Position numbers and translations under genes: made by a program
From: Acinetobacter amyesii
Lineage (GTDB): Bacteria; Pseudomonadota; Gammaproteobacteria; Pseudomonadales; Moraxellaceae
DNA: 64,000 nt
Assembly: GCF_002018365.1 (NCBI RefSeq)
Contig: NZ_MVKX01000008.1
Span: 124,001 to 188,000, forward strand
Direction: 5' to 3'
The notes under the pieces: generated by a model
Told to the model about the DNA's origin: nothing
Databases searched by the model: none
Seen by the model: only the letters and a program-made list of their open reading frames with translations
Shown here: positions 1-64,000 of the stretch, in pieces
Position numbering within the stretch: position 1 is the first letter of the stretch
How the letters are laid out: each line of letters opens with the position of its first letter

Positions 1-579
1 GTACATGATGAAATTGAGCCGATCATTTTTCCCAAGTTAGTTGCACATTTTCAACAGCAGCAGTTTCAGATCCAATTTTCCAGTATTAAATTAGATCGTA
101 AAACCATTGTGGCTGATCTAGCTGCACAGCAAATCGATTTTGCGATTGACCTTGAGCAAAACTTTGGTGAGAAAATAAATTTTCAAACCTTGGTTGAAGA
201 CCAATTCGTGGTTTGTAGTCAACATCCCAAGATGGATGAATCTATTTATCTTTCTGCTCCTCATATTGGGGTTTCTTCCCGACGTGCAGGTGTATTAGTT
301 GAGGATATATATTTAAAGCGTAAAAAACACTCCAGAGAGATTTTTTTACGCTGCCAGCATTACTCTACTGCGCTACAAATTTTGGCACAGCAACCCAAGG
401 CGATATTGACGATTCCACAAAATATTTTGACGCATTTACAGGTTGCTCCCGAACTGAATATTTTTGATGTACCTGTAGACTTGCCGAAAATTAAACTTGG
501 GATGTATTGGCATAATGATTTGGAATTAAATTCACGGCATGTTTTTTTGCGAAGCGAAATTTCTAAAATTTTTGCTTAG
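1..579 (+). CDS. LysR-family transcriptional regulator, 3' part
   Basis: The reading frame is open from the first base of the window and ends in TAG at 577-579, so only the C-terminal 192 residues are visible. They resemble the effector-binding half of LysR-type regulators: a segment on identifying a target (DLAAQQIDFAIDL), a strand entering 'VEDQFVVCSQHP', and a late hydrophobic core ending 'KLGMYWHNDLELNSRHVFLR', which is the usual closing segment of this family. The N-terminal winged-helix DNA-binding domain lies upstream of the window. An internal GTG at 109 could be mistaken for a start, but homologous sequence continues upstream of it. The ligand and target genes cannot be told from this fragment. 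Confidence 0.75.
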   Translation, partial: VHDEIEPIIFPKLVAHFQQQQFQIQFSSIKLDRKTIVADLAAQQIDFAIDLEQNFGEKINFQTLVEDQFVVCSQHPKMDESIYLSAPHIGVSSRRAGVLVEDIYLKRKKHSREIFLRCQHYSTALQILAQQPKAILTIPQNILTHLQVAPELNIFDVPVDLPKIKLGMYWHNDLELNSRHVFLRSEISKIFA

Positions 580-636
580 GCTATTTTTATGATGATATAT
601 CAATTTGCTTAGGCTATTTACATGGGTTTATATTGA
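571..636. repeat. Short tandem duplication over the LysR stop codon
   Basis: A 16-base unit, TTTGCTTAGGCTATTT, occurs at 571-586 and again at 604-619, a 33-base period. The first copy contains the stop codon of the upstream gene. The remainder of each period is only partly similar. It looks like an old local duplication of the gene end. Confidence 0.6.
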
Positions 637-797
637 ATTTTGCGTGATGAAACTTGCTGTATATTTATAGATCAAATGCTGATTATTTAAGGTATTTTTA
701 ACTGACCGTCGGTTTATTCGACAGCCATAAATCATGAGTTCTTATAAAATCTAAACTCCTGTTTTTATGCGATATGACCTCGTTCATATCATAGTGT

Positions 798-1352
798 ATG
801 CTTTCAAATCTCTCCGCGAATTGGCTCATGGCTTTAGGTGCTGTACTGTGCCTGATCACAGTCTATGTTCTTTATAAAGTCACCATTTTCTTAAAGGATT
901 TTTTTCAACCCTTTAAGAAAGGAAAATCTTACCTCTGCCGTGTATCTGATATTAGTGATGGCGATACCCTCACCTGCTATCGGATGAATCTAAGACGTTC
1001 TAAAACCAAACTTCGCTTTGCTTATGTGGATGCACCAGAATCGACACAAGCCTACGGTAAAGAGTCCGCTCGACTGATCAAATCTATGGTATATAAGAAA
1101 TTTGTTCGCGTAAAAATCACTGATGTAGACCGTTATGGCCGCTGCGTTGGGGTTATTTATCGCTATCGTAAATGCATGAATGAAGAAATGGTAAAACGTG
1201 GTGCTGCGTGGGTATACGAAGAATACATCCGTGACCAAAAGCATTTGAACTATATGATGAATTTACAAAGCAAAGCACGTAAGCAAAAGAAAGGTTTGTG
1301 GAAAGCCAGTCGTCCAATGCGCCCTAAAGAGTATCGTAAATTACATAAATAA
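798..1352 (+). CDS. Membrane-anchored thermonuclease-like (SNase-fold) protein
   Basis: This 184-residue protein has one N-terminal hydrophobic helix (about residues 9-32) followed by a staphylococcal-nuclease fold domain (about 44-168). The residues that do the chemistry in SNase are all recognisable: Asp in DGDT (54-57), Arg73, Asp78 and Glu81 in the VDAPES segment, and Arg115 in DRYGR. It is therefore probably an active calcium-dependent sugar-nonspecific nuclease held at the inner membrane with its domain in the periplasm. The single helix has no clear cleavage site, so an anchor is more likely than a signal peptide. The ATG at 798 has no good ribosome-binding site; a second ATG at 828 would still keep most of the helix. 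The role could be DNA scavenging or processing of incoming DNA. Confidence 0.75.
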   Translation: MLSNLSANWLMALGAVLCLITVYVLYKVTIFLKDFFQPFKKGKSYLCRVSDISDGDTLTCYRMNLRRSKTKLRFAYVDAPESTQAYGKESARLIKSMVYKKFVRVKITDVDRYGRCVGVIYRYRKCMNEEMVKRGAAWVYEEYIRDQKHLNYMMNLQSKARKQKKGLWKASRPMRPKEYRKLHK

Positions 1353-1491
1353 CAGACCACATTACAGCATCGCTAAGGAATATTTGATGACTTAGCCATG
1401 TCTAATATTTGACCTTTTTTTACTTCGCTATACAATAATGCTGCCCTTTTGGGTATAGAAAATAAATTAGATAATTAAAATTGGAATAATA

Positions 1492-2268
1492 ATGACTGAA
1501 CTTACTTCAAGCGAATTGAATCCGTTTCAACAAGATCAAAATATTCAGCCCCAAATTCAAAAAGCCGATCATCCTCTGTCTCCTGAGGGACGTTTTGGCC
1601 GCCTGTCCTATTTAGCGTGGTTATTTATCATTAGCATGATTTATACCTGTCTATTGGGCATCAGCGTCGCGCTGGGTCTTTTTGCATTTTTCAATTCAGC
1701 AGAACGTAGTATTGAAGCACTTTTTAATTCATTCTTAGGACTCAGTGCGATCGCTCTGATTGTCGTTTCTATCGTTGCAATGTTTGTCGCAATGATCTGC
1801 ATTACGATTCGTCGTTTACATGATCTAAATAAAAGCGGTTGGCTCTGCTTAATTTTTCTCATCCCTCTGGTCGGTACCATCTTTAGCATTTATGTGATGG
1901 CTGCAAAAGGTACTGAAGGTGAAAATAAATATGGTATTAAGCGTCCAACGGAACAAACAGAGAAAGTTATTGGGTCATTGTATCTAATCCTGATGATTGT
2001 TTATTTGTTGGTCATGATCCCATTGATGTTCAATATGCAAAGTATGATGAGCAATTTAGAACAAGCCCAATTACAAGAACAAGCAATGATGTCTGAAGGT
2101 GAACCTGAAGAATTAACAGATGAACAACTTGCGGCTTATTTAGAGCAAGCTGAATCAGAAAGTGAAGAACTTGCTTATGCAGATGGTGAAAGTGTAGGAA
2201 TTTCAGAAAATGCAGACAGCTCAGCGGAAGATGCAGCAATTGCAGCTGCAGAAGCTTCTGTAGAATAA
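1492..2268 (+). CDS. DUF805 family membrane protein with acidic C-terminal tail
   Basis: A 258-residue inner-membrane protein. Residues about 30-150 carry the DUF805 pattern: the N-terminal 'GRFGRLSYLAW' entry, several hydrophobic helices, and the conserved 'TIRRLHDLNKSGW' loop. Another hydrophobic helix follows near residues 160-180. Unlike simple DUF805 proteins it ends in a tail of roughly 75 residues rich in Glu, Gln, Ala and Ser and almost free of positive charge. The start is supported by a GGAA motif 9 bases upstream. It stands alone and is followed by a strong terminator. DUF805 has no assigned biochemical function; the tail suggests a cytoplasmic interaction segment, which is inference. 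Confidence 0.75.
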   Translation: MTELTSSELNPFQQDQNIQPQIQKADHPLSPEGRFGRLSYLAWLFIISMIYTCLLGISVALGLFAFFNSAERSIEALFNSFLGLSAIALIVVSIVAMFVAMICITIRRLHDLNKSGWLCLIFLIPLVGTIFSIYVMAAKGTEGENKYGIKRPTEQTEKVIGSLYLILMIVYLLVMIPLMFNMQSMMSNLEQAQLQEQAMMSEGEPEELTDEQLAAYLEQAESESEELAYADGESVGISENADSSAEDAAIAAAEASVE

Positions 2269-2340
2269 ACACGTATTGTTTAAGGTATCAATTCAACGAT
2301 ATGCATTGAACGATAAGCTTTAAATGAAATGTTATGCAAG

Positions 2341-2368
2341 AAAACCTGTGTGCGCACAGGTTTTTTTA
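2341..2368 (+). terminator. Rho-independent terminator after the DUF805 gene
   Basis: A 10-bp stem (AAAACCTGTG / CACAGGTTTT) with a TGCG loop is followed by a run of T. It lies about 70 bases after the stop codon of the DUF805 gene. Confidence 0.85.
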
Positions 2369-2437
2369 TACCTGTTTTTTATGCTTTGAGTTGTTCACTT
2401 GAATTCAAAATAAATTAGGCGTAAAGTTGCGATAATT

Positions 2438-2456
2438 TAGTTACCCTAGTTAACTA
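2438..2456. promoter_or_regulatory. Candidate MarR operator
   Basis: TAGTTA, CCC, then the perfect palindrome TAGTTAACTA lie immediately in front of the MarR start codon (2459). The position over the presumed start of transcription or translation and the dyad symmetry suit autorepression by a MarR dimer. This is inferred from symmetry only. Confidence 0.4.
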
Positions 2457-2458
2457 TC

Positions 2459-2905
2459 ATGAATTCCACATTAGGTTTCCGCTCTTCACTTCTACGCTGT
2501 GCGCGTCTAATGAGTGATGAAATCAACACGATTTTATTGCCCTATCAATTGAACTATTCACTTTGGCAAGTCATGTTTGTCATCCGTGAAAAAACCGCTT
2601 GTACATCTATTGAAATGGCGGAATATTTAAACGTATCCAAGCCATCCATCACTAAGCGTGTCAAAATTCTTGCGCAGATGGATATTTTGAGTCATGTACA
2701 AACTGACGATAAACGTCAAAAGAAAATGATGCTCAGCGAGACTGGACGTGAGTTATTTCAGCAATGTGCAAAAGACATAGATGCCTTTGAGCAGCGCTTG
2801 ATCGCGCCATTAGCTAGCCAAGATATCCAACACTCTATTCATATTTTACACCGTGTCATGCAAGAACTTGAACAAAACACTGTAGGTGATGATCATGCAA
2901 GATAA
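2459..2905 (+). CDS. MarR-family transcriptional regulator
   Basis: A 148-residue winged-helix protein of MarR size. The central part, 'EMAEYLNVSKPSITKRVKIL', is the typical recognition helix region, followed by a wing with basic residues ('TDDKRQKKMMLSETG') and a C-terminal dimerisation helix. It probably represses itself and the adjacent transporter. Its last codons overlap the start of the MFS gene, so the two are translationally coupled. Such pairs usually respond to a small aromatic or toxic compound exported by the transporter; the ligand is not evident here. Confidence 0.85.
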   Translation: MNSTLGFRSSLLRCARLMSDEINTILLPYQLNYSLWQVMFVIREKTACTSIEMAEYLNVSKPSITKRVKILAQMDILSHVQTDDKRQKKMMLSETGRELFQQCAKDIDAFEQRLIAPLASQDIQHSIHILHRVMQELEQNTVGDDHAR

Positions 2906-4088
2906 AGCACCACTTTGGACTCGAAATTTTATTTTAGTCAGCGCCATTAACTTCCAATTGGTTTTAACCTTTTATCTCTTGGTTGTGGTGATCGTGGGCT
3001 ATGCGGTGGCTGAATTTGGTGCGACAACTGCTCAAGCCGGTCTAGTTTCAGGCTTGTTCATTGTCGGCACATTGGTCGGGCGTTTATTGGTGGGTAAGTT
3101 CTTAGAACGTTTTGGTCGAAAAACAACACTGATCGTTGGTTTAATTGGCTTTTTAGTCTTTTCTGGTTTTTACTTCATTCAGTTTGGCGTCGGCATGTTG
3201 CTTTTCATACGCTTTATGCATGGCTTTATGATGGGTATTGCATCAACAGTGCTGGGTACCTTAATTGCCCAAATCTTACCAGCGACACGTCGCGGTGAAG
3301 GCATTGGCTACTACAGCATGAGTAGTACGTTAGGTACGGCTATTGGGCCATTTCTTGCCATTTGGATGATGTTACATATTGGTTATCATGCGATTTTTAT
3401 TGTTTCAACAATTATCGCATTGAGCTGCCTATTGGTTGCCTTGCTGATTCAAGTGCCCGATTTACCCAAAATCAATAAACCCCTCGATACTGTTGAAGCC
3501 GTCAAAAAACCAAGTTGGATTGCTCAATTTGTAGAGCCTAAAGCATTACCGATATCATTCATCATGCTTTTCGCTTCAATCTGCTATTCAGGTGTTTTAT
3601 CTTTCATTAACTTCTATGCCAAAGAAATCGATTTGGTTGAAACAGCCTCGTTTTTCTTTTTGATGTATGCCATTGCGATTTTAATTTCTCGCCCATTTAC
3701 AGGCCCGTTGATGGACCGTAAAGGTGAAAATATTGTGATCTACCCTGCTTTTGTGATTATGGGCGTGGCATTGGTATTGCTCAGCATCACACAGAGTTCA
3801 TGGATGCTTTTACTTTGTGCAGGCCTACTTGGACTCGGTTATGGCAATATTCAGTCGGTCTGCCAAACAGTTGCGGTAAAAAGTGCGCCACTTGAACGTA
3901 TGGGTTTTGCCACTTCGACTTTCTTTATCTTTTTGGATGCCGGCTTAGGCTTTGGACCATACTTTATCGGTAAATTGCTCGACCATATTGGCTACTCACA
4001 ATTGTATTTGTATAGCGCATTTGCTGCCTTTGCATGTATTGGTGCCTACTACATTTTACATGGTCGTTATACCGTTCGAACTGCTTAA
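2895..4088 (+). CDS. MFS transporter, efflux type
   Basis: About 397 residues with the hydrophobicity of a 12-helix major facilitator protein. The loop after the second helix carries 'GRLLVGKFLERFGRKT', the family's G-x3-D-R/K-x-GRK/R motif in variant form, and a similar 'SRPFTGPLMDRKGE' loop opens the second half. I chose the ATG at 2895 because AGGTGA sits 5-6 bases ahead of it; GTG 2886 and ATG 2889 are in frame but lie on top of that site. It overlaps the end of the MarR gene and probably forms one operon with it. It is similar to drug- or arabinose-efflux (AraJ-like) permeases. The substrate is unknown. Confidence 0.85.
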   Translation: MQDKAPLWTRNFILVSAINFQLVLTFYLLVVVIVGYAVAEFGATTAQAGLVSGLFIVGTLVGRLLVGKFLERFGRKTTLIVGLIGFLVFSGFYFIQFGVGMLLFIRFMHGFMMGIASTVLGTLIAQILPATRRGEGIGYYSMSSTLGTAIGPFLAIWMMLHIGYHAIFIVSTIIALSCLLVALLIQVPDLPKINKPLDTVEAVKKPSWIAQFVEPKALPISFIMLFASICYSGVLSFINFYAKEIDLVETASFFFLMYAIAILISRPFTGPLMDRKGENIVIYPAFVIMGVALVLLSITQSSWMLLLCAGLLGLGYGNIQSVCQTVAVKSAPLERMGFATSTFFIFLDAGLGFGPYFIGKLLDHIGYSQLYLYSAFAAFACIGAYYILHGRYTVRTA

Positions 4089-4095
4089 ACTGTAT

Positions 4096-5082
4096 CTAAA
4101 CATCAAATCGTCGGCTGAAACGTCGACGATATTCTAAGGGGCTCAGCCCCGTTTTTTTTTGAAATAACCGTCGAAATGAGCTTGGGTCACTATAGCCGAC
4201 ATCTCGCATAATCAGATCTAAAGCGTGTCCCGTTTCTTCTAAACGCTTTCGTGCAGCTTCAATCCGTATTGATTGTAAGTATTGATTGGGAGGAATATCC
4301 AAAGCCGTTTTAAAATGTCGAATCAATGTCCTTGTTGTCACATTAAACTGCGCCGCAAGTTCATCTAAGACAATATTTTCATGATAATGTTGTTCCAACC
4401 AATCTTGAACTTTTTGCACCAAACCATCCTGATGCGGTTTAGATATTTTCAATAATGAATAGGACAACTGACTATCACGACGATAATCCAATACAAATGA
4501 TTTTGCCGTGTGGATTGCCGTTTCAAAACCATAAAAACGTTCTATTAGGTGCAGTCCCAAATCAAACCATGCTAAGCCGCCTCCAGCACAGTAAATATTT
4601 TGATCATGGCTAATGAGCTGATCTGCATTCAGTTTGACCAAAGGATAGCGTTCACGAAACATTTGCTGAAAGCCCCAATGTGTCGTTGCCTGTTTACCAT
4701 CTAAAAGCCCTGCTTCTGCCAGAAAAAAATTACCCGTACAATTTCCTGCGATCAGTCCGCTCTGCAATTGCCGAGTTTTTAATAACTCGATCAGTGCTGA
4801 ATTTTGCGCTAAAACATCTAAGATCAGCGCGCCTATCGTTGGGACAATGATGATATCTGCATCTGTTATTTCATAAAATGCTAGATCGGCATAAAGCTTG
4901 ATGCCATTGATACATTGCACAGCTTGACCATGTTGTGAGGCAATTTTGACCTGAAATAGCCGCTGCACATTTTGTTTTTGAATCCGGTTCCAACTGACTC
5001 CCGCCATTGCAAAGAGATCAACAACTCCAGTAATCGCAGAAGCCAAAGCACCATCAAATGCTAAAATTATGATTTTCTTCAT
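4096..5082 (-). CDS. GlxA-family transcriptional regulator (DJ-1/PfpI plus AraC domains)
   Basis: 328 residues in two parts: an N-terminal DJ-1/PfpI-like domain (about 1-165, with the nucleophile-elbow-like 'GLIAGNCTGNFFLAEAGLL' and 'ATTHW') and a C-terminal AraC double helix-turn-helix (about 215-328, ending 'DVGYSDPSSFRRLFQKKTGLSP'). This arrangement is typical of GlxA/CdhR/ArgR-type activators. It is convergent with the MFS gene and divergent from the acyl-CoA dehydrogenase gene at 5205. Two TGTCA palindromes lie in the shared promoter region, so it may control that gene. The effector is unknown; related proteins sense quaternary amines or amino acids. Confidence 0.85.
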   Translation of the reverse strand: MKKIIILAFDGALASAITGVVDLFAMAGVSWNRIQKQNVQRLFQVKIASQHGQAVQCINGIKLYADLAFYEITDADIIIVPTIGALILDVLAQNSALIELLKTRQLQSGLIAGNCTGNFFLAEAGLLDGKQATTHWGFQQMFRERYPLVKLNADQLISHDQNIYCAGGGLAWFDLGLHLIERFYGFETAIHTAKSFVLDYRRDSQLSYSLLKISKPHQDGLVQKVQDWLEQHYHENIVLDELAAQFNVTTRTLIRHFKTALDIPPNQYLQSIRIEAARKRLEETGHALDLIMRDVGYSDPSSFRRLFQKKTGLSPLEYRRRFSRRFDV

Positions 5083-5103
5083 TTAAAGTTCAAATTATCA
5101 AAA

Positions 5104-5138
5104 TGTCATTTTTGACTTATTAAGTGTCATTATTGACA
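5104..5138. promoter_or_regulatory. Double TGTCA-type operator between the GlxA regulator and acyl-CoA dehydrogenase genes
   Basis: TGTCATTTTTGAC (5104-5116) and the perfect dyad TGTCATTATTGACA (5125-5138) start 21 bases apart, two helical turns. This is the geometry expected for cooperative binding of two dimers. The same dyad type recurs at 62174-62191 in front of another acyl-CoA dehydrogenase gene. Confidence 0.5.
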
Positions 5139-5204
5139 ATTTTATATCCAAAAATCAACTGCTAGTCTTGATGCATAAAATTCAACCCGATTAGAGATTG
5201 AGCA

Positions 5205-6992
5205 ATGGCGCAGTTAATCAATGACAAAGATTTAAATTTTTTGCTATTTGACGTGTTTAAAGCGCAAGACTTAACGCATTACCCACGTTTTTACGAGCAT
5301 GATGCTGAAACCTTCAAAAGCATCCTAGAAACTGCACAAGGTATTGCTCAAGACTTTTTTGCACCCCATAACGCAACAGCCGATCAAAACGAACCTACGT
5401 TTGATGGTCAACAGGTTAAAACCATTTCAGAAGTCAAAACGGCATGGAAACAATTTGCAGATGCCGGCCTGCTTTGTGCGCAGCATGATTATGATGCAGG
5501 CGGTATGCAACTTCCGACTTTGATCAATATGGCTGCTAATGCCTATTTCATGTCGGCAAATCCATCGTCAGTGGCTTATTCATTTCTAACCGCTGCAGCT
5601 GCAAATGTAATTCAAGCTTTCGGTACGACTGAACAAAAAGATAGGTTTGTACCGCATATGTTCAGTGGTCGCTTTGCTGGAACGATGGCCATGACTGAAC
5701 CGGATGTGGGTTCATCTTTAGGTGATTTGACCACAAAAGCCATACCACAAGCCGATGGAACCTACCTCATCAAAGGCCAAAAGATGTTTATTTCAGGGGG
5801 TGACCAAGACATCACTGAAAATATCGTGCATTTGGTCCTTGCTCGGATACAAGATGCACCTCAGGGCGTGAAAGGTATATCGCTGTTTATTGTTCCGAAG
5901 TTTAAAACCCTAAGCGATGGTTCACTTGCAGGCGCCAATGACGTTCAACTGGCTGGCTTATTACATAAAATGGGCTACCGAGGTACTACATCGACAGTAC
6001 TGAGCTTTGGTGAAAAAGACCAATGTACTGGCTATCTGATTGGTGAAGCAGGTGCTGGACTTAAATATATGTTTAAGATGATGAATGAAGCACGAGTCGG
6101 TGTCGGCTTAGGTGCAGCCATGATTGGATACCGTGGCTATTTAGAGTCACTCGAATATGCCAAGAATCGTCCACAAGGCCGCTTAGTATCAGATAAAAAT
6201 CCTGCCGCTAAACCTGTCAATATCATTCAACATACAGATGTTAAACGGATGCTTTTGGCGCAAAAATCTTATGTGGAAGGCGCACTTGCGTTATGTTTAT
6301 TTGCTGCACGATTAATTGATGAACATCAAGCCGCTAACAATGAAGACAGCGCGCTGTTATTAGATTTAATTATCCCTGTCGTCAAATCATTCCCTTCTGC
6401 CTATGGGCCAAAAGCCAATGATTTAGCCATCCAAGTTTTAGGTGGCGCTGGCTATACCCGTGAATATCCGCTTGAACAATGTTATCGCGACAACCGCTTA
6501 AATCCGATCCATGAAGGTACATTTGGGATTCAATCTTTGGATTTGTTGGGTCGTAAGCTTTGGCAGCACAACAGCAAAGGTTTAATGCTGTTATTACAAC
6601 GTATGCAAAATACGATTGATCAAGCTCAACATCCAAAAACTCAAGCGCTTGCAGCGATTTTTTCAGCACATTTAAACACGGTGAAGAAAACCACACAAAG
6701 TTTGGGACAAGTCCTCGCCCAAGGTCGTGTCGATCAGGCACTGGGAAATTCTGCGTTGTATCTAGACATGATGGGCAAAGTCATCATTTCATGGCTATGG
6801 CTTGAAATGGCCAATCAAGCCCTTGTGAAATTTGAACATTCAGATTTAGCTGAAGATCAACAATTCTTAGCAGGTAAATTACAAGCCACGCAATATTTTA
6901 TCCGCTGGGAATTACCTGAAATAGAGCACCAAGCCAAGTTATTGCTAGAACTTGATGATACTTGCCTCAACATGCAAGAAAGTTGGTTCTAG
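5205..6992 (+). CDS. Acyl-CoA dehydrogenase (large, ~600-residue type)
   Basis: This 595-residue flavoprotein oxidises an acyl-CoA thioester to the trans-2-enoyl-CoA and passes electrons to ETF. The flavin-binding segment 'TMAMTEPDVGSSLGDL' lies near residue 165, the substrate-loop region near 275-290, and the late 'QVLGGAGYTREYPLEQCYRD' block ends in 'IHEGTFG', whose Glu is the usual catalytic base. An extra C-terminal domain of about 130 residues after the core matches the longer acyl-CoA dehydrogenase class found in Pseudomonas and Acinetobacter. It is monocistronic, divergent from a GlxA regulator with operator-like dyads between them, and followed by a terminator. Chain length preference cannot be read from the sequence. 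Confidence 0.88.
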   Translation: MAQLINDKDLNFLLFDVFKAQDLTHYPRFYEHDAETFKSILETAQGIAQDFFAPHNATADQNEPTFDGQQVKTISEVKTAWKQFADAGLLCAQHDYDAGGMQLPTLINMAANAYFMSANPSSVAYSFLTAAAANVIQAFGTTEQKDRFVPHMFSGRFAGTMAMTEPDVGSSLGDLTTKAIPQADGTYLIKGQKMFISGGDQDITENIVHLVLARIQDAPQGVKGISLFIVPKFKTLSDGSLAGANDVQLAGLLHKMGYRGTTSTVLSFGEKDQCTGYLIGEAGAGLKYMFKMMNEARVGVGLGAAMIGYRGYLESLEYAKNRPQGRLVSDKNPAAKPVNIIQHTDVKRMLLAQKSYVEGALALCLFAARLIDEHQAANNEDSALLLDLIIPVVKSFPSAYGPKANDLAIQVLGGAGYTREYPLEQCYRDNRLNPIHEGTFGIQSLDLLGRKLWQHNSKGLMLLLQRMQNTIDQAQHPKTQALAAIFSAHLNTVKKTTQSLGQVLAQGRVDQALGNSALYLDMMGKVIISWLWLEMANQALVKFEHSDLAEDQQFLAGKLQATQYFIRWELPEIEHQAKLLLELDDTCLNMQESWF

Positions 6993-7026
6993 CCACCCGT
7001 TTAGCTCAGTCCTCAATGGGCTAATC

Positions 7027-7060
7027 TGGACAAGGTTTTCACGGATGAAAATCTTGTCCA
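7027..7060. repeat. Long imperfect inverted repeat
   Basis: 15-base arms (TGGACAAGGTTTTCA and TGAAAATCTTGTCCA) with a 4-base loop and one G-T position would form a stable RNA hairpin 35 bases after the acyl-CoA dehydrogenase stop. There is no T-run after it, so it is more likely an mRNA 3'-end stabiliser or a first, Rho-dependent-type stop than a classic terminator. No second copy of this element was noticed in the window. Confidence 0.55.
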
Positions 7061-7089
7061 ACCCTATCTATTTCAATAAAAACTACAAT

Positions 7090-7120
7090 AAAAAAGGAAC
7101 TTAGTTTTCGTTCCTTTTTT
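7090..7120. terminator. Bidirectional terminator between convergent genes
   Basis: AAAAAAGGAAC and GTTCCTTTTTT flank a 9-base loop, giving a T-run on both strands. It separates the acyl-CoA dehydrogenase gene (plus) from the nitroreductase gene (minus). Confidence 0.85.
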
Positions 7121-7147
7121 ATCGAAATTGTGTGTTATACGCTGCAA

Positions 7148-7750
7148 TTATTGAAAGACTTTAAAACGAGCGGCATCATCCATATAGCCTTTTTCTTTCG
7201 CTTCACCTTCCACTGAACCAAAAACCAATTGAGCACGTAGTTTCCAATGCCCAGGAATGTCCCATTCAGCATGCACTTGTTCATCCACAATTGGGTTGTA
7301 ATGCTGTAATGATGCGCCTAAACCTTCGGTGTGCAATGCGGTCCAAGTCGCAAATTGGGCAATGGCAGTTGAATGTTCAGCCCAAATCGGAAAGTTTTCT
7401 GCATAAGAAGGAAACTGTGCTTGTAGGCCACTGACCACATCTAAATCTTCAAAGAACAGAACTGTACCTAAACCTGCTGCAAAACTTGCCATTTTAGCCG
7501 TCGTCTTCACAGCACTTTCTTCATCTTTTGCATAAGATTTTAATTTGTCAGCGACTAAGCCCCAAAATTTTTCGCTTTCACCATTAAATAAAATAACAGC
7601 ACGAGAAGATTGTGAGTTAAATGAAGACGGGCTTTGTTTAATCGCGGTTTGGATCAAATCAGTTAAATATTCTGTGCTTTGGCTTACATTGTCCCCAATA
7701 GCATAAATAGTGCGACGTTTGCTTATCAGGTCAATAAACTGATTTGACAT
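7148..7750 (-). CDS. Nitroreductase-family protein (HBN1/Frm2-like)
   Basis: A 200-residue FMN-dependent oxidoreductase. The N-terminal 'DLISKRRTIYAIGD' and 'QSPSSFNSQSSRAVIL' segments are the nitroreductase-fold flavin phosphate contacts, and 'GLGASLQHYNPIVDE' matches the later flavin site. The short form with this QSPSSFNSQ pattern is the HBN1/Frm2 subgroup, related to yeast fatty-acid-response proteins. It probably reduces quinones or nitro compounds with NAD(P)H. It is transcribed alone. The physiological substrate is not known for this subgroup. Confidence 0.85.
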   Translation of the reverse strand: MSNQFIDLISKRRTIYAIGDNVSQSTEYLTDLIQTAIKQSPSSFNSQSSRAVILFNGESEKFWGLVADKLKSYAKDEESAVKTTAKMASFAAGLGTVLFFEDLDVVSGLQAQFPSYAENFPIWAEHSTAIAQFATWTALHTEGLGASLQHYNPIVDEQVHAEWDIPGHWKLRAQLVFGSVEGEAKEKGYMDDAARFKVFQ

Positions 7751-7908
7751 ATAAAATGGTCCTATAAAATAAAATGTGCAGATGAGTTAAATACGTTTGG
7801 AATGATAAAAATCGCTACTTTTCCAAATATTGGAATGCTTCACTTGCTTGATGGGTCACTATGAAACAGTCACTTGCCGAAGTAAATCTGAAGTTCTGCT
7901 GTACATAT

Positions 7909-7936
7909 AAAAAATCCTCCTAAGCGGAGGATTTTT
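7909..7936 (-). terminator. Terminator of the 7957-8448 gene
   Basis: AAAATCCTCC and GGAGGATTTT arms around a TAAGC loop, with T-runs on both sides, lie about 20 bases after the minus-strand stop codon. Confidence 0.85.
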
Positions 7937-7956
7937 CGACTAAAACTCTATGAAGT

Positions 7957-8448
7957 TTAGAATTTTGCTTCTAGTACATTCGCTGACACTTGGTTTTTCC
8001 AAAGCTCACGTAAAGTCGGTAGATAGAATTTTTCACCTAGCTCAACCAATTCTGCATCAATCAAACCATGAACTTCATGCATGAATAGATAATCCAGTTC
8101 AACAGTTTGTAGTTTTGACTGTGCTTTTTTATATTCTTTACGCTTTTGCTGTGCTTTTTTTACCAAGTTATCTGCATAAGCACGGTCTTTATATTGTGCA
8201 ATAGCATTCAAACGTAGTTCGATTACGCCCCAACAACTGAGTAGCAATTTAAATTTTTCAAAATCTGCCGTTGTTGATTCCCAGCTCATTTCTTCTAGAT
8301 TTTCATTTTCAGGCAAAACTGGTAGCAAAAGCTCCATAACGCTTGGAAAAATCTTTTTAAAATTCAAAACAAATTTAACAGGATGCTCGCCTGGATAGTC
8401 TTTAAATTGAACGTTCTTTTGGACATCTGTCAAATAGATGGTGAGCAT
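7957..8448 (-). CDS. Uncharacterised protein
   Basis: A soluble protein of about 163 residues that I do not recognise. The middle is strongly helical and charged, with a Lys/Gln-rich stretch (KKAQQKRKEYKKAQSKLQ) that could form a short coiled coil. It has no signal peptide or membrane segment. I start it at ATG 8448; an in-frame TTG at 8514 would add 22 residues, but no ribosome-binding site supports it. It has its own terminator and is not in an operon. No function is proposed. Confidence 0.6.
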   Translation of the reverse strand: MLTIYLTDVQKNVQFKDYPGEHPVKFVLNFKKIFPSVMELLLPVLPENENLEEMSWESTTADFEKFKLLLSCWGVIELRLNAIAQYKDRAYADNLVKKAQQKRKEYKKAQSKLQTVELDYLFMHEVHGLIDAELVELGEKFYLPTLRELWKNQVSANVLEAKF

Positions 8449-8737
8449 TGGGGGGAAATCCTTAAATAAAACACTGTCTTGCAAATATTTATTCAAACAA
8501 ATGTCAAATAGCAACGAAAACAGAAAAAGAAAGGCATTTTAACAAGTGTGCCAATGAATTCAAAGCCCAATCCTATGAATTACTCGCTTCATACTCCGGC
8601 CTTGCTGCATTTTGTTCGTTGCCCTATTTTTAATAAACCGTCCTGTTTATATACATGCATTTCAAGATGACTATGATTCAAAAAAATATGTGTTAGCCAG
8701 TATTTAGCGATAAAAAAGAATTAAAAAGTTATCCAAT
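8449..8737. other. Intergenic region with no recognisable gene
   Basis: A+T-rich sequence upstream of the unknown minus-strand gene and downstream of the fumC terminator. It must contain the promoter of the 7957-8448 gene. I see no convincing coding frame, repeat or RNA motif. Confidence 0.5.
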
Positions 8738-8775
8738 AAAAAGAGAGGCTGAGTATGAGTCAGCCTCTCTTTTTA
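8738..8775 (-). terminator. fumC terminator
   Basis: A 12-bp stem, AAGAGAGGCTGA with TCAGCCTCTCTT, closes a 7-base loop and is flanked by A and T runs, about 40 bases downstream of the fumC stop. Confidence 0.85.
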
Positions 8776-8811
8776 TTTTCAAACACTCTAATTGAATGAT
8801 CTCAAAACTAT

Positions 8812-10206
8812 TTATTTGGTATTGGGTGAAACCATTTGCTCAGGACGAACCACTTCATCAAATTGCTCTGCAGTGACTAAACCGAGTTCTACCGCAACTT
8901 GTTTTAGAGTTTTGCCTTCTTTATATGCAGTTTTAGCAACTTTTGCAGCATTTTCATAACCAATTACTGGGTTGAGTGCCGTAACTAACATTAATGAATC
9001 ATGTAAGAAATGATCGATTTTTTCACGGTTTGGCTCAATGCCTACTGCACAGTGGTCATTGAAGCTATTACATGCATCACCGAGGAGTTGAATAGATTGC
9101 AATAAGTTAAAGGCAATAACCGGCATAAACACGTTTAATTCAAAGTTACCCGATGCCCCCGCAACATTAATGGTTGTGTCATTCCCAAGTACTTGAGCAA
9201 CCACCATCGTCATAGCTTCACTTTGAGTTGGATTGACCTTACCTGGCATGATGCTTGAGCCTGGCTCATTTTCTGGAATGCGTAGCTCACCAAAACCACA
9301 ACGTGGACCACTGGCTAACCAGCGCACATCATTGGCGATTTTATTTAAACTTGCAGCAAGTGTTTTTAACGCACCCGAAGCAAATACAGCAGCATCACGT
9401 CCTGCAAGTGCTTCAAATTTATTTGGCGCAGTTACAAACGGCAGACCCGTTTGTTTCGCAAGTTCTGCTGCTGCTTTTACAGCATATTCAGGATGTACAT
9501 TCAGACCTGTACCGACCGCTGTACCACCTAGTGGTAATTCATACAGTCCTTCTAAAGCTTGATTTAAACGCTTCAAACCATGATCGAGCTGTGAAACATA
9601 GCCGCTAAACTCTTGGCCTAATGTTAAAGGCGTTGCATCCTGTAAATGTGTACGGCCAATTTTAACAATATCTTTAAAATCGTTAGATTTAGCTTCTAAG
9701 GTATTACGCAGTTTTGTTACTGCAGGAATTAAAAGCTCATTGATTTGTAGGCTTGCAGCCACATGGATTGCAGTTGGGAAAGAATCGTTGGTCGATTGAG
9801 CACGATTGACATGATCATTGGGATGCACAGGCTTTTGTGAACCCAATGGATTACCCAGTTTTTGATTGGCAATATTGGCAATTACCTCATTACAGTTCAT
9901 GTTACTTTGCGTACCTGAACCAGTTTGCCAAACTACCAGTGGAAATTGTGCATCCCACTGCCCTGAGATCACTTCTTCGGCTGCATTGACGATATAACCA
10001 GAAAGTTCTTGAGGGATTTGACCCAATGCTGCGTTAGTAATCGCTGCTGATTTTTTGACGAGACCCATTGCACGAATCATCGGACGTGGTAAACGTTCAC
10101 CACCAATTTTAAAGTTTTGCAAACTACGCTGTGTTTGTGCACCCCACATCGCATCGCTAGGTACTTCAACATCGCCCATTGTGTCATGTTCAATACGTGT
10201 TTGCAT
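8812..10206 (-). CDS. fumC: Class II fumarate hydratase
   Basis: A 464-residue iron-independent fumarase that interconverts fumarate and malate in the TCA cycle as a homotetramer. The fumarase/aspartase signature '[11 protein letters not shown]' near residue 315 and '[11 protein letters not shown]' near 230 are intact. The N terminus '[16 protein letters not shown]' matches class II fumarases. The ATG at 10206 follows GAGG at a good distance and fits homologues better than the ATG at 10218. A Fur-box-like site lies about 90 bases upstream, so expression probably rises under iron limitation, when 4Fe-4S class I fumarase would fail. That mode of control is known for fumC in other gamma-proteobacteria. 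Confidence 0.95.
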
Positions 10207-10297
10207 AAATGACCTCATATCCTTATCTATAAACTTGAACGTCTGTGCAGAATCAAACTCTGCTGATAAATACAGTTTAGGTAACTTGCCTAGCTTT

Positions 10298-10316
10298 GTA
10301 AATAATAACCATTATC
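10298..10316 (-). promoter_or_regulatory. Putative Fur box upstream of fumC
   Basis: Read on the minus strand, this 19-mer begins GATAATGGTTATTATT and matches the consensus GATAATGATAATCATTATC at 14 of 19 positions. It lies about 90 bases upstream of the fumC start. Confidence 0.6.
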
Positions 10317-10404
10317 AATTATAAGTGGTTTATTTGATAATCTTTATCGTGATTTTATAAAGAAAATCATGCACGATGATTAAATTTACCGAAAACAAGA
10401 CGAG

Positions 10405-11412
10405 TTAATTACCTCTTAATGTTTGTTGATAGAAACGCCATTCATCTTCTAGCATTTTCTTTAAATCTTGTTCAGGCTGCCAATCAAAAGTACTTTTCGC
10501 CTTCTGTGTGCTTGCCCCAAGCTGGTCATATTCATGGCTTGGGTAAAAAGTAGATTCGACCGTCTTAATCTCCGCCTGTGTCACTTCTGAAAGCGTATCC
10601 AACAGTTGCTGTATCGAAACCAACTCACCTGAAATATTAAAGGCCTCGCAAGTAAATTGTTGCTGCGACAACCATTGCAAACATTGCCACACCGCCTTAC
10701 AGCAGTCGAGTACATGCAAGAAACTCCGTTCCACAGTACCATCTTCAGTTTTAGCTTGTTTGCGAAGTTCGATAAAGTCTCGTTGTAAAGCCCCGACTTG
10801 CATCGCAAGCGGCACGATATTTTTCGGCAATGGCGCGACAAATTCGCCTAATATGGCATGCTCGAAAGCACCTGCGACGTTTCCTAAACGCAAAATCGCA
10901 ATTTTCCACTCATTATCGGTACGTGCCGTATCCCGTATAATTTCTTCCACCATTTGTTGAGATTTCACATAGGGATTTGGATAGGTAAAATTGATTTCTG
11001 TGTCTTCTGTTAAGTCTGCCGAAGACTGACCATATACCGCCAAACTTGATAAATGGATCAGTGTTCGTACACCTGTTCGCTGCATGGCACGCAGCAAACT
11101 CATGATACAGCTGACATTATCATTATAATATTCAAGTGGTTTGAGGACGGATTCTTCCAATGACTTAAAGCCTGCCGTATGAATGACAACATCGACGGTA
11201 TATTGTTCAAATACTTTATTGAGAGCGGGAGTATTGCGAATATCGAGTTTAACAAAAGGCACATACATGCCTGAAATAAATTCTAATCGTTCAAGTGTTT
11301 GTAAATTTGCATTGGATAAATTATCCACAATAATGACTTCTTGACCTTGAGCCATTAAACTCAAGGCTATATGTGAGCCTATAAAGCCTAAACCACCAGT
11401 CACTAAAATCAT
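10405..11412 (-). CDS. UDP-glucose 4-epimerase (GalE)-like protein with altered YxxxK motif
   Basis: 335 residues of extended short-chain dehydrogenase type. The Rossmann motif 'TGGLGFIG' (5-12), 'DNLSN', 'HTAGFKSLEESVLKPLEYY' and 'SSLAVYG' are all close to GalE. The catalytic motif, however, reads Tyr148-Val-Lys-Ser-Gln152, so the lysine normally four residues after the tyrosine is Gln; a Lys sits at +2 instead. The DNA reading there is unambiguous. It either uses a changed mechanism, binds NAD-sugar without full catalysis, or has another role. It lies next to fumC with no other sugar genes nearby, so calling it galE outright would be unsafe. Confidence 0.75.
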   Translation of the reverse strand: MILVTGGLGFIGSHIALSLMAQGQEVIIVDNLSNANLQTLERLEFISGMYVPFVKLDIRNTPALNKVFEQYTVDVVIHTAGFKSLEESVLKPLEYYNDNVSCIMSLLRAMQRTGVRTLIHLSSLAVYGQSSADLTEDTEINFTYPNPYVKSQQMVEEIIRDTARTDNEWKIAILRLGNVAGAFEHAILGEFVAPLPKNIVPLAMQVGALQRDFIELRKQAKTEDGTVERSFLHVLDCCKAVWQCLQWLSQQQFTCEAFNISGELVSIQQLLDTLSEVTQAEIKTVESTFYPSHEYDQLGASTQKAKSTFDWQPEQDLKKMLEDEWRFYQQTLRGN

Positions 11413-11933
11413 TGTTTAGATACTCCTTATAGTTATCAAGCTTTTACAACTCTTTGGCATCATCTTGGTGTCGTCACCAACTTATCTACAGATCTAAATT
11501 TTGAAACTTCGCCTCAGCATTTTTTATGAGCCGAACAATCTGCAAGAGCATTCTAGTTTTATCTTACTGCTTTAGAATTTTGACTGTGTTGCAGTTATGG
11601 ATATTAACTGTATTTGATTTACGACAAATGACCTAGCTAGCGATCAATTTTGAAGACATCACAAGTTTTCGTGGTAATTGAGCGAACAACTTTTAGAAGA
11701 AGATATTTAAAAATAATCACACTAGAAAGCATATTTCACAGCAAAAAAAGTATTAGAAGTAATCTACTCTAATGAGCAAATGGAATTGAGCAGTCTGACT
11801 ATTTTTTGAGGTAGAGAATCTAGATGTGAACGCCAGATGAATCATTAGAATTATTCATCTGGCAAGATATTGGCAATGTAACTGCAACAACTGTAACCGT
11901 TTGAAATCGCAAAATCTAAGGAACTTAATTAAT
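11413..11933. other. 521-base intergenic region
   Basis: It lies between the GalE-like gene start and the BcrC-like gene stop, both on the minus strand. I see no credible coding frame. It contains the inverted repeat at 11832-11863 and a small hairpin, TTGGTG-TCGT-CACCAA, at 11465-11480. It presumably holds the promoter of the GalE-like gene. Confidence 0.5.
11832..11863. repeat. Perfect inverted repeat, 11-base arms
   Basis: GCCAGATGAAT and ATTCATCTGGC are separated by 10 bases, about 70 bases downstream of the minus-strand phosphatase gene. With no T-run on either side it could be a 3'-end stabiliser or a Rho-dependent end rather than an intrinsic terminator. Confidence 0.6.
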
Positions 11934-12530
11934 TTAGCGGATATAGCCTTTTTTGATCATGGCTGAAAATAGAAATTCGTAAATTTTTAAGATCAATCTC
12001 ACCAAATGAGCCCCATATTTTCGCCATAAAGACAGTCCGACAAAATTAAGCAAAACCGCAATAATCAACGCGCCTGCCATATCCATTGGATAATGTACAC
12101 CTAAATAAACTCTCGACCATGCCACAAGAAAAGCGAATGCGAGAAATACATAGCCGACAGCTTTTTGCTTTGAAAATAAATAAGAAAATGCAATCGTGCT
12201 AAAAAATAGCATGTGATCACTCGGGAAGGATCCATTCGGTGAATGTTCTATAAACGTGCGTCCAACGTCCAAGACAAAAGGCCTTGGATAGTAAAAGAAA
12301 CTTGAAATCACTTGGCTGATTAGAAATGCGACGATAGTAAACACAGTGGCTTTAACGATTTGCTTTTTTGTATCAAAACTTCCTTTAAACCAAGCCAAAA
12401 ACATCAAGAGAATCACGATATAAAATAGATCATTGGCAATAAATATGGCAAAAGAAATAGTGAAATCTAAAGCATTGTCCGAAGCATTGATTGAATTAAA
12501 TAAACTTAAATTAAATTTCTCTATATTCAT
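11934..12530 (-). CDS. PAP2-family undecaprenyl-diphosphatase (BcrC-like)
   Basis: A 198-residue membrane enzyme of the PAP2 superfamily with the three phosphatase motifs: 'YYPRPFV' (K/R-RP motif), 'GSFPSDHMLF' (PSxH) and 'SRVYLGVHYPMDMAG' (SR-x5-H-x3-D). The N terminus and size resemble BcrC, which removes a phosphate from undecaprenyl diphosphate on the outer face of the inner membrane. This recycles the lipid carrier for peptidoglycan and gives bacitracin tolerance. Several hydrophobic helices surround the motifs. It is transcribed alone. Phosphatidylglycerophosphate phosphatase activity (PgpB-like) is an alternative. Confidence 0.85.
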   Translation of the reverse strand: MNIEKFNLSLFNSINASDNALDFTISFAIFIANDLFYIVILLMFLAWFKGSFDTKKQIVKATVFTIVAFLISQVISSFFYYPRPFVLDVGRTFIEHSPNGSFPSDHMLFFSTIAFSYLFSKQKAVGYVFLAFAFLVAWSRVYLGVHYPMDMAGALIIAVLLNFVGLSLWRKYGAHLVRLILKIYEFLFSAMIKKGYIR

Positions 12531-12831
12531 GAGATGGTTTAAAAAATGAAAAGATCATAGCATTCTACAAAATCAAAAATTGCGTTTTATTCATATAAAG
12601 ATTTTTCAGTATGTAACTGGCCAGTTTATTTATGAAAAGTGATGGCTTGAGGCTGAATCCCAAATAAATCAAAAGTTATATTTGAAGAAAAATTGGCAAT
12701 GACTTCGCTGCCTAAATAAGCAAAACTTTGCAAATATTCAGATCATTGAGTAAATCATTGTATACTAGCTTTTTCTTCTGAACTCAGAACAAACTGTCGA
12801 TTTAGACCGTTTATTCATTTAGTGAATTTCG
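12531..12831. other. Divergent promoter region
   Basis: A+T-rich region between the phosphatase gene (minus) and the tus operon (plus). A -10-like TATACT lies at 12761-12766 about 65 bases before tusD; no good -35 element accompanies it. I see no coding frame or RNA motif. Confidence 0.4.
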
Positions 12832-13200
12832 ATGAGTACTCTATTACTAATTACCTCCTCACCCACTTCGATATTGGCTTGGCATGCTTTGGGTCTTGCC
12901 CAAGCGCTGAAGCAGAAAGGCGAAAACTTTCGGGTTTTTTTCTATCAAGATGGTGTAAATGTCGCAAATGCCCTGCAATGGGTGCCAGATGATCAACGCA
13001 AACTCAGTAGTGAATGGCAAAAACTCGGCATTCGTTTACCTGTTTGCGTAAGTGCAGCTCTCGCACGTGGGATCACAGATCAGGAAAATGCACAGCGTCA
13101 CAATATTCAGCAACATAATCTAGCTGAGCAATTTGAACTTGTAGGCCTAGGCGAACTTGCCGATGCCGTACAAGCTGCCGACCGTTTATTGCAATTCTAA
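12832..13200 (+). CDS. tusD: Sulfurtransferase TusD
   Basis: 122 residues of the DsrE/TusD family, the sulfur-carrying subunit of the TusBCD complex. TusBCD accepts persulfide from TusA and hands it to TusE, which feeds MnmA for 2-thiolation of tRNA wobble uridine. The active cysteine is Cys72 in 'LPVCVSAALARG', matching TusD. It is the first gene of a tusDCBE operon with short gaps. The 'YQDGVNVAN' segment is also family-typical. Confidence 0.92.
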   Translation: MSTLLLITSSPTSILAWHALGLAQALKQKGENFRVFFYQDGVNVANALQWVPDDQRKLSSEWQKLGIRLPVCVSAALARGITDQENAQRHNIQQHNLAEQFELVGLGELADAVQAADRLLQF

Positions 13201-13245
13201 GTATTTTGATTGCCGCGCATTTGTAGTATTGAAAAGGAAAATTAC

Positions 13246-13596
13246 GTGAAATCTGTACTGGTTGTTTTAACCCATGCAAATCTTGCAAGCTTACAAGTAC
13301 ATGAAAGTCTTTCTGCGACCATGGTTCTTGCAACCTTCGGTTGTGACGTTAAAGTGTTGCTCAAAGATGCTGCGCTAAGCTTACTTCAAGCCGAACAAGA
13401 GTTTAGTCAGCTCAAGCATGCATTTAAACTCGCATCCAACATGGTTGATAGCTTTGAGTTTTATGATCTCACCCCGATTTATATTGAACAAAAAAATTCA
13501 CAGCACCCATTTGTGATCAACAGTGAGCAAGAGCTTGAGTTTATTCAATTCAATACCGAATTAATTCAACAATTTGATCATGTGTTGTATTGGTAA
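13246..13596 (+). CDS. tusC: Sulfur relay protein TusC
   Basis: About 116 residues of the DsrF/TusC family, a non-catalytic subunit of the TusBCD heterohexamer. The start is GTG at 13246, preceded by AAGGA; an earlier TTG at 13210 is in frame but poor, and the family begins with the hydrophobic strand 'KSVLVVLTHA'. The segment 'ATFGCDVKVLLKDAAL' is typical of the fold. It lies 45 bases after tusD. Confidence 0.88.
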   Translation: MKSVLVVLTHANLASLQVHESLSATMVLATFGCDVKVLLKDAALSLLQAEQEFSQLKHAFKLASNMVDSFEFYDLTPIYIEQKNSQHPFVINSEQELEFIQFNTELIQQFDHVLYW

Positions 13597-13609
13597 AAGA
13601 GGAATGATG

Positions 13610-13897
13610 ATGTCAAATTCTACGCTGTATTTAGTCCAAGCCAGCTATGCCAATACCCTACAGCACATCCAGCAGTTAGCCAGTTTAATCAACCCTGAAG
13701 ATGCGATCATCTTGATGGGTGAAGCAGTCTTACATATTGCAGATGAACAAATTCAGCAATTTGGCACATGTTATGTACTTGAAAATGATGCTGAAATTTT
13801 AGGTAAAAGTATGAATTATAGTCATATGAAAGTGATCGACTATGCCGCTTTTGCTGATCTATGTCTGAGATTTAAACGATGTATTTCACTCAAATAA
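13610..13897 (+). CDS. tusB: Sulfur relay protein TusB
   Basis: About 95 residues of the DsrH/TusB family, starting 'MSNSTLYLVQASY'. Three ATG codons follow in a row (13604, 13607, 13610). AGAGG at 13598-13602 best fits the third. 'DAIILMGEAVLH' is the family's central strand. A small inverted repeat (ACTCAAA ... TTTGAGT, 13888-13904) covers the stop codon and may modulate read-through into tusE. Confidence 0.85.
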   Translation: MSNSTLYLVQASYANTLQHIQQLASLINPEDAIILMGEAVLHIADEQIQQFGTCYVLENDAEILGKSMNYSHMKVIDYAAFADLCLRFKRCISLK

Positions 13898-13945
13898 TTT
13901 GAGTAAAAGCGACCCATTTCTACAATCTTCTCTTTTGGAACGAAT

Positions 13946-14257
13946 ATGAATCTTGAATTAGACCAAGATGGCCATTTGGTGGATTACACTATTTGGAATG
14001 AAACTGTTGCCCAAGAACTGGCTAAGAGTTTAGAACTTGAGTTAAGCCCTTGGCATTTTGAAGTTTTACAAGCTGTTCGACAGTTTTATCAACAGTTTGG
14101 TCACTCGCCGGCAACTCGCCCACTCATTAAATTTTTAATGAAAACGGTGAGCGCTGATATTAATAATGCGGTGTTACAAGACAAATTTAACACGGGTTTG
14201 GTCGCTCGACATTTAAGTCGTTTAGCGGGAATCCCTAAGCCTGCAAATTGTTTGTAA
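13946..14257 (+). CDS. tusE: Sulfurtransferase TusE (DsrC-like)
   Basis: 103 residues of the DsrC/TusE family. The penultimate residue, Cys102 in 'IPKPANCL', is the conserved C-terminal persulfide-carrying cysteine, and 'RPLIKFLMKT' precedes it as usual. TusE takes sulfur from TusD and presents it to MnmA. The gene follows tusB by 48 bases and completes the relay, so all of TusBCD-E can be made from one transcript. Confidence 0.92.
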   Translation: MNLELDQDGHLVDYTIWNETVAQELAKSLELELSPWHFEVLQAVRQFYQQFGHSPATRPLIKFLMKTVSADINNAVLQDKFNTGLVARHLSRLAGIPKPANCL

Positions 14258-14339
14258 TTTTAAAGCAATCTAAATACAGCTTAGGCTATTTTAGCAAGAT
14301 GGATGCAAATCAGCATTTTAAATAAAGCCATCAAACAGC

Positions 14340-14831
14340 TTAAGCAGGTTTTAATTGATTTAGAGCGATGTAATAGGCTTGGGTAAATATCGGTTTGACC
14401 TGTTTGGCTTGGATCGGTTCGGCACAACATGAGCACACTAAAACCGGTTTAAATTTTTGCCCACATGCCTGATGGACATATTCAACTGGTGATCCCAAGC
14501 CCTGATCCATATATTGATCGGCCCAATGGGTCATAGCTAGAAGGATGGGATACAAGTCTAAGCCTTTTTGCGTCAGTCGATATTCAAAACGTTCCTGACG
14601 TTCGACATACGCAACTTTGGTTAAAATACCCTCTTCAACCAAACGCTTTAATCGGTCGGATAACACATGACGCGTCACACCGAGATTTTGTTGAAAGTCA
14701 TCAAAACGTCGAATGCCCATAAACGCATTACGGATAATCAACATGGTCCAACGGTCCCCTAGCACTGAAAGCGCACGAGCGATTGAACACGGTTGTTGAC
14801 CTATATCATCCCATTTCATTTTATGAACCAT
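14340..14831 (-). CDS. HxlR-family transcriptional regulator
   Basis: About 163 residues with the HxlR winged helix: 'CSIARALSVLGDRWTMLIIR', then 'FDDFQQNLGVTRHVLSDRLK' as recognition region and 'RFEYRLTQKGLDLYPIL' as the wing. A Cys-rich C-terminal segment ('VLVCSCCAEPIQ') might bind a metal or sense redox state. Starts at ATG 14831 and ATG 14819 are both possible. It stands alone between tusE and a LysR gene, so its target is unclear; many HxlR proteins control adjacent oxidoreductase genes, but none is adjacent here. Confidence 0.85.
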   Translation of the reverse strand: MVHKMKWDDIGQQPCSIARALSVLGDRWTMLIIRNAFMGIRRFDDFQQNLGVTRHVLSDRLKRLVEEGILTKVAYVERQERFEYRLTQKGLDLYPILLAMTHWADQYMDQGLGSPVEYVHQACGQKFKPVLVCSCCAEPIQAKQVKPIFTQAYYIALNQLKPA

Positions 14832-14969
14832 CAAAAATAACGACCAACACCCAATTTAATTCATGCCTGTTGATTTTGCAAAATCCTTTTCAATAATCTT
14901 TGAGGTACAAATCGTAAAATCCACCTTCATTTCCAATCATTTATTTCATCGGTTTGATCTGTGAATGAA

Positions 14970-15869
14970 CTAAAAATGTATTTTATCTTTATTGTCCTCA
15001 ATTATTTCTAGCCATGCACGCGTTGCGGGACTCATGGCAACAGTGGTATTCCAGGCCATACTGAGCTTCCAGTCTAGGTTTGGATTTTCTAATTCAGCCA
15101 TATGGTATTTTGCCGCATCAAGTTGTTCACAATAAATTTTAGGCAGAAGTGCAATCCCGACATTTGAATCCACCATTTTTGCGATGAAGTCCCACTGGCT
15201 ACTTTTACACACCACATTGGGCTCAAATCCGACGTAATTTGCCGCCTGTATAATGATGTCATTGAGCGTAAAGGTATCGTCATACAATAAAAAAGATTCT
15301 TCTTTTAATTCAATCAACGAAACGGTTTTTCGCTTACGCCACTGTGAGTTTTTTTTGGATAATAAACACAAAGGTGACTCCATCACTGGAATACCGCTCA
15401 ACACCGGTTTCAAGTGACCCAAAATAATCCCCACATCGACCTGTTTTTTTAAAATGGCACTTTCAATACCCGTCGCCCCAACCTCAAAAAAGCTCAGTTC
15501 AATATTGGGGTATTTTTTATGAAACAACGCGATTAACTGACTAAACAGCACCGATGCCAATGGCGGTAAACCTAGGGTCAATTTACCATGTTTTAAGGCA
15601 CGAACTTGGGTGACAGTATCAAGCATCCGTTGTTGTTCATTCAATATCACCAAAGCATGCTGATAAATCTGCTCTCCCATATAGGTGAGCTGCGCTTCCC
15701 TTTTACGCCCTGCTTCACCTTTATGAAATAAAGGCACGCCGATCTCATCTTCTAACTGACGAATTAATTTACTAATTGTCGGCTGAGTGACAAAAAGCGC
15801 TTCTGCTGCATGACTAAAACTCTGTTTTTGTACGATGGTCACAAAGACTTTTAGGCTTTTAATGTCCAT
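14970..15869 (-). CDS. LysR-family regulator of the adjacent lrgAB-like genes
   Basis: 299 residues beginning 'MDIKSLKVFVTIVQKQSFSH', with the LysR helix-turn-helix 'ALFVTQPTISKLIRQLE' and a C-terminal effector domain. The ATG at 15869 has GGAA ahead of it. It is divergent from the lrgA/cidA-like gene, the layout of CidR/CidAB in Gram-positives and of homologues in proteobacteria. It probably activates that operon from the palindromic site in the 100-base gap. Confidence 0.85.
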   Translation of the reverse strand: MDIKSLKVFVTIVQKQSFSHAAEALFVTQPTISKLIRQLEDEIGVPLFHKGEAGRKREAQLTYMGEQIYQHALVILNEQQRMLDTVTQVRALKHGKLTLGLPPLASVLFSQLIALFHKKYPNIELSFFEVGATGIESAILKKQVDVGIILGHLKPVLSGIPVMESPLCLLSKKNSQWRKRKTVSLIELKEESFLLYDDTFTLNDIIIQAANYVGFEPNVVCKSSQWDFIAKMVDSNVGIALLPKIYCEQLDAAKYHMAELENPNLDWKLSMAWNTTVAMSPATRAWLEIIEDNKDKIHF

Positions 15870-15892
15870 TATTATTCCATTCAAGCATAATT

Positions 15893-15906
15893 AATAATTA
15901 ATTATT
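15893..15906. promoter_or_regulatory. Candidate LysR-type operator
   Basis: The perfect 14-base palindrome AATAATTAATTATT sits between the divergent LysR and lrgA-like genes, with further ATAATTA repeats on both sides. The location suits LysR autoregulation and activation of lrgAB. Pure A+T composition means chance is possible. Confidence 0.35.
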
Positions 15907-15966
15907 CATAATTATACAGATTATGCACTTTTAAAATAGCGTCATCTCCTATTCTGCTGTTGTCTC

Positions 15967-16419
15967 ATGGATACGTTTCCACAATCTACTTCCAAATTTA
16001 CCCAGTTTCTTAAGACTTTAGCGCAGCTAAGTTTATTGATATTGATCTGGTGGATCGGCTCTTGCATTCAATCATGGTTTAACTTGCCGATCTCTGCTGG
16101 CGTGATTGGTTTATTGCTCCTATTAGCTGCATTGTTGAGTGGTTTATTTAAAATGCAATGGGTCAAACAAGGCTCAGATTTTATTTTGGCTGAACTGGTT
16201 TTATTCTTTATCCCCTGTGTGGTTGGGTTAATTAAATATCAAAATTTATTACTTAGCTCTGGCTGGCAGTTAATTTTAGCCGTGGTACTGGGTACCATCT
16301 GTGTCATGGTGTTTACAGCATTTACGGTTTATTGGGGCTTTAAACTCGAGGCAAGACTTAAAGCGAAACACCAAACTGCGTCAGATCATAATGTCAACAC
16401 AGCAGGTAAAACCTTATGA
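15967..16419 (+). CDS. CidA/LrgA family holin-like protein
   Basis: A 150-residue membrane protein with four hydrophobic helices and the family features 'LPISAGVIGLLLLL' and 'LFFIPCVVGLI'. CidA/LrgA proteins are holin-like and affect murein hydrolase export, autolysis, and in some bacteria pyruvate uptake. It overlaps the LrgB-like gene by four bases (ATGA), the usual pairing. Its regulator is divergent. Confidence 0.88.
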   Translation: MDTFPQSTSKFTQFLKTLAQLSLLILIWWIGSCIQSWFNLPISAGVIGLLLLLAALLSGLFKMQWVKQGSDFILAELVLFFIPCVVGLIKYQNLLLSSGWQLILAVVLGTICVMVFTAFTVYWGFKLEARLKAKHQTASDHNVNTAGKTL

Positions 16420-17126
16420 ACGATTTTGGGTTGAACAGCATCTCTGTATTGTTTTTCGTCCTAACCCTTGTCGGTTATATTTTGGCGAAAAAGCTGCATC
16501 GTAAGTTACCGTATATGGTTCTTTCCCCTGCACTATTCGTCCCATTTGTGCTGATTATACTCATGCTTTGCTTTCATATTTCATATGACACTTATATGCA
16601 AGAAAGCCAATGGATTGTATGGATGCTCGGCCCTGCCACTGTGGCCTTTGCTATCCCCATCTATGAATATCGACAAATTATCCGTCAGCATGCACTGAGC
16701 ATTAGTTTAGGCATCGTGATTGGTATGTTAGCAGGGATTATCAGTGCTTTTTATTTGGCACAGTTGTTTCAGTTTGACCAAGAAACGTCTTATAGCTTAA
16801 TGGCACGTTCCATTTCTACCCCCTTTGCCATGGAACTTACCTCGAATATTGGGGGTTCAGTAGAATTGGTGATTCTATTTACCATGATTACTGGGATTGC
16901 TGGCGTGGCTTTGGCTGACCTAGTTTTGGCTGGGCTTAAATTGCATTCACGCTTTGCACAAGGTGCGGCTCTTGGCAATGCAGCACATGGATTTGGTACA
17001 AGTAAAGCATTATCACGTCATAAAGAAGAAGGTGTTGCAGCCTGCTTGAGCATGGTACTGGCTGGGGTCTTTATGGTATTGCTTGGGCCATCACTTATTC
17101 ATTTGGTCATTTATCTATTAGGATAA
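16416..17126 (+). CDS. LrgB/CidB family membrane protein
   Basis: A 236-residue LrgB-type protein with many hydrophobic helices. 'SISTPFAMELTSNIGGSVEL' and 'GNAAHGFGTSKAL' are the conserved LrgB signatures. It works with the preceding CidA/LrgA protein, probably as the transport or anti-holin partner. The operon ends in a terminator shared with the converging cobS. Confidence 0.9.
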   Translation: MNDFGLNSISVLFFVLTLVGYILAKKLHRKLPYMVLSPALFVPFVLIILMLCFHISYDTYMQESQWIVWMLGPATVAFAIPIYEYRQIIRQHALSISLGIVIGMLAGIISAFYLAQLFQFDQETSYSLMARSISTPFAMELTSNIGGSVELVILFTMITGIAGVALADLVLAGLKLHSRFAQGAALGNAAHGFGTSKALSRHKEEGVAACLSMVLAGVFMVLLGPSLIHLVIYLLG

Positions 17127-17127
17127 A

Positions 17128-17160
17128 ATAAAAAGCCCAGTGCAATAGCTGGGCTTTTTA
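17128..17160. terminator. Bidirectional terminator between lrgB-like gene and cobS
   Basis: AAAAGCCCAG and CTGGGCTTTT arms with an 8-base loop and T-runs on both strands, lying between the two converging genes. Confidence 0.85.
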
Positions 17161-17191
17161 AATGATGATTTAAACTGTTTCATCTGTAAAA

Positions 17192-17938
17192 CTATGCAGC
17201 TAAATAATGTATTGCTATGACAAACGCTAAAAGACTCGTCACTTCTGTGATTTCAATCGCTGCACCAATTGTATCTCCAGTCACACCACCTATACGCTGA
17301 ATAAATTTCCATCGCAAATACAGTAAAGTACAAATAAACGCGAATATACTCACCACTCCAAGCCAGCTAAAATACAAACATGCACTTAGGCAGAGTATAA
17401 AGACCAGGTATGCCGACTTTCGTGGAATAGTTGCTGCTATCGATGAGCCTAAGCCTTTTTCACGGACATACTGAGTTGTTAAAAACAAAAATAAAGGGGC
17501 TAAACGACCCAAGACTGGAAATACAATTAATGCCAAATACATTTGCTGTTGTAGCAAAACATAAAGTGCCGACCATTTGAGTAAGCAAATCACGAGGAGG
17601 CTCAACACACCAATCGGCCCACATGCAGGGTCTTTCATGATTTTAAGTGTACGCTCGGCATCACCAAAGCCACCGACCCACGCATCTGCCGTATCAGCTA
17701 AACCATCTAGATGTAATCCACCTGTGAGCCAAATCCAAACTACCAGCAAAATACTACTGAGTAAGATGATCGGCAGACTATGCAATATAAAGGCAAGCAA
17801 GGCAAGAATGCCACCGATCAACAATCCCACCATAGGATAAAACAACAAAGATTGTCCATTTTGCTGTTTCGATGGCATCGCTTTGAGTTGAATCGGGAAA
17901 GTCGTGAGAAACTGTAGAGCAATCCAAAAAGGTGTCAT
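17192..17938 (-). CDS. cobS: Adenosylcobinamide-GDP ribazoletransferase (cobalamin synthase)
   Basis: A 248-residue membrane enzyme that joins alpha-ribazole (or its phosphate) to adenosylcobinamide-GDP. 'FLTTFPI' at the N terminus, 'GGLHLDGLADTADAW' near residue 75 and 'MKDPACGPIGVLSLL' are CobS hallmarks; the acidic residues bind metal. It is the last gene of the minus-strand cob operon and overlaps cobC by four bases. Confidence 0.95.
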   Translation of the reverse strand: MTPFWIALQFLTTFPIQLKAMPSKQQNGQSLLFYPMVGLLIGGILALLAFILHSLPIILLSSILLVVWIWLTGGLHLDGLADTADAWVGGFGDAERTLKIMKDPACGPIGVLSLLVICLLKWSALYVLLQQQMYLALIVFPVLGRLAPLFLFLTTQYVREKGLGSSIAATIPRKSAYLVFILCLSACLYFSWLGVVSIFAFICTLLYLRWKFIQRIGGVTGDTIGAAIEITEVTSLLAFVIAIHYLAA

Positions 17939-18558
17939 TCACTTTGCTCCAAAAGACGAATATTTGCACGATTTTGCACAATGAATGAATTTAATTGTCC
18001 CAATTCAGCCGTCATTTTTAGTAAATCATCTAAATGACTTTTCTGTGCCATACATTTTAATAATTTAATCACACCACCATGGGAAACCAATAAAACGCGG
18101 TGCCAATGATGCTGTTGAGCCTGCAAGACTAGCTCATCTAGACCGCTTAATATCCGTTGTTGAAATTGCTGAAGACTTTCTGCATTCGGTGGCGTAAATG
18201 TGCTGGGACTTTGCCAAAACTGTGCGAGTAACTCTGGGGTGTTTTCATAGATATGCTTGGTTGATACCGCTTCCCAGTCGCCAAAATGCATTTCTTGAAA
18301 CATCGCATTTTCAAACATTGGACATTTAAGTTGTTGAGACAAATCTAAAGCAAATAAACGGCAGCGCTGTAAGTCAGAAGTGATGATGACATCCCAGCTC
18401 GCTAAACCGTGTGTATGTATCACGTTCAATACATCATCTATGGTCTGCTGCATCTGCTGCCAACCTTTTTGCGTCAAAGCATCATCTGTAGAACCACGTA
18501 AGGTATGGCTTAGTTCAGTCTCACCATGACGCAATATATCTAAACGGAAATGTTCCAT
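17935..18558 (-). CDS. cobC: Alpha-ribazole-5'-phosphate phosphatase (histidine phosphatase)
   Basis: 207 residues of the histidine phosphatase superfamily: catalytic 'LRHGETE' (His11), a later 'SDLQRC' arginine block and 'LVSHGGVIKLL' carrying the second histidine. The position between cobT and cobS, abutting one and overlapping the other, assigns it to dephosphorylation of alpha-ribazole phosphate or adenosylcobalamin phosphate. The family alone would not give this specificity. Confidence 0.88.
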   Translation of the reverse strand: MEHFRLDILRHGETELSHTLRGSTDDALTQKGWQQMQQTIDDVLNVIHTHGLASWDVIITSDLQRCRLFALDLSQQLKCPMFENAMFQEMHFGDWEAVSTKHIYENTPELLAQFWQSPSTFTPPNAESLQQFQQRILSGLDELVLQAQQHHWHRVLLVSHGGVIKLLKCMAQKSHLDDLLKMTAELGQLNSFIVQNRANIRLLEQSE

Positions 18559-19611
18559 TTAAACTTTTTCACCAATCACAGCAGCTTGCGCGAAAGTTGC
18601 CATATTGTTATGTAAACGACATGCCAAACGAATTAAACCCAATGCTGCACCGGCACCGCTGCCTTCACCTAAACGTAAATTCAACTTTAAGAGTGGTTTA
18701 GCTTCAAGGGCTTGAAGTAAAAGTTGGTGCCCATATTCAGCCGATTGATGACCAAAGAGCATCCATTCACGTACAGCAGGATTTAAACGAACAGCGACCA
18801 AGGCAGAAACCGTACTAATAAATCCATCCACCACCATTGCCAAACCCAATTGCGCACAGCGAATGTATGCTCCAACCATCGCGGCAATTTCCAAACCACC
18901 TACAGCACATAGAGCTTTAAAGACATCTTGGCCGACATAGTCCTGATGTAAAGCTAAAGCTTGATCAATCACTTGTTTCTTATGTGCCAATTGTTCCGCG
19001 CGAATGCCAGTACCGACACCTGTCAGTTTTTCGGCCGGCTCATTAAATAAAAAACATGCGACAGCAGAAGCCGAACAGGTATTGCCAATGCCCATTTCCC
19101 CTGCGACATAAATAGACGCACCTGCAGCGATAGCATCTTCAACACTTTTACGGCCGAGATTCATCGCTTCAATACATTGTGATTCGGTCAGCGCAACAGT
19201 TTTAGTAAAATTTGCCGTACCTGCTGCAATACAGTAGCGCTCAACCCCTGCATATTCATAGGCTTCACCCACCGAACCACAGTCAATCACTTGTAGTTTG
19301 GCTTGATACTCACGTGCAATCACACTAATACATGCTCCACCTGTCGTAAAGTTTTGTAGCATTTGGCGTGTGACGGCTTGTGGGTAGGCTGAAATATTTT
19401 CTTCCATCACACCATGATCACCGGCAAAAATGGTGATCCATGGAAAATCGATATTAGGCTGATCAGTGTTTTGTAATGATGCAAGTTGCACCGCAACATT
19501 TTCAAGTTCTGAAAGCGAGCCCGTAGGTTTGGTTAGCTGTAACTGGTGATTTGCCGCCTGTTGCTTTGCTTCGATACTCGGATTTTGACAGGGTTCTTGC
19601 CACCAGTTCAT
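18559..19611 (-). CDS. cobT: Nicotinate-nucleotide:dimethylbenzimidazole phosphoribosyltransferase
   Basis: 350 residues, the normal size of CobT. It makes alpha-ribazole phosphate from dimethylbenzimidazole and nicotinate mononucleotide. Clear family motifs: 'TKPTGSLSELE', 'FAGDHGVMEENISAYP', 'GEMGIGNT' and 'LRLGEGSGAGAALGL', where the Glu is the catalytic base. It overlaps cobU by four bases and abuts cobC. Confidence 0.95.
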   Translation of the reverse strand: MNWWQEPCQNPSIEAKQQAANHQLQLTKPTGSLSELENVAVQLASLQNTDQPNIDFPWITIFAGDHGVMEENISAYPQAVTRQMLQNFTTGGACISVIAREYQAKLQVIDCGSVGEAYEYAGVERYCIAAGTANFTKTVALTESQCIEAMNLGRKSVEDAIAAGASIYVAGEMGIGNTCSASAVACFLFNEPAEKLTGVGTGIRAEQLAHKKQVIDQALALHQDYVGQDVFKALCAVGGLEIAAMVGAYIRCAQLGLAMVVDGFISTVSALVAVRLNPAVREWMLFGHQSAEYGHQLLLQALEAKPLLKLNLRLGEGSGAGAALGLIRLACRLHNNMATFAQAAVIGEKV

Positions 19612-20129
19612 GCTTTATCTCCTTTTAAGATCATTGGAAAACCTGCAACACAAAACACCACATGGTCCGCAATTTGACCCATTTGTTGATGTAAGCGCCC
19701 AGATTCATCGACGAATTTTCGACTGATTTGCCCCATGGGTACAACGCCTAGTCCAGTTTCGTTACTGACTAAAATAATGTCTGATTTTAATGTCGGTAGC
19801 ACCGCAAGTAATTTTTGGCATTGATGCTGTTGAAAGTCTGCTTGTTCATGCATCAATAAATTACTCATCCACAGCGTTAAACAATCGATAAGAATGGTTT
19901 GATGAGCTTGGTCTATTTCAACTAAGCGATCGGCTAAATACAAAGGCTCTTCAATCAGCCCCCAATGTTCAGGACGGTCCGCTTGATGATGCTGAATTCG
20001 CTCCTGCATTTCCTCATCATAGGCTTGTGCAGTAGCCACATAGATGACGGATTGAGCACTTTCTATGGCTTTTTGTTCTGCAAGTCGGCTCTTCCCTGAA
20101 CGTGCCCCACCCAAAATGAAATGAATCAT
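19608..20129 (-). CDS. cobU: Adenosylcobinamide kinase / adenosylcobinamide-phosphate guanylyltransferase
   Basis: A 173-residue bifunctional enzyme that phosphorylates adenosylcobinamide and then adds GMP. 'GGARSGKS' (7-14) is the P-loop, 'RIQHHQADRP' contains the His that carries GMP, and 'LVSNETGLGVVPMG' is the family signature. It overlaps the 2H phosphoesterase gene upstream and cobT downstream by four bases each. No corrin-ring genes are present in the window, so the operon is the late assembly or salvage set. Confidence 0.95.
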   Translation of the reverse strand: MIHFILGGARSGKSRLAEQKAIESAQSVIYVATAQAYDEEMQERIQHHQADRPEHWGLIEEPLYLADRLVEIDQAHQTILIDCLTLWMSNLLMHEQADFQQHQCQKLLAVLPTLKSDIILVSNETGLGVVPMGQISRKFVDESGRLHQQMGQIADHVVFCVAGFPMILKGDKA

Positions 20130-20800
20130 GACTGTGCCATCTCTATATTTAGTCTGAACTGATGTTGATAAAAAGGACTCAACGCCCCTTGTAATACTTG
20201 AGCCTGATAATGACCAAAAGTCAGCTGCTCGCTTTCAAAATCAAAGCTGTGCTGTTCAATTTGTTGGATTCTTTCAAAAATATCATCGCTATTCCATGCC
20301 TGTTTATACAAGCCCAATGTGATATGCGGACAATATTCGATTGGTGCAATTTCATTCGAACTTAAATTCAAAGCTTGACGTAGATGGTCTAACTTACGAT
20401 CTACATCCACAATTTCAATAAACAGCGCGCTTTGAAAGCTATTGATCTGACCTGTACGTAACCGAATATTAGATAGCGATAACTGTCGAAGTTGTTGTTG
20501 GTGCAGTGCCAATTCATCTGCTGAGAAATTATCATTCCATCGTTGTTCAGAATGATCGATTAATTGGGTTTTATTCAGCTCTTGAAAAAAACCACAAATA
20601 AACACGGTGATATGAAATTGGCGCGTATTCGGCGTGTATAAAAGATCTGAAAACTGCGCTCGAAGTGCTGTGAGATATGCCAATAATTCAGGATCCTGTA
20701 TTTCTAGATACCACAAAGCATAGTGCTGACGACCTTGATGCCAATCGGGATAATCCTGATTGAGCGTCGGTACGACTTGCGTTGAAGGTTTTAAAAACAC
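20126..20800 (-). CDS. 2H phosphoesterase-superfamily protein (2'-5' RNA ligase-like), first gene of the cob operon
   Basis: 224 residues with two H-x-T motifs, His63-Ile-Thr65 ('FHITVFICGF') and His159-Ile-Thr161 ('CPHITLGLY'), about 95 residues apart. This pair is the catalytic signature of the 2H superfamily (LigT/ThpR 2'-5' RNA ligases, cyclic phosphodiesterases). It starts at a GTG and its stop overlaps the cobU start by four bases, so it is translationally coupled to cobalamin assembly. I infer a role in a nucleotide-like or cyclic-phosphate intermediate linked to nucleotide-loop chemistry, or in tRNA/RNA repair with accidental linkage. The substrate is unknown. Confidence 0.75.
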   Translation of the reverse strand: MFLKPSTQVVPTLNQDYPDWHQGRQHYALWYLEIQDPELLAYLTALRAQFSDLLYTPNTRQFHITVFICGFFQELNKTQLIDHSEQRWNDNFSADELALHQQQLRQLSLSNIRLRTGQINSFQSALFIEIVDVDRKLDHLRQALNLSSNEIAPIEYCPHITLGLYKQAWNSDDIFERIQQIEQHSFDFESEQLTFGHYQAQVLQGALSPFYQHQFRLNIEMAQS

Positions 20801-20922
20801 AGATAAATCACTTTAAATTCAATCTGCTTTATTAAAGCATGAATCAAAACAGACTTTGCCCAATTTTGATTTAGTAATATTCATTTAAAGCTGAAATTCA
20901 TTCATCTAAGAGCTTTCTTCAA

Positions 20923-20953
20923 TAAAAAAATGCCGAGTTTTACTCAGCATTTG
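20923..20953 (-). terminator. mtlD terminator
   Basis: AAATGCCGAGT and ACTCAGCATTT pair with one mismatch around a short TTT loop, about 40 bases after the mtlD stop. On the minus strand the stem is followed by several T. Confidence 0.75.
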
Positions 20954-20991
20954 TGATTCAATATATATTGCATGCAGTTAAGCATTATATT

Positions 20992-23154
20992 TTAGGCAAA
21001 TTTCGCTGCACCTTTCTGATCTTGCATTTCAGTATGGTTGACCCGTGGATCGTTTAACTGTTCAGCAAACTGCTGCAATTGCGTCATTACATTGGCCTCA
21101 ATCTGTTCGATCCGTTGCAGTTGTTCAAGCTCGTTGGTCTTTTTCAGTTCTGAAAATTGCAACTGGATAAAGTTGATAACCTGATCCATCGAACATTGAT
21201 TTACACTCACGGCATACATCAAACCATAGACAATACCTTGCTGTAGGTGCATTGTCTCCAGTCCATATTTTAAGTTGGTTGCCAACGAGCCCAACACTCG
21301 TTCATTAAATGCAAGTTTACGTAAAGGATCTCGTGCCACACGCGCACATGGGTCTTTGTACGCATGTTCACAGGAGTTTATAAAGCTCTCTGCCAGCCGT
21401 GTTAAATCAAAAGCACGCTTTGGTAAGCGTCGTGCTAAACCAGCCTGCACCTCGTCAATGAGTTCATGCATGAATTGATCAACGCGATTATCTGCAAGTG
21501 CCACACCTATGGTTTGATGATTTAACAGTGCAGATTGCCAAGCCAACATGGCATGCACGCCATTCCATAAGCGATTTTTGATTAACTGGATATCTTCAAT
21601 ATGATCGACCAAAATCATTTGACGCATTTTTTCTAACAAAGGACTGTTATTTTCTACATAGATCGGCATGTCAGATTCTGCATTAAATAAAATTAAATCC
21701 ATGCTTTGCAATATATGACTTGGGTGAAAATTGCGTCGCATATCCTCAACATATAAAGTGGCTTGGCGTTCCTGATCAGGATTTAATTTCGTCGCATCTT
21801 CTAAGTCTAATTGAGCATCTGCTTCGACTTCATCCAGTTGAAATTGTTTAAAAATATTATATTTTATACGGAGCTGACGATATAAATTTTGGTCACTCAA
21901 CTTAGATACCATGCGGTTGACCACGGTATCGCAAAAATAGTGTTGTTGCATGATTTTCTCAGCAACGACCGCTCCGGCAAGCTCAGTTAAAGCCTGTTTT
22001 AAATGTGACATTAATAATTGTTTTGCCCCGACTTTATTCAAAATGATGAGCATCGTTAGGGGTTCGATGGCCTTTTCATCATGTGCAATATGTCGTGCAT
22101 ACAGGCCTTGTGCAATGGTTTTGGCCTCTTCCGCAATCGCTTTTTCAGGCAAACAGATGGCAACCAAACTCGACTCTGTGTACATCTCTTGCATCTGCTG
22201 AATATTTTCAGCATCAATCACTGCCATGTTTTCAATGCGTTCGTCATAAGACAATTGACCATAACGAATACTATAGGTACCAAATGCATTGACCGCAGAA
22301 CGATATAAAGGGTTACGTGTCGATGCATAAATTTTTTTCGGGCGAGTATAACCATCCCAATGCGACAAAATTTGTGCTAAATAACCACCACCAATTGCTC
22401 CAAAACCATGAATACCGACAGTGAGCTGATTAAGGGTTTGTGGAAAAGCCTCTTGCACATGCGGCATCTCTAAATGCGCGGTGAACGGGTCAAGTTCCGT
22501 CAAGCAGTCATACATACATTCATAATAATATTTGGCTTTGGACAGCATGTTTTCATTGGGCGATTTAATATCTTTAAACAGTACAGTAATACCGCCAGCG
22601 TCAAAGGCTGAAGTCACACCATTTTCCGAGTCTTCAAACATCAAACAATCAGCAGGACTTAAATTCAGCTTTGCGGCAGCACGTATAAATATTTCCGGAT
22701 GCGGTTTACCATTTTCAACTTCATCACCACAGACTAAGACATCAAAGAACTTATACACATTGGCATTGATGAGATACTCTTCTGCGATTGCGCGGCGACT
22801 CGATGTTGCTACGGCCATTCGTAGTCCTGACTTGCGTAAGCGTTCTAAAACTTGAACCAAGCCTTTTTTGATCGGTACACCAAACTGACGAACATGCTCC
22901 AGCTCTAATTCATCTGCACGTTTGCGAATATCTGCGTATGGAATATTTTCATCATATTCGGCTTGGGCCAATCTATGCGCGCTTTGTGCACTTAGCCCCA
23001 AACAATTCATCAGATAAGATTCTGAAAACTCAACACCGGTCAATTCAAGAGATGCCTGTTTCAATGTTTGAAACCGTAAACGTTCAGTATCAAACATTGT
23101 TCCATCCATATCAAAAATGGCGCCCAGAACCAAATCATTATTAAATTTAAGCAT
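20992..23154 (-). CDS. mtlD: Bifunctional mannitol-1-phosphate dehydrogenase / phosphatase
   Basis: 720 residues. An N-terminal HAD phosphatase (about 1-215) has 'FDMDGTMFDTE' with Asp15 as nucleophile and Asp17 as acid-base, and ends in 'MFEDSENGV'. After a linker comes a long-chain mannitol dehydrogenase domain (about 240-720): NAD(P) motif 'GIHGFGAIGGGY' near 250 and catalytic Lys526-x4-Asn531-x2-His534 in 'KNRLWNGVH'. This fusion is known in Acinetobacter: it reduces fructose 6-phosphate to mannitol 1-phosphate and dephosphorylates it, making mannitol as a compatible solute under salt stress. GGAGG precedes the ATG. It is monocistronic with its own terminator. Confidence 0.93.
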   Translation of the reverse strand: MLKFNNDLVLGAIFDMDGTMFDTERLRFQTLKQASLELTGVEFSESYLMNCLGLSAQSAHRLAQAEYDENIPYADIRKRADELELEHVRQFGVPIKKGLVQVLERLRKSGLRMAVATSSRRAIAEEYLINANVYKFFDVLVCGDEVENGKPHPEIFIRAAAKLNLSPADCLMFEDSENGVTSAFDAGGITVLFKDIKSPNENMLSKAKYYYECMYDCLTELDPFTAHLEMPHVQEAFPQTLNQLTVGIHGFGAIGGGYLAQILSHWDGYTRPKKIYASTRNPLYRSAVNAFGTYSIRYGQLSYDERIENMAVIDAENIQQMQEMYTESSLVAICLPEKAIAEEAKTIAQGLYARHIAHDEKAIEPLTMLIILNKVGAKQLLMSHLKQALTELAGAVVAEKIMQQHYFCDTVVNRMVSKLSDQNLYRQLRIKYNIFKQFQLDEVEADAQLDLEDATKLNPDQERQATLYVEDMRRNFHPSHILQSMDLILFNAESDMPIYVENNSPLLEKMRQMILVDHIEDIQLIKNRLWNGVHAMLAWQSALLNHQTIGVALADNRVDQFMHELIDEVQAGLARRLPKRAFDLTRLAESFINSCEHAYKDPCARVARDPLRKLAFNERVLGSLATNLKYGLETMHLQQGIVYGLMYAVSVNQCSMDQVINFIQLQFSELKKTNELEQLQRIEQIEANVMTQLQQFAEQLNDPRVNHTEMQDQKGAAKFA

Positions 23155-23377
23155 TTAACCTCCGTTATTTTTTTATGTGAAAAGAATAACGGAGAAAACT
23201 ATTGATTCAGTACTTTGAGAATTAATGAAACAATTGTGGTTATTTTCTAATCAACAGGCTTGCTTTAAACATCTATTTTGTAAGCTTAACCACTGATCAA
23301 GTAACATCATGTAATCAAAACCCACTGTTCTTAGGACGGTAGGGTCTATAGAAGTAAGTATGCGCCTCATGCATATT

Positions 23378-24598
23378 TCACTCAGTCACTCGCTTCACGG
23401 TTTGAGTTTTGGTTTGAAATAAAAAGAATACGATCAGACCGAGCATCACTAAAAATAAAAAATAATACGGAAATTCTTTGTGCCATTGATATAAACCCGT
23501 ACTAATCAGTGGCCCGACAACAAAGCTCAAGGCCTGAGTGGCTGTGCACCAGCTTGCCACCTTGGTCTGTAACGCACTGGGTGCCGTTTGCGCTGCACCG
23601 GTAGTAAATGCAGGGATTAAACACGCAACCGAGATACCATATAACAGGTACGTGGCTTGAAATATCCGTAATTCAGTGGTGAAAACCGAAATTAGCAAGG
23701 CTGCAGCCATGCTAAACAGCCCAACCCACAGTAAGCGATATACGGACCAATTTAAATATTTAGAAATCAGGGTTTGCATAACTACCAAAGCGATACCCAC
23801 GACGAGAGAACACTCTGCAAAATGCACTGCGCCTTCTGCAGCAGTCATATTAAAGCGGTCTTGAATATAAAACCCGGCCGTTAAATTCACGGTCACGATG
23901 GCAAGATAGAGACTGAATCCCAACATTAACCATGGATAGCATTGCTGAATGCTCAAATCCATAGATGCTGCCTCATGCTTTTCTGTCACTGGCTTTTCAA
24001 CGCTATGCTGTTCTGTATGTCGGTCAAAGCTGAGCACCAAGACCACAGAAATCAACGCTAAAATAATGATTGCAGCCCACAGCGGCGTCATGATTCCACC
24101 AAAACCCAGTAGCAAGGTTGTTAGAAATGGCCCTATGATCACGCCTGCACTATTTAATGCACCGAATTTTGACATCGCTTGTGAACGCTGCTGCTCATTG
24201 CTAAAACGGGTCATCACATAAGTTTGCAAGGCAATCTGTGGCATCGCCATAAATACCCCAGTCGCTGCACGTGAAAGCATTAGTAAACTAAACAACAGCA
24301 ACATCCCTATATGAACAGTAAGGCCATACATCAACACGGCTGTAAATAACCCCCATGTCACAGCCATGCCCACAAAACCGATACTCAAGAGTTGATAAAT
24401 CGAAAATTTGGATTGATTCTTTGAAATGTAAATCGCACCGATGGCCATCAGCAGCGCACCGACGGAAACCATTGCTCCGCCTTGTAATTCAGAAAGCTTT
24501 AACTCACGAACCAATGGTGCCAACAGCGGCAATATCATCGAGAAACTTGCACCATTGGCAAGACTGGCAGCAATAAACAGTTTGTTATTTCGATCCAT
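23378..24598 (-). CDS. actD: MFS transporter, probable acinetoferrin-type siderophore exporter
   Basis: A 406-residue 12-helix major facilitator protein, last gene of the siderophore operon. The order of the eight genes matches acbABCD-actBCAD of A. haemolyticus, where loss of actD lowers siderophore secretion. Start ATG 24598 has GGATAAC upstream. A hairpin with a short U-tail lies between actA and this gene, so it may be expressed less than the genes before it. Confidence 0.82.
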   Translation of the reverse strand: MDRNNKLFIAASLANGASFSMILPLLAPLVRELKLSELQGGAMVSVGALLMAIGAIYISKNQSKFSIYQLLSIGFVGMAVTWGLFTAVLMYGLTVHIGMLLLFSLLMLSRAATGVFMAMPQIALQTYVMTRFSNEQQRSQAMSKFGALNSAGVIIGPFLTTLLLGFGGIMTPLWAAIIILALISVVLVLSFDRHTEQHSVEKPVTEKHEAASMDLSIQQCYPWLMLGFSLYLAIVTVNLTAGFYIQDRFNMTAAEGAVHFAECSLVVGIALVVMQTLISKYLNWSVYRLLWVGLFSMAAALLISVFTTELRIFQATYLLYGISVACLIPAFTTGAAQTAPSALQTKVASWCTATQALSFVVGPLISTGLYQWHKEFPYYFLFLVMLGLIVFFLFQTKTQTVKRVTE

Positions 24599-24634
24599 TA
24601 TTTTTGTTATCCATTTTTAATGGTACGTTATAAA

Positions 24635-24665
24635 CAATAGAGGTGACTTAAGCCACCTCTATTTT
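24635..24665 (-). terminator. Intercistronic hairpin between actA and actD
   Basis: AATAGAGGTG and CACCTCTATT form a 10-bp stem with an 8-base loop; on the minus strand it is followed by TGTTT. It resembles a leaky terminator or an mRNA-stabilising hairpin at the end of actA. Confidence 0.6.
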
Positions 24666-24708
24666 GTAAGTCACGATACCGTGCTTTAAACACGATTTAG
24701 GATTTAAA

Positions 24709-26976
24709 TCAGTATTTCACGGTATAACTTAAACCGTAGGTACGACCTTGAGCAGCTAGGCTAGAAATTGGGCCATAGACAGTTTCAACCGACTGGCTGT
24801 ATACCGATTTATAATCCGTATTCCATACGTTGTAGACACCAAAGCCCACATTACCCGGTCCTACTTTTGCATTGGCAATTACGTCCATCGTTGCAAAGCC
24901 TTTAATTGCCGCTGCTGGAGCAGATCCATATTTCACAGCGTCTTTTTGGGCTTTGTCTGTACCGCCAATCGCTAAAGCTTGTACACGGAGGCTCATGTCA
25001 TTATCAAATTGCCATTCTGAAAATGCTGTACCTTTTAAAGGTGCTACACGAATGGCATCCAATTCTTGCCAGTCACCTTGGGTATTTTTAAATTGGCCCG
25101 TGGTATATGCAACTGTGCCGCCAACCGTCCAATTTGGTTGAACTTCATAACTGGCATTGGCTTCGACACCATAGATACGCTCATCGGTATCAATAACATC
25201 AATGGTGTAATTAGGCGCACCAAATTTCAGGCTTTTATCTGAGTCATTATAAAAAGCTGTCAAGCCTGCATTTAAACCACCGGCATTTTGTACACGCCAA
25301 CCGAGTTCATAGTTATTGACTTTAATCGGGTCAATGGTTTGGCTATTAATCACAGAATTTGCTGGCACATCACGCAGCATACGTTGCACATCGGGCAAGT
25401 TTGAACCTTGTGAGAAATTGGCAAACACTTGCTGTGCATCTGTTAAGTGATACACCGCGCCAACATTAAACAGCGTTGCATCATGTTTTACTTTGCCGCC
25501 ATTCAGTGTTTTCGCCACATAACCTGGGGTTAAATCTGCGGTAATGGCTTCCATATAAGGCACAGATGAATCAACATCGCTTTCTACACGTTCATGGCGA
25601 ATGCCGGCTTGTAAGCCTAGTCGGTCGGTTAATTCATATTGCGCTTGGGCAAATACGCCAAGTTTTTCTGTTTCAACATCAGGGCCAAAAGCATAGTAGT
25701 TAAACGGCTGATAACTCAGACCATTACTTTGAATAAACGTTGCGCTGTCATACATTTGGATATTTTGTTGATCTTTTTCATTTTCATAGTCCACACCGTA
25801 GGTTAAACCCAGTTCACGACCATTTAAGTTAAGATCTTTTTGTAGAGCAACACGCGCGCCTAAAACATCGATATCGGTTTCTGACTGATACACCAAGAAG
25901 AGTTCAGGTGCCATTTGACGTGCAGATGGGAACCACCGTGCTTTTTCATTTCGATAATATGTTTCAGCGTTTAGACGATGGCCTAAAATATCTTGATTTT
26001 CATATTGTGCATTGATGCTGTAGCGTTCAGTTTGTGGTTGTTCAGCAAGTTGTAAGCCTTTTACCGCATTTAATGACAACGGCAGCTTTCCACCCACGGG
26101 CTGTGAGCGCAGCGCATTTAAATTTGGACCATAGTCAGGGCCATAGTCACTATCTTGCTCATCATTATAATATTGCGCGCCAAAACTCAGCGTTTGACCA
26201 TCGGCAATTTTCCAACTGACACGACCATTTAAATCTAAAGTGTCGGTATCTTGACGGTCTGTTTGTGCAATTTCAGGCCCAATACGGTTGCCATGACTAT
26301 CTTGTATTTCACCACGTTTGGTATAGCTTGCACCTAAAGTTCCGCGTAAATTGCCTTGATTAAAGTTCATGGTTTGCGCAGCTTCATAAGCCAGCGCATC
26401 AGACTTAAAGTTATTACCAGAAGTGACACCGACTTTCGTTTCAAAACTCAGCGGCTCAGATCCACCACGTTTGGTGATGATATTGATAATACCGCCTGTT
26501 GCACCTGAACCATAAATACTACTTGCACCAGAGACCACTTCAATTCGTTCAATCATCGACGGGCTAATACTCGCCAGTTGTCGAGATCCATCACGATATC
26601 CCGTTTGCGGCACACCATCGATCATGTATTGCACCACACGTCCACGCATGGTCATCCCATAGTTAGACGTTGTACCACTTGATGGAGTCAGTGAGGGCAC
26701 CAATAAACCGACAATATCGGCTGTGCTTTTACCTGCATTGGCTTGTTTTTCAATTTCTTCTTTAGGAATGCTGTACACCGTACCCGCAATATCGGCAATG
26801 CTTTTCGCAGAACGAGTTGCCGTCACAACAATCGGTGCCATTTTAGTAGCTTCTGCAGTTTGTGTTTCAACTGCAGTATTTTTTGCAGTGTCTGTCGTGA
26901 CGTCTTGTGCATAAAGCTGAGTGCAAATTGCAAGGCTGAGACAAGTCAGTTGCATCGGTAGAGCTAAACGTTTCAT
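24709..26976 (-). CDS. actA: TonB-dependent ferric siderophore receptor (acinetoferrin type)
   Basis: About 755 residues. A signal peptide ending near 'CTQLYAQD' is followed by a TonB-box-like 'APIVVTATR', a plug domain ('MTMRGRVVQYMIDGVPQ', 'EVVSGASSIYGSGATGGIIN') and a 22-strand-type barrel ending in 'GRTYGLSYTVKY' with the expected terminal aromatic pattern. It should bind the ferric siderophore at the outer membrane and import it using TonB energy. I prefer the ATG at 26976, preceded by GGAAAAGA, over the ATG at 26988, which lies 3 bases after the actC stop. It resembles the RhtA/IutA type of receptor for citrate-hydroxamate siderophores. Confidence 0.92.
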   Translation of the reverse strand: MKRLALPMQLTCLSLAICTQLYAQDVTTDTAKNTAVETQTAEATKMAPIVVTATRSAKSIADIAGTVYSIPKEEIEKQANAGKSTADIVGLLVPSLTPSSGTTSNYGMTMRGRVVQYMIDGVPQTGYRDGSRQLASISPSMIERIEVVSGASSIYGSGATGGIINIITKRGGSEPLSFETKVGVTSGNNFKSDALAYEAAQTMNFNQGNLRGTLGASYTKRGEIQDSHGNRIGPEIAQTDRQDTDTLDLNGRVSWKIADGQTLSFGAQYYNDEQDSDYGPDYGPNLNALRSQPVGGKLPLSLNAVKGLQLAEQPQTERYSINAQYENQDILGHRLNAETYYRNEKARWFPSARQMAPELFLVYQSETDIDVLGARVALQKDLNLNGRELGLTYGVDYENEKDQQNIQMYDSATFIQSNGLSYQPFNYYAFGPDVETEKLGVFAQAQYELTDRLGLQAGIRHERVESDVDSSVPYMEAITADLTPGYVAKTLNGGKVKHDATLFNVGAVYHLTDAQQVFANFSQGSNLPDVQRMLRDVPANSVINSQTIDPIKVNNYELGWRVQNAGGLNAGLTAFYNDSDKSLKFGAPNYTIDVIDTDERIYGVEANASYEVQPNWTVGGTVAYTTGQFKNTQGDWQELDAIRVAPLKGTAFSEWQFDNDMSLRVQALAIGGTDKAQKDAVKYGSAPAAAIKGFATMDVIANAKVGPGNVGFGVYNVWNTDYKSVYSQSVETVYGPISSLAAQGRTYGLSYTVKY

Positions 26977-26991
26977 ATTCTTTTCCATTTC

Positions 26992-28263
26992 TTAGAGTTC
27001 CGATTGAGTCGGAAGTGTTTGAGTTTTTAAATTTTGTGTTTTTAAAACAATGCGCTGACTAATTAAGACGCTGATTACTGAGCCGATTGCCAGTACTAGA
27101 TAAAAATGTCCATAGCCTAATGATTTTGCGAGAAAGCCTGAAAATGCACCGCCAATGAAGTAAACGAGCAATTCAAAGCACACTAATATGGTGAAATCGG
27201 TACCCGCCTGTTCTTTAGAACTGGTCTGCATGAAATAGGCATAGAGTGATGTCATGGCGATATAACGAATGGCTAGCATCAACACGACAAATACACCTAA
27301 AAGCAGATGCCATTGATTCAACCACCCCAATACAACGGCTGCCCCAATCACGGCATATAGCAATGTACGCAACCATCCTGCCCAGACCAACAATTGCGTC
27401 GCTTTGATTTTTTTCAGCAATACAGCTGCACTAACAGCTGCAATCAGACCGACACCGGCACCGACCACAGACATCAACACCCCGATCTGAGACAGTGACC
27501 ATTTTTGGTCGATCAACATTGGATTGAGCATCGCCATAGCGGGTGCTTCCACCACGCGATAACAAACAATGAGCAGCAAGGCCCAACGAATCTCAGGTCG
27601 TTTAAACGCTTGTCGTAGGCTTGGCTTGGCTTTAGCAATTTGAGTTTCTGGCTCTTCTTGAATAAAAAACACAGCAAACATGGTTAAAAATGTCAGCAGC
27701 GCTAATGTTGTGAGCGCTGACTGCCAACCCCAATATTGGTAAATCCATAAAGTCGCAGCGCCACCAAGCATGCTCCCGCCGGCCACCCCAATACTTTGTG
27801 CCATACTGCCCAGACGGTAATTGCCTTCGGTAAATTTCTCTACGGTATAACCATCAATCGCAATATCTTGCGTTGCCGCAAACGTTGAAATCCATAAGCC
27901 AACGATGACAAATAAAGTCAGCCCATAAGAAAACTGCGTAAAGGCTAAAACCAGTACCCCCAGTACCAATGCGATTTGCGTAAACAACAGCCATGTTTTA
28001 CGTTTACCAAGTTTTTTGACATAGAGCTGATCGATCCAAGGCGCCCAAAAAAACTTGAATGCCCATGGAATGTAAAGCAGCGATAACATGCCGATCCAGC
28101 GCAAATCTACCCCTTGATGTCGTAAAATGGCAGGCAAAGCCACATTGTAAAAATACAAAGGCAATGCATGTGCTAAGTACAAAATGATCACGACGCTCAA
28201 ACTCAGGACTGAAATTTGAGATGGTGAAATTGCATGATTTAATTTTCTTGAGTGTTGTTGCAT
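26992..28263 (-). CDS. actC: RhtX-like MFS permease, ferric siderophore importer
   Basis: About 423 residues, a major facilitator of the RhtX/FptX type: 'PLYFYNVALPAILRHQGVDL' at the start, 'IPWAFKFFWAPWIDQL', and 'STFAATQDIAIDGYTVE', all typical of single-component ferric-siderophore importers and AmpG-like relatives. RhtX brings ferric rhizobactin 1021, structurally close to acinetoferrin, across the inner membrane. AGAGGTGG precedes the ATG at 28263; the ATG at 28284 lacks such a site. The gene overlaps actB by 25 bases. Confidence 0.87.
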   Translation of the reverse strand: MQQHSRKLNHAISPSQISVLSLSVVIILYLAHALPLYFYNVALPAILRHQGVDLRWIGMLSLLYIPWAFKFFWAPWIDQLYVKKLGKRKTWLLFTQIALVLGVLVLAFTQFSYGLTLFVIVGLWISTFAATQDIAIDGYTVEKFTEGNYRLGSMAQSIGVAGGSMLGGAATLWIYQYWGWQSALTTLALLTFLTMFAVFFIQEEPETQIAKAKPSLRQAFKRPEIRWALLLIVCYRVVEAPAMAMLNPMLIDQKWSLSQIGVLMSVVGAGVGLIAAVSAAVLLKKIKATQLLVWAGWLRTLLYAVIGAAVVLGWLNQWHLLLGVFVVLMLAIRYIAMTSLYAYFMQTSSKEQAGTDFTILVCFELLVYFIGGAFSGFLAKSLGYGHFYLVLAIGSVISVLISQRIVLKTQNLKTQTLPTQSEL

Positions 28264-28631
28264 ATCCACCTCTGCACTGCCCATTGCAGCGCATCAGACT
28301 GTTCTAATGAAACGTAATAAGGCACACGCCACGCTGCATGCAGCGCGGGTGTATTTAAACGTTTGAAGTCATCTGGATCTTGCGCAATACGCACCAGACC
28401 CAAACAATATTGAAAAAAGAGATGTTTAAACTTCTTGTACCAAACGGCCTGTATTTGCCGATATTCTTCAGGAAAAGTCGTTCCCTCAGCCGTTTGCATA
28501 ACCAAAACAAAGGGCTGACTTTTTAGAAAAAAGCGCTCAACTTGAGTCAACCATTGTTCAAACTCTTCCACTGAAACATGCGCTGAAAAGCGCATGTCCA
28601 GTATGTGCATGTGGGTGCAGCGATAACTCAT
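28239..28631 (-). CDS. actB: Siderophore-operon protein of unknown function (ActB position)
   Basis: A 130-residue soluble protein rich in aromatic residues, without signal peptide or membrane helix. It has no motif I recognise. Position alone assigns it: it overlaps the acyltransferase gene by four bases and the importer gene by 25. Its N-terminal 'LDMRFSAHVSVEEFEQWL' and pattern of strand-helix alternation are faintly like a STAS or SpoIIAA-type fold. A cytoplasmic role in siderophore handling is inference. Confidence 0.65.
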   Translation of the reverse strand: MSYRCTHMHILDMRFSAHVSVEEFEQWLTQVERFFLKSQPFVLVMQTAEGTTFPEEYRQIQAVWYKKFKHLFFQYCLGLVRIAQDPDDFKRLNTPALHAAWRVPYYVSLEQSDALQWAVQRWICNNTQEN

Positions 28632-29260
28632 GACACCGCCTTAGCTAGTTGCTGATGCTGAAATGCCTTGGAGTCTTTTAAGTAATGACCGAATTTTGCA
28701 TAAAAAGTTTCTCTGAAGCAGTAATACAACATGGCAGTCTTTTCAGGCATTGGGATTAGGCGCTGCGCTTCATAGCACATGTCTTCAACCACAACGGCAT
28801 AAGGCTTCACACTATGATCAGGTTCTCCCACAATCTTGGCTGATGCGGCATTTTCAAAGATATAAAAGCTCAATAAACGCATGACAGGACGTAAATAGCC
28901 TTTACCAAAAACGGACTTTTCACCAAATAACAAATGCCAACCTAGATCAAGCTCATCACCGTCGTAATACAAACCTAAACGATCCCGTTTTCCTTCGTAG
29001 ATCTCTGTGTAGCCCACATCTTCACCATTGACTCCTACAATCAAAATTCGGTGATGATCATCTGCCAGCATTTTTTCGTAATACACTTTTAGTTCAGTTT
29101 CTGACTTATTGAGCTGCCATTGTGGAATCACATGCGGTTCATGCATCCATTTATGAACCAAAGCCATATCATCTGGATATTTCATTTGTCGTAAGTAGTA
29201 TTGCGTCTCATTCTCATGGTATTCATAAAAATCAGGTAGTTGTCGTGATAACGTTGTCAT
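28628..29260 (-). CDS. acbD: GNAT-type siderophore hydroxamate acyltransferase (IucB/RhbD family)
   Basis: A 210-residue acyltransferase of the family that acylates N-hydroxylated diamines in hydroxamate siderophores. Typical pieces are 'VHKWMHEPHVIPQWQ' near the start, 'DLGWHLLFGEKSVFGKGYL' and 'IVGEPDHSVKPY'. In acinetoferrin the acyl group is 2-octenoate attached to N-hydroxy-1,3-diaminopropane, so this would be an octenoyl-type transferase if the product is acinetoferrin. AGGAC precedes the ATG. It overlaps actB by four bases and follows the second synthetase by 54 bases. Confidence 0.85.
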   Translation of the reverse strand: MTTLSRQLPDFYEYHENETQYYLRQMKYPDDMALVHKWMHEPHVIPQWQLNKSETELKVYYEKMLADDHHRILIVGVNGEDVGYTEIYEGKRDRLGLYYDGDELDLGWHLLFGEKSVFGKGYLRPVMRLLSFYIFENAASAKIVGEPDHSVKPYAVVVEDMCYEAQRLIPMPEKTAMLYYCFRETFYAKFGHYLKDSKAFQHQQLAKAVS

Positions 29261-29314
29261 GATGTCGTCCTTTAAATTTGTTTAATCTTTTCTGTTCTTA
29301 GCTCAAAAATCTGC

Positions 29315-31150
29315 TTATGACGCAATACGGTTAGTTGTCGTTTTCTGTTCTACGGCATGCTGTTGTTCTGCCCAGTGATTTAACGTGCTTGGACTCACAG
29401 GATTTGCAATTGGATCTAAAAATACAGGTACTGGTCGTTCTGCTTCGTCGTTATAACTGGTGGTAAACAGTCGAACGCGATTCAGACAAATTTTCTCGAA
29501 ACCTGGACGGAACATACTGAATTTTTCAATACGATCTGCCCATTCAGGATGTGCTTGATGAAATTCGTCGATCACGCTGGAGATGGTTTGCCAAAACTCA
29601 AGTTCTGTATGCTTTGGATAATCTTCAAGGAAGACATTACAGATATAGCGGTAATGCACCATGAATAAACCTGTAAAGATAAAGTGACTAAGTTCTTCAG
29701 CAGGATGGCGCAGTAAAATTTGCCCTTCAGGTGGTAAATTTTCGAGTTCAGGAAAATCTTCATCAACTAAATTGACATCATCAATAAAGTCCTTCAGCAC
29801 CATTTTTTTCGGTAAGCCATTTTCATGGATCAACATGGTGTTTTCACCGTGCGGAGAAAAAGCTAATCCATATTTGTATAAGCAAATTAGTAGCGGTGTT
29901 ACACAAACTTCGGCAAATCGTTTCAGCCATTGCAAAGGCGTCAAACCTGAAGCCTGAATCAACACGGATAAAATAGACTGACCATTTAGATCTCGATGCA
30001 ACAATGCTGCTTGGGAAAGCGCTAACTGATGTTCACCAATACATGGCTCTACACTTTCGCGCCATAGGCAACCAAACAATTCTTTAAACTGGTAAGGCGC
30101 ACCATCTATCTGATCAAAACATGGCTGTTGCAAAGTAAGACTTGCGACTTCACCCAAAAACTCCACCTGAGTTTTTTGCAGGTCTACATCATGATGTCGA
30201 ATGTCCTTCAGCCAAGCGGTCACCGCAGGTGCAGCCAAATTTCGTTTTGAAGGCAAACCTCGATAGACCGCCGTATTAAAGATACTGACGGGTAACTTCA
30301 CATAATGCCGTTCAGGATGACTGGTATTGCATAAGGTACGAATTGATTGCATTGGGACATAGTCATCTTGTCCAATGTCCAATTCTACAATGCGCTGATC
30401 AACGATTTCATTGGCATAGGTCGGGATTAACCACTGATGCCATTGCCATGCATGTACAGGAATAAAGTAATATTCAGCAGCATCTAAGGCTTTGTCCGCT
30501 AATTGCTGTTGAAAATCGTGTAATTGCGCTGAGTTCAACTCATGGCGATATAAACTTTGCGCATCCCAAGCCTCGGTCGAACGAAACTCAGCTAAATCAC
30601 GATGAACAGCTAACCATAAGACTTTGACCGTTGGAGAAATCTCTGGTGCGGAGCTTAAATAATCATCATAGCCAAAGCCCATACGGCCTTTACTCATTAT
30701 GAGCCAAGGGTGTCCACGCAACATGCCTTCAATTTGATAGTGTGGCGCTGACAAGACAGCCTGGCTCAGCAATCGCTGTTCATCAAATACATGTGCTTCT
30801 GCTAACCAAGTATTGTTCATTTCTTTAATCAAATAAGCCTTAGTAAAAGGTTTCACTTCAGCTTGATTTGAAAAAGCACGAATAAATTCATGTAGATTCC
30901 ATGCGGGCTGTGCTGTCGAATCACTTAACTCGCGAACACTCCCTTCAACAATACGCCAATGCCCAAGTAGAAACTGAGTCGCTTTAAATTGATACGTTTT
31001 GTCATCCAGATTGAGTTGCCATGTGTTATTTTCCACTGGCTGAATCTGAATAATTTCTTCATATAAAAATTCAGCAATCGCCATTTCAATCAGTCTTTGC
31101 CCTGCACGGCGCCACTGCGTTTGATTTATCTGTAATTTTGCAAATGTCAT
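29315..31150 (-). CDS. acbC: IucA/IucC-family NRPS-independent siderophore synthetase (second)
   Basis: 611 residues. NIS synthetases adenylate a carboxyl of citrate and condense it with an amine or hydroxamate amine. Family motifs: 'YYFIPVHAWQWHQWL' (the HPWQ-like site), 'PMQSIRTLCNT' (SxRT), 'VKLPVSIFNTAVYRGLP' (KLS-like), and 'FSPHGENTMLIHENG' near the metal-ATP site, followed by a C-terminal FhuF-like region. The ATG shares one base with the stop codon of the monooxygenase gene. Paired with the first synthetase it would attach two diamine arms to citrate. Confidence 0.9.
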   Translation of the reverse strand: MTFAKLQINQTQWRRAGQRLIEMAIAEFLYEEIIQIQPVENNTWQLNLDDKTYQFKATQFLLGHWRIVEGSVRELSDSTAQPAWNLHEFIRAFSNQAEVKPFTKAYLIKEMNNTWLAEAHVFDEQRLLSQAVLSAPHYQIEGMLRGHPWLIMSKGRMGFGYDDYLSSAPEISPTVKVLWLAVHRDLAEFRSTEAWDAQSLYRHELNSAQLHDFQQQLADKALDAAEYYFIPVHAWQWHQWLIPTYANEIVDQRIVELDIGQDDYVPMQSIRTLCNTSHPERHYVKLPVSIFNTAVYRGLPSKRNLAAPAVTAWLKDIRHHDVDLQKTQVEFLGEVASLTLQQPCFDQIDGAPYQFKELFGCLWRESVEPCIGEHQLALSQAALLHRDLNGQSILSVLIQASGLTPLQWLKRFAEVCVTPLLICLYKYGLAFSPHGENTMLIHENGLPKKMVLKDFIDDVNLVDEDFPELENLPPEGQILLRHPAEELSHFIFTGLFMVHYRYICNVFLEDYPKHTELEFWQTISSVIDEFHQAHPEWADRIEKFSMFRPGFEKICLNRVRLFTTSYNDEAERPVPVFLDPIANPVSPSTLNHWAEQQHAVEQKTTTNRIAS

Positions 31151-32607
31151 TATAATTTCTCGAGTTTAACCGTATTCTGTTCTTGCTTATTCGGCATGGT
31201 CGTATTGCGGTTCATTGCATAGTTGGCAATGGTTTTTTTTACGGAAAATGGTCTTTGGATATTGGTTAGTGTTGATTTCTTCACAATGCCCATACTGTGC
31301 ATTTCAGCATTTTCAATGGGTGAAAAATGTTGGAAACTTTGCGCTTGATCACCTAAATCGTATAAGTTAAAACCCAATAATTGATTGGCAATGACTGCTG
31401 CGCGGTGAGCACCCAACCCTAAATCAGGAGTCCCGACACCGTGACTATGCATTTCCTGATTTTGAACAAAAATTTCACCGACAGCGTCATGCTGTAGTCG
31501 GTAGTCCTGACTGATTTTCCAGCGGCCGAATTCATCACATTGAATCAGTGGTTTTAGATATTTGAGATATTGCCACTCTGGACTGCGATATCCCGTTGAA
31601 GCCACAACAAAGTCTGCATCCAGATAGAACTGTTCTGATGTGACTTTGTGCTGAAACTGCAAACGGATGCCCGCACCATGCGGCTCGGCAGCAACCAAAC
31701 CCACCTGAGCATGTAAATGCGTCTGTTGAATATTTTGACCAATGCTCCGGTGATATAGTTTTTGGTAAATATCACGGATGGTTTTTGCACTGATGCCCTT
31801 ATATAACAAACCTTGTTGCTTCAATAGTTCGGCTTTATTTTCGGGGCTTAGGTGATAAAAATGAGCAGTATAATCTGGACTAAAATGCTCTAAACCAAGC
31901 GGTGCATATTCCATCGGGAAAAACCCATTAGAACGGGTCAGCCAATGCAATTTAAACTGCGCTGTTGTGGTCTGATCCTGCAAATATTGACGATCAAACA
32001 AATCCATAAAGACTTCTGCCGAAGACTGGCCTGATCCCAGTACAACCACATTACCTTTCAAATGATTTAACGCTGCATTGCAATAATTTGCAGAATGTAA
32101 GCAACGCTCTGGATATTGTTGTTGAATATCTTTTAGACACTGTGGTAAATGCGGAACATTCCCCGAACCAATGACCAAATTTCGGCATTGATAACGTCTA
32201 AAACGTCCATCTTGCTCAACCATGACCTCAAAGCCTTGCTCTTGGGCATAAATGGCTTTTACGGTTGATTGATATTGAATATGCTCTAGTTGGTCTGCAA
32301 CCCACTGACAATAATGGTTATATTCACGCCTAGGAATCTGCGCTTGTTCTAAAAAATAAAATTTATATAAACGCTGCTGTGCCTTTAAATAGTTTAAAAA
32401 ACTAAAAGGACTGGTTGGATCAACCATGGAAACAAGATCAGCCATGAACGGCACTTGCAACACGGTATTAGGCAATTGCATACCCGCATGCCAGTCGAAC
32501 TGTGGTTTCTTTTCAAAAAATTGATACTGTAAATGATTTTGCTTATGTAGCAAACTCGCCAAACTGAGGTTAAATGGTCCTAAGCCTATCCCAATAAAAT
32601 CAAGCAT
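31150..32607 (-). CDS. acbB: FAD-dependent amine N-monooxygenase (lysine/ornithine N-hydroxylase family)
   Basis: About 485 residues, beginning 'MLDFIGIGLGPFNLSLA', the FAD motif of IucD/SidA-type enzymes. An NADPH motif 'VVVLGSGQSSAEVFMDL' lies near residue 210 and 'DLGLGAHRAAVIANQLLG' closes the fold. It should hydroxylate the terminal amine of 1,3-diaminopropane to build the hydroxamate. The ATG at 32607 overlaps the first synthetase gene by eight bases; upstream in-frame starts would extend far into that gene and are unlikely. No diaminopropane-producing genes (dat/ddc type) are in the operon, so the diamine comes from elsewhere. Confidence 0.92.
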   Translation of the reverse strand: MLDFIGIGLGPFNLSLASLLHKQNHLQYQFFEKKPQFDWHAGMQLPNTVLQVPFMADLVSMVDPTSPFSFLNYLKAQQRLYKFYFLEQAQIPRREYNHYCQWVADQLEHIQYQSTVKAIYAQEQGFEVMVEQDGRFRRYQCRNLVIGSGNVPHLPQCLKDIQQQYPERCLHSANYCNAALNHLKGNVVVLGSGQSSAEVFMDLFDRQYLQDQTTTAQFKLHWLTRSNGFFPMEYAPLGLEHFSPDYTAHFYHLSPENKAELLKQQGLLYKGISAKTIRDIYQKLYHRSIGQNIQQTHLHAQVGLVAAEPHGAGIRLQFQHKVTSEQFYLDADFVVASTGYRSPEWQYLKYLKPLIQCDEFGRWKISQDYRLQHDAVGEIFVQNQEMHSHGVGTPDLGLGAHRAAVIANQLLGFNLYDLGDQAQSFQHFSPIENAEMHSMGIVKKSTLTNIQRPFSVKKTIANYAMNRNTTMPNKQEQNTVKLEKL

Positions 32608-34384
32608 ATTGCACATCCTTCTGTTCGACACATAAAGGATTTGGCAACTGTACATAAACCGATTGCTGATCGACTGGGGCAATCAATTCATCCAACTCAT
32701 ACAAGCGTGTCAACAGATTGCCCTTATACGGCAAGGTTGGCTGATACAGTAATGAATGAATCAATGAACTTTCTGGATAAGCCTGATGTAAGTCCAACAG
32801 TTCATTTTGCAATATCGATATCAACACCTGTTCTGTGACATATCCAGTTGCACCAATTGCATTGATGATTCCAAATAAAGTATTACCAAAGAAATAATAG
32901 CTAAAGCGCTCATCGACAAAGGCTTTGGAACCCACGGCATGCGCTTTTTCTTGCAACTCTGGAAACGCGGTTAAGACTTCACCTGCAACTTCTTCAATAT
33001 AGTAAAAGCCTTGATTGTCACGCAGCCATAGATATTTAGGCATTCCATGTTCAAGCTCAAGTAAGACATTTTGCTGATGTGATTCAAAGGCCATTCCGTA
33101 TTGGTGATACAAATACATCAATGGTTTTAGACTAATTGCCAAAAATTGTTTAAACCAATTGATCGCAATGGCGCTTTGATCAAGTTCAGGTTGTTGTTTT
33201 GCGATTTGTTCAAATAAGGCATTAAAACGGCTTTTCGGCTGTGCAGGATGATCTTGGCACAATGACGCAATACAGCTCACCTGCTGCTTTTCACTGAAAG
33301 GCTGATCACGGAAGATGCAAATAGTTTCATCGACTATTTCATCATCTATGCTCAATGCCATCCAAGCAGGATCATTCACCGCTTTGAGCGTTGGGCATTG
33401 TTGTAAAATACGCTCACCAAGACTTGAATGCCAAAGTCGATGGGTCATTTCACCACGGTGGCATTCTTTAGCAAGATTGACTCGGATTGAATTGGTGATC
33501 ATTACGGAAAGTGATGGTTTCAACATCCACGGCGCTGCAAAACTTGCCATAGTGCGTACCGAAGTTGTTGGTGAAAATGCCCAACCTTTCTCGCCAAAAT
33601 CAATAATTTTTAATTTGGTTTTTAAGTTTTTAAACCATACTTTTGACTGTAAATAACGTGCTTGCCAAGGATGCAAAGGCAATAACTTATAATGCGAATA
33701 AGCATTCAGTAGTGCTTGATCTGTTTCTGATAAATGCCATTGCAATTCGCTTTTCAATTGCGCTGATACAGCTTGATCTAAAGCTGAACCTTCTTGAATA
33801 TATTCTGGAGCAACCAACCAATAATGCAGTTGGCTTAGACCTTTGGCTTCTGGCGAATACCTTTGCCAATCTTCATGCACAAAACCAACCCGACTTTTCG
33901 GTGCAGGATGCATGCTGTGCCCTAAAATTAAAGCTTGTTCTGATTCAATGAAACTTTGTTCCGCTTGGACCAAGGCCTCAAAATCATGTTCACGCAGTGT
34001 CAAAAATTGAGTAAGCGCTTCACGACTTTCGATCCAACGCTCTAATATTGATGAAGCATCCAATGTATGACCTGACTCTTGTACGAGCTGTTCAAGTAAT
34101 AAACTCGCGATCGCGGTGATACTAAATGACTGTTTCTGTCCCTTGTTAAAGACGTGTGGGAGATCTGCAAGACGATGTCTACCAACAAGGCTGACATAAG
34201 ATAGTGGTACAAATAACTGTGATTGAATGCAATCTAAAGGGATGCATAACAACGTCAAGCCTTGGCTAAACGTCAATTGTGATGAATTCTGTTGATACTT
34301 TTCCAGTAAAATACCTTTACCGGTTTCTTGTGAGTATGCATTGACAAGATGCTGCATCGCCAAGCGATTAGCAAGCTCTTTCAT
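32600..34384 (-). CDS. acbA: IucA/IucC-family NRPS-independent siderophore synthetase (first)
   Basis: About 594 residues with NIS synthetase motifs: 'YKLLPLHPWQARYL', 'SPTTSVRTMASF' and 'KPSLSVMITNSIRVNL', then 'QYGMAFESHQQNVLLEL'. It is the first gene of the operon; the Fur box lies about 105 bases upstream. The ATG at 34384 has AGAGGA 9 bases ahead; a TTG at 34417 in frame is less credible. It probably performs one of the two citrate condensations. In A. haemolyticus, an acbA mutant makes no acinetoferrin. The two synthetases here differ enough to act on different citrate carboxyls. Confidence 0.92.
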   Translation of the reverse strand: MKELANRLAMQHLVNAYSQETGKGILLEKYQQNSSQLTFSQGLTLLCIPLDCIQSQLFVPLSYVSLVGRHRLADLPHVFNKGQKQSFSITAIASLLLEQLVQESGHTLDASSILERWIESREALTQFLTLREHDFEALVQAEQSFIESEQALILGHSMHPAPKSRVGFVHEDWQRYSPEAKGLSQLHYWLVAPEYIQEGSALDQAVSAQLKSELQWHLSETDQALLNAYSHYKLLPLHPWQARYLQSKVWFKNLKTKLKIIDFGEKGWAFSPTTSVRTMASFAAPWMLKPSLSVMITNSIRVNLAKECHRGEMTHRLWHSSLGERILQQCPTLKAVNDPAWMALSIDDEIVDETICIFRDQPFSEKQQVSCIASLCQDHPAQPKSRFNALFEQIAKQQPELDQSAIAINWFKQFLAISLKPLMYLYHQYGMAFESHQQNVLLELEHGMPKYLWLRDNQGFYYIEEVAGEVLTAFPELQEKAHAVGSKAFVDERFSYYFFGNTLFGIINAIGATGYVTEQVLISILQNELLDLHQAYPESSLIHSLLYQPTLPYKGNLLTRLYELDELIAPVDQQSVYVQLPNPLCVEQKDVQYA

Positions 34385-34487
34385 CTGACCATATCCTCTA
34401 TTTTTAAGCTTTTCCAAGCTTTGTCATGTAATTATGTTTCTTTAACTGTGCAAGTAATGCTTAGTACGCTGGCCAGCGTGAAACCAT

Positions 34488-34506
34488 GTTAATGATAATC
34501 ATTATT
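34488..34506 (-). promoter_or_regulatory. Fur box of the siderophore operon
   Basis: GTTAATGATAATCATTATT matches the 19-base Fur consensus GATAATGATAATCATTATC at 17 positions. On the minus strand it overlaps a plausible -10 (TATCAT), so iron-loaded Fur would block transcription of acbA onward. Confidence 0.9.
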
Positions 34507-34974
34507 GTTAATAATTGCATTTTTGTGAAGATTTGCTACAGGATTGCAAATTTGGTCTTATCTCTATGTATTTAAAAATTAATTTTTTTGATATGAACTT
34601 TTCTGTTTTTATTTATACAATTTTCTGAAATGGAACTAAATGATAATTTTCTCATTTAGCATAGAACAAATAAATCATGTTGATTATTTTTTAGCCGCAT
34701 TATCACATTGTGCAACTTAAACTAAAAACCCATGTCTATTACATGGGTTTTTATATTCTGCTTCCAACCGAGCTTTTATTTAAAGCAAGGTACAAAATGT
34801 ACAGTTAACTTTTAATCATTGAAGACTTTACTAACACCATACTGACCATACATCCTTATTGCCAATAAGCATGTATTTCATAACAAACACCTACTGCTTT
34901 CTGATCTATATCTTCTATTCAGACTGGCTATACAGCATGAGTGATGAATATGTACTCAAACGATTTGGTTGAAA
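34507..34974. other. Intergenic region upstream of the siderophore operon
   Basis: A+T-rich; it holds the -35 region of the acbA promoter and the terminator at 34724-34753. No coding frame of note is present. Confidence 0.5.
34724..34753. terminator. Strong intrinsic terminator
   Basis: AAAAACCCATGT and ACATGGGTTTTT form a 12-bp stem with a 5-base loop and T-runs on both strands. It lies 220 bases downstream of the small minus-strand gene at 34975 and insulates the siderophore promoter. Confidence 0.8.
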
Positions 34975-35244
34975 TCAATCAATTGATTTAACAACCCAAT
35001 CCAAAAACTTGTGCTTATCAAAAAAGTCAGGCGCAGCATTCGCAAATACACTTTTTTCTCTGTTGTTAAAGATTCCTTTGTAATAAAAAGACCTATCTGC
35101 GGTAAATTTTGACTCATCCCCTTCATGCAATTCTCTAAAGAAGATCGATAACTGCATAAATCGACTTTTAGACGCTAAACCATGTTTTTCTAATACAAAA
35201 TTATAGATTTGCTCAATAATCGCTTTCGAATTTGAATAAGGCAT
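34975..35244 (-). CDS. Small uncharacterised protein
   Basis: 89 residues, 'MPYSNSKAIIEQIYNFVLEK' at the start and no signal peptide or membrane helix. Many Phe residues in the second half (FFRELHEG, FYYKGIFNNREK, DFFDKHKF) suggest a compact fold. AGAGA precedes the ATG. I do not recognise it and it has no informative neighbour. Confidence 0.55.
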   Translation of the reverse strand: MPYSNSKAIIEQIYNFVLEKHGLASKSRFMQLSIFFRELHEGDESKFTADRSFYYKGIFNNREKSVFANAAPDFFDKHKFLDWVVKSID

Positions 35245-35601
35245 TTTGTTGTCTCTTTATTAGATCGCACTTTCAAACTACAGCTTTTAAATTAAAATAC
35301 AACTATTTTAGTCGGATTTTAAATACCTATTTTTTATAGGTATTTTTTACGTTTAAATATAATTAAGCACTGTTAATGAATGAGCCTCTAACATGAAGTT
35401 TTACTAAATTTTGCTTCTGTAGTCACATATGTTTTACATTTTTCAAAGCTAAAACCGAAACAACAAAAGTGTAGTCTTAGCTAGAACTTCCAAATTATAA
35501 ATAATCAGTTGAAGTGAAATGAGCCGTATTAGTATGTACAAAATACGTATTAACCAAGATTAAAATGTTAAAAGTTTTAGCTGAACAAGGAATTCACCTA
35601 G
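35245..35601. other. Intergenic region between divergent small genes
   Basis: Very A+T-rich. It contains a terminator-like hairpin at 35321-35348 that no annotated upstream plus-strand gene explains, plus the promoter of the lipoprotein gene. No coding frame is credible. Confidence 0.45.
35321..35348 (+). terminator. Orphan terminator-like hairpin
   Basis: AAATACCTAT and ATAGGTATTT with a T5 loop and a following TTT. On the plus strand there is no gene between it and 34754, so it may end a short non-coding transcript or simply act on the minus strand. Confidence 0.5.
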
Positions 35602-36093
35602 ATGCATAACAAAATTTTAAAGTTTATAAGTTTTCTCATTTTTAGCAGTATTTTAACAACAGGATGTAAATCTTCACCGTCTCCTCAGCAAGAATTAGAT
35701 GTACAGGCAAATTTTTTCCCGTCTATGTTGAGAATTGATGGAAATCTCTTTGCCCTTGCGAATCAAACACCTCCTAATGATTTAACTATGGAATTATTTA
35801 AATCAACACTACTCAAAGCAACTATGTTGAGAAAATACGAAGTTGAAGCCAAAAATAATTTTAGTTTAGAAAAAAATAGAAATCCAATTGAGCTGAATTC
35901 AATGTGTTTGATGACAAAATTTCTTCTAAATAAATCATATATTCAAAAAGCTAATCTCAATCCTGAATTTTATGAAGATATTTACGGCTGGATTACAACA
36001 AAGAATAGTTCTTGGGAAAACTTACTTAAAGAGACTAAACCCGGAGAGTTCGAATATTCATGTGTGATTTCTCCTTCAAATATCCCCAATTAA
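35602..36093 (+). CDS. Putative lipoprotein, unknown function
   Basis: 163 residues with a lipoprotein signal: a hydrophobic helix (about 8-19) ending in the lipobox 'LTTGC', Cys22 being the lipidated residue. The residue after Cys is Lys, compatible with outer-membrane sorting. The mature part is mainly helical, with no recognised domain. AAGGA precedes the ATG. The gene is isolated. Confidence 0.65.
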   Translation: MHNKILKFISFLIFSSILTTGCKSSPSPQQELDVQANFFPSMLRIDGNLFALANQTPPNDLTMELFKSTLLKATMLRKYEVEAKNNFSLEKNRNPIELNSMCLMTKFLLNKSYIQKANLNPEFYEDIYGWITTKNSSWENLLKETKPGEFEYSCVISPSNIPN

Positions 36094-36205
36094 GATGCGA
36101 CATCGAACCACAAAGCCGCTCAATGCTGCTTCTGTTATTTTATAAATTTTGAAGTGGAAGGTATTCCCTCTAAATTCACTTAAATTTAAGTAGGCAAAAA
36201 CGCAT

Positions 36206-36673
36206 TTAGACATCTATCACATCAGCAAATTTTGCACCCAAAACTTTTGCTAAATCTTCGGGTTTTAAACCAATATCCAAACCACGCTTACCGCCACTCA
36301 CATAGATTTTAGCTAAGTTTTGCGCAGAAGTATCGATCACAGTTTTTAAGCCTTTTTTCTGTCCAACTGGACTAATACCACCAACCAAATAACCGGTTAA
36401 ACGCTCTGCATCTTTTGGGTCAGCCATTTTGAGTTTTTTACAGCCAAATGCTGTAGCCACTTTTTTCAAATTCAGCTGAAACTCCACAGGCAATACGGCA
36501 ACAAAGTAATTTTTATCGTCCGTAACCATCAATGTTTTAAAGACTTCTTCGACCGTTAAACCAAGTTTTTCCGCAGCTTCCAAACCAAAACTTTTTGCTT
36601 CTGGGTCATGATCATATTCATGAATTGTAAAGTCGATTTTATTAGATTTTAAGAGTTTACATGCAGGTGTCAT
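36206..36673 (-). CDS. ybaK: Cys-tRNA(Pro) deacylase (YbaK/EbsC)
   Basis: About 155 residues, very close to YbaK: '[15 protein letters not shown]' at the start, '[16 protein letters not shown]' in the middle and '[14 protein letters not shown]' near the end. It hydrolyses mischarged Cys-tRNA(Pro) and so edits prolyl-tRNA synthetase errors. The ATG at 36673 fits the family start; a TTG at 36700 would add nine residues. The substrate-pocket Lys is within '[11 protein letters not shown]'. Confidence 0.93.
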
Positions 36674-36827
36674 TGCTTTTTCGTCATTCCATTCGGACAA
36701 CTAGGAAAACTCGATTATAAGCCTATTCTAGAAAGACCTGCGAACACTTTTATATTTTTCATGAACATGACTTGTGCAATAAGTTTGAGTTGAATACATT
36801 TAAACAAAGCAAAAATTTCAAAAAAAT

Positions 36828-37721
36828 ATGACAACGCTGACTCAAGACCTCATCCAATTATTATCTGTAGTACCCAAAGATCAGGGCTACTTTTTAGCAC
36901 AAAGTAAACCTCTGTTTGGTGACCATATTTTTGGTGGACAATTACTTGCTCAGAGCATAGTCAGTGCATCCTTTACCTGTACACTCCCACTCCACTCTTT
37001 ACATGCCAACTTTATTTCTGCGGGTCTTGCAAATTATCCCGTATTATTTAAAGTCGAAAATTTACGTGATAGCCATAGTTTTTCCACTCGACAAGTGACC
37101 GCCATACAGCATGGCAAACCAATATATATGGTGATGTTGTCCTATATGAATAACGAAATGGGTATGCAGTATCAAATACCTGAACCAGATCTGATCCAAC
37201 AGTTTCCACCAAGTAAGCTCAAAGAGGAGCAATTCTATAAAGCACAAATCCAATCATCTATTTCACCTGAATATCTATCCACATTTTTACAGCCTTTTCA
37301 GCTTATATCTAAACCAATTGAATACGTGCTGACAGATTTTCCACTGTCCGATAAAGCTTCTGTCTTAAATCAAAATCAATATGCAGAATATTTAAAACTC
37401 CATGATGCCTTGGATGCACAATTTGACCAACTTCATATACATCAAGCCATTGCAGCATATTATTCAGACTATAATTTATATTCAACGGCGCTCAAAACTC
37501 ATGGTTTAAATTATCTGTCTCCTGAACTCATCGCAACCAGCCTTGATCATTCGATGTATTTTCATCATGCCTTTAGGGTAGATGATTGGGTTTTCTATGA
37601 AATGAATACCACCCGAACCTCCCAATCACGTGGGCTTACTCATGGGCAAATGTGGCAAAATGGAAAATTAGTTGCAAGTACTACACAAGAAAACTTAATG
37701 CGTTATACAGGCAAATCTTGA
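36828..37721 (+). CDS. tesB: Acyl-CoA thioesterase II (TesB-like)
   Basis: 297 residues, a double hotdog-fold thioesterase. 'FGGQLLAQSIVSAS' and 'LHSLHANFISAG' in the first half and 'ATSLDHSMYFHHAFRVDDW' with 'SRGLTHGQMW' in the second match TesB; the Asp of 'LDHSMYFH' and the following Thr/Gln residues form its active site. It hydrolyses medium- and long-chain acyl-CoA. The start has no obvious ribosome-binding site. Confidence 0.9.
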   Translation: MTTLTQDLIQLLSVVPKDQGYFLAQSKPLFGDHIFGGQLLAQSIVSASFTCTLPLHSLHANFISAGLANYPVLFKVENLRDSHSFSTRQVTAIQHGKPIYMVMLSYMNNEMGMQYQIPEPDLIQQFPPSKLKEEQFYKAQIQSSISPEYLSTFLQPFQLISKPIEYVLTDFPLSDKASVLNQNQYAEYLKLHDALDAQFDQLHIHQAIAAYYSDYNLYSTALKTHGLNYLSPELIATSLDHSMYFHHAFRVDDWVFYEMNTTRTSQSRGLTHGQMWQNGKLVASTTQENLMRYTGKS

Positions 37722-37751
37722 GCCCTGTGACAATCTTTAACATTCAAATTC

Positions 37752-37779
37752 TTGTTAAGTTAAGCATCCAGCGTATAAA
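37752..37779 (+). promoter_or_regulatory. Candidate promoter of the Ynb-like operon
   Basis: TTGTTA (37752-37757), a 16-base spacer and TATAAA (37774-37779), 32 bases before the first start codon. Both hexamers are near consensus, suggesting a constitutive sigma-70 promoter. Confidence 0.45.
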
Positions 37780-37811
37780 ATTCATGCAAATCATACCGCT
37801 ATAACAATAAT

Positions 37812-38447
37812 ATGCCTTCGATCTACCAGCTTAAGCCTGCATTTCAAAACTTACTGCGACCTTTGGTTAAATCACTTCATCATCTTGGTATTACAGCAAA
37901 TCAAGTAACACTACTGGCAATGTTCATTTCGCTAGCTGTAGCATTTTTTATTTATATCTATTTCTCTCACAACGGTATTGGCATTTTACTGTTGATTTTC
38001 CCCGTGTGGATGCTTATTCGAATGGGCTTCAATGCCATAGATGGCATGCTGGCACGTGAGTTCAACCAACAATCCAAACTCGGTGCTTTTTATAATGAAT
38101 TATGTGATGTGATTTCCGACTCAGCACTCTATTTTAGTTTAATTTGTTTTGCTTTTATTCAAGCCGAACTGCTAATTTTGACCTGTTTTCTCGCCATACT
38201 TGCTGAATATACAGGTGTGATGGCGCCATTACTGGGTCAAGAACGTCGTTACGATGGTCCAATGGGAAAAAGTGACCGTGCTTTTGTATTTAGCATCATC
38301 TGTATCGTGATCGTGACTTCTTCTATATTTAACTTCGGTTTAAATACACTGTCTCTTATCTGTAATTGTATTTTGATTATTATCATCTTTTTATTATTTA
38401 TCACGATTTATAACCGCATTAAAAATAGCATTATCAACCCACAATAA
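37812..38447 (+). CDS. ynbA: CDP-alcohol phosphatidyltransferase-family protein (YnbA-like)
   Basis: A 211-residue membrane protein. The CDP-alcohol transferase motif is present in outline but two acidic positions differ: Asn74-x2-Asp77-Gly78-x2-Ala81-Arg82-x8-Gly91-x3-Asn95-x3-Asp99, where the family norm is Asp at 74 and 95. From memory, E. coli YnbA shares these Asn residues, so this is a subfamily trait rather than decay. Enzymes of the family swap CMP of CDP-diacylglycerol for a polar alcohol. It opens a six-gene operon whose other members also act on lipids. The alcohol acceptor is unknown. Confidence 0.8.
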   Translation: MPSIYQLKPAFQNLLRPLVKSLHHLGITANQVTLLAMFISLAVAFFIYIYFSHNGIGILLLIFPVWMLIRMGFNAIDGMLAREFNQQSKLGAFYNELCDVISDSALYFSLICFAFIQAELLILTCFLAILAEYTGVMAPLLGQERRYDGPMGKSDRAFVFSIICIVIVTSSIFNFGLNTLSLICNCILIIIIFLLFITIYNRIKNSIINPQ

Positions 38448-38494
38448 ATTTCATTTTTGATCGTCAGTCGATTCATTATTTTGAGAACAACACA

Positions 38495-40249
38495 ATGTAT
38501 AACAATACTCAGCATACCTTTACGAGCCATGATGGAACATCCTTGTTTTATCAACACTGGGAAAATAGCAATTTAAAAAACAACCGCAAGAAAAAAGCAG
38601 TGATTTTATTTCATCGTGGCCATGAACATTCGGGACGAATGGCGCATTTGGTCAATGAATTGAATTTGCCTGATTTTGATTTTTTCGCTTGGGATGCGCG
38701 AGGACACGGTAATACACCCGGTGAACGTGGTGATGCTCCTAGTTTTTCCGCATGCGTTCAAGACATTCAATATTTTGTTCAGCATATTGAACAGACTTAC
38801 CAAATCCGATCAGAAAATATAGCAATTGTAGCTCAAAGCGTTGGCGCTGTTTTAGCCGCGACATGGGTGCATGATTATGCCCCTAAAATCCGTGCTTTAT
38901 GCCTTGCCTCGCCTGCATTTGACATCAAACTCTATGTGCCTTTTGCAAAACCAGGCTTAACACTCCTCAACAAATTCGCTGGCAACTTTTTTATTAATAG
39001 TTATGTCAAAGCCAAAATGTTGACGCACGATACTGCACGTGCGCAGAGTTATGACACTGACCCGCAAATCGCTCGGGCCATATCAGTCCGGATGCTGCTG
39101 GGTCTATATGCAGCGTCAGATCGAATCGTTAAAGATGCACAAAATATTTTTGTTCCTACTCAAGTCTTATGTTCAGGATCTGACTTCGTGGTGCATCAAA
39201 AACCACAATTGGCGTTTTATCAAAAACTCCCACATCCAATGAAGGAATTTCACGTCTTAGACGGTTTTTATCATGATACTTTGGGTGAAAAACATCGAAA
39301 AATCGCCACAGATAAAATCCATCGCTTTATTCAACAATGTTTTAAACAACCATATTCCGCACCTAAACTTTTAGATGCCGATAAAATTGGCCCAAGCTGT
39401 GCAGTTGCTGAAACTTTAAGTTCAACGCTTCCAAAACATTCTTTAAAACATGCATTTTGGAGCTTAACCAAACAAAATCTTAAAATTGGTAGTCTCTTTT
39501 CCAAGGGTTTAAAAATTGGTGAAGTGACAGGATATGACTCTGGCAGCACCTTAGATTTTGTCTATCGTGATCAATCAGAAAGCCAAAATGCTCTCGGTAA
39601 AATCATCGATCGACAATATTTAAATGCGATCGGTTGGCGTGGTATTCGCGTTAGAAAACAAAATATTGAAGCATTATTAACGAAATATGTCTCTAAATTA
39701 AATGATGCTCAACACGCAGTACGGATTATGGATATTGCAGCAGGCCATGGCCGATATATTTTAGATGCCGTACAAAAACTGCCTGAGCAGCCTGAATCCA
39801 TCCTGCTCAGAGACTATAGCTCGATCAATGTACAAGCGGGTCAAGCAATGATTGAGCAAAGAGGTTTTAGCCAGATTGCCAAATTTGTAGAAGCGGATGC
39901 ATTTGATACCACTTCTTTAGCCAGTGTTGAACCTAAACCCACTCTAGCCGTGGTCTCAGGTTTATACGAATTATTTAGTGATAATGATTTACTTAGACAG
40001 TCCTTATCCGGCTTAAGCCAGGCCATTGAGAAAGATGGTTATCTCATCTACACAGGTCAAATTTGGCATCCGCAACAAGAGTTTATCGCCCGTGCTCTGA
40101 CCTCACATCGCCAAGGAGATGCATGGGTCATGCGTTTACGCTCACAAGCAGAAATGGATGCCCTGGTTGAGCAAGCAGGATTCAAGAAAATCGATCAAGT
40201 TATTGATGAGTTTGGTATTTTCACCGTTTCCGTTGCACAAAAAATTTAA
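38495..40249 (+). CDS. ynbC: Alpha/beta hydrolase - methyltransferase fusion (YnbC-like)
   Basis: 584 residues in two domains. The N-terminal part (about 1-285) is a monoacylglycerol-lipase-like hydrolase: 'DARGHGNTPGERG' and nucleophile Ser115 in 'VAQSVGAV', then 'ASPAFDIKLYVPFA' and a closing 'GFYHDTLGE' with the His. The C-terminal part (about 370-584) is a class I SAM methyltransferase with 'MDIAAGHGR' (412-420). The same fusion is encoded by E. coli ynbC. Likely jobs are trimming an acyl chain and methylating a lipid or its head group. It lies 48 bases after the YnbA-like gene. Confidence 0.8.
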   Translation: MYNNTQHTFTSHDGTSLFYQHWENSNLKNNRKKKAVILFHRGHEHSGRMAHLVNELNLPDFDFFAWDARGHGNTPGERGDAPSFSACVQDIQYFVQHIEQTYQIRSENIAIVAQSVGAVLAATWVHDYAPKIRALCLASPAFDIKLYVPFAKPGLTLLNKFAGNFFINSYVKAKMLTHDTARAQSYDTDPQIARAISVRMLLGLYAASDRIVKDAQNIFVPTQVLCSGSDFVVHQKPQLAFYQKLPHPMKEFHVLDGFYHDTLGEKHRKIATDKIHRFIQQCFKQPYSAPKLLDADKIGPSCAVAETLSSTLPKHSLKHAFWSLTKQNLKIGSLFSKGLKIGEVTGYDSGSTLDFVYRDQSESQNALGKIIDRQYLNAIGWRGIRVRKQNIEALLTKYVSKLNDAQHAVRIMDIAAGHGRYILDAVQKLPEQPESILLRDYSSINVQAGQAMIEQRGFSQIAKFVEADAFDTTSLASVEPKPTLAVVSGLYELFSDNDLLRQSLSGLSQAIEKDGYLIYTGQIWHPQQEFIARALTSHRQGDAWVMRLRSQAEMDALVEQAGFKKIDQVIDEFGIFTVSVAQKI

Positions 40250-40267
40250 GCTTGGACGGTCAATCTT

Positions 40268-41620
40268 ATGCATAAACTGGATACGGAAACAGGAACTTGG
40301 AAATACGGCCTACTGTGTTTGGCATTTCTGGCACCTTTTTTCTTCTTAAGTTATGGTTTTGCCAATCAATACGCTGCTGGCTTAGCTTCTGTTCCTATTA
40401 TCGTCTTTGAATGGGAAAAATATATTCCACTTTGGCCATGGAGTATTGTGCCTTATTGGTCGATTGATCTGTTCTATGGATTGTCTTTATTACTTTGTTG
40501 GAATAAGTTTGAATTAAAACAACATGTCCTGCGACTATTTTCGGCACAAATCCTTTCAATCAGCTGTTTTCTACTTTTTCCGCTACGCTTTAGCTTTGAA
40601 CGCCCCGAACTCACAGGTTTTTTCGGGTTGTGGTTTGATGTCTTGATGGGTTTTGATAAACCCTTCAATCAAGCACCTTCCCTGCACATTGTACTACTGG
40701 TGATTCTTTGGGATTTTTACCGTCGGCATAGCAAAGGCAAACTAAAATATCTGGTAGATGGTTGGTCCTTTTTGATCGGTCTCTCGGTTCTAAGCACTTG
40801 GCAGCACCATTTTATAGATATCCCAACGGGTTTATTGGTCGGCGCCTTATGTTTATGGCTTTTCCCGATGGCTGGCTCTGCGCCATGGGTTCAAAATAAA
40901 CAAAGTCGGCTAAGTTTAAAGCACATTAAAATCGGCATCCTTTATCTGTTTGCTGCCTTATTTTGTAGCGCAATCGCACATGCAAAAGGTTGGTGGCTTT
41001 GGCTGCTCTATCCTGCAAGCAGTCTGCTTTTAGTTTCGTTTGCATATTTATTCAATCGCCCCCATTTTTTTCAAAAACTCAGTCATGGTGATATGACCAT
41101 TGCTGCAAAAATATTGTTTGCGCCTTACTTTGTATTTGCTTGGATCAATAGCCGAATCTGGACCTATCGCCATCCAGAAGATTCTAAAATCATCAAAATC
41201 AATCAGAGTTATATTTATTTAGGTCGCTATCCGTCCAAACAGGTCATGCAACAATATGATGCTTTACTCGATTGTTGCGCAGAATTACCCACTTATCCAA
41301 AGTGCTCCTATGCTCAAAACTTGAGTTTAGACCTGATTCCTTTACAGGCCAATCAGCTGCATAACGCTGTAGAGTCTTTAGAACTACTCTTGAAATCTAA
41401 CAACAATGATGAAGCACAAAACATCTTGGTCTTCTGTGCTTTGGGATATTCACGAAGTAGTGCTGTAGTTGCCGCATTATTATTGAAACAACATCCTGAA
41501 TATTCAGTCGAAGATGTTTTACGAATTATTCGCCATAACCGTCCTTGGGTTGTTCTTAAAGCACCGCAAATAAAACATTTAAATACATATCGTTTGAAAC
41601 TTAAAGGACTTGCACCATGA
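40268..41620 (+). CDS. ynbD: PAP2 - dual-specificity phosphatase fusion, membrane protein (YnbD-like)
   Basis: 450 residues. The first 300 carry several hydrophobic helices with a PAP2-like active site ('QAPSLHIVLL' near residue 139 and 'STWQHHFIDIPTG' near 180), as in inositol-phosphorylceramide-synthase-type lipid phosphatases. The C-terminal 140 residues form a dual-specificity-like phosphatase with Cys390-x5-Arg396 ('FCALGYSRSS'). E. coli YnbD has the same two-phosphatase layout. It could remove phosphate from a PGP-like or PIP-like intermediate. The start lies 19 bases after the hydrolase gene and the stop overlaps the next gene by four bases. Confidence 0.8.
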   Translation: MHKLDTETGTWKYGLLCLAFLAPFFFLSYGFANQYAAGLASVPIIVFEWEKYIPLWPWSIVPYWSIDLFYGLSLLLCWNKFELKQHVLRLFSAQILSISCFLLFPLRFSFERPELTGFFGLWFDVLMGFDKPFNQAPSLHIVLLVILWDFYRRHSKGKLKYLVDGWSFLIGLSVLSTWQHHFIDIPTGLLVGALCLWLFPMAGSAPWVQNKQSRLSLKHIKIGILYLFAALFCSAIAHAKGWWLWLLYPASSLLLVSFAYLFNRPHFFQKLSHGDMTIAAKILFAPYFVFAWINSRIWTYRHPEDSKIIKINQSYIYLGRYPSKQVMQQYDALLDCCAELPTYPKCSYAQNLSLDLIPLQANQLHNAVESLELLLKSNNNDEAQNILVFCALGYSRSSAVVAALLLKQHPEYSVEDVLRIIRHNRPWVVLKAPQIKHLNTYRLKLKGLAP

Positions 41621-42045
41621 ATTTACAACTTGTGGTGCTGTCAAAGTTGTTGCAATCTACCACAGGGTTGCTCATCTCAGCTTATGTGGCAGCGATTCTC
41701 ACGCTCTGGCTCATCATCCAGTTTGGCAATGTGATGCTATTCGATTTGCTATATGTATTAATTTGTCTAGTGTTGCTCGGAATACAACATTATTTAAGCT
41801 TGAGAATCAAATTTGATTCGGCACTTTTAGCCACTGTCGCTGAATGCAGCCAAACTCAAAGCCTAGAACAAACCACCAAAGAGTTGGACTTAAGTTTAAT
41901 TAACCTAAAATTAATGCCTGCAAATAAATGTGGTCGTGCATGGGAGCTACGTGAATTAGGTTGTCTAGCTTTATTTAAATTGCAGATCGTAGTCCTTTGC
42001 TTGCAATACTTCGCTTTCATCTGCATATTTTTACTGTATAAATAA
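41617..42045 (+). CDS. Uncharacterised membrane protein in the Ynb-like operon
   Basis: 142 residues with hydrophobic helices near 15-35 and 40-60, a polar middle and a last helix at about 118-140. I do not recognise a family. It overlaps the phosphatase gene by four bases and is followed 20 bases later by the acyltransferase gene, so it belongs to the operon. It may be an accessory subunit that holds the enzymes together; that is inference. Confidence 0.65.
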   Translation: MNLQLVVLSKLLQSTTGLLISAYVAAILTLWLIIQFGNVMLFDLLYVLICLVLLGIQHYLSLRIKFDSALLATVAECSQTQSLEQTTKELDLSLINLKLMPANKCGRAWELRELGCLALFKLQIVVLCLQYFAFICIFLLYK

Positions 42046-42064
42046 TTCACAATAATTTGAAGCT

Positions 42065-42757
42065 ATGCCAAATCCATTAGACACTTCAGGGAATGCTCAC
42101 TCACCAATGAAAGGTAATTTTTTAAGCCGTTCAATTGCTCGCTATATTGCCTTTCTCACTCGTCGTGGTGCGCGGCTGCTCACGGGTGCGCGGAGTCTCT
42201 GGGTCGGGTGCAAACCGGTTATGAAACAGCGTATTTATTATGCAAATCATAATAGCCATATCGATTTTATTTTGCTTTGGTCATCACTGCCGACAGATCT
42301 CAGACGGAAGACACGTCCTGTAGCAGCATCGGATTATTGGTTAAAAGATGGCTTTCGACGTTTTCTCATTCAAGACACATTTACTGGCGTCACTATTCAG
42401 CGAAATCGAGAGCAAAATCAAGACCCCTTAGAACCGATCAAAACCGTATTAGCACAAGGTGACTCGATTATTTTCTTTCCTGAGGGTACTCGAAATTTAA
42501 ATGATGACGTTGAATTATTAGAGTTTAAAAGCGGCTTATTTCATCTCAAAAATCAATTTCCTGATGTTGAAATCGTACCGGTATGGATCTCAAATTTAAA
42601 ACGTGTCATGCCTAAAGGCGCGCTTATACCATTGCCATTATTATCTACCGTTATTTTTGGTAAGCCTTTAGAAGCCCATAATGAACACAGTAAAACTGAG
42701 TTTTTAAACTACGCTCAGGATGAATTACTCAAATTAAAAGCATTGGAGTATCAATAA
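42065..42757 (+). CDS. 1-acyl-sn-glycerol-3-phosphate acyltransferase-like (PlsC family)
   Basis: 230 residues with the PlsC signatures: 'ANHNSHIDF' near residue 60 (H-x4-D) and 'FPEGTRN' near 138, plus 'VPVWISNL' later. It would acylate a lysophospholipid or lysophosphatidic-acid-like acceptor. It overlaps the CdsA-like gene by one base (TAATG). This gene is an addition compared with the E. coli ynbABCD set. Confidence 0.87.
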   Translation: MPNPLDTSGNAHSPMKGNFLSRSIARYIAFLTRRGARLLTGARSLWVGCKPVMKQRIYYANHNSHIDFILLWSSLPTDLRRKTRPVAASDYWLKDGFRRFLIQDTFTGVTIQRNREQNQDPLEPIKTVLAQGDSIIFFPEGTRNLNDDVELLEFKSGLFHLKNQFPDVEIVPVWISNLKRVMPKGALIPLPLLSTVIFGKPLEAHNEHSKTEFLNYAQDELLKLKALEYQ

Positions 42758-43701
42758 TGGAATTCACCAATGCGCAAATGACCTATGTATTGTTTGGTAT
42801 CTTTGCGGTTATTTTGATTATTGCCTCAACCATTGGCTCCATCTTAAAATTTAAAGCGGGTTATGCACCTGCGCCAGTTATCGACAATTTAAATGCGCGG
42901 ATCAATGCATGGTGGGTCATGTTGTTGGTACTTGGTGTAGCAATTTCATTAGGCAAAATCGCCTTTGTGATCCTGTTTGCGTTGATTTCACTCTTTGCTT
43001 TACGTGAATTTATTAGTTTACTGCCGACCCGTCGCGGTGATTATCTTCCTTTGCTGATCGCTTTTTATTTTGTCATCCCTTACCAGTATTACTTGGTGTA
43101 TATCGACTGGTACGGGCTATATTCTATTTTTATTCCGCTGTATGTGTTTCTTCTTATCCCTATCGCTACACTCAAAGCCGAAGATACCACGCGTTTTTTG
43201 GAACGTAGCTCAAAAATTCAATGGGGTCTGATGATCAGCGTATTCTGTATTTCGCATGTGCCTGCGCTATTAAATCTTAAACTTCCCGGATTTGAAGGTG
43301 AAAAAATTTGGCTAGCGATCTGGCTGATCATGGTGGTACAAGCCTCCGATGTCTTGCAATATGTCTGTGGCAAGCTATTCGGAAAACACAAAGTCGCACC
43401 AATACTTTCACCATCTAAGACCGTTGAAGGTTTAATCGGAGGCATTGCTTTAGCCACTGCACTAGGTGTTGCTATGTCATGGCTTACACCCTTCAGCTAT
43501 CTACAGGCTGCATGTATTGGCTTTATTGTTTGTATATTTGGTTTCTTTGGTGGTCTTGTCATGTCAGCCATTAAACGCGATCGTGGTGTAAAAGATTGGG
43601 GACAACTCATCCAAGGCCATGGTGGCATGCTCGACCGAATTGATTCAATCTGCTTTTCTGCACCGATTTTTTTCCACATTTTGCGCTATTGGTGGTCTTA
43701 A
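42757..43701 (+). CDS. ynbB: Phosphatidate cytidylyltransferase-family protein (YnbB/CdsA-like)
   Basis: A 314-residue multi-helix membrane protein with the CdsA signature 'SPSKTVEGLIGG' near residue 217 and 'SAIKRDRGVKDWGQLIQGHG' and 'DRIDS' near the end. CdsA makes CDP-diacylglycerol from phosphatidate and CTP, the substrate of the YnbA-like protein in the same operon. The housekeeping cdsA normally lies beside uppS and dxr, which are not here, so this is a paralogue. It is the last gene of the operon. Confidence 0.87.
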   Translation: MEFTNAQMTYVLFGIFAVILIIASTIGSILKFKAGYAPAPVIDNLNARINAWWVMLLVLGVAISLGKIAFVILFALISLFALREFISLLPTRRGDYLPLLIAFYFVIPYQYYLVYIDWYGLYSIFIPLYVFLLIPIATLKAEDTTRFLERSSKIQWGLMISVFCISHVPALLNLKLPGFEGEKIWLAIWLIMVVQASDVLQYVCGKLFGKHKVAPILSPSKTVEGLIGGIALATALGVAMSWLTPFSYLQAACIGFIVCIFGFFGGLVMSAIKRDRGVKDWGQLIQGHGGMLDRIDSICFSAPIFFHILRYWWS

Positions 43702-43761
43702 AAAGAGAATCCATTTAAAACAATCATTTTTAGATTTTGAAGTTTTAAAATTAAGCATAAT

Positions 43762-43794
43762 AAAAAATCCCAAGCAAACAAGCTTGGGATTCTT
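43762..43794. terminator. Terminator between the Ynb-like operon and alkM
   Basis: AATCCCAAGC and GCTTGGGATT arms with a 6-base loop; a clean T-run on the minus strand suits alkM, a weaker one on the plus strand the lipid operon. Confidence 0.8.
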
Positions 43795-43811
43795 CTCATT
43801 ATGTTTTCGAT

Positions 43812-45017
43812 TTAAACGTCTGAAACCGCAAACTTTTTAAAAATACTTGCACGACGTTTAGGATGAATATTGGCTTTAGTTAAATCACCTTGATAGTGAT
43901 CATAGACACGTTTATCCATCATCTTAAACCAAATAGAGGGTACTAAAGCAGGAATTAGCATAGTGGCATAGCCGCTAGGCAACTCTGGCGCTTCATCAAA
44001 ATGTCTTAAAGCCTGAAATGGACGAGTCGGATACGCATGATGGTCTGAATGTCGCTGTAATTGATACAAAAATAGATTGGTCACAATATTATTGTTATTC
44101 CAACTATGTTCAGGCATGGTTCGCGCATAACTTCCATCCGCTTTTTGCTCACGCTTCAGGCCATAATGTTCAATATAATTAATTATTTCAAAAAGGCTGA
44201 TTCCATAAAAGGCCTGTGTAACTAAATACGGTGTCACGCCTTTACCAAACATTTTCAGCATCGATGCATGAAAACCTGCACTCATCGCCCAACCATGAAA
44301 CAGTTCATTCTCCTTCGAAAAGAAACTTAAACCTTTACGTTTTAAACGTTGCTTTTCAATCTGCACCGCCGATTTAATTCCACCAAATACAGTGCGTGGC
44401 CAAAACTCATAAAAGGTTTCACCCATTTTTGAAGATGCAGGATCTTCAGGCGTTGCCGCACGTTTATGGTGCCCATAAGGATGTTCAATGCGGAAATGGC
44501 TATAACCTAAAGGTGCGAGCGTCGCATGTGCCCAGTAATGGTCTTTTTTATGAGGTCGATGGCAAAGTTCATGTGCTGTATTTACACCGACGCCATTGAT
44601 GGCGCCCATCGAAATCCCAAGCAGAACTTGATCTAATAATGAAACATCTTTACGGGTAACCACATAGCCAGCAAAAGCATTCGCTGCCATTTGCAGTGGA
44701 ATAAATAGTTTGACGATCCGATCATAATAGGGATCATTCACTAAAACTTTGATGTCATCATCTGTCGGGTTATTGGCATCATCACCGATCAGTGCATCCA
44801 GTGCAGGAATAATGACATGCAGTAGAAGCGGCCCGCCCATGGCAAATAGTTTTTTTGTCGGTTTTGGACCAAAATGATAACCCGCCAAGATCCCCATACC
44901 AATGACTGGTAAACCTGGACTCAATAGCCAACCATAACGTTTTTTATCTAAAACACTACCGATTTTGCTTTCTAACTGAGCGAGCTGCTGTTCATTTAAT
45001 TTTACTGGTGCATTCAT
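43812..45017 (-). CDS. alkM: Alkane 1-monooxygenase
   Basis: A 401-residue integral membrane di-iron enzyme that hydroxylates n-alkanes at the terminal carbon with rubredoxin as electron donor. All histidine boxes are present: 'HELCHR' (149-154), 'HFRIEHPYGHHK' (174-185), 'EHYGLKRE' (283-290) and 'LQRHSDHHA' (320-328), the last typical of AlkB/AlkM. No rubredoxin gene lies beside it, as in Acinetobacter where rubA/rubB are elsewhere. The divergent AraC-family gene is probably its activator. Confidence 0.93.
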   Translation of the reverse strand: MNAPVKLNEQQLAQLESKIGSVLDKKRYGWLLSPGLPVIGMGILAGYHFGPKPTKKLFAMGGPLLLHVIIPALDALIGDDANNPTDDDIKVLVNDPYYDRIVKLFIPLQMAANAFAGYVVTRKDVSLLDQVLLGISMGAINGVGVNTAHELCHRPHKKDHYWAHATLAPLGYSHFRIEHPYGHHKRAATPEDPASSKMGETFYEFWPRTVFGGIKSAVQIEKQRLKRKGLSFFSKENELFHGWAMSAGFHASMLKMFGKGVTPYLVTQAFYGISLFEIINYIEHYGLKREQKADGSYARTMPEHSWNNNNIVTNLFLYQLQRHSDHHAYPTRPFQALRHFDEAPELPSGYATMLIPALVPSIWFKMMDKRVYDHYQGDLTKANIHPKRRASIFKKFAVSDV

Positions 45018-45152
45018 GCGCTAGACTTCCCTAATTACTTCTTCTGTGTTTATATTCGTAAAATATGGGCAACCAGAACAGTTTTAAGCGTCCAAAAAAA
45101 CTATGCGATCGTCTTTGGCATTTAAGGATAAATGTTGACCTTTAAACACATA

Positions 45153-45181
45153 TTGACCATCTATAAATACAAAATTAATAT
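45153..45181 (+). promoter_or_regulatory. Candidate promoter of the AraC-family regulator
   Basis: TTGACC, a 17-base spacer and TAATAT lie 17 bases before the regulator's start codon; a second TTGACC sits 18 bases further upstream (45135-45140). The leader would be very short. Confidence 0.35.
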
Positions 45182-45198
45182 GAGTAAATATTTGAAAT

Positions 45199-46149
45199 AT
45201 GGATGCTTTAAGTAAAATTTTTGATGATATTCATCTCCACCGATCTGAATATATTTATTTGAGATCAAAGCATCCTTGGGCTTTTCATTTTCAAGATCAC
45301 AATGCCATGGTTGCGTATGTGGTGATTCAAGGTCAATGTGTTGTGCATATAGATCAAGAGCAGGTTTTGCTTGAAGCTGGCGATCTTTGCCTTATTCCCT
45401 CAGGGCAAAACCACCACTGCAAATCTATACAATCTGATGTCTTGGTCGAGTCAATAAACATCACGCCACTGTTTCAAGAGCAACGAAATAAAACCATTGA
45501 ATTAAATTCTGCTGAGTCTCATGAAGCAGAGGAATTATTTGTACTGGCGATCCGCGGGCATGTCGATAGCATTATGGCAAAGCCCTTAGTGAATGCCCTC
45601 CCCACGCTGTTGCATACACCACATATCATGAGCAGTACTGCACCAGAATGGTTGCAAATTGGCTTACATTTTCTGGCAGTTGAAGCGCATCAGATCCGTC
45701 CAGGCCGTGACAAAATTTTGGATCATTTGGTGAGTATTTTATTTATCGAATGTGTGCGTGATTATATTGCGGCCTTGTCAGATTCAAGCAGTTGGTTGCA
45801 TGCCTTGAGTCATCCTGAATTATCCAACGCTTTGGCCGCGATTCATGAACAACCGCAGCATGCTTGGACCGTCGAAAGTTTGGCAGAACAATGTTGTATG
45901 TCGCGTTCTAAATTTGCCAGTTTATTTACTCAAATGCTCGGTGAATCACCACTCGCCTATTTGCAGCAACATCGTTTGCGACTGGCAACACAGCACTTAC
46001 AAATGGGGCAACTGACTATTCAGCAAATTGCCCATCGTATCGGTTACTCATCTGAAACGGCATTTAGCCAAACTTTTAAAAAGTTTTATGATCTAACACC
46101 GAGCCAGTATCGACAGCAGCATCAACTCGCAAAAACTGAGTCACCTTAA
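45199..46149 (+). CDS. alkR: AraC-family regulator, probably the alkane-responsive activator of alkM
   Basis: 316 residues. An N-terminal cupin-type sensor (about 20-100, 'LEAGDLCLIPSGQNHHC') is followed by a C-terminal AraC double helix-turn-helix (about 210-312, 'AEQCCMSRSKFASLFTQMLG', 'IAHRIGYSSETAFSQTFKK'). It is divergent from alkM, the layout of alkR-alkM in A. baylyi, where AlkR activates alkM in the presence of alkanes. The symbol rests mainly on this context. The gene converges on lpxB with a 4-base gap. Confidence 0.75.
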   Translation: MDALSKIFDDIHLHRSEYIYLRSKHPWAFHFQDHNAMVAYVVIQGQCVVHIDQEQVLLEAGDLCLIPSGQNHHCKSIQSDVLVESINITPLFQEQRNKTIELNSAESHEAEELFVLAIRGHVDSIMAKPLVNALPTLLHTPHIMSSTAPEWLQIGLHFLAVEAHQIRPGRDKILDHLVSILFIECVRDYIAALSDSSSWLHALSHPELSNALAAIHEQPQHAWTVESLAEQCCMSRSKFASLFTQMLGESPLAYLQQHRLRLATQHLQMGQLTIQQIAHRIGYSSETAFSQTFKKFYDLTPSQYRQQHQLAKTESP

Positions 46150-46153
46150 AGGT

Positions 46154-47326
46154 TTAATCTAAAAGCTTTAAAATCGCTTCCACAGGGTTTTCACTGTTGC
46201 CTGAAAGCAGTTGTTTATGCATGGTGATGTGCTGCATCACTTGAATTTGCGATTTTTCAACATCCATCAAGCTTTCAATTTCTGCTGCTAATTTTTCAGG
46301 CGTTGCATCATGTTGGATGAGTTCCTGAATCACCTTTTTGCCCGCAATAATATTTGGCAATGAATAATACGGAATTTTGATCAGCAATTTCACCACATGG
46401 TAGGTCAGCCAATTTAACTTATAAAAGGTCACCATTGGACGGTGTAAAAGCATCGCTTCTAAAGTCGCTGTACCCGAAGCCAAAGCGACAATATTCGATG
46501 CGTTCATCACCTGACGGCCAATTTTAGATTCGGTATCGGTGTTTTCCATCAAGCGAACTTTGGCTTGTAATGCTTCAGGATACTGCTTGAGCAACAATTC
46601 GATTTGCTGTTTACGTGCATCATTGATTGCAGGAATCAGGAACACATAGTCTGGATGCTGCTCCGTCAAAATCTGTGCGGCAGACAGTACCAAAGGCCCT
46701 AAGCGCTCAATTTCCCCGCGACGGCTGCCCGGAAGTAATGCAATGTGTATTTGATGCTCATCTAAGCCTAACTCGTGTTTAGCCGCAACGAGTGGATTAT
46801 CTAAAGGCAACTGACTTGCCAATGGGTGTCCGACAAAAGCAGCCGGAACTTGCCATTTTTGGAAAAACGCTTTTTCAAATGGAAATAAGCAAAGGACTAA
46901 ATCAATACTTGCTTTAATGCCATGTACACGCCCTTGACGCCACGCCCACACTGAAGGGCTGACATATTGCACTGTTTTAATTGGTAGCTGCTTTTGCTTC
47001 AAGCTCTTGGATAAACGCAAATTAAAATCCGGCGCATCAATCCCAACAAAAACATCGACAGGGTTTTCAGTCCATTTTTCAACCAGACCATCACGTACAG
47101 CAAAGAGTTTTTTAATATCTTTTAAGACTTCAACAATCCCCATCACCGATAAAATATCCATCGGATAATAGCTGTTAAAGCCTTCTGCAATCATTTGCGG
47201 ACCACCGATGCCTTCAAATTCCGCATCGATCCCTTGCTCTCGAAAACTGCGGATAAGCTTGGCGCCTAATGTATCCCCGGATACTTCCCCAACTACGATG
47301 CCAATTTTCAGTTTCCGATTTTGCAA
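46154..47326 (-). CDS. lpxB: Lipid-A-disaccharide synthase
   Basis: A 390-residue glycosyltransferase that joins UDP-2,3-diacylglucosamine to lipid X to form the lipid A disaccharide. 'GIVVGEVSGDTLGA' at the start, 'YYPMDILSVMGIVEVL', 'YVSPSVWAWRQGR', 'LLPGSRRGEI' and 'ASGTATLEAML' match LpxB. The start is TTG at 47326, supported by AAGGA 8 bases ahead; no ATG fits. It stands away from the lpxD-fabZ-lpxA cluster, as in other Acinetobacter. Confidence 0.94.
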   Translation of the reverse strand: MQNRKLKIGIVVGEVSGDTLGAKLIRSFREQGIDAEFEGIGGPQMIAEGFNSYYPMDILSVMGIVEVLKDIKKLFAVRDGLVEKWTENPVDVFVGIDAPDFNLRLSKSLKQKQLPIKTVQYVSPSVWAWRQGRVHGIKASIDLVLCLFPFEKAFFQKWQVPAAFVGHPLASQLPLDNPLVAAKHELGLDEHQIHIALLPGSRRGEIERLGPLVLSAAQILTEQHPDYVFLIPAINDARKQQIELLLKQYPEALQAKVRLMENTDTESKIGRQVMNASNIVALASGTATLEAMLLHRPMVTFYKLNWLTYHVVKLLIKIPYYSLPNIIAGKKVIQELIQHDATPEKLAAEIESLMDVEKSQIQVMQHITMHKQLLSGNSENPVEAILKLLD

Positions 47327-47432
47327 AAGTCTGTCCTTTTAACTCAATGTTCTTTAGCTATAGATTCTATACGAGTCCTTCGCAAAGTTAATAGATTTCC
47401 TGAAAAAAGCTGCACGGTTTTAATTCACCATT

Positions 47433-48407
47433 TTAGGAATATTCATCACTGCTACTTAGCTGCTGATTAAAATTTTTCCGCCAATGGTTCGGATTTGTGC
47501 CGTATTTATTCTTAAATAATTTACGAAATAGCACTGCTGTATTAAAACCTGCGCTTTCCGCAATTTTATCAATCGAATAATCTGTCACTTCAAGCAATTC
47601 AGCCGCATATCGCAGTCTTTCATTATTTAACCAAGTGACAATAGGCAGCCCTGTTGCATGTTTAAAATGTCTGGTCAGTGTCCTTCTACTCATATTGGAA
47701 TAAACGGCAAGTTCTTCAATAGTGTGCGGTTTCGACAGGTTATGCCGTAAATAATCGAGTAAACGATTGATCTCCGTATCGTAAGTCATTGTAGAAATCG
47801 GCTGTTCAATAAATTGCGCCTGTCCGCCCTCACGATGGGTTGGAATTACCATCAATCTCGATATTTTATTGGCAATTTTTGCCCCGTAGATTTCCCCGAC
47901 TATGTATAAACAACAATCTAAAGCAGCCCCCGTACCTGCGGAAGTAATGATGCCTGCATCTTCAATATATAAAGCATCTTTATCTAAGTTCACACATGGA
48001 AATTTTTGCTTAAAATCGGCACTGCCAGCCCAATGTGTCGTGACCTGTTTGTGGTCAAGTAACCCAGCATACGCCAATGGATATGCGCCATAGCAAAGGC
48101 CTACAATCTTAATTCCTTTTTCATGTACCTTTTGTAAGGCTGTCATCAGCTCATGATCTGGCTTTTGATGGATATCATCCCAGCCCGGAATAATTACAAG
48201 GTCGGCATCAAGCATCTGCTCTAAGCCGCCATCAGCCTGAATCATGACCGTCTTTTCAGTACGGATGGGCATTCCATCAACCGAAAACGTCGTTACTTCA
48301 AATAATTTCTGTCCCTCTATTTCAATATTGAATATGGTTTGCGGGACTGAAAAATGAAACAGCGGAATATTTGGATATATAAACAACGCAATTTTAGGTA
48401 TAGACAT
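47433..48407 (-). CDS. GlxA-family transcriptional regulator (DJ-1/PfpI plus AraC), second copy
   Basis: About 324 residues beginning 'MSIPKIALFIYPNIPLFHF'. The DJ-1/PfpI-like part (1-180) has 'GLCYGAYPLAYAGLLDHK' and 'TTHW'; the AraC part (210-324) has 'YSNMSRRTLTRHFKHATG' and 'SAGFNTAVLFRKLFKNKYG'. It is only distantly similar to the protein at 4096-5082. It is divergent from an exported metallo-beta-lactamase-fold hydrolase gene, which it probably controls. An upstream ATG at 48434 would add nine residues. Confidence 0.85.
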   Translation of the reverse strand: MSIPKIALFIYPNIPLFHFSVPQTIFNIEIEGQKLFEVTTFSVDGMPIRTEKTVMIQADGGLEQMLDADLVIIPGWDDIHQKPDHELMTALQKVHEKGIKIVGLCYGAYPLAYAGLLDHKQVTTHWAGSADFKQKFPCVNLDKDALYIEDAGIITSAGTGAALDCCLYIVGEIYGAKIANKISRLMVIPTHREGGQAQFIEQPISTMTYDTEINRLLDYLRHNLSKPHTIEELAVYSNMSRRTLTRHFKHATGLPIVTWLNNERLRYAAELLEVTDYSIDKIAESAGFNTAVLFRKLFKNKYGTNPNHWRKNFNQQLSSSDEYS

Positions 48408-48538
48408 CACGTGGCTATTCATAAATAAAGCCATTATACCATTTGGCCTAATAGTTTCTATTTATGTCTTTAAGGACAATATGTTTAAAGCACTTATTTC
48501 CAAATAATAAAGTCATCTTTGTTATACGAATGCTTTTT

Positions 48539-49420
48539 ATGAAAACATTTTTAGGCTATACGGTTTTAGCGACTGCTTTGATTATCGGCTCTGCTTCGGC
48601 ATCGGCAAATCTAGACCAAGTCCGAGATATTTCTAAAATCACTCAAGTTCAAGAAATACGCAATGCGACGGTCAAAATCAGCTATGCAGACACGACCTTT
48701 TTAATAGACCCGATGTTTGCACCCAAAGGGTTCTATGAAGGGTTTCCAAATACACATCGGAGTTATTTACGCAATCCATTGGTGGATTTACCGCTCAAAG
48801 CCGAAACCATTTTAGCGAATGTCGATGCCGTGATCATTACCCATACTCATCTCGACCACTGGGATGATGCTGCGCAAGCGGCGATCCCTAAAACGCTGCC
48901 GATCTATGTCCAAAACAGTCAAGATCAAAAGACCATCCAATCCCAAGGCTTTAAAGATGTACGCGTATTAACGCAAACCACATTTGAAGGCGTGAAGTTA
49001 ACCAAAACTGGTGGACAACACGGTACAGATGCAATGTATCGTGTCCCAGAACTGAAAAAAGGCTTGGGTGAAGCCATGGGGATCATTTTTGAAGCCGCAG
49101 GACATGAAACCATTTATTTAGCGGGTGACACGATTTGGCGCCCTGAAGTGGATCAAGCTATTCAAACATTCCAACCTGATGTGATTATTTTAAATACAGG
49201 CAATGCCTTAGTCGATGGATTTAAAGAGTCGATTATTATGGGTAAAGAAGACACCTTACGCGCTGTGCAACAGGTACCCAAGGCTAAAATTGTCGCAGTG
49301 CATATGGATGCCATTAACCACATGTCGTTAACACGTGAGCAATTGGCAGCCTATGTAAAAGCTCAAAATATTCAGGATAAAGTGTTGATTCCTTTAGATG
49401 GCGAAACCTTATCTTTTTAA
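48539..49420 (+). CDS. Exported metallo-beta-lactamase-fold hydrolase
   Basis: About 293 residues. An N-terminal signal peptide ('MKTFLGYTVLATALIIGS' ending near ASASA) is followed by a UlaG-like MBL domain: 'ITHTHLDHWDDA' near residue 100 (HxHxDH), 'TGGQHG', 'YLAGDTIW' and a last 'VAVHMDAINHM'. Such enzymes hydrolyse lactones or phosphoesters; the signal peptide puts this one in the periplasm, unlike UlaG. I start it at ATG 48539 to match the signal peptide; longer in-frame starts exist at 48464 and 48530. The divergent GlxA regulator suggests induction by a small metabolite. Confidence 0.82.
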   Translation: MKTFLGYTVLATALIIGSASASANLDQVRDISKITQVQEIRNATVKISYADTTFLIDPMFAPKGFYEGFPNTHRSYLRNPLVDLPLKAETILANVDAVIITHTHLDHWDDAAQAAIPKTLPIYVQNSQDQKTIQSQGFKDVRVLTQTTFEGVKLTKTGGQHGTDAMYRVPELKKGLGEAMGIIFEAAGHETIYLAGDTIWRPEVDQAIQTFQPDVIILNTGNALVDGFKESIIMGKEDTLRAVQQVPKAKIVAVHMDAINHMSLTREQLAAYVKAQNIQDKVLIPLDGETLSF

Positions 49421-49449
49421 GGCGTATGAGTCTTTTTAAGGTGTATCAG
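49412..49449. repeat. 19-base tandem duplication over the hydrolase stop codon
   Basis: TCTTTTTAAGGCGTATGAG and TCTTTTTAAGGTGTATCAG lie head to tail, 17 of 19 bases identical. The stop codon is in the first unit. Confidence 0.75.
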
Positions 49450-49794
49450 CCTTAGCAGCAGTGGACTTTATTTTCACTGTTGAATATATCGATAAATATC
49501 AAATCGAAAGCTAGGATGATAAAACTTAGTGTGTTTTGAGTGATTGGTAATCCACTTCAGATATTCAACGCCTTATATTCAAAATATATGATTTCACTGC
49601 AGCATAATCTCCATTTGAACTATCAACCAGTTGAGAAAGCCGTAATCAATAACTTAGCTAATATAAAATTCATTTATTTCAAAATTAAGATCATTCTTTA
49701 TCTATTTTTTTCACAAGCAAATCACTAATCGAGACAACGACTTATATCAATTAGTCATAAGATATGCACGTTTTTTGATATTTGGCATTCAGCG
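49450..49794. other. Intergenic region upstream of the TauE/SafE gene
   Basis: A+T-rich. A 62-codon frame at 49540-49728 lacks a ribosome-binding site and coding character. The stretch presumably holds the promoter of the next gene. I see no terminator of the usual kind after the hydrolase gene. Confidence 0.45.
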
Positions 49795-50691
49795 ATGGTC
49801 GGTCCTTTAGAGTTCATTCTGGCAGGTGTAATTGTAGGTTTCTGCGTAGGTATTACCGGTGTTGGCGGTGGTTCACTAATGACCCCGATCCTGATCAGCC
49901 TGTATAAAATTGAACCCCATATTGCGATTGGTACAGACCTGCTGTATGCCGCTATTTCAAAATTTTGTGGTTCTTTAGTTCATGCACGTAAAATGAATAT
50001 CGTATGGACCATTGTTATTTGGCTTGCAGTCGGCAGTATCCCTGCGTCTTTTGCGACCCATTGGGTCCTTGAAAACTATCTGAGCCAATCGACACATTAC
50101 AAAACCGTATTAACCATGTTTTTGGGTTTTATGCTGACGATTACTGGGATCTCAATTATTTTCCGTGGTCATATCGAAAAATTCTTTAATAAATTTCGAA
50201 AAACTGATCAGTTGGATGATATGAGTGCGGATCTGGAGCGTATCAATTTCCAAGCTAAAAATAAGCGTGCATATATCATCATCATGGGGATTATTTTAGG
50301 CGTATTCGTTACTCTATCGTCTGTTGGTGCAGGTGCCTTCGGTATTATGGCTTTGGTGCTTATGTTCCCGAACTTACCGATGATTCGTATTATTGGTTCT
50401 GACGTTGTTCATGCCGTGCTGCTTACACTGGTTGCTGGCTTGGGTCATATGAGCTCAGGCAATGTTGATTTTCATCTATTGGGTTGGTTATTGGTGGGTT
50501 CTATTCCCGCGATTGTGGTCGGAACTTTAATCAGCTCCCGTTTACCTGAAAAAGTCATTCGTAAAGTCTTAGGCATTACCTTGTTTGTTTTAGGCATGAA
50601 TTTCATCATTAATCCAGTAAAATCAAAACCTGTCGAAAAACTAACAACTGCAATGTTGATCGCACCGACGGTGAATAGTCAGCAGGTTTAA
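49795..50691 (+). CDS. TauE/SafE-family sulfite/sulfoacetate-type permease
   Basis: A 298-residue membrane protein with two repeated halves. The conserved 'GFCVGITGVGGGSLMTPIL' opens the first half and 'GVFVTLSSVGAGAFGIMAL' the second, with 'IGTDLLYAAISKFCG' and 'IGSDVVHAVLLTLVAG' after each. The family exports sulfite, sulfoacetate or other organosulfur or C2 anions. No sulfur genes are adjacent, so the substrate is open. Confidence 0.88.
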   Translation: MVGPLEFILAGVIVGFCVGITGVGGGSLMTPILISLYKIEPHIAIGTDLLYAAISKFCGSLVHARKMNIVWTIVIWLAVGSIPASFATHWVLENYLSQSTHYKTVLTMFLGFMLTITGISIIFRGHIEKFFNKFRKTDQLDDMSADLERINFQAKNKRAYIIIMGIILGVFVTLSSVGAGAFGIMALVLMFPNLPMIRIIGSDVVHAVLLTLVAGLGHMSSGNVDFHLLGWLLVGSIPAIVVGTLISSRLPEKVIRKVLGITLFVLGMNFIINPVKSKPVEKLTTAMLIAPTVNSQQV

Positions 50692-50742
50692 ATTAACTGC
50701 CCGATTCATCACTTTTTTTTCAGAGACTTATTGATCTTTTTT

Positions 50743-50771
50743 ATAACATTTGAATGCTATATTCATGTTAT
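50743..50771. promoter_or_regulatory. Dyad in the DAHP synthase promoter region
   Basis: ATAACATTTGAAT and ATTCATGTTAT are complementary except for a two-base bulge and flank GCTAT. They lie 48-76 bases before the start codon. This could be an operator or a leader hairpin for aroG control. Confidence 0.4.
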
Positions 50772-50818
50772 ATTCGGCTCACGAAACAACCTTTTGTATA
50801 ATCAAACCAGTGACGGCA

Positions 50819-51910
50819 ATGAATACTTTACAGTCAAATTCTATTACCCAAAACGACATTGATGACGTGAATGTAAAAAGCATTCAGCCTCTTGTTACTC
50901 CTGCAGAACTAAAAAAAGAGCTACCTCTGACTGAAACTGCCTATCAAACAGTCCTTAAGGGCCGTGAAACTGTACGTAATATTTTAGATGGAAATGACAA
51001 ACGTCTTTTTGTTGTCATTGGTCCATGTTCAATTCATGACACAGTCGCTGCACATGATTATGCTGACCGTTTAAAAGTTTTAAGTGACAAAATCCAAGAT
51101 ACGATTTATGTCGTGATGCGTGTGTATTTTGAAAAACCACGTACCACTGTGGGTTGGAAAGGTCTAATTAATGACCCAGACATGAACGATTCTTTCAACA
51201 TCGAAAAAGGCTTACGTATTGGCCGTAAACTTTTACTTGAATTGAATGAAAAAGGTTTGCCTTGTGCAACTGAAGCACTCGATCCAAACTCACCACAGTA
51301 CTACCAAGATCTTATCTCTTGGTCAGCGATTGGTGCGCGCACCACTGAAAGCCAAACACATCGTGAAATGTCTTCTGGCCTTTCTTCACCTGTGGGCTTT
51401 AAAAATGGTACAGATGGCGGTTTAACCGTTGCGACCAATGCCATGCAATCTGTTAAACATGGTCATAGCTTCTTGGGCTTAAGTGACCAAGGTCAAGTTT
51501 CTGTTATTCGTACCAGTGGTAACCCTTATGCACACGTTGTTCTTCGTGGCGGTAACGGTAAACCAAACTACGACGCAGGTTCAGTTGCAGATGCAGAGGC
51601 GGCATTAGCCAAAGCAAAAGTTAGTGGCAAAATCATGATTGATACCAGTCATGCAAACTCAAACAAAGACCCGTACCTACAACCCCTTGTTCTCAAAAAT
51701 ATTACTGAACAAATCCTTGACGGAAACAAGTCAATCGTGGGTATTATGGTAGAAAGTCACTTAAAAGGTGGTCGTCAGGATATTCCTGCCAACCTATGTG
51801 ACCTCGAATATGGTAAATCAGTGACTGATGGCTGTATCGATTGGGATACGACTGAAAAAGTCTTGTTAGAGATGCATGAAGCACTTAAAGACGTGTTACC
51901 GACACGCTAA
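50819..51910 (+). CDS. aroG: 3-Deoxy-7-phosphoheptulonate synthase (class I DAHP synthase)
   Basis: About 363 residues; first step of the shikimate pathway, condensing phosphoenolpyruvate and erythrose 4-phosphate. Class I (AroFGH) motifs: 'VVIGPCSIHD', 'RVYFEKPRTTVGWKGLINDP', 'GARTTESQTHREMSSGLS', 'FKNGTDGG' and 'DTSHANSNKD'. I start it at ATG 50819; a further upstream frame to 50750 would run through the dyad. Which amino acid gives feedback control cannot be read with confidence, so the G in the symbol is provisional. aroC lies 6 kb downstream. Confidence 0.92.
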   Translation: MNTLQSNSITQNDIDDVNVKSIQPLVTPAELKKELPLTETAYQTVLKGRETVRNILDGNDKRLFVVIGPCSIHDTVAAHDYADRLKVLSDKIQDTIYVVMRVYFEKPRTTVGWKGLINDPDMNDSFNIEKGLRIGRKLLLELNEKGLPCATEALDPNSPQYYQDLISWSAIGARTTESQTHREMSSGLSSPVGFKNGTDGGLTVATNAMQSVKHGHSFLGLSDQGQVSVIRTSGNPYAHVVLRGGNGKPNYDAGSVADAEAALAKAKVSGKIMIDTSHANSNKDPYLQPLVLKNITEQILDGNKSIVGIMVESHLKGGRQDIPANLCDLEYGKSVTDGCIDWDTTEKVLLEMHEALKDVLPTR

Positions 51911-51916
51911 GTGAAT

Positions 51917-51946
51917 GAAAAACGCCATCTTCAAGATGGCGTTTTA
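51917..51946 (+). terminator. Terminator after the DAHP synthase gene
   Basis: AAAACGCCATCT and AGATGGCGTTTT form a 12-bp stem with a 3-base loop, 7 bases after the stop codon. Confidence 0.85.
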
Positions 51947-51967
51947 CTTTGAAGGATTATTTGTCAG

Positions 51968-52492
51968 ATGAATGAAATCGAAAATGCGTTAAGTCACATT
52001 GAAAACTTCCAATATATACATGAACACTTATTAACGTCCGGACAACCATCTCCTTCTGAGCTTCAAACGATTAAAGAATATGGTGTTTCAACAGTTATCA
52101 ATTTAGCCTTGACCGATGCATCCAATCATATCGAGCATGAAGACCGCATTTGCCTAGATCTAGGCCTAAACTACATCCAAGTTCCAATCTCTTGGGATAC
52201 CCCTTCAGATGATCAATGCCTTTTAGTACTCGATATGATTGACCATTTGGTTCAAGGTCAAACGGTTTGGCTACACTGTGCGAAAAACTTCCGTGTCAGC
52301 AGTTTGATGTATTTATATCGTCAATACTATATGGATGTTGATATGCCAAAGGCTCAAGATTTGATGCATCAAATTTGGGAACCCAATGAAACTTGGACAG
52401 GTTTAATCCATGCGGTTGCCTTACAACTCCAAGGCCGTAAAGCAACTCAAGATTTACAACATGCGCTGATCCATCCAGATCATTTTGCGTGA
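51968..52492 (+). CDS. DUF442 / protein-tyrosine-phosphatase-like protein
   Basis: 174 residues of the DUF442 phosphatase-like group: 'LTSGQPSPSELQTIKEYGV' at the start and 'TVWLHCAKNFRVSSLMYLY' at the active-site position. The loop reads Cys-x4-Arg, one residue shorter than the Cys-x5-Arg of true tyrosine phosphatases. It is soluble and has no signal. The gene converges on ispF, the two overlapping by 13 bases at their 3' ends. Its substrate is unknown. Confidence 0.75.
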   Translation: MNEIENALSHIENFQYIHEHLLTSGQPSPSELQTIKEYGVSTVINLALTDASNHIEHEDRICLDLGLNYIQVPISWDTPSDDQCLLVLDMIDHLVQGQTVWLHCAKNFRVSSLMYLYRQYYMDVDMPKAQDLMHQIWEPNETWTGLIHAVALQLQGRKATQDLQHALIHPDHFA

Positions 52493-52968
52493 GAAATCAG
52501 TACAGTTGCAGTAGAAAGAATACCTTCTTGGCGACCGGTAAACCCTAATTTTTCGGTGGTGGTCGCTTTGATGCTAATTTGCGTGACTTCAACATCCATA
52601 ACATCTGCGATGCTTTGACGCATTTCTAAATTATGTTTTGCTAGTTTAGGGCGCTCACAAGCCACGGTAATATCAGCATTATTAAGTACATATCCACGAT
52701 CTAAAATCAGTTGGTAGACGTGTCTTAAAAGTACTCGACTATCGGCACCTTTAAATTTTGGATCTGTATCTGGAAAATGCTGACCAATATCTCCAAGTGC
52801 CAAAGCACCTAACAATGCATCACAAAGCGCGTGCAATACCACATCACCATCTGAATGTGCTTTGAGTCCATGTGTATGTGGAATTTGAACACCAGCAAGC
52901 GTTACAAAGTCACCTTCTTCAAATGCATGCACATCCATGCCCTGACCGATACGAATTTGAGCTATCAT
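52480..52968 (-). CDS. ispF: 2-C-Methyl-D-erythritol 2,4-cyclodiphosphate synthase
   Basis: A 162-residue enzyme of the MEP isoprenoid pathway. 'GQGMDVHAF' supplies zinc ligands Asp12 and His14; 'KAHSDGDVVLHALCDALLG' supplies His46. 'DIGQHFPDTDP' and 'TTTEKLGFTGR' complete the family pattern. AAGGAACTC precedes the ATG. ispD is not adjacent, unlike E. coli. Confidence 0.95.
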   Translation of the reverse strand: MIAQIRIGQGMDVHAFEEGDFVTLAGVQIPHTHGLKAHSDGDVVLHALCDALLGALALGDIGQHFPDTDPKFKGADSRVLLRHVYQLILDRGYVLNNADITVACERPKLAKHNLEMRQSIADVMDVEVTQISIKATTTEKLGFTGRQEGILSTATVLISHAK

Positions 52969-53068
52969 GCTTGAGTTCCTTGATAAAATAATGATTGAAA
53001 TCTTGTATTCACGCTTTCTATTTCGCTATAGTGTGGGCAAGCGCAACATAGTGAAAGTATAAGCGATC

Positions 53069-53719
53069 ATGCTGTTGAAAACTGAAATAAATATCATCAA
53101 AAAATTCGGACTGGTTCTGCTAATAGGTTCTAGCCTAGCGACGTTTACGCATGCAGAAAAGATTGACTGTGATCAGGCCAATACTCAGGCAAAAAAAAAT
53201 TACTGTTCTGACGGTTTTGAAGAACAGCGTGAAAAGCTAGATGGGCTATTTTTAACAGCGCAGTTGATTACCGATGCTCCTGTACGCTTACTGATAGATA
53301 CGCAAAAATTATGGTATAGCCGAGTTCAGCAATGCAAAAACTTGGAGTGTTTCAAACAACAGTTTGAACTTCGCCACGAAGATTTGAATATCTACACCTC
53401 GATGAACCAAAGTTTAACGCAGCATTATCTTAAATTTGAAAATGGTCATTTTGCGACATCACCTGTACATTTAAAGGTGCATCAACTGGGCAAAGACAGC
53501 ATCAAAATAGAAGGCATTGCCTATCGTAATCCGAACAATCGAGTTGAAACACAAACCATTCCATTTTTAGCTTACACAACACCCGAACAAAAAAATCAAA
53601 TCACCGATAATGAACACGACTGCAAATATCAGTTCAATTACAGTAAAGCCTTACTCTCAGTAAAAACTGAACAAAAAGGCTGTGAACGTTTTGCAGGGAT
53701 TTATCGTTTATATGATTAA
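53069..53719 (+). CDS. Periplasmic protein, LprI/DUF1311-like N-terminal region
   Basis: 216 residues with a signal peptide (about 10-30, ending 'THAEKIDC') and a mature part beginning 'CDQANTQAKKNYCSDGFEEQ'. Cysteine pairs in this early region resemble LprI/DUF1311 lysozyme-inhibitor-like proteins, but the rest is not recognised. Further cysteines at 'CKNLECF', 'HDCKYQF' and 'KGCERF' suggest disulfides. It is transcribed alone and ends in a strong terminator. Confidence 0.6.
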   Translation: MLLKTEINIIKKFGLVLLIGSSLATFTHAEKIDCDQANTQAKKNYCSDGFEEQREKLDGLFLTAQLITDAPVRLLIDTQKLWYSRVQQCKNLECFKQQFELRHEDLNIYTSMNQSLTQHYLKFENGHFATSPVHLKVHQLGKDSIKIEGIAYRNPNNRVETQTIPFLAYTTPEQKNQITDNEHDCKYQFNYSKALLSVKTEQKGCERFAGIYRLYD

Positions 53720-53743
53720 GATCAAATTCGAATGACTTAGAAA

Positions 53744-53779
53744 CATCAAAAAAGCCTCAACGTTGAGGCTTTTTTGATG
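53744..53779. terminator. Perfect palindromic bidirectional terminator
   Basis: A 36-base perfect palindrome (CATCAAAAAAGCCTCAAC and its complement) lies between the converging periplasmic-protein and dadA-like genes, with T-runs on both strands. Confidence 0.88.
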
Positions 53780-53803
53780 TCTACAATTTTTTGATGTCTA
53801 CAA
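53770..53803. repeat. 17-base perfect tandem duplication
   Basis: TTTTTTGATGTCTACAA occurs twice head to tail; the first copy is the right flank of the terminator. It is the third short tandem duplication at a gene end in this window. Confidence 0.8.
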
Positions 53804-53811
53804 TATGTCAG

Positions 53812-55053
53812 TTAAATCGGATGTGTTTGCTGCACTTGCTGGCTAATCATTGCAGCTGTTGCCGCAGATAAAGTCCATCCAAGGTGACCATGCCCTGTAT
53901 TATAAAATATATGATCACGCTTACCTGCATGCACTACAGGCATCATATTGGGCATCATTGGTCGTAAACCCGCCCATGGCACCACATGTTCTGTAGAGAG
54001 ATTAAAGTTACGATTTGACCAATCAATTAAGGGTTGAATGCGATCTGCGCGAATATCTCGGTTATAGCCATTAAACTCTGCCGTGCCTGCAACACGGAGT
54101 CGATTTGCACCTAAACGTGAAGTCACAATTTTAGCACTTTCATCCAACAGACTTACCCAAGGCGCATTGGCCTGACTTTGTTCATCATTTAAATTAATAG
54201 TGATTGAATATCCTTTGACTGGATAGACATTTACCCTGTCACCGAGTTTATGCGCAAGTTCATAACTACCTACGCCACCACAGACCACCACAGCATCTGC
54301 CTCAAGTGTGGTATCGGCATCAGGATGTTCCATATTTTCATCACTGGCTTTTAACTGTACATTGACACCTTTTGCATGGTGTTCAAAGTCAGTCACCTCA
54401 AAGCCCCACATATATTTCACATCAAAGCGTTCTGTTGCTTTGGCAAGCTGCGTCGTAAATTTATGGATGTCGCCCGTGGCATCCCCCGGACAATAAAAGC
54501 CACCATAGTATTCACCTGTCAGACTAGGCTCAATATCACGGATTTCAGCTAATGTCACAGGATGACGCTCTAAGCCACCCTCACAGAGCATATTATTAAC
54601 TTGAGTCGCCACCTCATAATCATGTTGATTATGAAAGAAATGTAAAATGCCGCGTTTTTCTAAATCAAACTGTAAGTTTTCATGCTCAGCTATTTCAAAT
54701 AAACGCTGACGTGCCATCAATGCGAGACGTACAGTCTCGTGAGTATTTTCACGATAATCTTTAATATGTCCCATAAACTCAAAGAGCCATGAATATTTGT
54801 GTAGATTAAAACTTGGATTTAATAATAATGGCGCGGTTTTTTGTGACATCCATTTGATGCCTTTCACCACCGTTGCTTTTTGGTTCCAGACCTCTGCATT
54901 ACACGCTGATAATTGACCACCATTGGCAAACGACGTTTCCATCGCAGGATAAAGATGTTTATCAACCACAGTGACACGATAACCGAGTAATCCGAGTTCG
55001 TAAGCTGTCGTTACCCCAGTAATACCTGCACCAATCACAACAATATGACACAT
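53812..55053 (-). CDS. dadA: DadA-type FAD-dependent D-amino acid (glycine) dehydrogenase
   Basis: About 413 residues: 'VVIGAGITGVTTAYELGLLG' is the FAD motif, 'SFANGGQLSACNAEVWN' and 'VVVCGGVGSYELAHKLGDRV' are DadA-like, and 'NTGHGHLGWTLSAATA' closes the flavin site. DadA oxidises D-alanine and other D-amino acids at the inner membrane, passing electrons to quinone. Here a tandem glycine riboswitch precedes the gene, so glycine itself is the likely inducer and perhaps a substrate. AAGGAG is 7 bases before the ATG at 55053; longer frames would run into the riboswitch. The symbol reflects family, not proven substrate. Confidence 0.83.
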   Translation of the reverse strand: MCHIVVIGAGITGVTTAYELGLLGYRVTVVDKHLYPAMETSFANGGQLSACNAEVWNQKATVVKGIKWMSQKTAPLLLNPSFNLHKYSWLFEFMGHIKDYRENTHETVRLALMARQRLFEIAEHENLQFDLEKRGILHFFHNQHDYEVATQVNNMLCEGGLERHPVTLAEIRDIEPSLTGEYYGGFYCPGDATGDIHKFTTQLAKATERFDVKYMWGFEVTDFEHHAKGVNVQLKASDENMEHPDADTTLEADAVVVCGGVGSYELAHKLGDRVNVYPVKGYSITINLNDEQSQANAPWVSLLDESAKIVTSRLGANRLRVAGTAEFNGYNRDIRADRIQPLIDWSNRNFNLSTEHVVPWAGLRPMMPNMMPVVHAGKRDHIFYNTGHGHLGWTLSAATAAMISQQVQQTHPI

Positions 55054-55089
55054 ATAGGCTCCTTGGAAATTATATTTCCTATGCTCGCC

Positions 55090-55268
55090 CCATCTGTCAT
55101 TGGTACCTGAGAGCTTTGGTTCCTTGCGAAGCAATGTGAACCTTCCCCTTCGGTGAGTAGGTCTAGCCTACTTCTCTCCAGATTTTTTATATGATTACAG
55201 TCCTTTTGCCTGAGAGTTTCCTGGGGGAACTTGCTCCTTCGGCGAGCACAATCTGTGCTTCTCTCCTG
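55090..55268 (-). promoter_or_regulatory. Tandem glycine riboswitch upstream of the dadA-like gene
   Basis: On the minus strand two related aptamers lie in tandem. The first (55268-55196) starts GGAGAGA, has CGCCGAAGGAGCAA and ends CTCTCAGGCAAAAGGAC. The second (55179-55090) starts GGAGAGA, has CACCGAAGGGGAA and ends CTCTCAGGTACCAATGACAG. These are the conserved blocks of the gcvT glycine riboswitch, with a linker of about 16 bases. Its end is 37 bases before the start codon. In the leader, ATAGG can pair with CCTAT around AAGGAG, or GGAAAT with ATTTCC, suggesting control of translation. Confidence 0.93.
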
Positions 55269-55507
55269 CAATCATCCATTCATTTTTATTCGGCATTCAT
55301 CTTGGTATTGCCTAAGTTAGATATGAGCAATATTTGTACCAAATCTCAAGTCCTATTTGGGTCAATATTGTTAAATATTATTTTTATATAAATTTAAGTT
55401 GTTAGGCTATAAATATAAAATCATTTTTTCTACACCTAAATACTTCATCTTTAAAATAAAGGTTTAAAATATTAAATGAAATTTATACCTAGAAAGATCG
55501 AAGTTTT

Positions 55508-56281
55508 ATGCCGGATTCAACACTTTTCTCTCGCTTTGCATCTGTGATCAAAACACATTCTATTGAAGAATTAACCCAAAGTGATTTACTCCTTCTTAAG
55601 ACTCTAGGAACTATTCAAAGTTTTTATGCACCATTTGAGGCCATAAATCATGATGCAAAAGTGGTCATCGTCGGCATCTGCCCAGGCCAACAACAGTGGC
55701 GTAATGCATTAATTGCAGCGAAGGACGGCTTAGAGCAGCAATTATCTGAGGGAAACATTCTTAAACTTGCCAAGAATAGTGGTGCTTTTAGCGGTCCTAT
55801 TCGTAAAAATTTAACTCAACTGCTAGATCATATTGGATTACACAATCAATTAGGCATACAGACCTCTGCTGAGCTATTTAGCACTCATCAAGATATGGTG
55901 CAAATGTGTTCAGTTTTACAGCAATGCATTTTGATCAATGGAAAAAATTATGCAGGTTCAACGCCCGCAATGTTGAAAAATGAATTATTAAAAAAACATA
56001 TTGATGATTATTTTATTCCTATGGTTCAACAGCTTCCTAATGCAATTTACATCCCGCTAGGCAAAGGTGTAGATGAGGTTTTAAATTATGTAAGCAGCTT
56101 AGGCTATTTAAATGATCAACAGATTTTAGCTGGACTTCCCCATCCATCAGGTGCAAATGCTGAACGTATCAAATATTTTTTAGGTGAAAAACCACGTGAC
56201 CAATTATCTCGACAAACCAATTCCGAGCAGATTGATAGCGCAAAATCACAGATCCTGCTTAAATTATCTAAACTTCTATGA
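55508..56281 (+). CDS. Uracil-DNA glycosylase superfamily-like protein
   Basis: 257 residues with UDG-fold signposts: 'VVIVGICPGQQQW' near residue 50 in place of the water-activating loop, and 'GLPHPSGANAERIKYF' near 210, matching the HPSPxN-type second motif. The rest diverges from Ung, Mug and family 4/5 enzymes. It may be a DNA base glycosylase or a UDG-like fold with a different role. It has no signal peptide and is not in an operon. Confidence 0.65.
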   Translation: MPDSTLFSRFASVIKTHSIEELTQSDLLLLKTLGTIQSFYAPFEAINHDAKVVIVGICPGQQQWRNALIAAKDGLEQQLSEGNILKLAKNSGAFSGPIRKNLTQLLDHIGLHNQLGIQTSAELFSTHQDMVQMCSVLQQCILINGKNYAGSTPAMLKNELLKKHIDDYFIPMVQQLPNAIYIPLGKGVDEVLNYVSSLGYLNDQQILAGLPHPSGANAERIKYFLGEKPRDQLSRQTNSEQIDSAKSQILLKLSKLL

Positions 56282-56455
56282 AGTGTACTCAATATAACGT
56301 AAAAATATTTTTTATTTGAATATCCATAACTTATATTAAAGCAGTGCTCAAACAAAACTAGAAAAGTGTGATGTATTTTACTTTTTTGTTTTTCTGTGTG
56401 AATATGCGCCAAAATAAATATTGCTCATAAAAATAACGCTAACATGGAAATACAC

Positions 56456-56983
56456 ATGAAAAATTATTTAGTTCTTGGATTTACACTCCTACTACTCACG
56501 GGTTGTATTACCGTACCTAAAAATAAACCTGAAACAAGAACCTTGAAGCTAAATGGTGTGAATACCGTTGAAAACAGCAAAGTGATCCAACGAACCATTA
56601 CTCGAGGTCAGTTACTATGTGAAGCTGGGCAAAAATGTCCTGAACTTGCAATTGATTGGCAAAAAAACAAAGGTGAGTATGCACTTTCACTGCATTCTTA
56701 TGATCAACAGCAGCTTGATATGAATGAAATATCTTTTGTGATTGACGGCAAAGTATTGTCTTATCCTGCAATAGGTCAAACAAATTATCGTCGCTTAGAT
56801 AATTCAAATGTGATTGATTCTTCTAATACCGTGATGATTCCAGATGCTGTACTTAAACAATTCCGTGACGCAAAAAATATTGCTGTGATTATGAATACCA
56901 ACCAAGGTGAAATCGCACACTATATGTTAAAAAACCAAAAATCTTCAGATGCCTATCGACTATTTTTACGTGCTTATTCTTAA
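56456..56983 (+). CDS. Putative lipoprotein, unknown function
   Basis: About 175 residues. A short signal 'MKNYLVLGFTLLLLTGC' ends in the lipobox LLTGC, Cys17 being lipidated. The mature domain looks like a beta-rich fold with 'LCEAGQKCPELAIDW' near its start. The ATG at 56456 fits the signal peptide and has GGAA upstream. I do not recognise the family. Confidence 0.68.
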   Translation: MKNYLVLGFTLLLLTGCITVPKNKPETRTLKLNGVNTVENSKVIQRTITRGQLLCEAGQKCPELAIDWQKNKGEYALSLHSYDQQQLDMNEISFVIDGKVLSYPAIGQTNYRRLDNSNVIDSSNTVMIPDAVLKQFRDAKNIAVIMNTNQGEIAHYMLKNQKSSDAYRLFLRAYS

Positions 56984-57001
56984 GCTCAAATAGTCTAAAA
57001 T

Positions 57002-57044
57002 AAAAATCCCAAAAGTTAGTGTATGTTTTCTTTTGGGATTTTTT
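57002..57044. terminator. Bidirectional terminator between lipoprotein and GNAT genes
   Basis: AAAAATCCCAAAAG and CTTTTGGGATTTTT arms around a 14-base loop, with a T-run on both strands. Confidence 0.85.
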
Positions 57045-57087
57045 ATTCATTTCGCTTTATTAATTGATCAAATACATCATATGATCT

Positions 57088-57603
57088 TTATTTTATTCGT
57101 TTAATTAATTGTTTAATTGTAAGTTCACAAATCGGTTGACCTACTTCTAGATGAAGAGGATAGGCTTGATTTTCATCTGTTAGCTTATAGCCACGTCGTT
57201 GATAATATTTTATTAATTCTAAACGCTGATCAATCACATACATTACAAATTCTTCAACATTGGGTTCAATCAACATCGCTTGCTGTTCTGCAAATTGCAA
57301 TAATTTTTTTCCTAAGCCCTGAGTTTGCTCATCTGGATGAATTGCAAAATGACCAATTTCACAGCTCATCCCCTGTATTTGAATACCAATACACCCCATG
57401 ATCTGTGTATTTTCCGATTCCATCACATATAGATGAAAATCTTTTTTTTGTAAAAGTTGGCTGAGTTGAGACACATTTATTCGATTTCCTCGAACGATAT
57501 GATGTTCCGTGGTCCAACTCTTGGGATGATTCTCCCGATAGGCTATATTCATTAAGCTTTCGAGCTGCTGAATATCACTAAGTAAAGCATGTCTTATATT
57601 CAT
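57088..57603 (-). CDS. GNAT-family N-acetyltransferase
   Basis: 171 residues with the GNAT core: 'MGCIGIQIQGMSCEIGHFAI' strands and the acetyl-CoA loop 'DEQTQGLGKKLLQFAEQQ', followed by 'YYQRRGYKLT'. The substrate is unknown. It lies downstream of aroC on the same strand, but the aroC terminator separates them. Confidence 0.82.
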   Translation of the reverse strand: MNIRHALLSDIQQLESLMNIAYRENHPKSWTTEHHIVRGNRINVSQLSQLLQKKDFHLYVMESENTQIMGCIGIQIQGMSCEIGHFAIHPDEQTQGLGKKLLQFAEQQAMLIEPNVEEFVMYVIDQRLELIKYYQRRGYKLTDENQAYPLHLEVGQPICELTIKQLIKRIK

Positions 57604-57644
57604 ATTTTTTAGCTATTTATTTTCATGGGTCTATTTTACTGAAA

Positions 57645-57675
57645 TAAAAAAACCAGATAATTGTCTGGTTTTTTA
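57645..57675 (-). terminator. aroC operon terminator
   Basis: AAAAAACCAGA and TCTGGTTTTTT arms with a short loop and T-runs on both strands, about 75 bases after the aroC stop. Confidence 0.85.
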
Positions 57676-57726
57676 TGCAATTTGCTCATCAGTGTAGCTC
57701 GCTAGCGCTATTCACCAACCGCGTTC

Positions 57727-57749
57727 GAAACAAAGCAGCGCTTTGTTTC
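57727..57749 (-). repeat. Hairpin directly after the aroC stop codon
   Basis: GAAACAAAGC and GCTTTGTTTC with a 3-base loop lie one base beyond the stop. It is probably a 3'-end stabilising hairpin ahead of the terminator. Confidence 0.6.
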
Positions 57750-57750
57750 C

Positions 57751-58845
57751 TCACTTGGGTTCAATTGGAGCAAATGGAGCGACAACATCCGCATTTTGTG
57801 CACGGTTACGCATGAAGTGATCCATGAGCACAATTGCCAACATCGCCTCTGCAATTGGTGTCGCACGAACACCGACACAAGGATCATGGCGACCTTTGGT
57901 CAACACATCTGTATCTTCACGATTAATCGTAATGGTTTTACCCGGCGTAGTAATGGAAGCTGTTGGTTTCAAGGCAATCGCAACACGAATGTCTTGACCA
58001 CTCGAAATACCGCCCAAAATGCCGCCAGCATGGTTTGCCAAGAAACCATCCGTAGTTAACTCATCACGTGTTTCATGACCAAACTGCTCAGCAACACCAA
58101 AGCCATCACCAATTTCCACACCTTTTACAGCGTTGATGGACATCATAGCATGTGCAATATCTGCATCTAAACGATCAAATACAGGCTCGCCCCAACCAAC
58201 TGGTACTTGTGTCGCAATAATTTCCAGTTTGGCGCCACAGCTCGTTCCTTGTTCACGAAGTGACGTTACGAGAGCTTCAAAACGTGGGACGGCATCTGCA
58301 TCACCACAGAAAAATGGGTTATTCGGAACTTCATTCCAGTCCAATTTCTCTGCTTTTTCGGTACCAATTTGGGTTACATGACCACGAATTTCGATGCCAA
58401 ATTTCTCAAACAAGTATTTTTTAGCAATAGCACCCGCAGCAACACGCATCGCAGTTTCACGAGCACTCGAGCGACCACCACCACGATAATCACGAAAACC
58501 ATACTTATGTGTATACGTATAGTCTGCATGACCCGGACGGAAGGTTTGCGCGATGTTGCCATAATCTTTTGATTTTTGATCTGTGTTACGGATCAATAGA
58601 CCAATTGATGTACCGGTTGTTTTGCCTTCAAATACGCCCGAAATAATTTCAACTTCATCAGGTTCTTTACGCTGAGTTGCAAACTTAGATGTGCCCGGCT
58701 TACGACGATCCAGATCCTTTTGCAAATCGGCTTCAGTCAGTTCAATACCCGGTGGAACCCCATCCACAATGGCCATCAGACCAACGCCATGAGATTCACC
58801 ACAAGTCGTTACACGGAAGAGTTGCCCTATACTATTACCTGCCAT
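57751..58845 (-). CDS. aroC: Chorismate synthase
   Basis: 364 residues. It converts EPSP to chorismate using reduced FMN, the last shikimate step. '[18 protein letters not shown]', '[14 protein letters not shown]', '[13 protein letters not shown]' and 'GGISSGQDI' are family signatures. GGAG precedes the ATG. It follows prmB by 13 bases and forms an operon with it, a common proteobacterial pairing. Confidence 0.96.
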
Positions 58846-58858
58846 GTCAAACGACTCC

Positions 58859-59869
58859 TTATGCTTGAACAGATTGAATGAATAAATCTCGGTATTCGCG
58901 GCATTGAGCAGCAGTCAATGCAAAGATACCTGTACCGCCTTTTTGGAACTGTAACCAATAAAAATCAACGGTATTGAAGTTTTGGCGCATTGCCCATTCT
59001 GAGTTACCCACCTCAATCACAATTAAGCCATCTTCCGTCAGGTAATCTGCAGCTTGTGCCAACATTTTACGCACAAGATCCAAACCATCTTGACCCGCAG
59101 CAAGCGCCATTTCAGGTTCATGGTGGAATTCTTCTGGTAAATCTGCCATGTCTTCAGCATCCACATATGGTGGATTTGACACGATTAAATCATATTGATT
59201 TTCTGCTGGAATTTTGGCGAATAAATCAGACTCAAGTAAAGCCACTTGATATTGTTTATTGTGGTGTTCACAGTTAATTTGTGCTACTTCAAGTGCATCT
59301 TTAGACAAATCTGTTGCATCAACTTCAGCATCTGGGAATGCATAAGCTAAAGCAATCGCGATACAACCTGAACCCGTACACATATCTAAAATGCGCTGAG
59401 GAGTTTTTGGATTGGCATTTTCAGGTAGATTATTAACCGCAGTACCCATTTCGCCATTTTCACCTAAGCAATATGGCGCAAAGCGGTTTTCAATCAATTC
59501 TGCAATTGGAGAACGTGGAATCAGAACACGTTCATCGACATAAAATGGCTTACCAAAGAAATATGACAAGTTAAGTAAATAAGACGTTGGAACTTTTTCA
59601 TTAATACGACGTTCTAACAATGCTAAAAATTCTGCAACTTCACTTGGCAATAATTTCGCATCTAAGATTTCCGCATCTGCATTCCAATCTAGAGATAACG
59701 TTTGTAAAACCAATGCTGAGCTTTCAGCAAAATAGTCTTCTGTACCTTGTCCTAAGTGGGCATCATATTGACGTAAAGCTGTTACCCCAAAGCGGATATA
59801 ATCACGAATTGTTGATAGGTTTTCAGCTGCTTCCTGTAAATGTTCAGGGCTAATAGTCGGTCGATCCAC
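58859..59869 (-). CDS. prmB: Ribosomal protein L3 glutamine N5-methyltransferase
   Basis: 336 residues of the HemK/PrmB family. '[19 protein letters not shown]' binds SAM and '[13 protein letters not shown]' holds the NPPY glutamine-binding motif. PrmB methylates Gln150 of L3. The start is GTG at 59869, with GGAG about 10 bases upstream. The aroC partnership supports PrmB over PrmC, which usually neighbours prfA. Confidence 0.9.
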
Positions 59870-60180
59870 TTAAGGCGTCTCCAGTTCATAATTTTTTAAA
59901 CGCCCTATGATACCTTGTTTTGATGCTATTTATAATAAAAATACGGCATTATTCACCGCTTAAAAGCATTTCATAACCCGCACATATAGGTCAGATACAT
60001 TCGCTGAAATGAAATTTGTACTTTAGGCTTTTCTTCAGCATGCTATAAAACCTAATAGATAAAAATTATGAATAAAAACCAATTCAAGCTCAAATGTTTA
60101 GCAATTTGTACTTGATCATAAGCTTTAATTTTATAAAATTATCCCCATACAAACAGTTAAATTTTAAATGCGGAGCTCCA
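59870..60180. other. Divergent promoter region
   Basis: A+T-rich stretch between prmB (minus) and a small gene (plus). An in-frame ATG at 60094 extends the latter, but lacks a ribosome-binding site. No repeat or RNA motif is obvious. Confidence 0.4.
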
Positions 60181-60486
60181 ATGAGCTATAAGCACAATAA
60201 CCTCATGGCTATGCGTCAGAGCTATTGGGAAGACACTCAGTCTTTAAATGTGCAAACTGAAAAGGCATTTTTTCAGCAACTACTGATCGAACATCAAGTT
60301 TTCCCTGATGCGAGTCTAGAAAACGCACGTACCCTATTTTTTAGCTTACCGAGCATTATTATTGTCAAAGGTTATGCTGCCGGATTTAAAGACGAATCTG
60401 TCCAACATCTTATTCATCAACATATTGAAGAACATAAAGCCGCATTGATGCAAAACGATACGGTAAAAATCAAATATCGTTTATAG
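60181..60486 (+). CDS. Small uncharacterised protein
   Basis: About 101 residues, soluble, starting 'MSYKHNNLMAMRQSYWEDTQ'. It alternates helices and one strand-like 'LFFSLPSIIIVKGYAAGF'. GGAG lies 8 bases before ATG 60181. I recognise no family. It precedes the ABC1/UbiB-like gene by 157 bases. Confidence 0.6.
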   Translation: MSYKHNNLMAMRQSYWEDTQSLNVQTEKAFFQQLLIEHQVFPDASLENARTLFFSLPSIIIVKGYAAGFKDESVQHLIHQHIEEHKAALMQNDTVKIKYRL

Positions 60487-60643
60487 TTTTCTTTCCAATG
60501 TACCTGTCTACGCGGCATCTTGCTTAAGTTTGCAAATGCTTACTGCATATTCAGTAAGTTGAACTATTTTAATACGTTAAGAAACGTTAAAATTAGCTAC
60601 AATGTATTTTTCTGCGAATTGCTGATTAAAGGATTTAATTTAC

Positions 60644-62017
60644 ATGTCAGATCAGAACGATAAGCTCAAACACTTGAAAACGTCTTCTATGGATCGACGC
60701 TTATCTATCGCAAAGGCATCGCTACTTGCGGGAACTCGTTGGGCAGCATCAAACGCCACTTCTATTTTTTCGAGTGAGGAAGAAAAAGAGAAAAAGCGTA
60801 AAAAAGCCATGAAAGATCAGGCTGAATATCTCGTCGCAGAAATTGGTAAATTAAAAGGTTCGATTGTAAAAATCGGGCAAATGATGGCATTGTATGGTGA
60901 ACATTTTCTGCCTGAAGAAATCACCCAAGCCCTCAACACCTTGAACAATCAAACAGTTGCATTGGCATGGCCAGCCATCAAAGTCCAATTACAAAATCAA
61001 CTTGGCTCAAAGCTTGATGATCTCGTGATTGATCATGAGCCACTTGGCACAGCATCTTTGGCACAGGTTCACCGTGCAAAACGCAAATCTGATGGTTTAG
61101 AACTGGTTCTAAAAATCCAGTATCCAGGTGTGGCAGATGCCATCGATTCGGATATGAATCTATTCAAAAACATGCTCAAACTGACACGAATGGTGCCCCA
61201 AACCCGTGAATTTGATCAGTGGTTTGATGAAGTTCGTGAAATGATGCATCGTGAAGTAAATTATAAAATTGAAGCAGACACCACTCGCCGTTTTGCTGCA
61301 CGCTTAAAAGAAGATCCACGCTATATCGTCCCGCAAATCATTGAAGGTTATTCAACACCTCAAGTGCTGTGTATGACCTTTGAACGTGGTGTGCCGATTA
61401 ACAGCCCTGTAATGCTGTCACTTCCTCAAGAGCGTCGCAATGCCTTAGGTGAAGCATCACTTGAAATTGCTGTACGCGAAATTTTTGAATGGGGTGAAAT
61501 GCAAACCGACCCTAACTTCGGAAACTATTTGGTCCGTTTAGGCAATGGTGCGGATGTCCCTGATAAAATTGTCCTCCTCGACTTTGGTGCGATTCGTCAG
61601 TTCGATGATCATCTATTAGGCGTTGCGCGTAATTTGATTACCGCGGGTTATCAGCATAGCTCTGAGCAAATGGTCAAAGCGATGACAGGTTATGAGTTCT
61701 TTGATGGTATTCCACAAAGTATTAAACCCGATATGGCAAAAGTCTTTCTTTTAGCGACAGAGGCATTTAGTAGCACTGAAAATAACCCAGACATCCCTGC
61801 TGGTGTTATGGACGAACAACAACGCTATGACTGGAAAAAAAGCCAATTACATAGCCGTGTGATGCAACAAGCTTCAAAATCGATGGCATCTCGTTACTTC
61901 TCAGTTCCACCGAAAGAGTTTATGTTTATTAGCCGTAAATTTATCGGTGCATATACCTTTATGACCGTCATTGAAGCAAAAACCAATGTTCGTCGTATGA
62001 TTCAAAAATATCAATAA
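60644..62017 (+). CDS. ABC1/UbiB-family (AarF domain) kinase-like protein
   Basis: 457 residues of the ABC1/ADCK family. 'KLKGSIVKIGQMMALYGEHF' is the KxGQ helix, 'HEPLGTASLAQVHRAK' the Ala-rich nucleotide loop, 'VLKIQYPGV' the Lys strand, 'TDPNFGNYLV' and 'LLDFGAIRQF' the late metal-binding motifs. UbiB proteins support ubiquinone synthesis or lipid handling as ATPases. There is no ubiE/ubiJ neighbour and no C-terminal membrane pair is obvious, so it is probably a paralogue and not ubiB itself. AAGGA precedes the ATG. Confidence 0.87.
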   Translation: MSDQNDKLKHLKTSSMDRRLSIAKASLLAGTRWAASNATSIFSSEEEKEKKRKKAMKDQAEYLVAEIGKLKGSIVKIGQMMALYGEHFLPEEITQALNTLNNQTVALAWPAIKVQLQNQLGSKLDDLVIDHEPLGTASLAQVHRAKRKSDGLELVLKIQYPGVADAIDSDMNLFKNMLKLTRMVPQTREFDQWFDEVREMMHREVNYKIEADTTRRFAARLKEDPRYIVPQIIEGYSTPQVLCMTFERGVPINSPVMLSLPQERRNALGEASLEIAVREIFEWGEMQTDPNFGNYLVRLGNGADVPDKIVLLDFGAIRQFDDHLLGVARNLITAGYQHSSEQMVKAMTGYEFFDGIPQSIKPDMAKVFLLATEAFSSTENNPDIPAGVMDEQQRYDWKKSQLHSRVMQQASKSMASRYFSVPPKEFMFISRKFIGAYTFMTVIEAKTNVRRMIQKYQ

Positions 62018-62162
62018 TCATTCAATGCACACCTCAAGACTTGGCTGACTCAAATGTCAGCCAAGTCAATTTTAAAATAACAATCTGTTTAAGCCTTTTT
62101 ACTTTTCTATTCTTAATTAATCATTTAGCTATCAAATCCCACCTAATCTCGCCGTTTATCTT

Positions 62163-62214
62163 TGACAATCATGCATGTCATTTATGACATGGTTTTTCTA
62201 TCTTTGGCATGTCA
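62163..62214. promoter_or_regulatory. TGTCA palindrome cluster upstream of the acyl-CoA dehydrogenase pair
   Basis: CATGTCATTTATGACATG (62174-62191) has perfect 8-base arms around TT. A half-site TTGACA lies just upstream (62162-62167) and CATGTCA just downstream (62209-62215). It ends 58 bases before the start codon. It is the same dyad type as the sites at 5104-5138. Confidence 0.5.
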
Positions 62215-62249
62215 GCATTAAATAAGAACAACGCAAATGGAAAACAACA

Positions 62250-63545
62250 ATGACCAATATGGTAAACAAGGCACAAGGATTTGGACTCTCACTTTTAACA
62301 AAAATTGCCGGAAGTGATGTACTCGATCAGTTTAAACTGCGCAAATTTGTTGAAAAATCTTTGTATCAAAGCTCAAAAGCTGGTTTTAAAACCCTGAGCC
62401 AAACGCAAAAAGTATTTCAGACCAACAAAGATGTACATAAGCAACGTTTGCCTAATCAACAAAAATCATTATTTGATTTAAACCTGACTGAAGAACAACA
62501 AATGACTGCTGATGCGATGCAGCAATTTGCCACAGAAGTCTTGTATCCACTTGCTCATCAAGCCGATCAAGAGGAAAGATTTCCTGAAGCGTTATGGCAA
62601 CATATCCAAGATCTAGGTCTAAATTATTATGCCTTACCTGAAGATTTGGGTGGCGTCGCGGCAGAAAAAAATATCATTAGCAATATCTTAATTGCTGAAC
62701 AATTGGCTGAAGGTGACTTTAGTTTAACAGCAGGTTTACTGTCGACATTTAGCTGCATCAACGCCATCACCCAATGGGGTTCCGAATCTGTTCAAGCAAC
62801 CTACTTAGCAGCATTTGCAGATGATTCAGCCCTTCGTGCAAGCTTTGCGGTACAAGAGGCCACGGCGGCATTTAATCCTTATCAACTTAAAACTCAGGCG
62901 TTTGCAGATGGCCAGCAATATAAAATCAGTGGGGAGAAAACCTTAGTCCTTTTAGGTGAACAAGTAGATGTGCTGTTGGTAAGTGCCATGCTGAATGGGC
63001 AGCCTGAAGTTTTTATTGTGCAACGTGACCAGAGCATTAGCGCAAAAAAAACACCTGCTATGGGTTTAAAAGCAACTGAAACGGTAACTTTAAAATTTGA
63101 TCAGACCCCTGCCCAACGCTTAGGCGATCAAGATTTCAACTACACTTCATTTATCGATCTTGGCAATTTAATGTGGTGTGCCATGGCTGTTGGTACCGCA
63201 ACTGCAGTCAAAAAATATTGCATTCAATATGCCAACGAGCGTACAGCTTTTGGGGAGCCAATTTCACATCGTCAAAGTGTGGCATTTATGATTGCCGATA
63301 TGGCAATCGAAATTGATGCCATGCATATGCTCATCCTCAATGCAGCAAGTCTAGCCGAAGCCGGCAAACCATTTCATCGTGAAGCCTATTTAGCCCGCGT
63401 ACTATGTGCTGAAAAATCGATGAAAATTGGGACCGATGGCGTGCAAATATTAGGTGGTCATGGCTTTACCAAAGAACATCCCGTAGAACGTTGGTATCGA
63501 GACTTACGTGCCACAGCGATTCTTCAATCTGGCTTACATGCTTAA
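62250..63545 (+). CDS. Acyl-CoA dehydrogenase-family protein with degenerate active site
   Basis: 431 residues. A leading stretch of about 75 residues precedes the acyl-CoA dehydrogenase fold. Late blocks are normal: 'NERTAFGEPISHRQSVAFMI' and 'QILGGHGFTKEHPVERWYRD'. Two key sites are not: the flavin segment, normally TEPxAGSD, reads 'QEATAAFNP', and the catalytic position, normally IYEGT, reads 'ILQSG'. The alternative base in the middle helix, Glu in 'LDLERL' of isovaleryl-CoA dehydrogenase, aligns to Gly in 'IDLGNL'. It is followed 29 bases later by a second dehydrogenase gene. It may be the non-catalytic partner of a heteromer. Confidence 0.82.
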   Translation: MTNMVNKAQGFGLSLLTKIAGSDVLDQFKLRKFVEKSLYQSSKAGFKTLSQTQKVFQTNKDVHKQRLPNQQKSLFDLNLTEEQQMTADAMQQFATEVLYPLAHQADQEERFPEALWQHIQDLGLNYYALPEDLGGVAAEKNIISNILIAEQLAEGDFSLTAGLLSTFSCINAITQWGSESVQATYLAAFADDSALRASFAVQEATAAFNPYQLKTQAFADGQQYKISGEKTLVLLGEQVDVLLVSAMLNGQPEVFIVQRDQSISAKKTPAMGLKATETVTLKFDQTPAQRLGDQDFNYTSFIDLGNLMWCAMAVGTATAVKKYCIQYANERTAFGEPISHRQSVAFMIADMAIEIDAMHMLILNAASLAEAGKPFHREAYLARVLCAEKSMKIGTDGVQILGGHGFTKEHPVERWYRDLRATAILQSGLHA

Positions 63546-63574
63546 TTCAGCAAAATAAAAACAAGGAAATGTCC

Positions 63575-64000
63575 ATGAACTTACAAAATCCGAAAAAATT
63601 TAAATTGCTGATCGACCAAGCCCATGAAGTCGCTTTAAATGTTCTACGTCCTATTTCACGTAAATATGACAAAGCCGAACATGCCTATCCTAAAGAATTA
63701 GACATGTTGTCTTCCCTCGTCGACGGTATGAATGATGGCGGTGATGGCATGAATGCAGGTGCTGCCGTCAATAAACGTGGCGACACAGACACGGGTAATA
63801 AAAACGGTGTCAATATGTCGACAGCCCTCAGTATCATCGAGATGTGCTATGGAGATACCGGCCTGTTGCTCAGTATGCCTCGCCAAGGGCTTGGCAACTC
63901 GGCTATTGCAGCAGTAGCCAATGATGAACAACTAGAACGCTTAAAAGGAACTTGGGCCGCTATGGCCATTACAGAACCAAATTGCGGCTCTGATTCAGCA
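63575..64000 (+). CDS. Acyl-CoA dehydrogenase, 5' part (cut by window edge)
   Basis: The first 142 residues are visible, starting 'MNLQNPKKFKLLIDQAHEVA' after an AAGGAAAT site. The helical N-terminal domain leads to 'AMAITEPNCGSDSA', an intact flavin-contact motif. Unlike its upstream neighbour it looks canonical so far; the catalytic region lies beyond the window. The 29-base gap suggests one operon and perhaps one complex. Confidence 0.87.
   Translation, partial: MNLQNPKKFKLLIDQAHEVALNVLRPISRKYDKAEHAYPKELDMLSSLVDGMNDGGDGMNAGAAVNKRGDTDTGNKNGVNMSTALSIIEMCYGDTGLLLSMPRQGLGNSAIAAVANDEQLERLKGTWAAMAITEPNCGSDSA

What the first reader, a model, noticed from the sequence alone, without database searches (positions are those of the whole stretch)
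37812..43701. Six-gene Ynb-like operon that looks like a complete pathway for an uncharacterised phospholipid
Seen: a CdsA-like cytidylyltransferase, CDP-alcohol phosphatidyltransferase, PAP2-DSP double phosphatase, hydrolase-methyltransferase fusion and PlsC-like acyltransferase, plus one unknown membrane protein. Gaps are 48 and 20 bases or less, or genes overlap. Known: E. coli ynbABCD has four of these types in a different order, with no settled product. Inference: CdsA-like makes CDP-lipid, YnbA-like adds an alcohol phosphate, the phosphatase removes the phosphate, and PlsC-like, hydrolase and methyltransferase remodel acyl chains or head group. That is a self-contained route to a modified lipid.
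Basis: partly seen in the sequence, partly recalled or inferred. Interest (0 to 1): 0.72.

Follow-up and report, generated by a model that had tools for sequence, protein, structure and literature searches.

The report
Private lipid-making operon in Acinetobacter
Six neighbouring genes form a conserved, so far uncharacterised bacterial membrane-lipid pathway, built around an enzyme whose metal-binding site has been changed in a way not expected for its family.

Summary
The six genes are there as described and form a real, conserved unit: all six occur in the same order in 77 of 80 related loci from Acinetobacter, Pseudomonas and Diaphorobacter, and in rearranged orders on an alpha- and a betaproteobacterial plasmid. 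Four are orthologues of E. coli ynbABCD, whose product is unsettled.

(1) Core and add-on: the CDP-alcohol enzyme (YnbA), CdsA-like YnbB and PlsC-like acyltransferase also occur as a three-gene set without the others (8 loci here); the hydrolase-methyltransferase (YnbC), double phosphatase (YnbD) and small membrane protein come on top. (2) YnbA lacks two of the eight 'absolutely conserved' residues of its family: metal-binding Asp1 and Asp3 are Asn in 83 of 83 aligned rows. A sister family with the same change also sits beside YnbB and PlsC (13 of 14 loci).

Best reading: a dedicated route to a minor phospholipid (acyl transfer, CDP-lipid, head-group transfer, dephosphorylation), then remodelling. 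The head group is probably not inositol. YnbD's PAP2 domain may be of the head-group-transferase kind (fold match to sphingomyelin and inositol-phosphorylceramide synthases, inconclusive). Product and chemistry remain unproven.

The parts
37812..38447 (+). YnbA-type CDP-alcohol phosphotransferase (211 aa); Asn74 and Asn95 in place of metal ligands Asp1 and Asp3; Asp77 (D2), Asp99 (D4), Arg156 and Arg202 kept
38495..40249 (+). YnbC: monoglyceride-lipase-like alpha/beta hydrolase fused to Methyltransf_20 methyltransferase (584 aa); presumed triad Ser115, Asp230, His260 invariant in 86 of 86 rows
40268..41620 (+). YnbD: PAP2 domain (PSLH140, His180xxxAsp184) fused to a dual-specificity phosphatase (Cys390x5Arg396), 450 aa
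41617..42045 (+). U: 142-aa helical protein of unknown family, predicted membrane protein by its hydrophobic helices (read by eye); conserved Arg63, Asp67, Asp91, Arg107, Arg112 in a 20-row alignment
42065..42757 (+). P: PlsC-like acyltransferase (230 aa), Hx4D and FPEGTR motifs
42757..43701 (+). YnbB: CdsA-like CDP-diacylglycerol synthase (314 aa), CdsA signature kept
43766..43791 (.). terminator-like inverted repeat after the last gene, on both strands, also just after the convergent gene at 43812-45017
   Evidence: consensus match only; such matches are fewer than in shuffles

Best explanation
A dedicated pathway for a minor phospholipid, separate from the housekeeping one. P acylates a lysophosphatidic-acid-like precursor, YnbB activates it to a CDP-lipid, and YnbA moves the phosphatidyl group to a phosphorylated alcohol that is probably not inositol phosphate. 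In the longer version the phosphatase half of YnbD removes the remaining phosphate, the PAP2 half of YnbD moves or removes the head group, and YnbC deacylates and methylates. U is an accessory membrane subunit. Shown: gene content, conservation, domain types, conserved catalytic motifs, core versus add-on pattern, altered YnbA metal site. From the literature: E. coli YnbB makes CDP-DAG in vitro. Inferred: every other reaction, the order of steps, and the product.
For: Six genes in one order in 77 of 80 loci and in other arrangements elsewhere: A divergent in Shinella, P-B divergent in Burkholderia, A-C-D-U-B-P in L152. A+B+P without C, D or U in the stretch in 8 of the 10 genomes that have YnbA but no YnbC. 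27 of 27 YnbC genomes have YnbA. Catalytic motifs of B, P, C and D are kept in the rows aligned, apart from one P row with undetermined letters and one D row with a gap. The own genome has two other CDP-alcohol enzymes (PgsA-like and PssA-like by motif, read by eye) and a second CdsA, so this set is additional. The Arg pair that is thought to bind the acceptor phosphate in PIP synthase (PMC4634129, passages) aligns to Arg156 and Arg202, present in 83 of 83 and in 82 of the 82 rows with a residue there. The residue after Asp4, said to be always Lys or Arg in PIP synthases (PMC6506517, passages), is Val, Ile, Ala, Met or Leu in 83 of 83, and no inositol-phosphate synthase was found in the own genome while 5 of 14 control genomes matched, 3 over the cut-off: hence not inositol phosphate. 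YnbD's phosphatase half matches PTPMT1 (Z 14.0) among many DSPs. A review states that YnbB makes CDP-DAG in vitro (PMC7018664, passages).
Against: YnbA lacks two metal ligands called absolutely conserved, so it may not catalyse the standard reaction. The 8 three-gene loci have no dedicated phosphatase in the stretch, which does not fit a product that must be dephosphorylated unless a housekeeping enzyme does it. Of 22 wider loci, E. coli, L153 and L154 have no P in the stretch, and L144, L145 and L150 have neither B nor P; L150 shows only A and C. All four E. coli genes are in a deletion of viable strain DGF-298 (PMC10652928, passage), so the lipid is dispensable there. No lipid has been observed; the substrate of YnbC is unknown.
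Confidence: 0.6

Rival explanations
1. The operon makes or supports an MPIase-type glycolipid: YnbB forms CDP-DAG, GlcNAc-1-phosphate attacks it to give GlcNAc-PP-DAG, and the other genes process it.
For: YnbB overproduction raises MPIase in E. coli, and CdsA/YnbB are linked to GlcNAc-PP-DAG formation (PMC6362211, passages; PMC10881803, passages). [quoted passage not shown]
Against: MPIase is reported as essential, while the ynbB knockout does not significantly change its level and all four ynb genes are deleted in viable DGF-298. No explanation for the PlsC-like, methyltransferase or phosphatase genes. I did not search for MPIase work in Acinetobacter or Pseudomonas.
Confidence: 0.12
2. YnbA is a pseudoenzyme or regulatory membrane subunit; the real activities are those of YnbB, P, C and D, which remodel ordinary phospholipids (deacylation, reacylation, phosphatase).
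For: Two of four metal-binding aspartates are Asn. C is closest to monoglyceride lipases and P is a PlsC-type acyltransferase, which could be a deacylation-reacylation pair.
Against: D2, both glycines, Ala and D4 (the presumed catalytic base) are invariant in 83 of 83 rows, the nucleotide motif N30xxT33 in the 82 rows with residues there, Arg82 in 81 of 83 (Lys in 2). YnbA stays with B and P in the 8 loci where C, D and U are missing. A dead enzyme would be expected to lose the base as well.
Confidence: 0.15
3. The operon makes a phosphatidylinositol-type lipid, like the PIP synthase to PI to inositol-phosphorylceramide route of other bacteria (route recalled).
For: Best named relatives of YnbA are archaetidylinositol-phosphate and PI-phosphate synthases and the PIP synthase chain 6h53. 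YnbD joins a PTPMT1-like phosphatase to a PAP2 domain whose fold matches IPC synthase.
Against: The NCBIfam matches are below the curated cut-offs (83.6 against 180; 51.9 against 170). No inositol-phosphate synthase match in the own genome. The residue that is Arg and crucial in M. tuberculosis PIP synthase is never basic here.
Confidence: 0.07

Closest known systems
E. coli K-12 ynbABCD (b1408-b1411)
   Same: Orthologues of A, B, C and D at 41, 39, 52 and 40% identity; also one co-directional cluster
   Different: Gene order A-B-C-D instead of A-C-D-U-P-B; no P and no U in the E. coli cluster
Phosphatidylinositol-phosphate synthase (6h53, 6wm5; described for M. tuberculosis in PMC6506517)
   Same: Nearest solved relatives; D2, D4, the nucleotide motif and the phosphate-binding Arg pair align
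   Different: Asn at D1 and D3, Glu where 6h53 has Ala after D3, no basic residue after D4
CdsA (phosphatidate cytidylyltransferase)
   Same: C-terminal signature
   Different: The own second CdsA scores 106.7 bits on the YnbB profile, against 296 to 588 for the YnbB hits, apart from the broken copy in L195 (173)
Sphingomyelin synthase-related protein (8ijq), IPC synthase (9vj4), Aur1-Kei1 (9ivc)
   Same: Fold match of the YnbD PAP2 part, Z 14.1, 13.9 and 13.6 over 203, 187 and 199 residues; His...HisxxxAsp pattern
   Different: Sequence identity 11-12%; fused to a dual-specificity phosphatase; I know of no sphingolipid in these hosts (recalled)
PTPMT1 (3rgq)
   Same: Fold of the YnbD phosphatase half (Z 14.0, 138 residues) and Cx5R motif
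   Different: Residue before Cys is Phe here, Cys in 58 of 84 rows, His in E. coli; other DSPs match as well, so the substrate class is open

Membership tests
YnbABCD operon | Clustered co-directional orthologues of YnbA, YnbB, YnbC and YnbD | tested here: met
   41, 39, 52 and 40% identity to the K-12 proteins
YnbABCD operon | Gene order A-B-C-D without further genes, as in K-12 | tested here: not met
   Window order A-C-D-U-P-B with two extra genes
CDP-alcohol phosphotransferases (PF01066) | Profile match over the curated cut-off | tested here: met
   38.9 bits, cut-off 22
CDP-alcohol phosphotransferases (PF01066) | Eight conserved signature residues D1xxD2GxxAR...GxxxD3xxxD4 | tested here: not met
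   Six of eight; Asn at D1 and D3 in 83 of 83 rows; signature from passages of PMC4634129 and PMC6506517
Phosphatidylinositol-phosphate synthase | Two Arg that bind the acceptor phosphate | tested here: met
   Arg156 and Arg202 by HMMER alignment to 6h53, kept in all rows with a residue there; residue numbers matched by me from that alignment
Phosphatidylinositol-phosphate synthase | Lys or Arg right after D4 | tested here: not met
   Val, Ile, Ala, Met or Leu in 83 of 83
Phosphatidylinositol-phosphate synthase | NCBIfam equivalog cut-off | tested here: not met
   51.9 against 170 bits
CdsA-type cytidylyltransferase | C-terminal signature with KR...KD...HGG..DR.D | tested here: met
   These residues invariant in 83 of 83 rows; Pfam 236.6 bits
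PlsC / 1-acylglycerol-3-phosphate acyltransferase | Hx4D and FPEGTR motifs | tested here: met
   80 rows: His and Asp in 79 (one row X), FPEGTR in 80
PlsC / 1-acylglycerol-3-phosphate acyltransferase | NCBIfam AGP_acyltrn cut-off | tested here: not met
   46.2 against 102.95 bits
Sphingomyelin / IPC synthase type PAP2 transferases | Fold and His-His-Asp triad | tested here: inconclusive
   Three of the 50 listed entries, Z 13.6-14.1, but DSP rows fill the list; a profile search finds phospholipid phosphatase 1 weakly (E 0.0021); Pfam PAP2_3 in 11 and PAP2 in 10 of 17 members
Sphingomyelin / IPC synthase type PAP2 transferases | Head-group transfer activity | not testable with these tools
   needs enzymology
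MPIase biosynthesis | Required for the MPIase level | not testable with these tools
   Published ynbB knockout in E. coli did not significantly change it (PMC6362211, passages)

The most novel reading that the evidence does not exclude
YnbA and its sister family form a separate class of CDP-alcohol enzymes with a rebuilt metal site (Asn at D1 and D3, an acidic residue added next to the second Asn), paired with their own CdsA-like and PlsC-like partners. They would use a nucleophile that needs less metal activation, such as a phosphate group, giving a lipid joined to its head group by a pyrophosphate or another linkage not known to me for this family; YnbD then transfers that head group to a second lipid.
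Probability: 0.12. Interest if true: 0.85.

Novelty: new variant of a known kind. Interest (0 to 1): 0.55.

Why it matters
The ynb genes are in most sequenced E. coli (DNA match in 4579 of 5426 genomes, 4242 of them with at least 80% of the query in one place). Relatives are in 30 of 119 Acinetobacter genomes and in 56 Pseudomonas loci among the best 80 of the scan. Yet the papers I could search gave no product for the operon. The three-gene core is a minimal set to express and assay. The changed YnbA metal site poses a sharp question: does a CDP-alcohol enzyme work without Asp1 and Asp3, and on what acceptor. If a new lipid is found, it adds a membrane component to well-studied bacteria.

Tried and rejected
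TesB-like thioesterase upstream (36828-37721) as a seventh gene: found in only 1 of the 80 loci (L031; E 1e-30 or better), so rejected. Phage origin: no match in the phage collection. Plasmid cargo: 29 of 72,556 plasmid records hold YnbC, 26 of them typed non-mobilizable, and some are of chromosome size, so not a typical mobile element. Identity of U: no Pfam family matched by more than 1 of 12 members (best E 0.0077), no solved relative by profile, confident helical model without a PDB Foldseek match at E 0.001 or better. The viral fold library for YnbD listed mostly dual-specificity phosphatases. PAP2 families other than the three named did not appear's list; that list is filled by DSP rows, so this absence says nothing. 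My first idea that the Asn/Asn signature is unique to Ynb was wrong: 15 of 16 lower-scoring relatives share it, only L217 has the usual aspartates. I also first thought that Glu83 is an acidic residue special to YnbA; 6h53 has Glu there too, so I dropped it. The tree separates the sister family (99/100) and puts the Asn/Asn proteins apart from three outgroup rows (84/93), but it cannot prove one origin because the outgroup branches are very long. Nine weaker YnbA hits in the Acinetobacter sample (63-79 bits) were not fetched. Literature: 10 searches over open-licence PMC papers only; no listing showed a product for the whole operon, and the term 'ynbABCD' found 0 papers. Passages of PMC12419801, PMC9385802 and PMC4951805 held nothing on its function.

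Full report
Observation. The six ORFs and their spacings are as reported and the named protein types are right. The window lies in an Acinetobacter-type genome: 3.4 Mb, and the closest of the 80 named loci is Acinetobacter sp. ANC 5054, 87% identical over YnbC.

Conservation. In 77 of 80 all six genes were found in the order A-C-D-U-P-B; the misses are L048 and L110 (contig ends) and L054 (A. pollinis, no P or B in its locus). These 80 were chosen by similarity to YnbC, so they are close relatives. I therefore looked at 22 wider loci: stretches of 15 of the 27 YnbC genomes and of 3 more (fetched), three plasmid records and E. coli K-12. All six were detected in 14 of 22. The others were: A, C, D, P, B in L113 (U not detected); A, B, C, D in E. 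coli and L154; A, C, D in L144; A, C, D, U in L145; A, C, P, B in L151; A, C, B in L153; A and C in L150. Orders and strands differ between lineages (A divergent in the Shinella plasmid, P and B divergent on a 19-kb Burkholderia plasmid), which argues for a functional link rather than mere inheritance of an order.

Co-occurrence. In a sample of 398 genomes of the phylum, 27 have YnbC at E 1e-20 or better and 37 have strong YnbA (167 bits or more, next lower hit 78). All 27 are among the 37. In Acinetobacter, YnbC and strong YnbA are found in the same 30 of 119 genomes. Shared ancestry inflates such counts; I did not correct for it.

Core and add-on. In the 10 genomes with YnbA but no YnbC, 8 have A, B and P side by side and no C, D or U in the stretch looked at; L195 holds a broken A and a B fragment; L196 holds a divergent A beside a CTP_transf_like protein. 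So A+B+P can stand alone, and C with D (and usually U) is added to it. E. coli shows another selection: it has C and D but no P or U in the cluster.

YnbA active site. Structural papers describe eight absolutely conserved residues, four of them aspartates that hold two metal ions, with the fourth as likely catalytic base (PMC4634129 and PMC6506517, passages). In YnbA the first and third aspartates are Asn: 83 of 83 rows in the first alignment, 22 of 22 in the wider set, five of which repeat genomes of the first, and 9 of the 10 YnbC-less loci; L196 has Ala at the first and Asn at the third position, read by eye. HMMER aligns these positions directly to the aspartates of the PIP synthase chain 6h53. 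The host's own two other CDP-alcohol enzymes keep all four aspartates. The 16 next-best relatives were fetched: 15 have Asn at both places but have lost the Arg of the AR pair; one has the usual aspartates. I fetched wider stretches for 14 of these 15: 13 also have B and P close by, L219 has neither. Thus the changed site goes with private CdsA-like and PlsC-like partners. Glu96, next to the second Asn, is invariant in YnbA (83 of 83) and Glu or Asp in the sister family, where 6h53 has Ala; whether it replaces a lost ligand is a guess.

Acceptor. The two arginines thought to hold the acceptor phosphate in PIP synthase align to Arg156 and Arg202, but the basic residue after D4 is missing in 83 of 83, and the own genome has no inositol-phosphate synthase match. 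I infer a phosphorylated acceptor other than inositol phosphate. This rests on an alignment of 44 bits and is not firm. Against it, the sister family does keep Arg after D4 in 15 of 15 (read by eye), so the two families may differ in acceptor.

YnbD. A model (mean pLDDT 89.4) has two parts. The C-terminal part matches many dual-specificity phosphatases including PTPMT1 (Z 14.0). The N-terminal part matches sphingomyelin synthase-related protein, inositol-phosphorylceramide synthase and Aur1-Kei1 at Z 13.6 to 14.1. For helical proteins such values are only a little above what unrelated bundles reach, and DSP rows fill the list, so the PAP2 subclass is open. Pfam gives PAP2_3 in 11 and PAP2 in 10 of 17 members; a profile search found no IPC or sphingomyelin synthase, its best hit being phospholipid phosphatase 1 (E 0.0021).

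YnbC, P, U. The hydrolase half of YnbC is closest to monoglyceride lipases and keeps Ser, Asp and His in 86 of 86 rows; the residue two before the Ser is Ala in 71 and Gly in 15. P keeps the PlsC motifs but falls below the curated cut-off for 1-acylglycerol-3-phosphate acyltransferases. U is a confident all-helical model without relatives found.

Literature. E. coli YnbB: overproduction raises MPIase, the knockout does not significantly change it, and it cannot replace CdsA (PMC6362211, passages); a review states that it makes CDP-DAG in vitro (PMC7018664, passages). An early guess that YnbA makes phosphatidylcholine was removed from EcoCyc (PMC3781023, passage). A transposon screen for ECA-PG listed ynbB, which the authors say is not necessary for ECA-PG synthesis (PMC8609368, passages). 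ynbA appears in a table of insertion sites of a c-di-GMP screen (PMC13031359, passage). All four genes are in a deletion of DGF-298 (PMC10652928, passage). I found no paper giving a product for the whole operon, within the ten searches named in Tried and rejected.

Verdict. A real, conserved, uncharacterised lipid operon; new variant of a known kind (Ynb). Its core and the altered YnbA site are the parts worth testing.

Noticed in passing
L112:5248-16025: A 19-kb Burkholderia ambifaria plasmid carries all six genes together with cellulose genes bcsB and bcsZ and a short diguanylate cyclase gene.
   Followed up: no
L148:9208-11361: A 717-aa WG-repeat protein sits between YnbC and YnbD in one genome.
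   Followed up: no
L189:858-1397: A VTT-domain-like (DedA-type, below cut-off) membrane protein follows the A-B-P set; a similar-looking protein lies at L190:10536-11219 without a Pfam match at E 0.01.
   Followed up: partly
L196:8240-9564: A very divergent YnbA relative (Ala at D1, Asn at D3, AR lost) lies next to a CTP_transf_like cytidylyltransferase.
   Followed up: partly
window 43812-45017: Convergent fatty-acid-desaturase-family gene (looks like an alkane hydroxylase by eye); a terminator-like repeat lies between it and the operon.
   Followed up: no
L021:11622-16202 matches in E. coli: The five best-ranked E. coli hits have a transposase annotated under the ynb match, so the operon is interrupted in some strains.
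   Followed up: no
L014: YnbC is split by an in-frame TAG in one Acinetobacter genome (G015).
   Followed up: no
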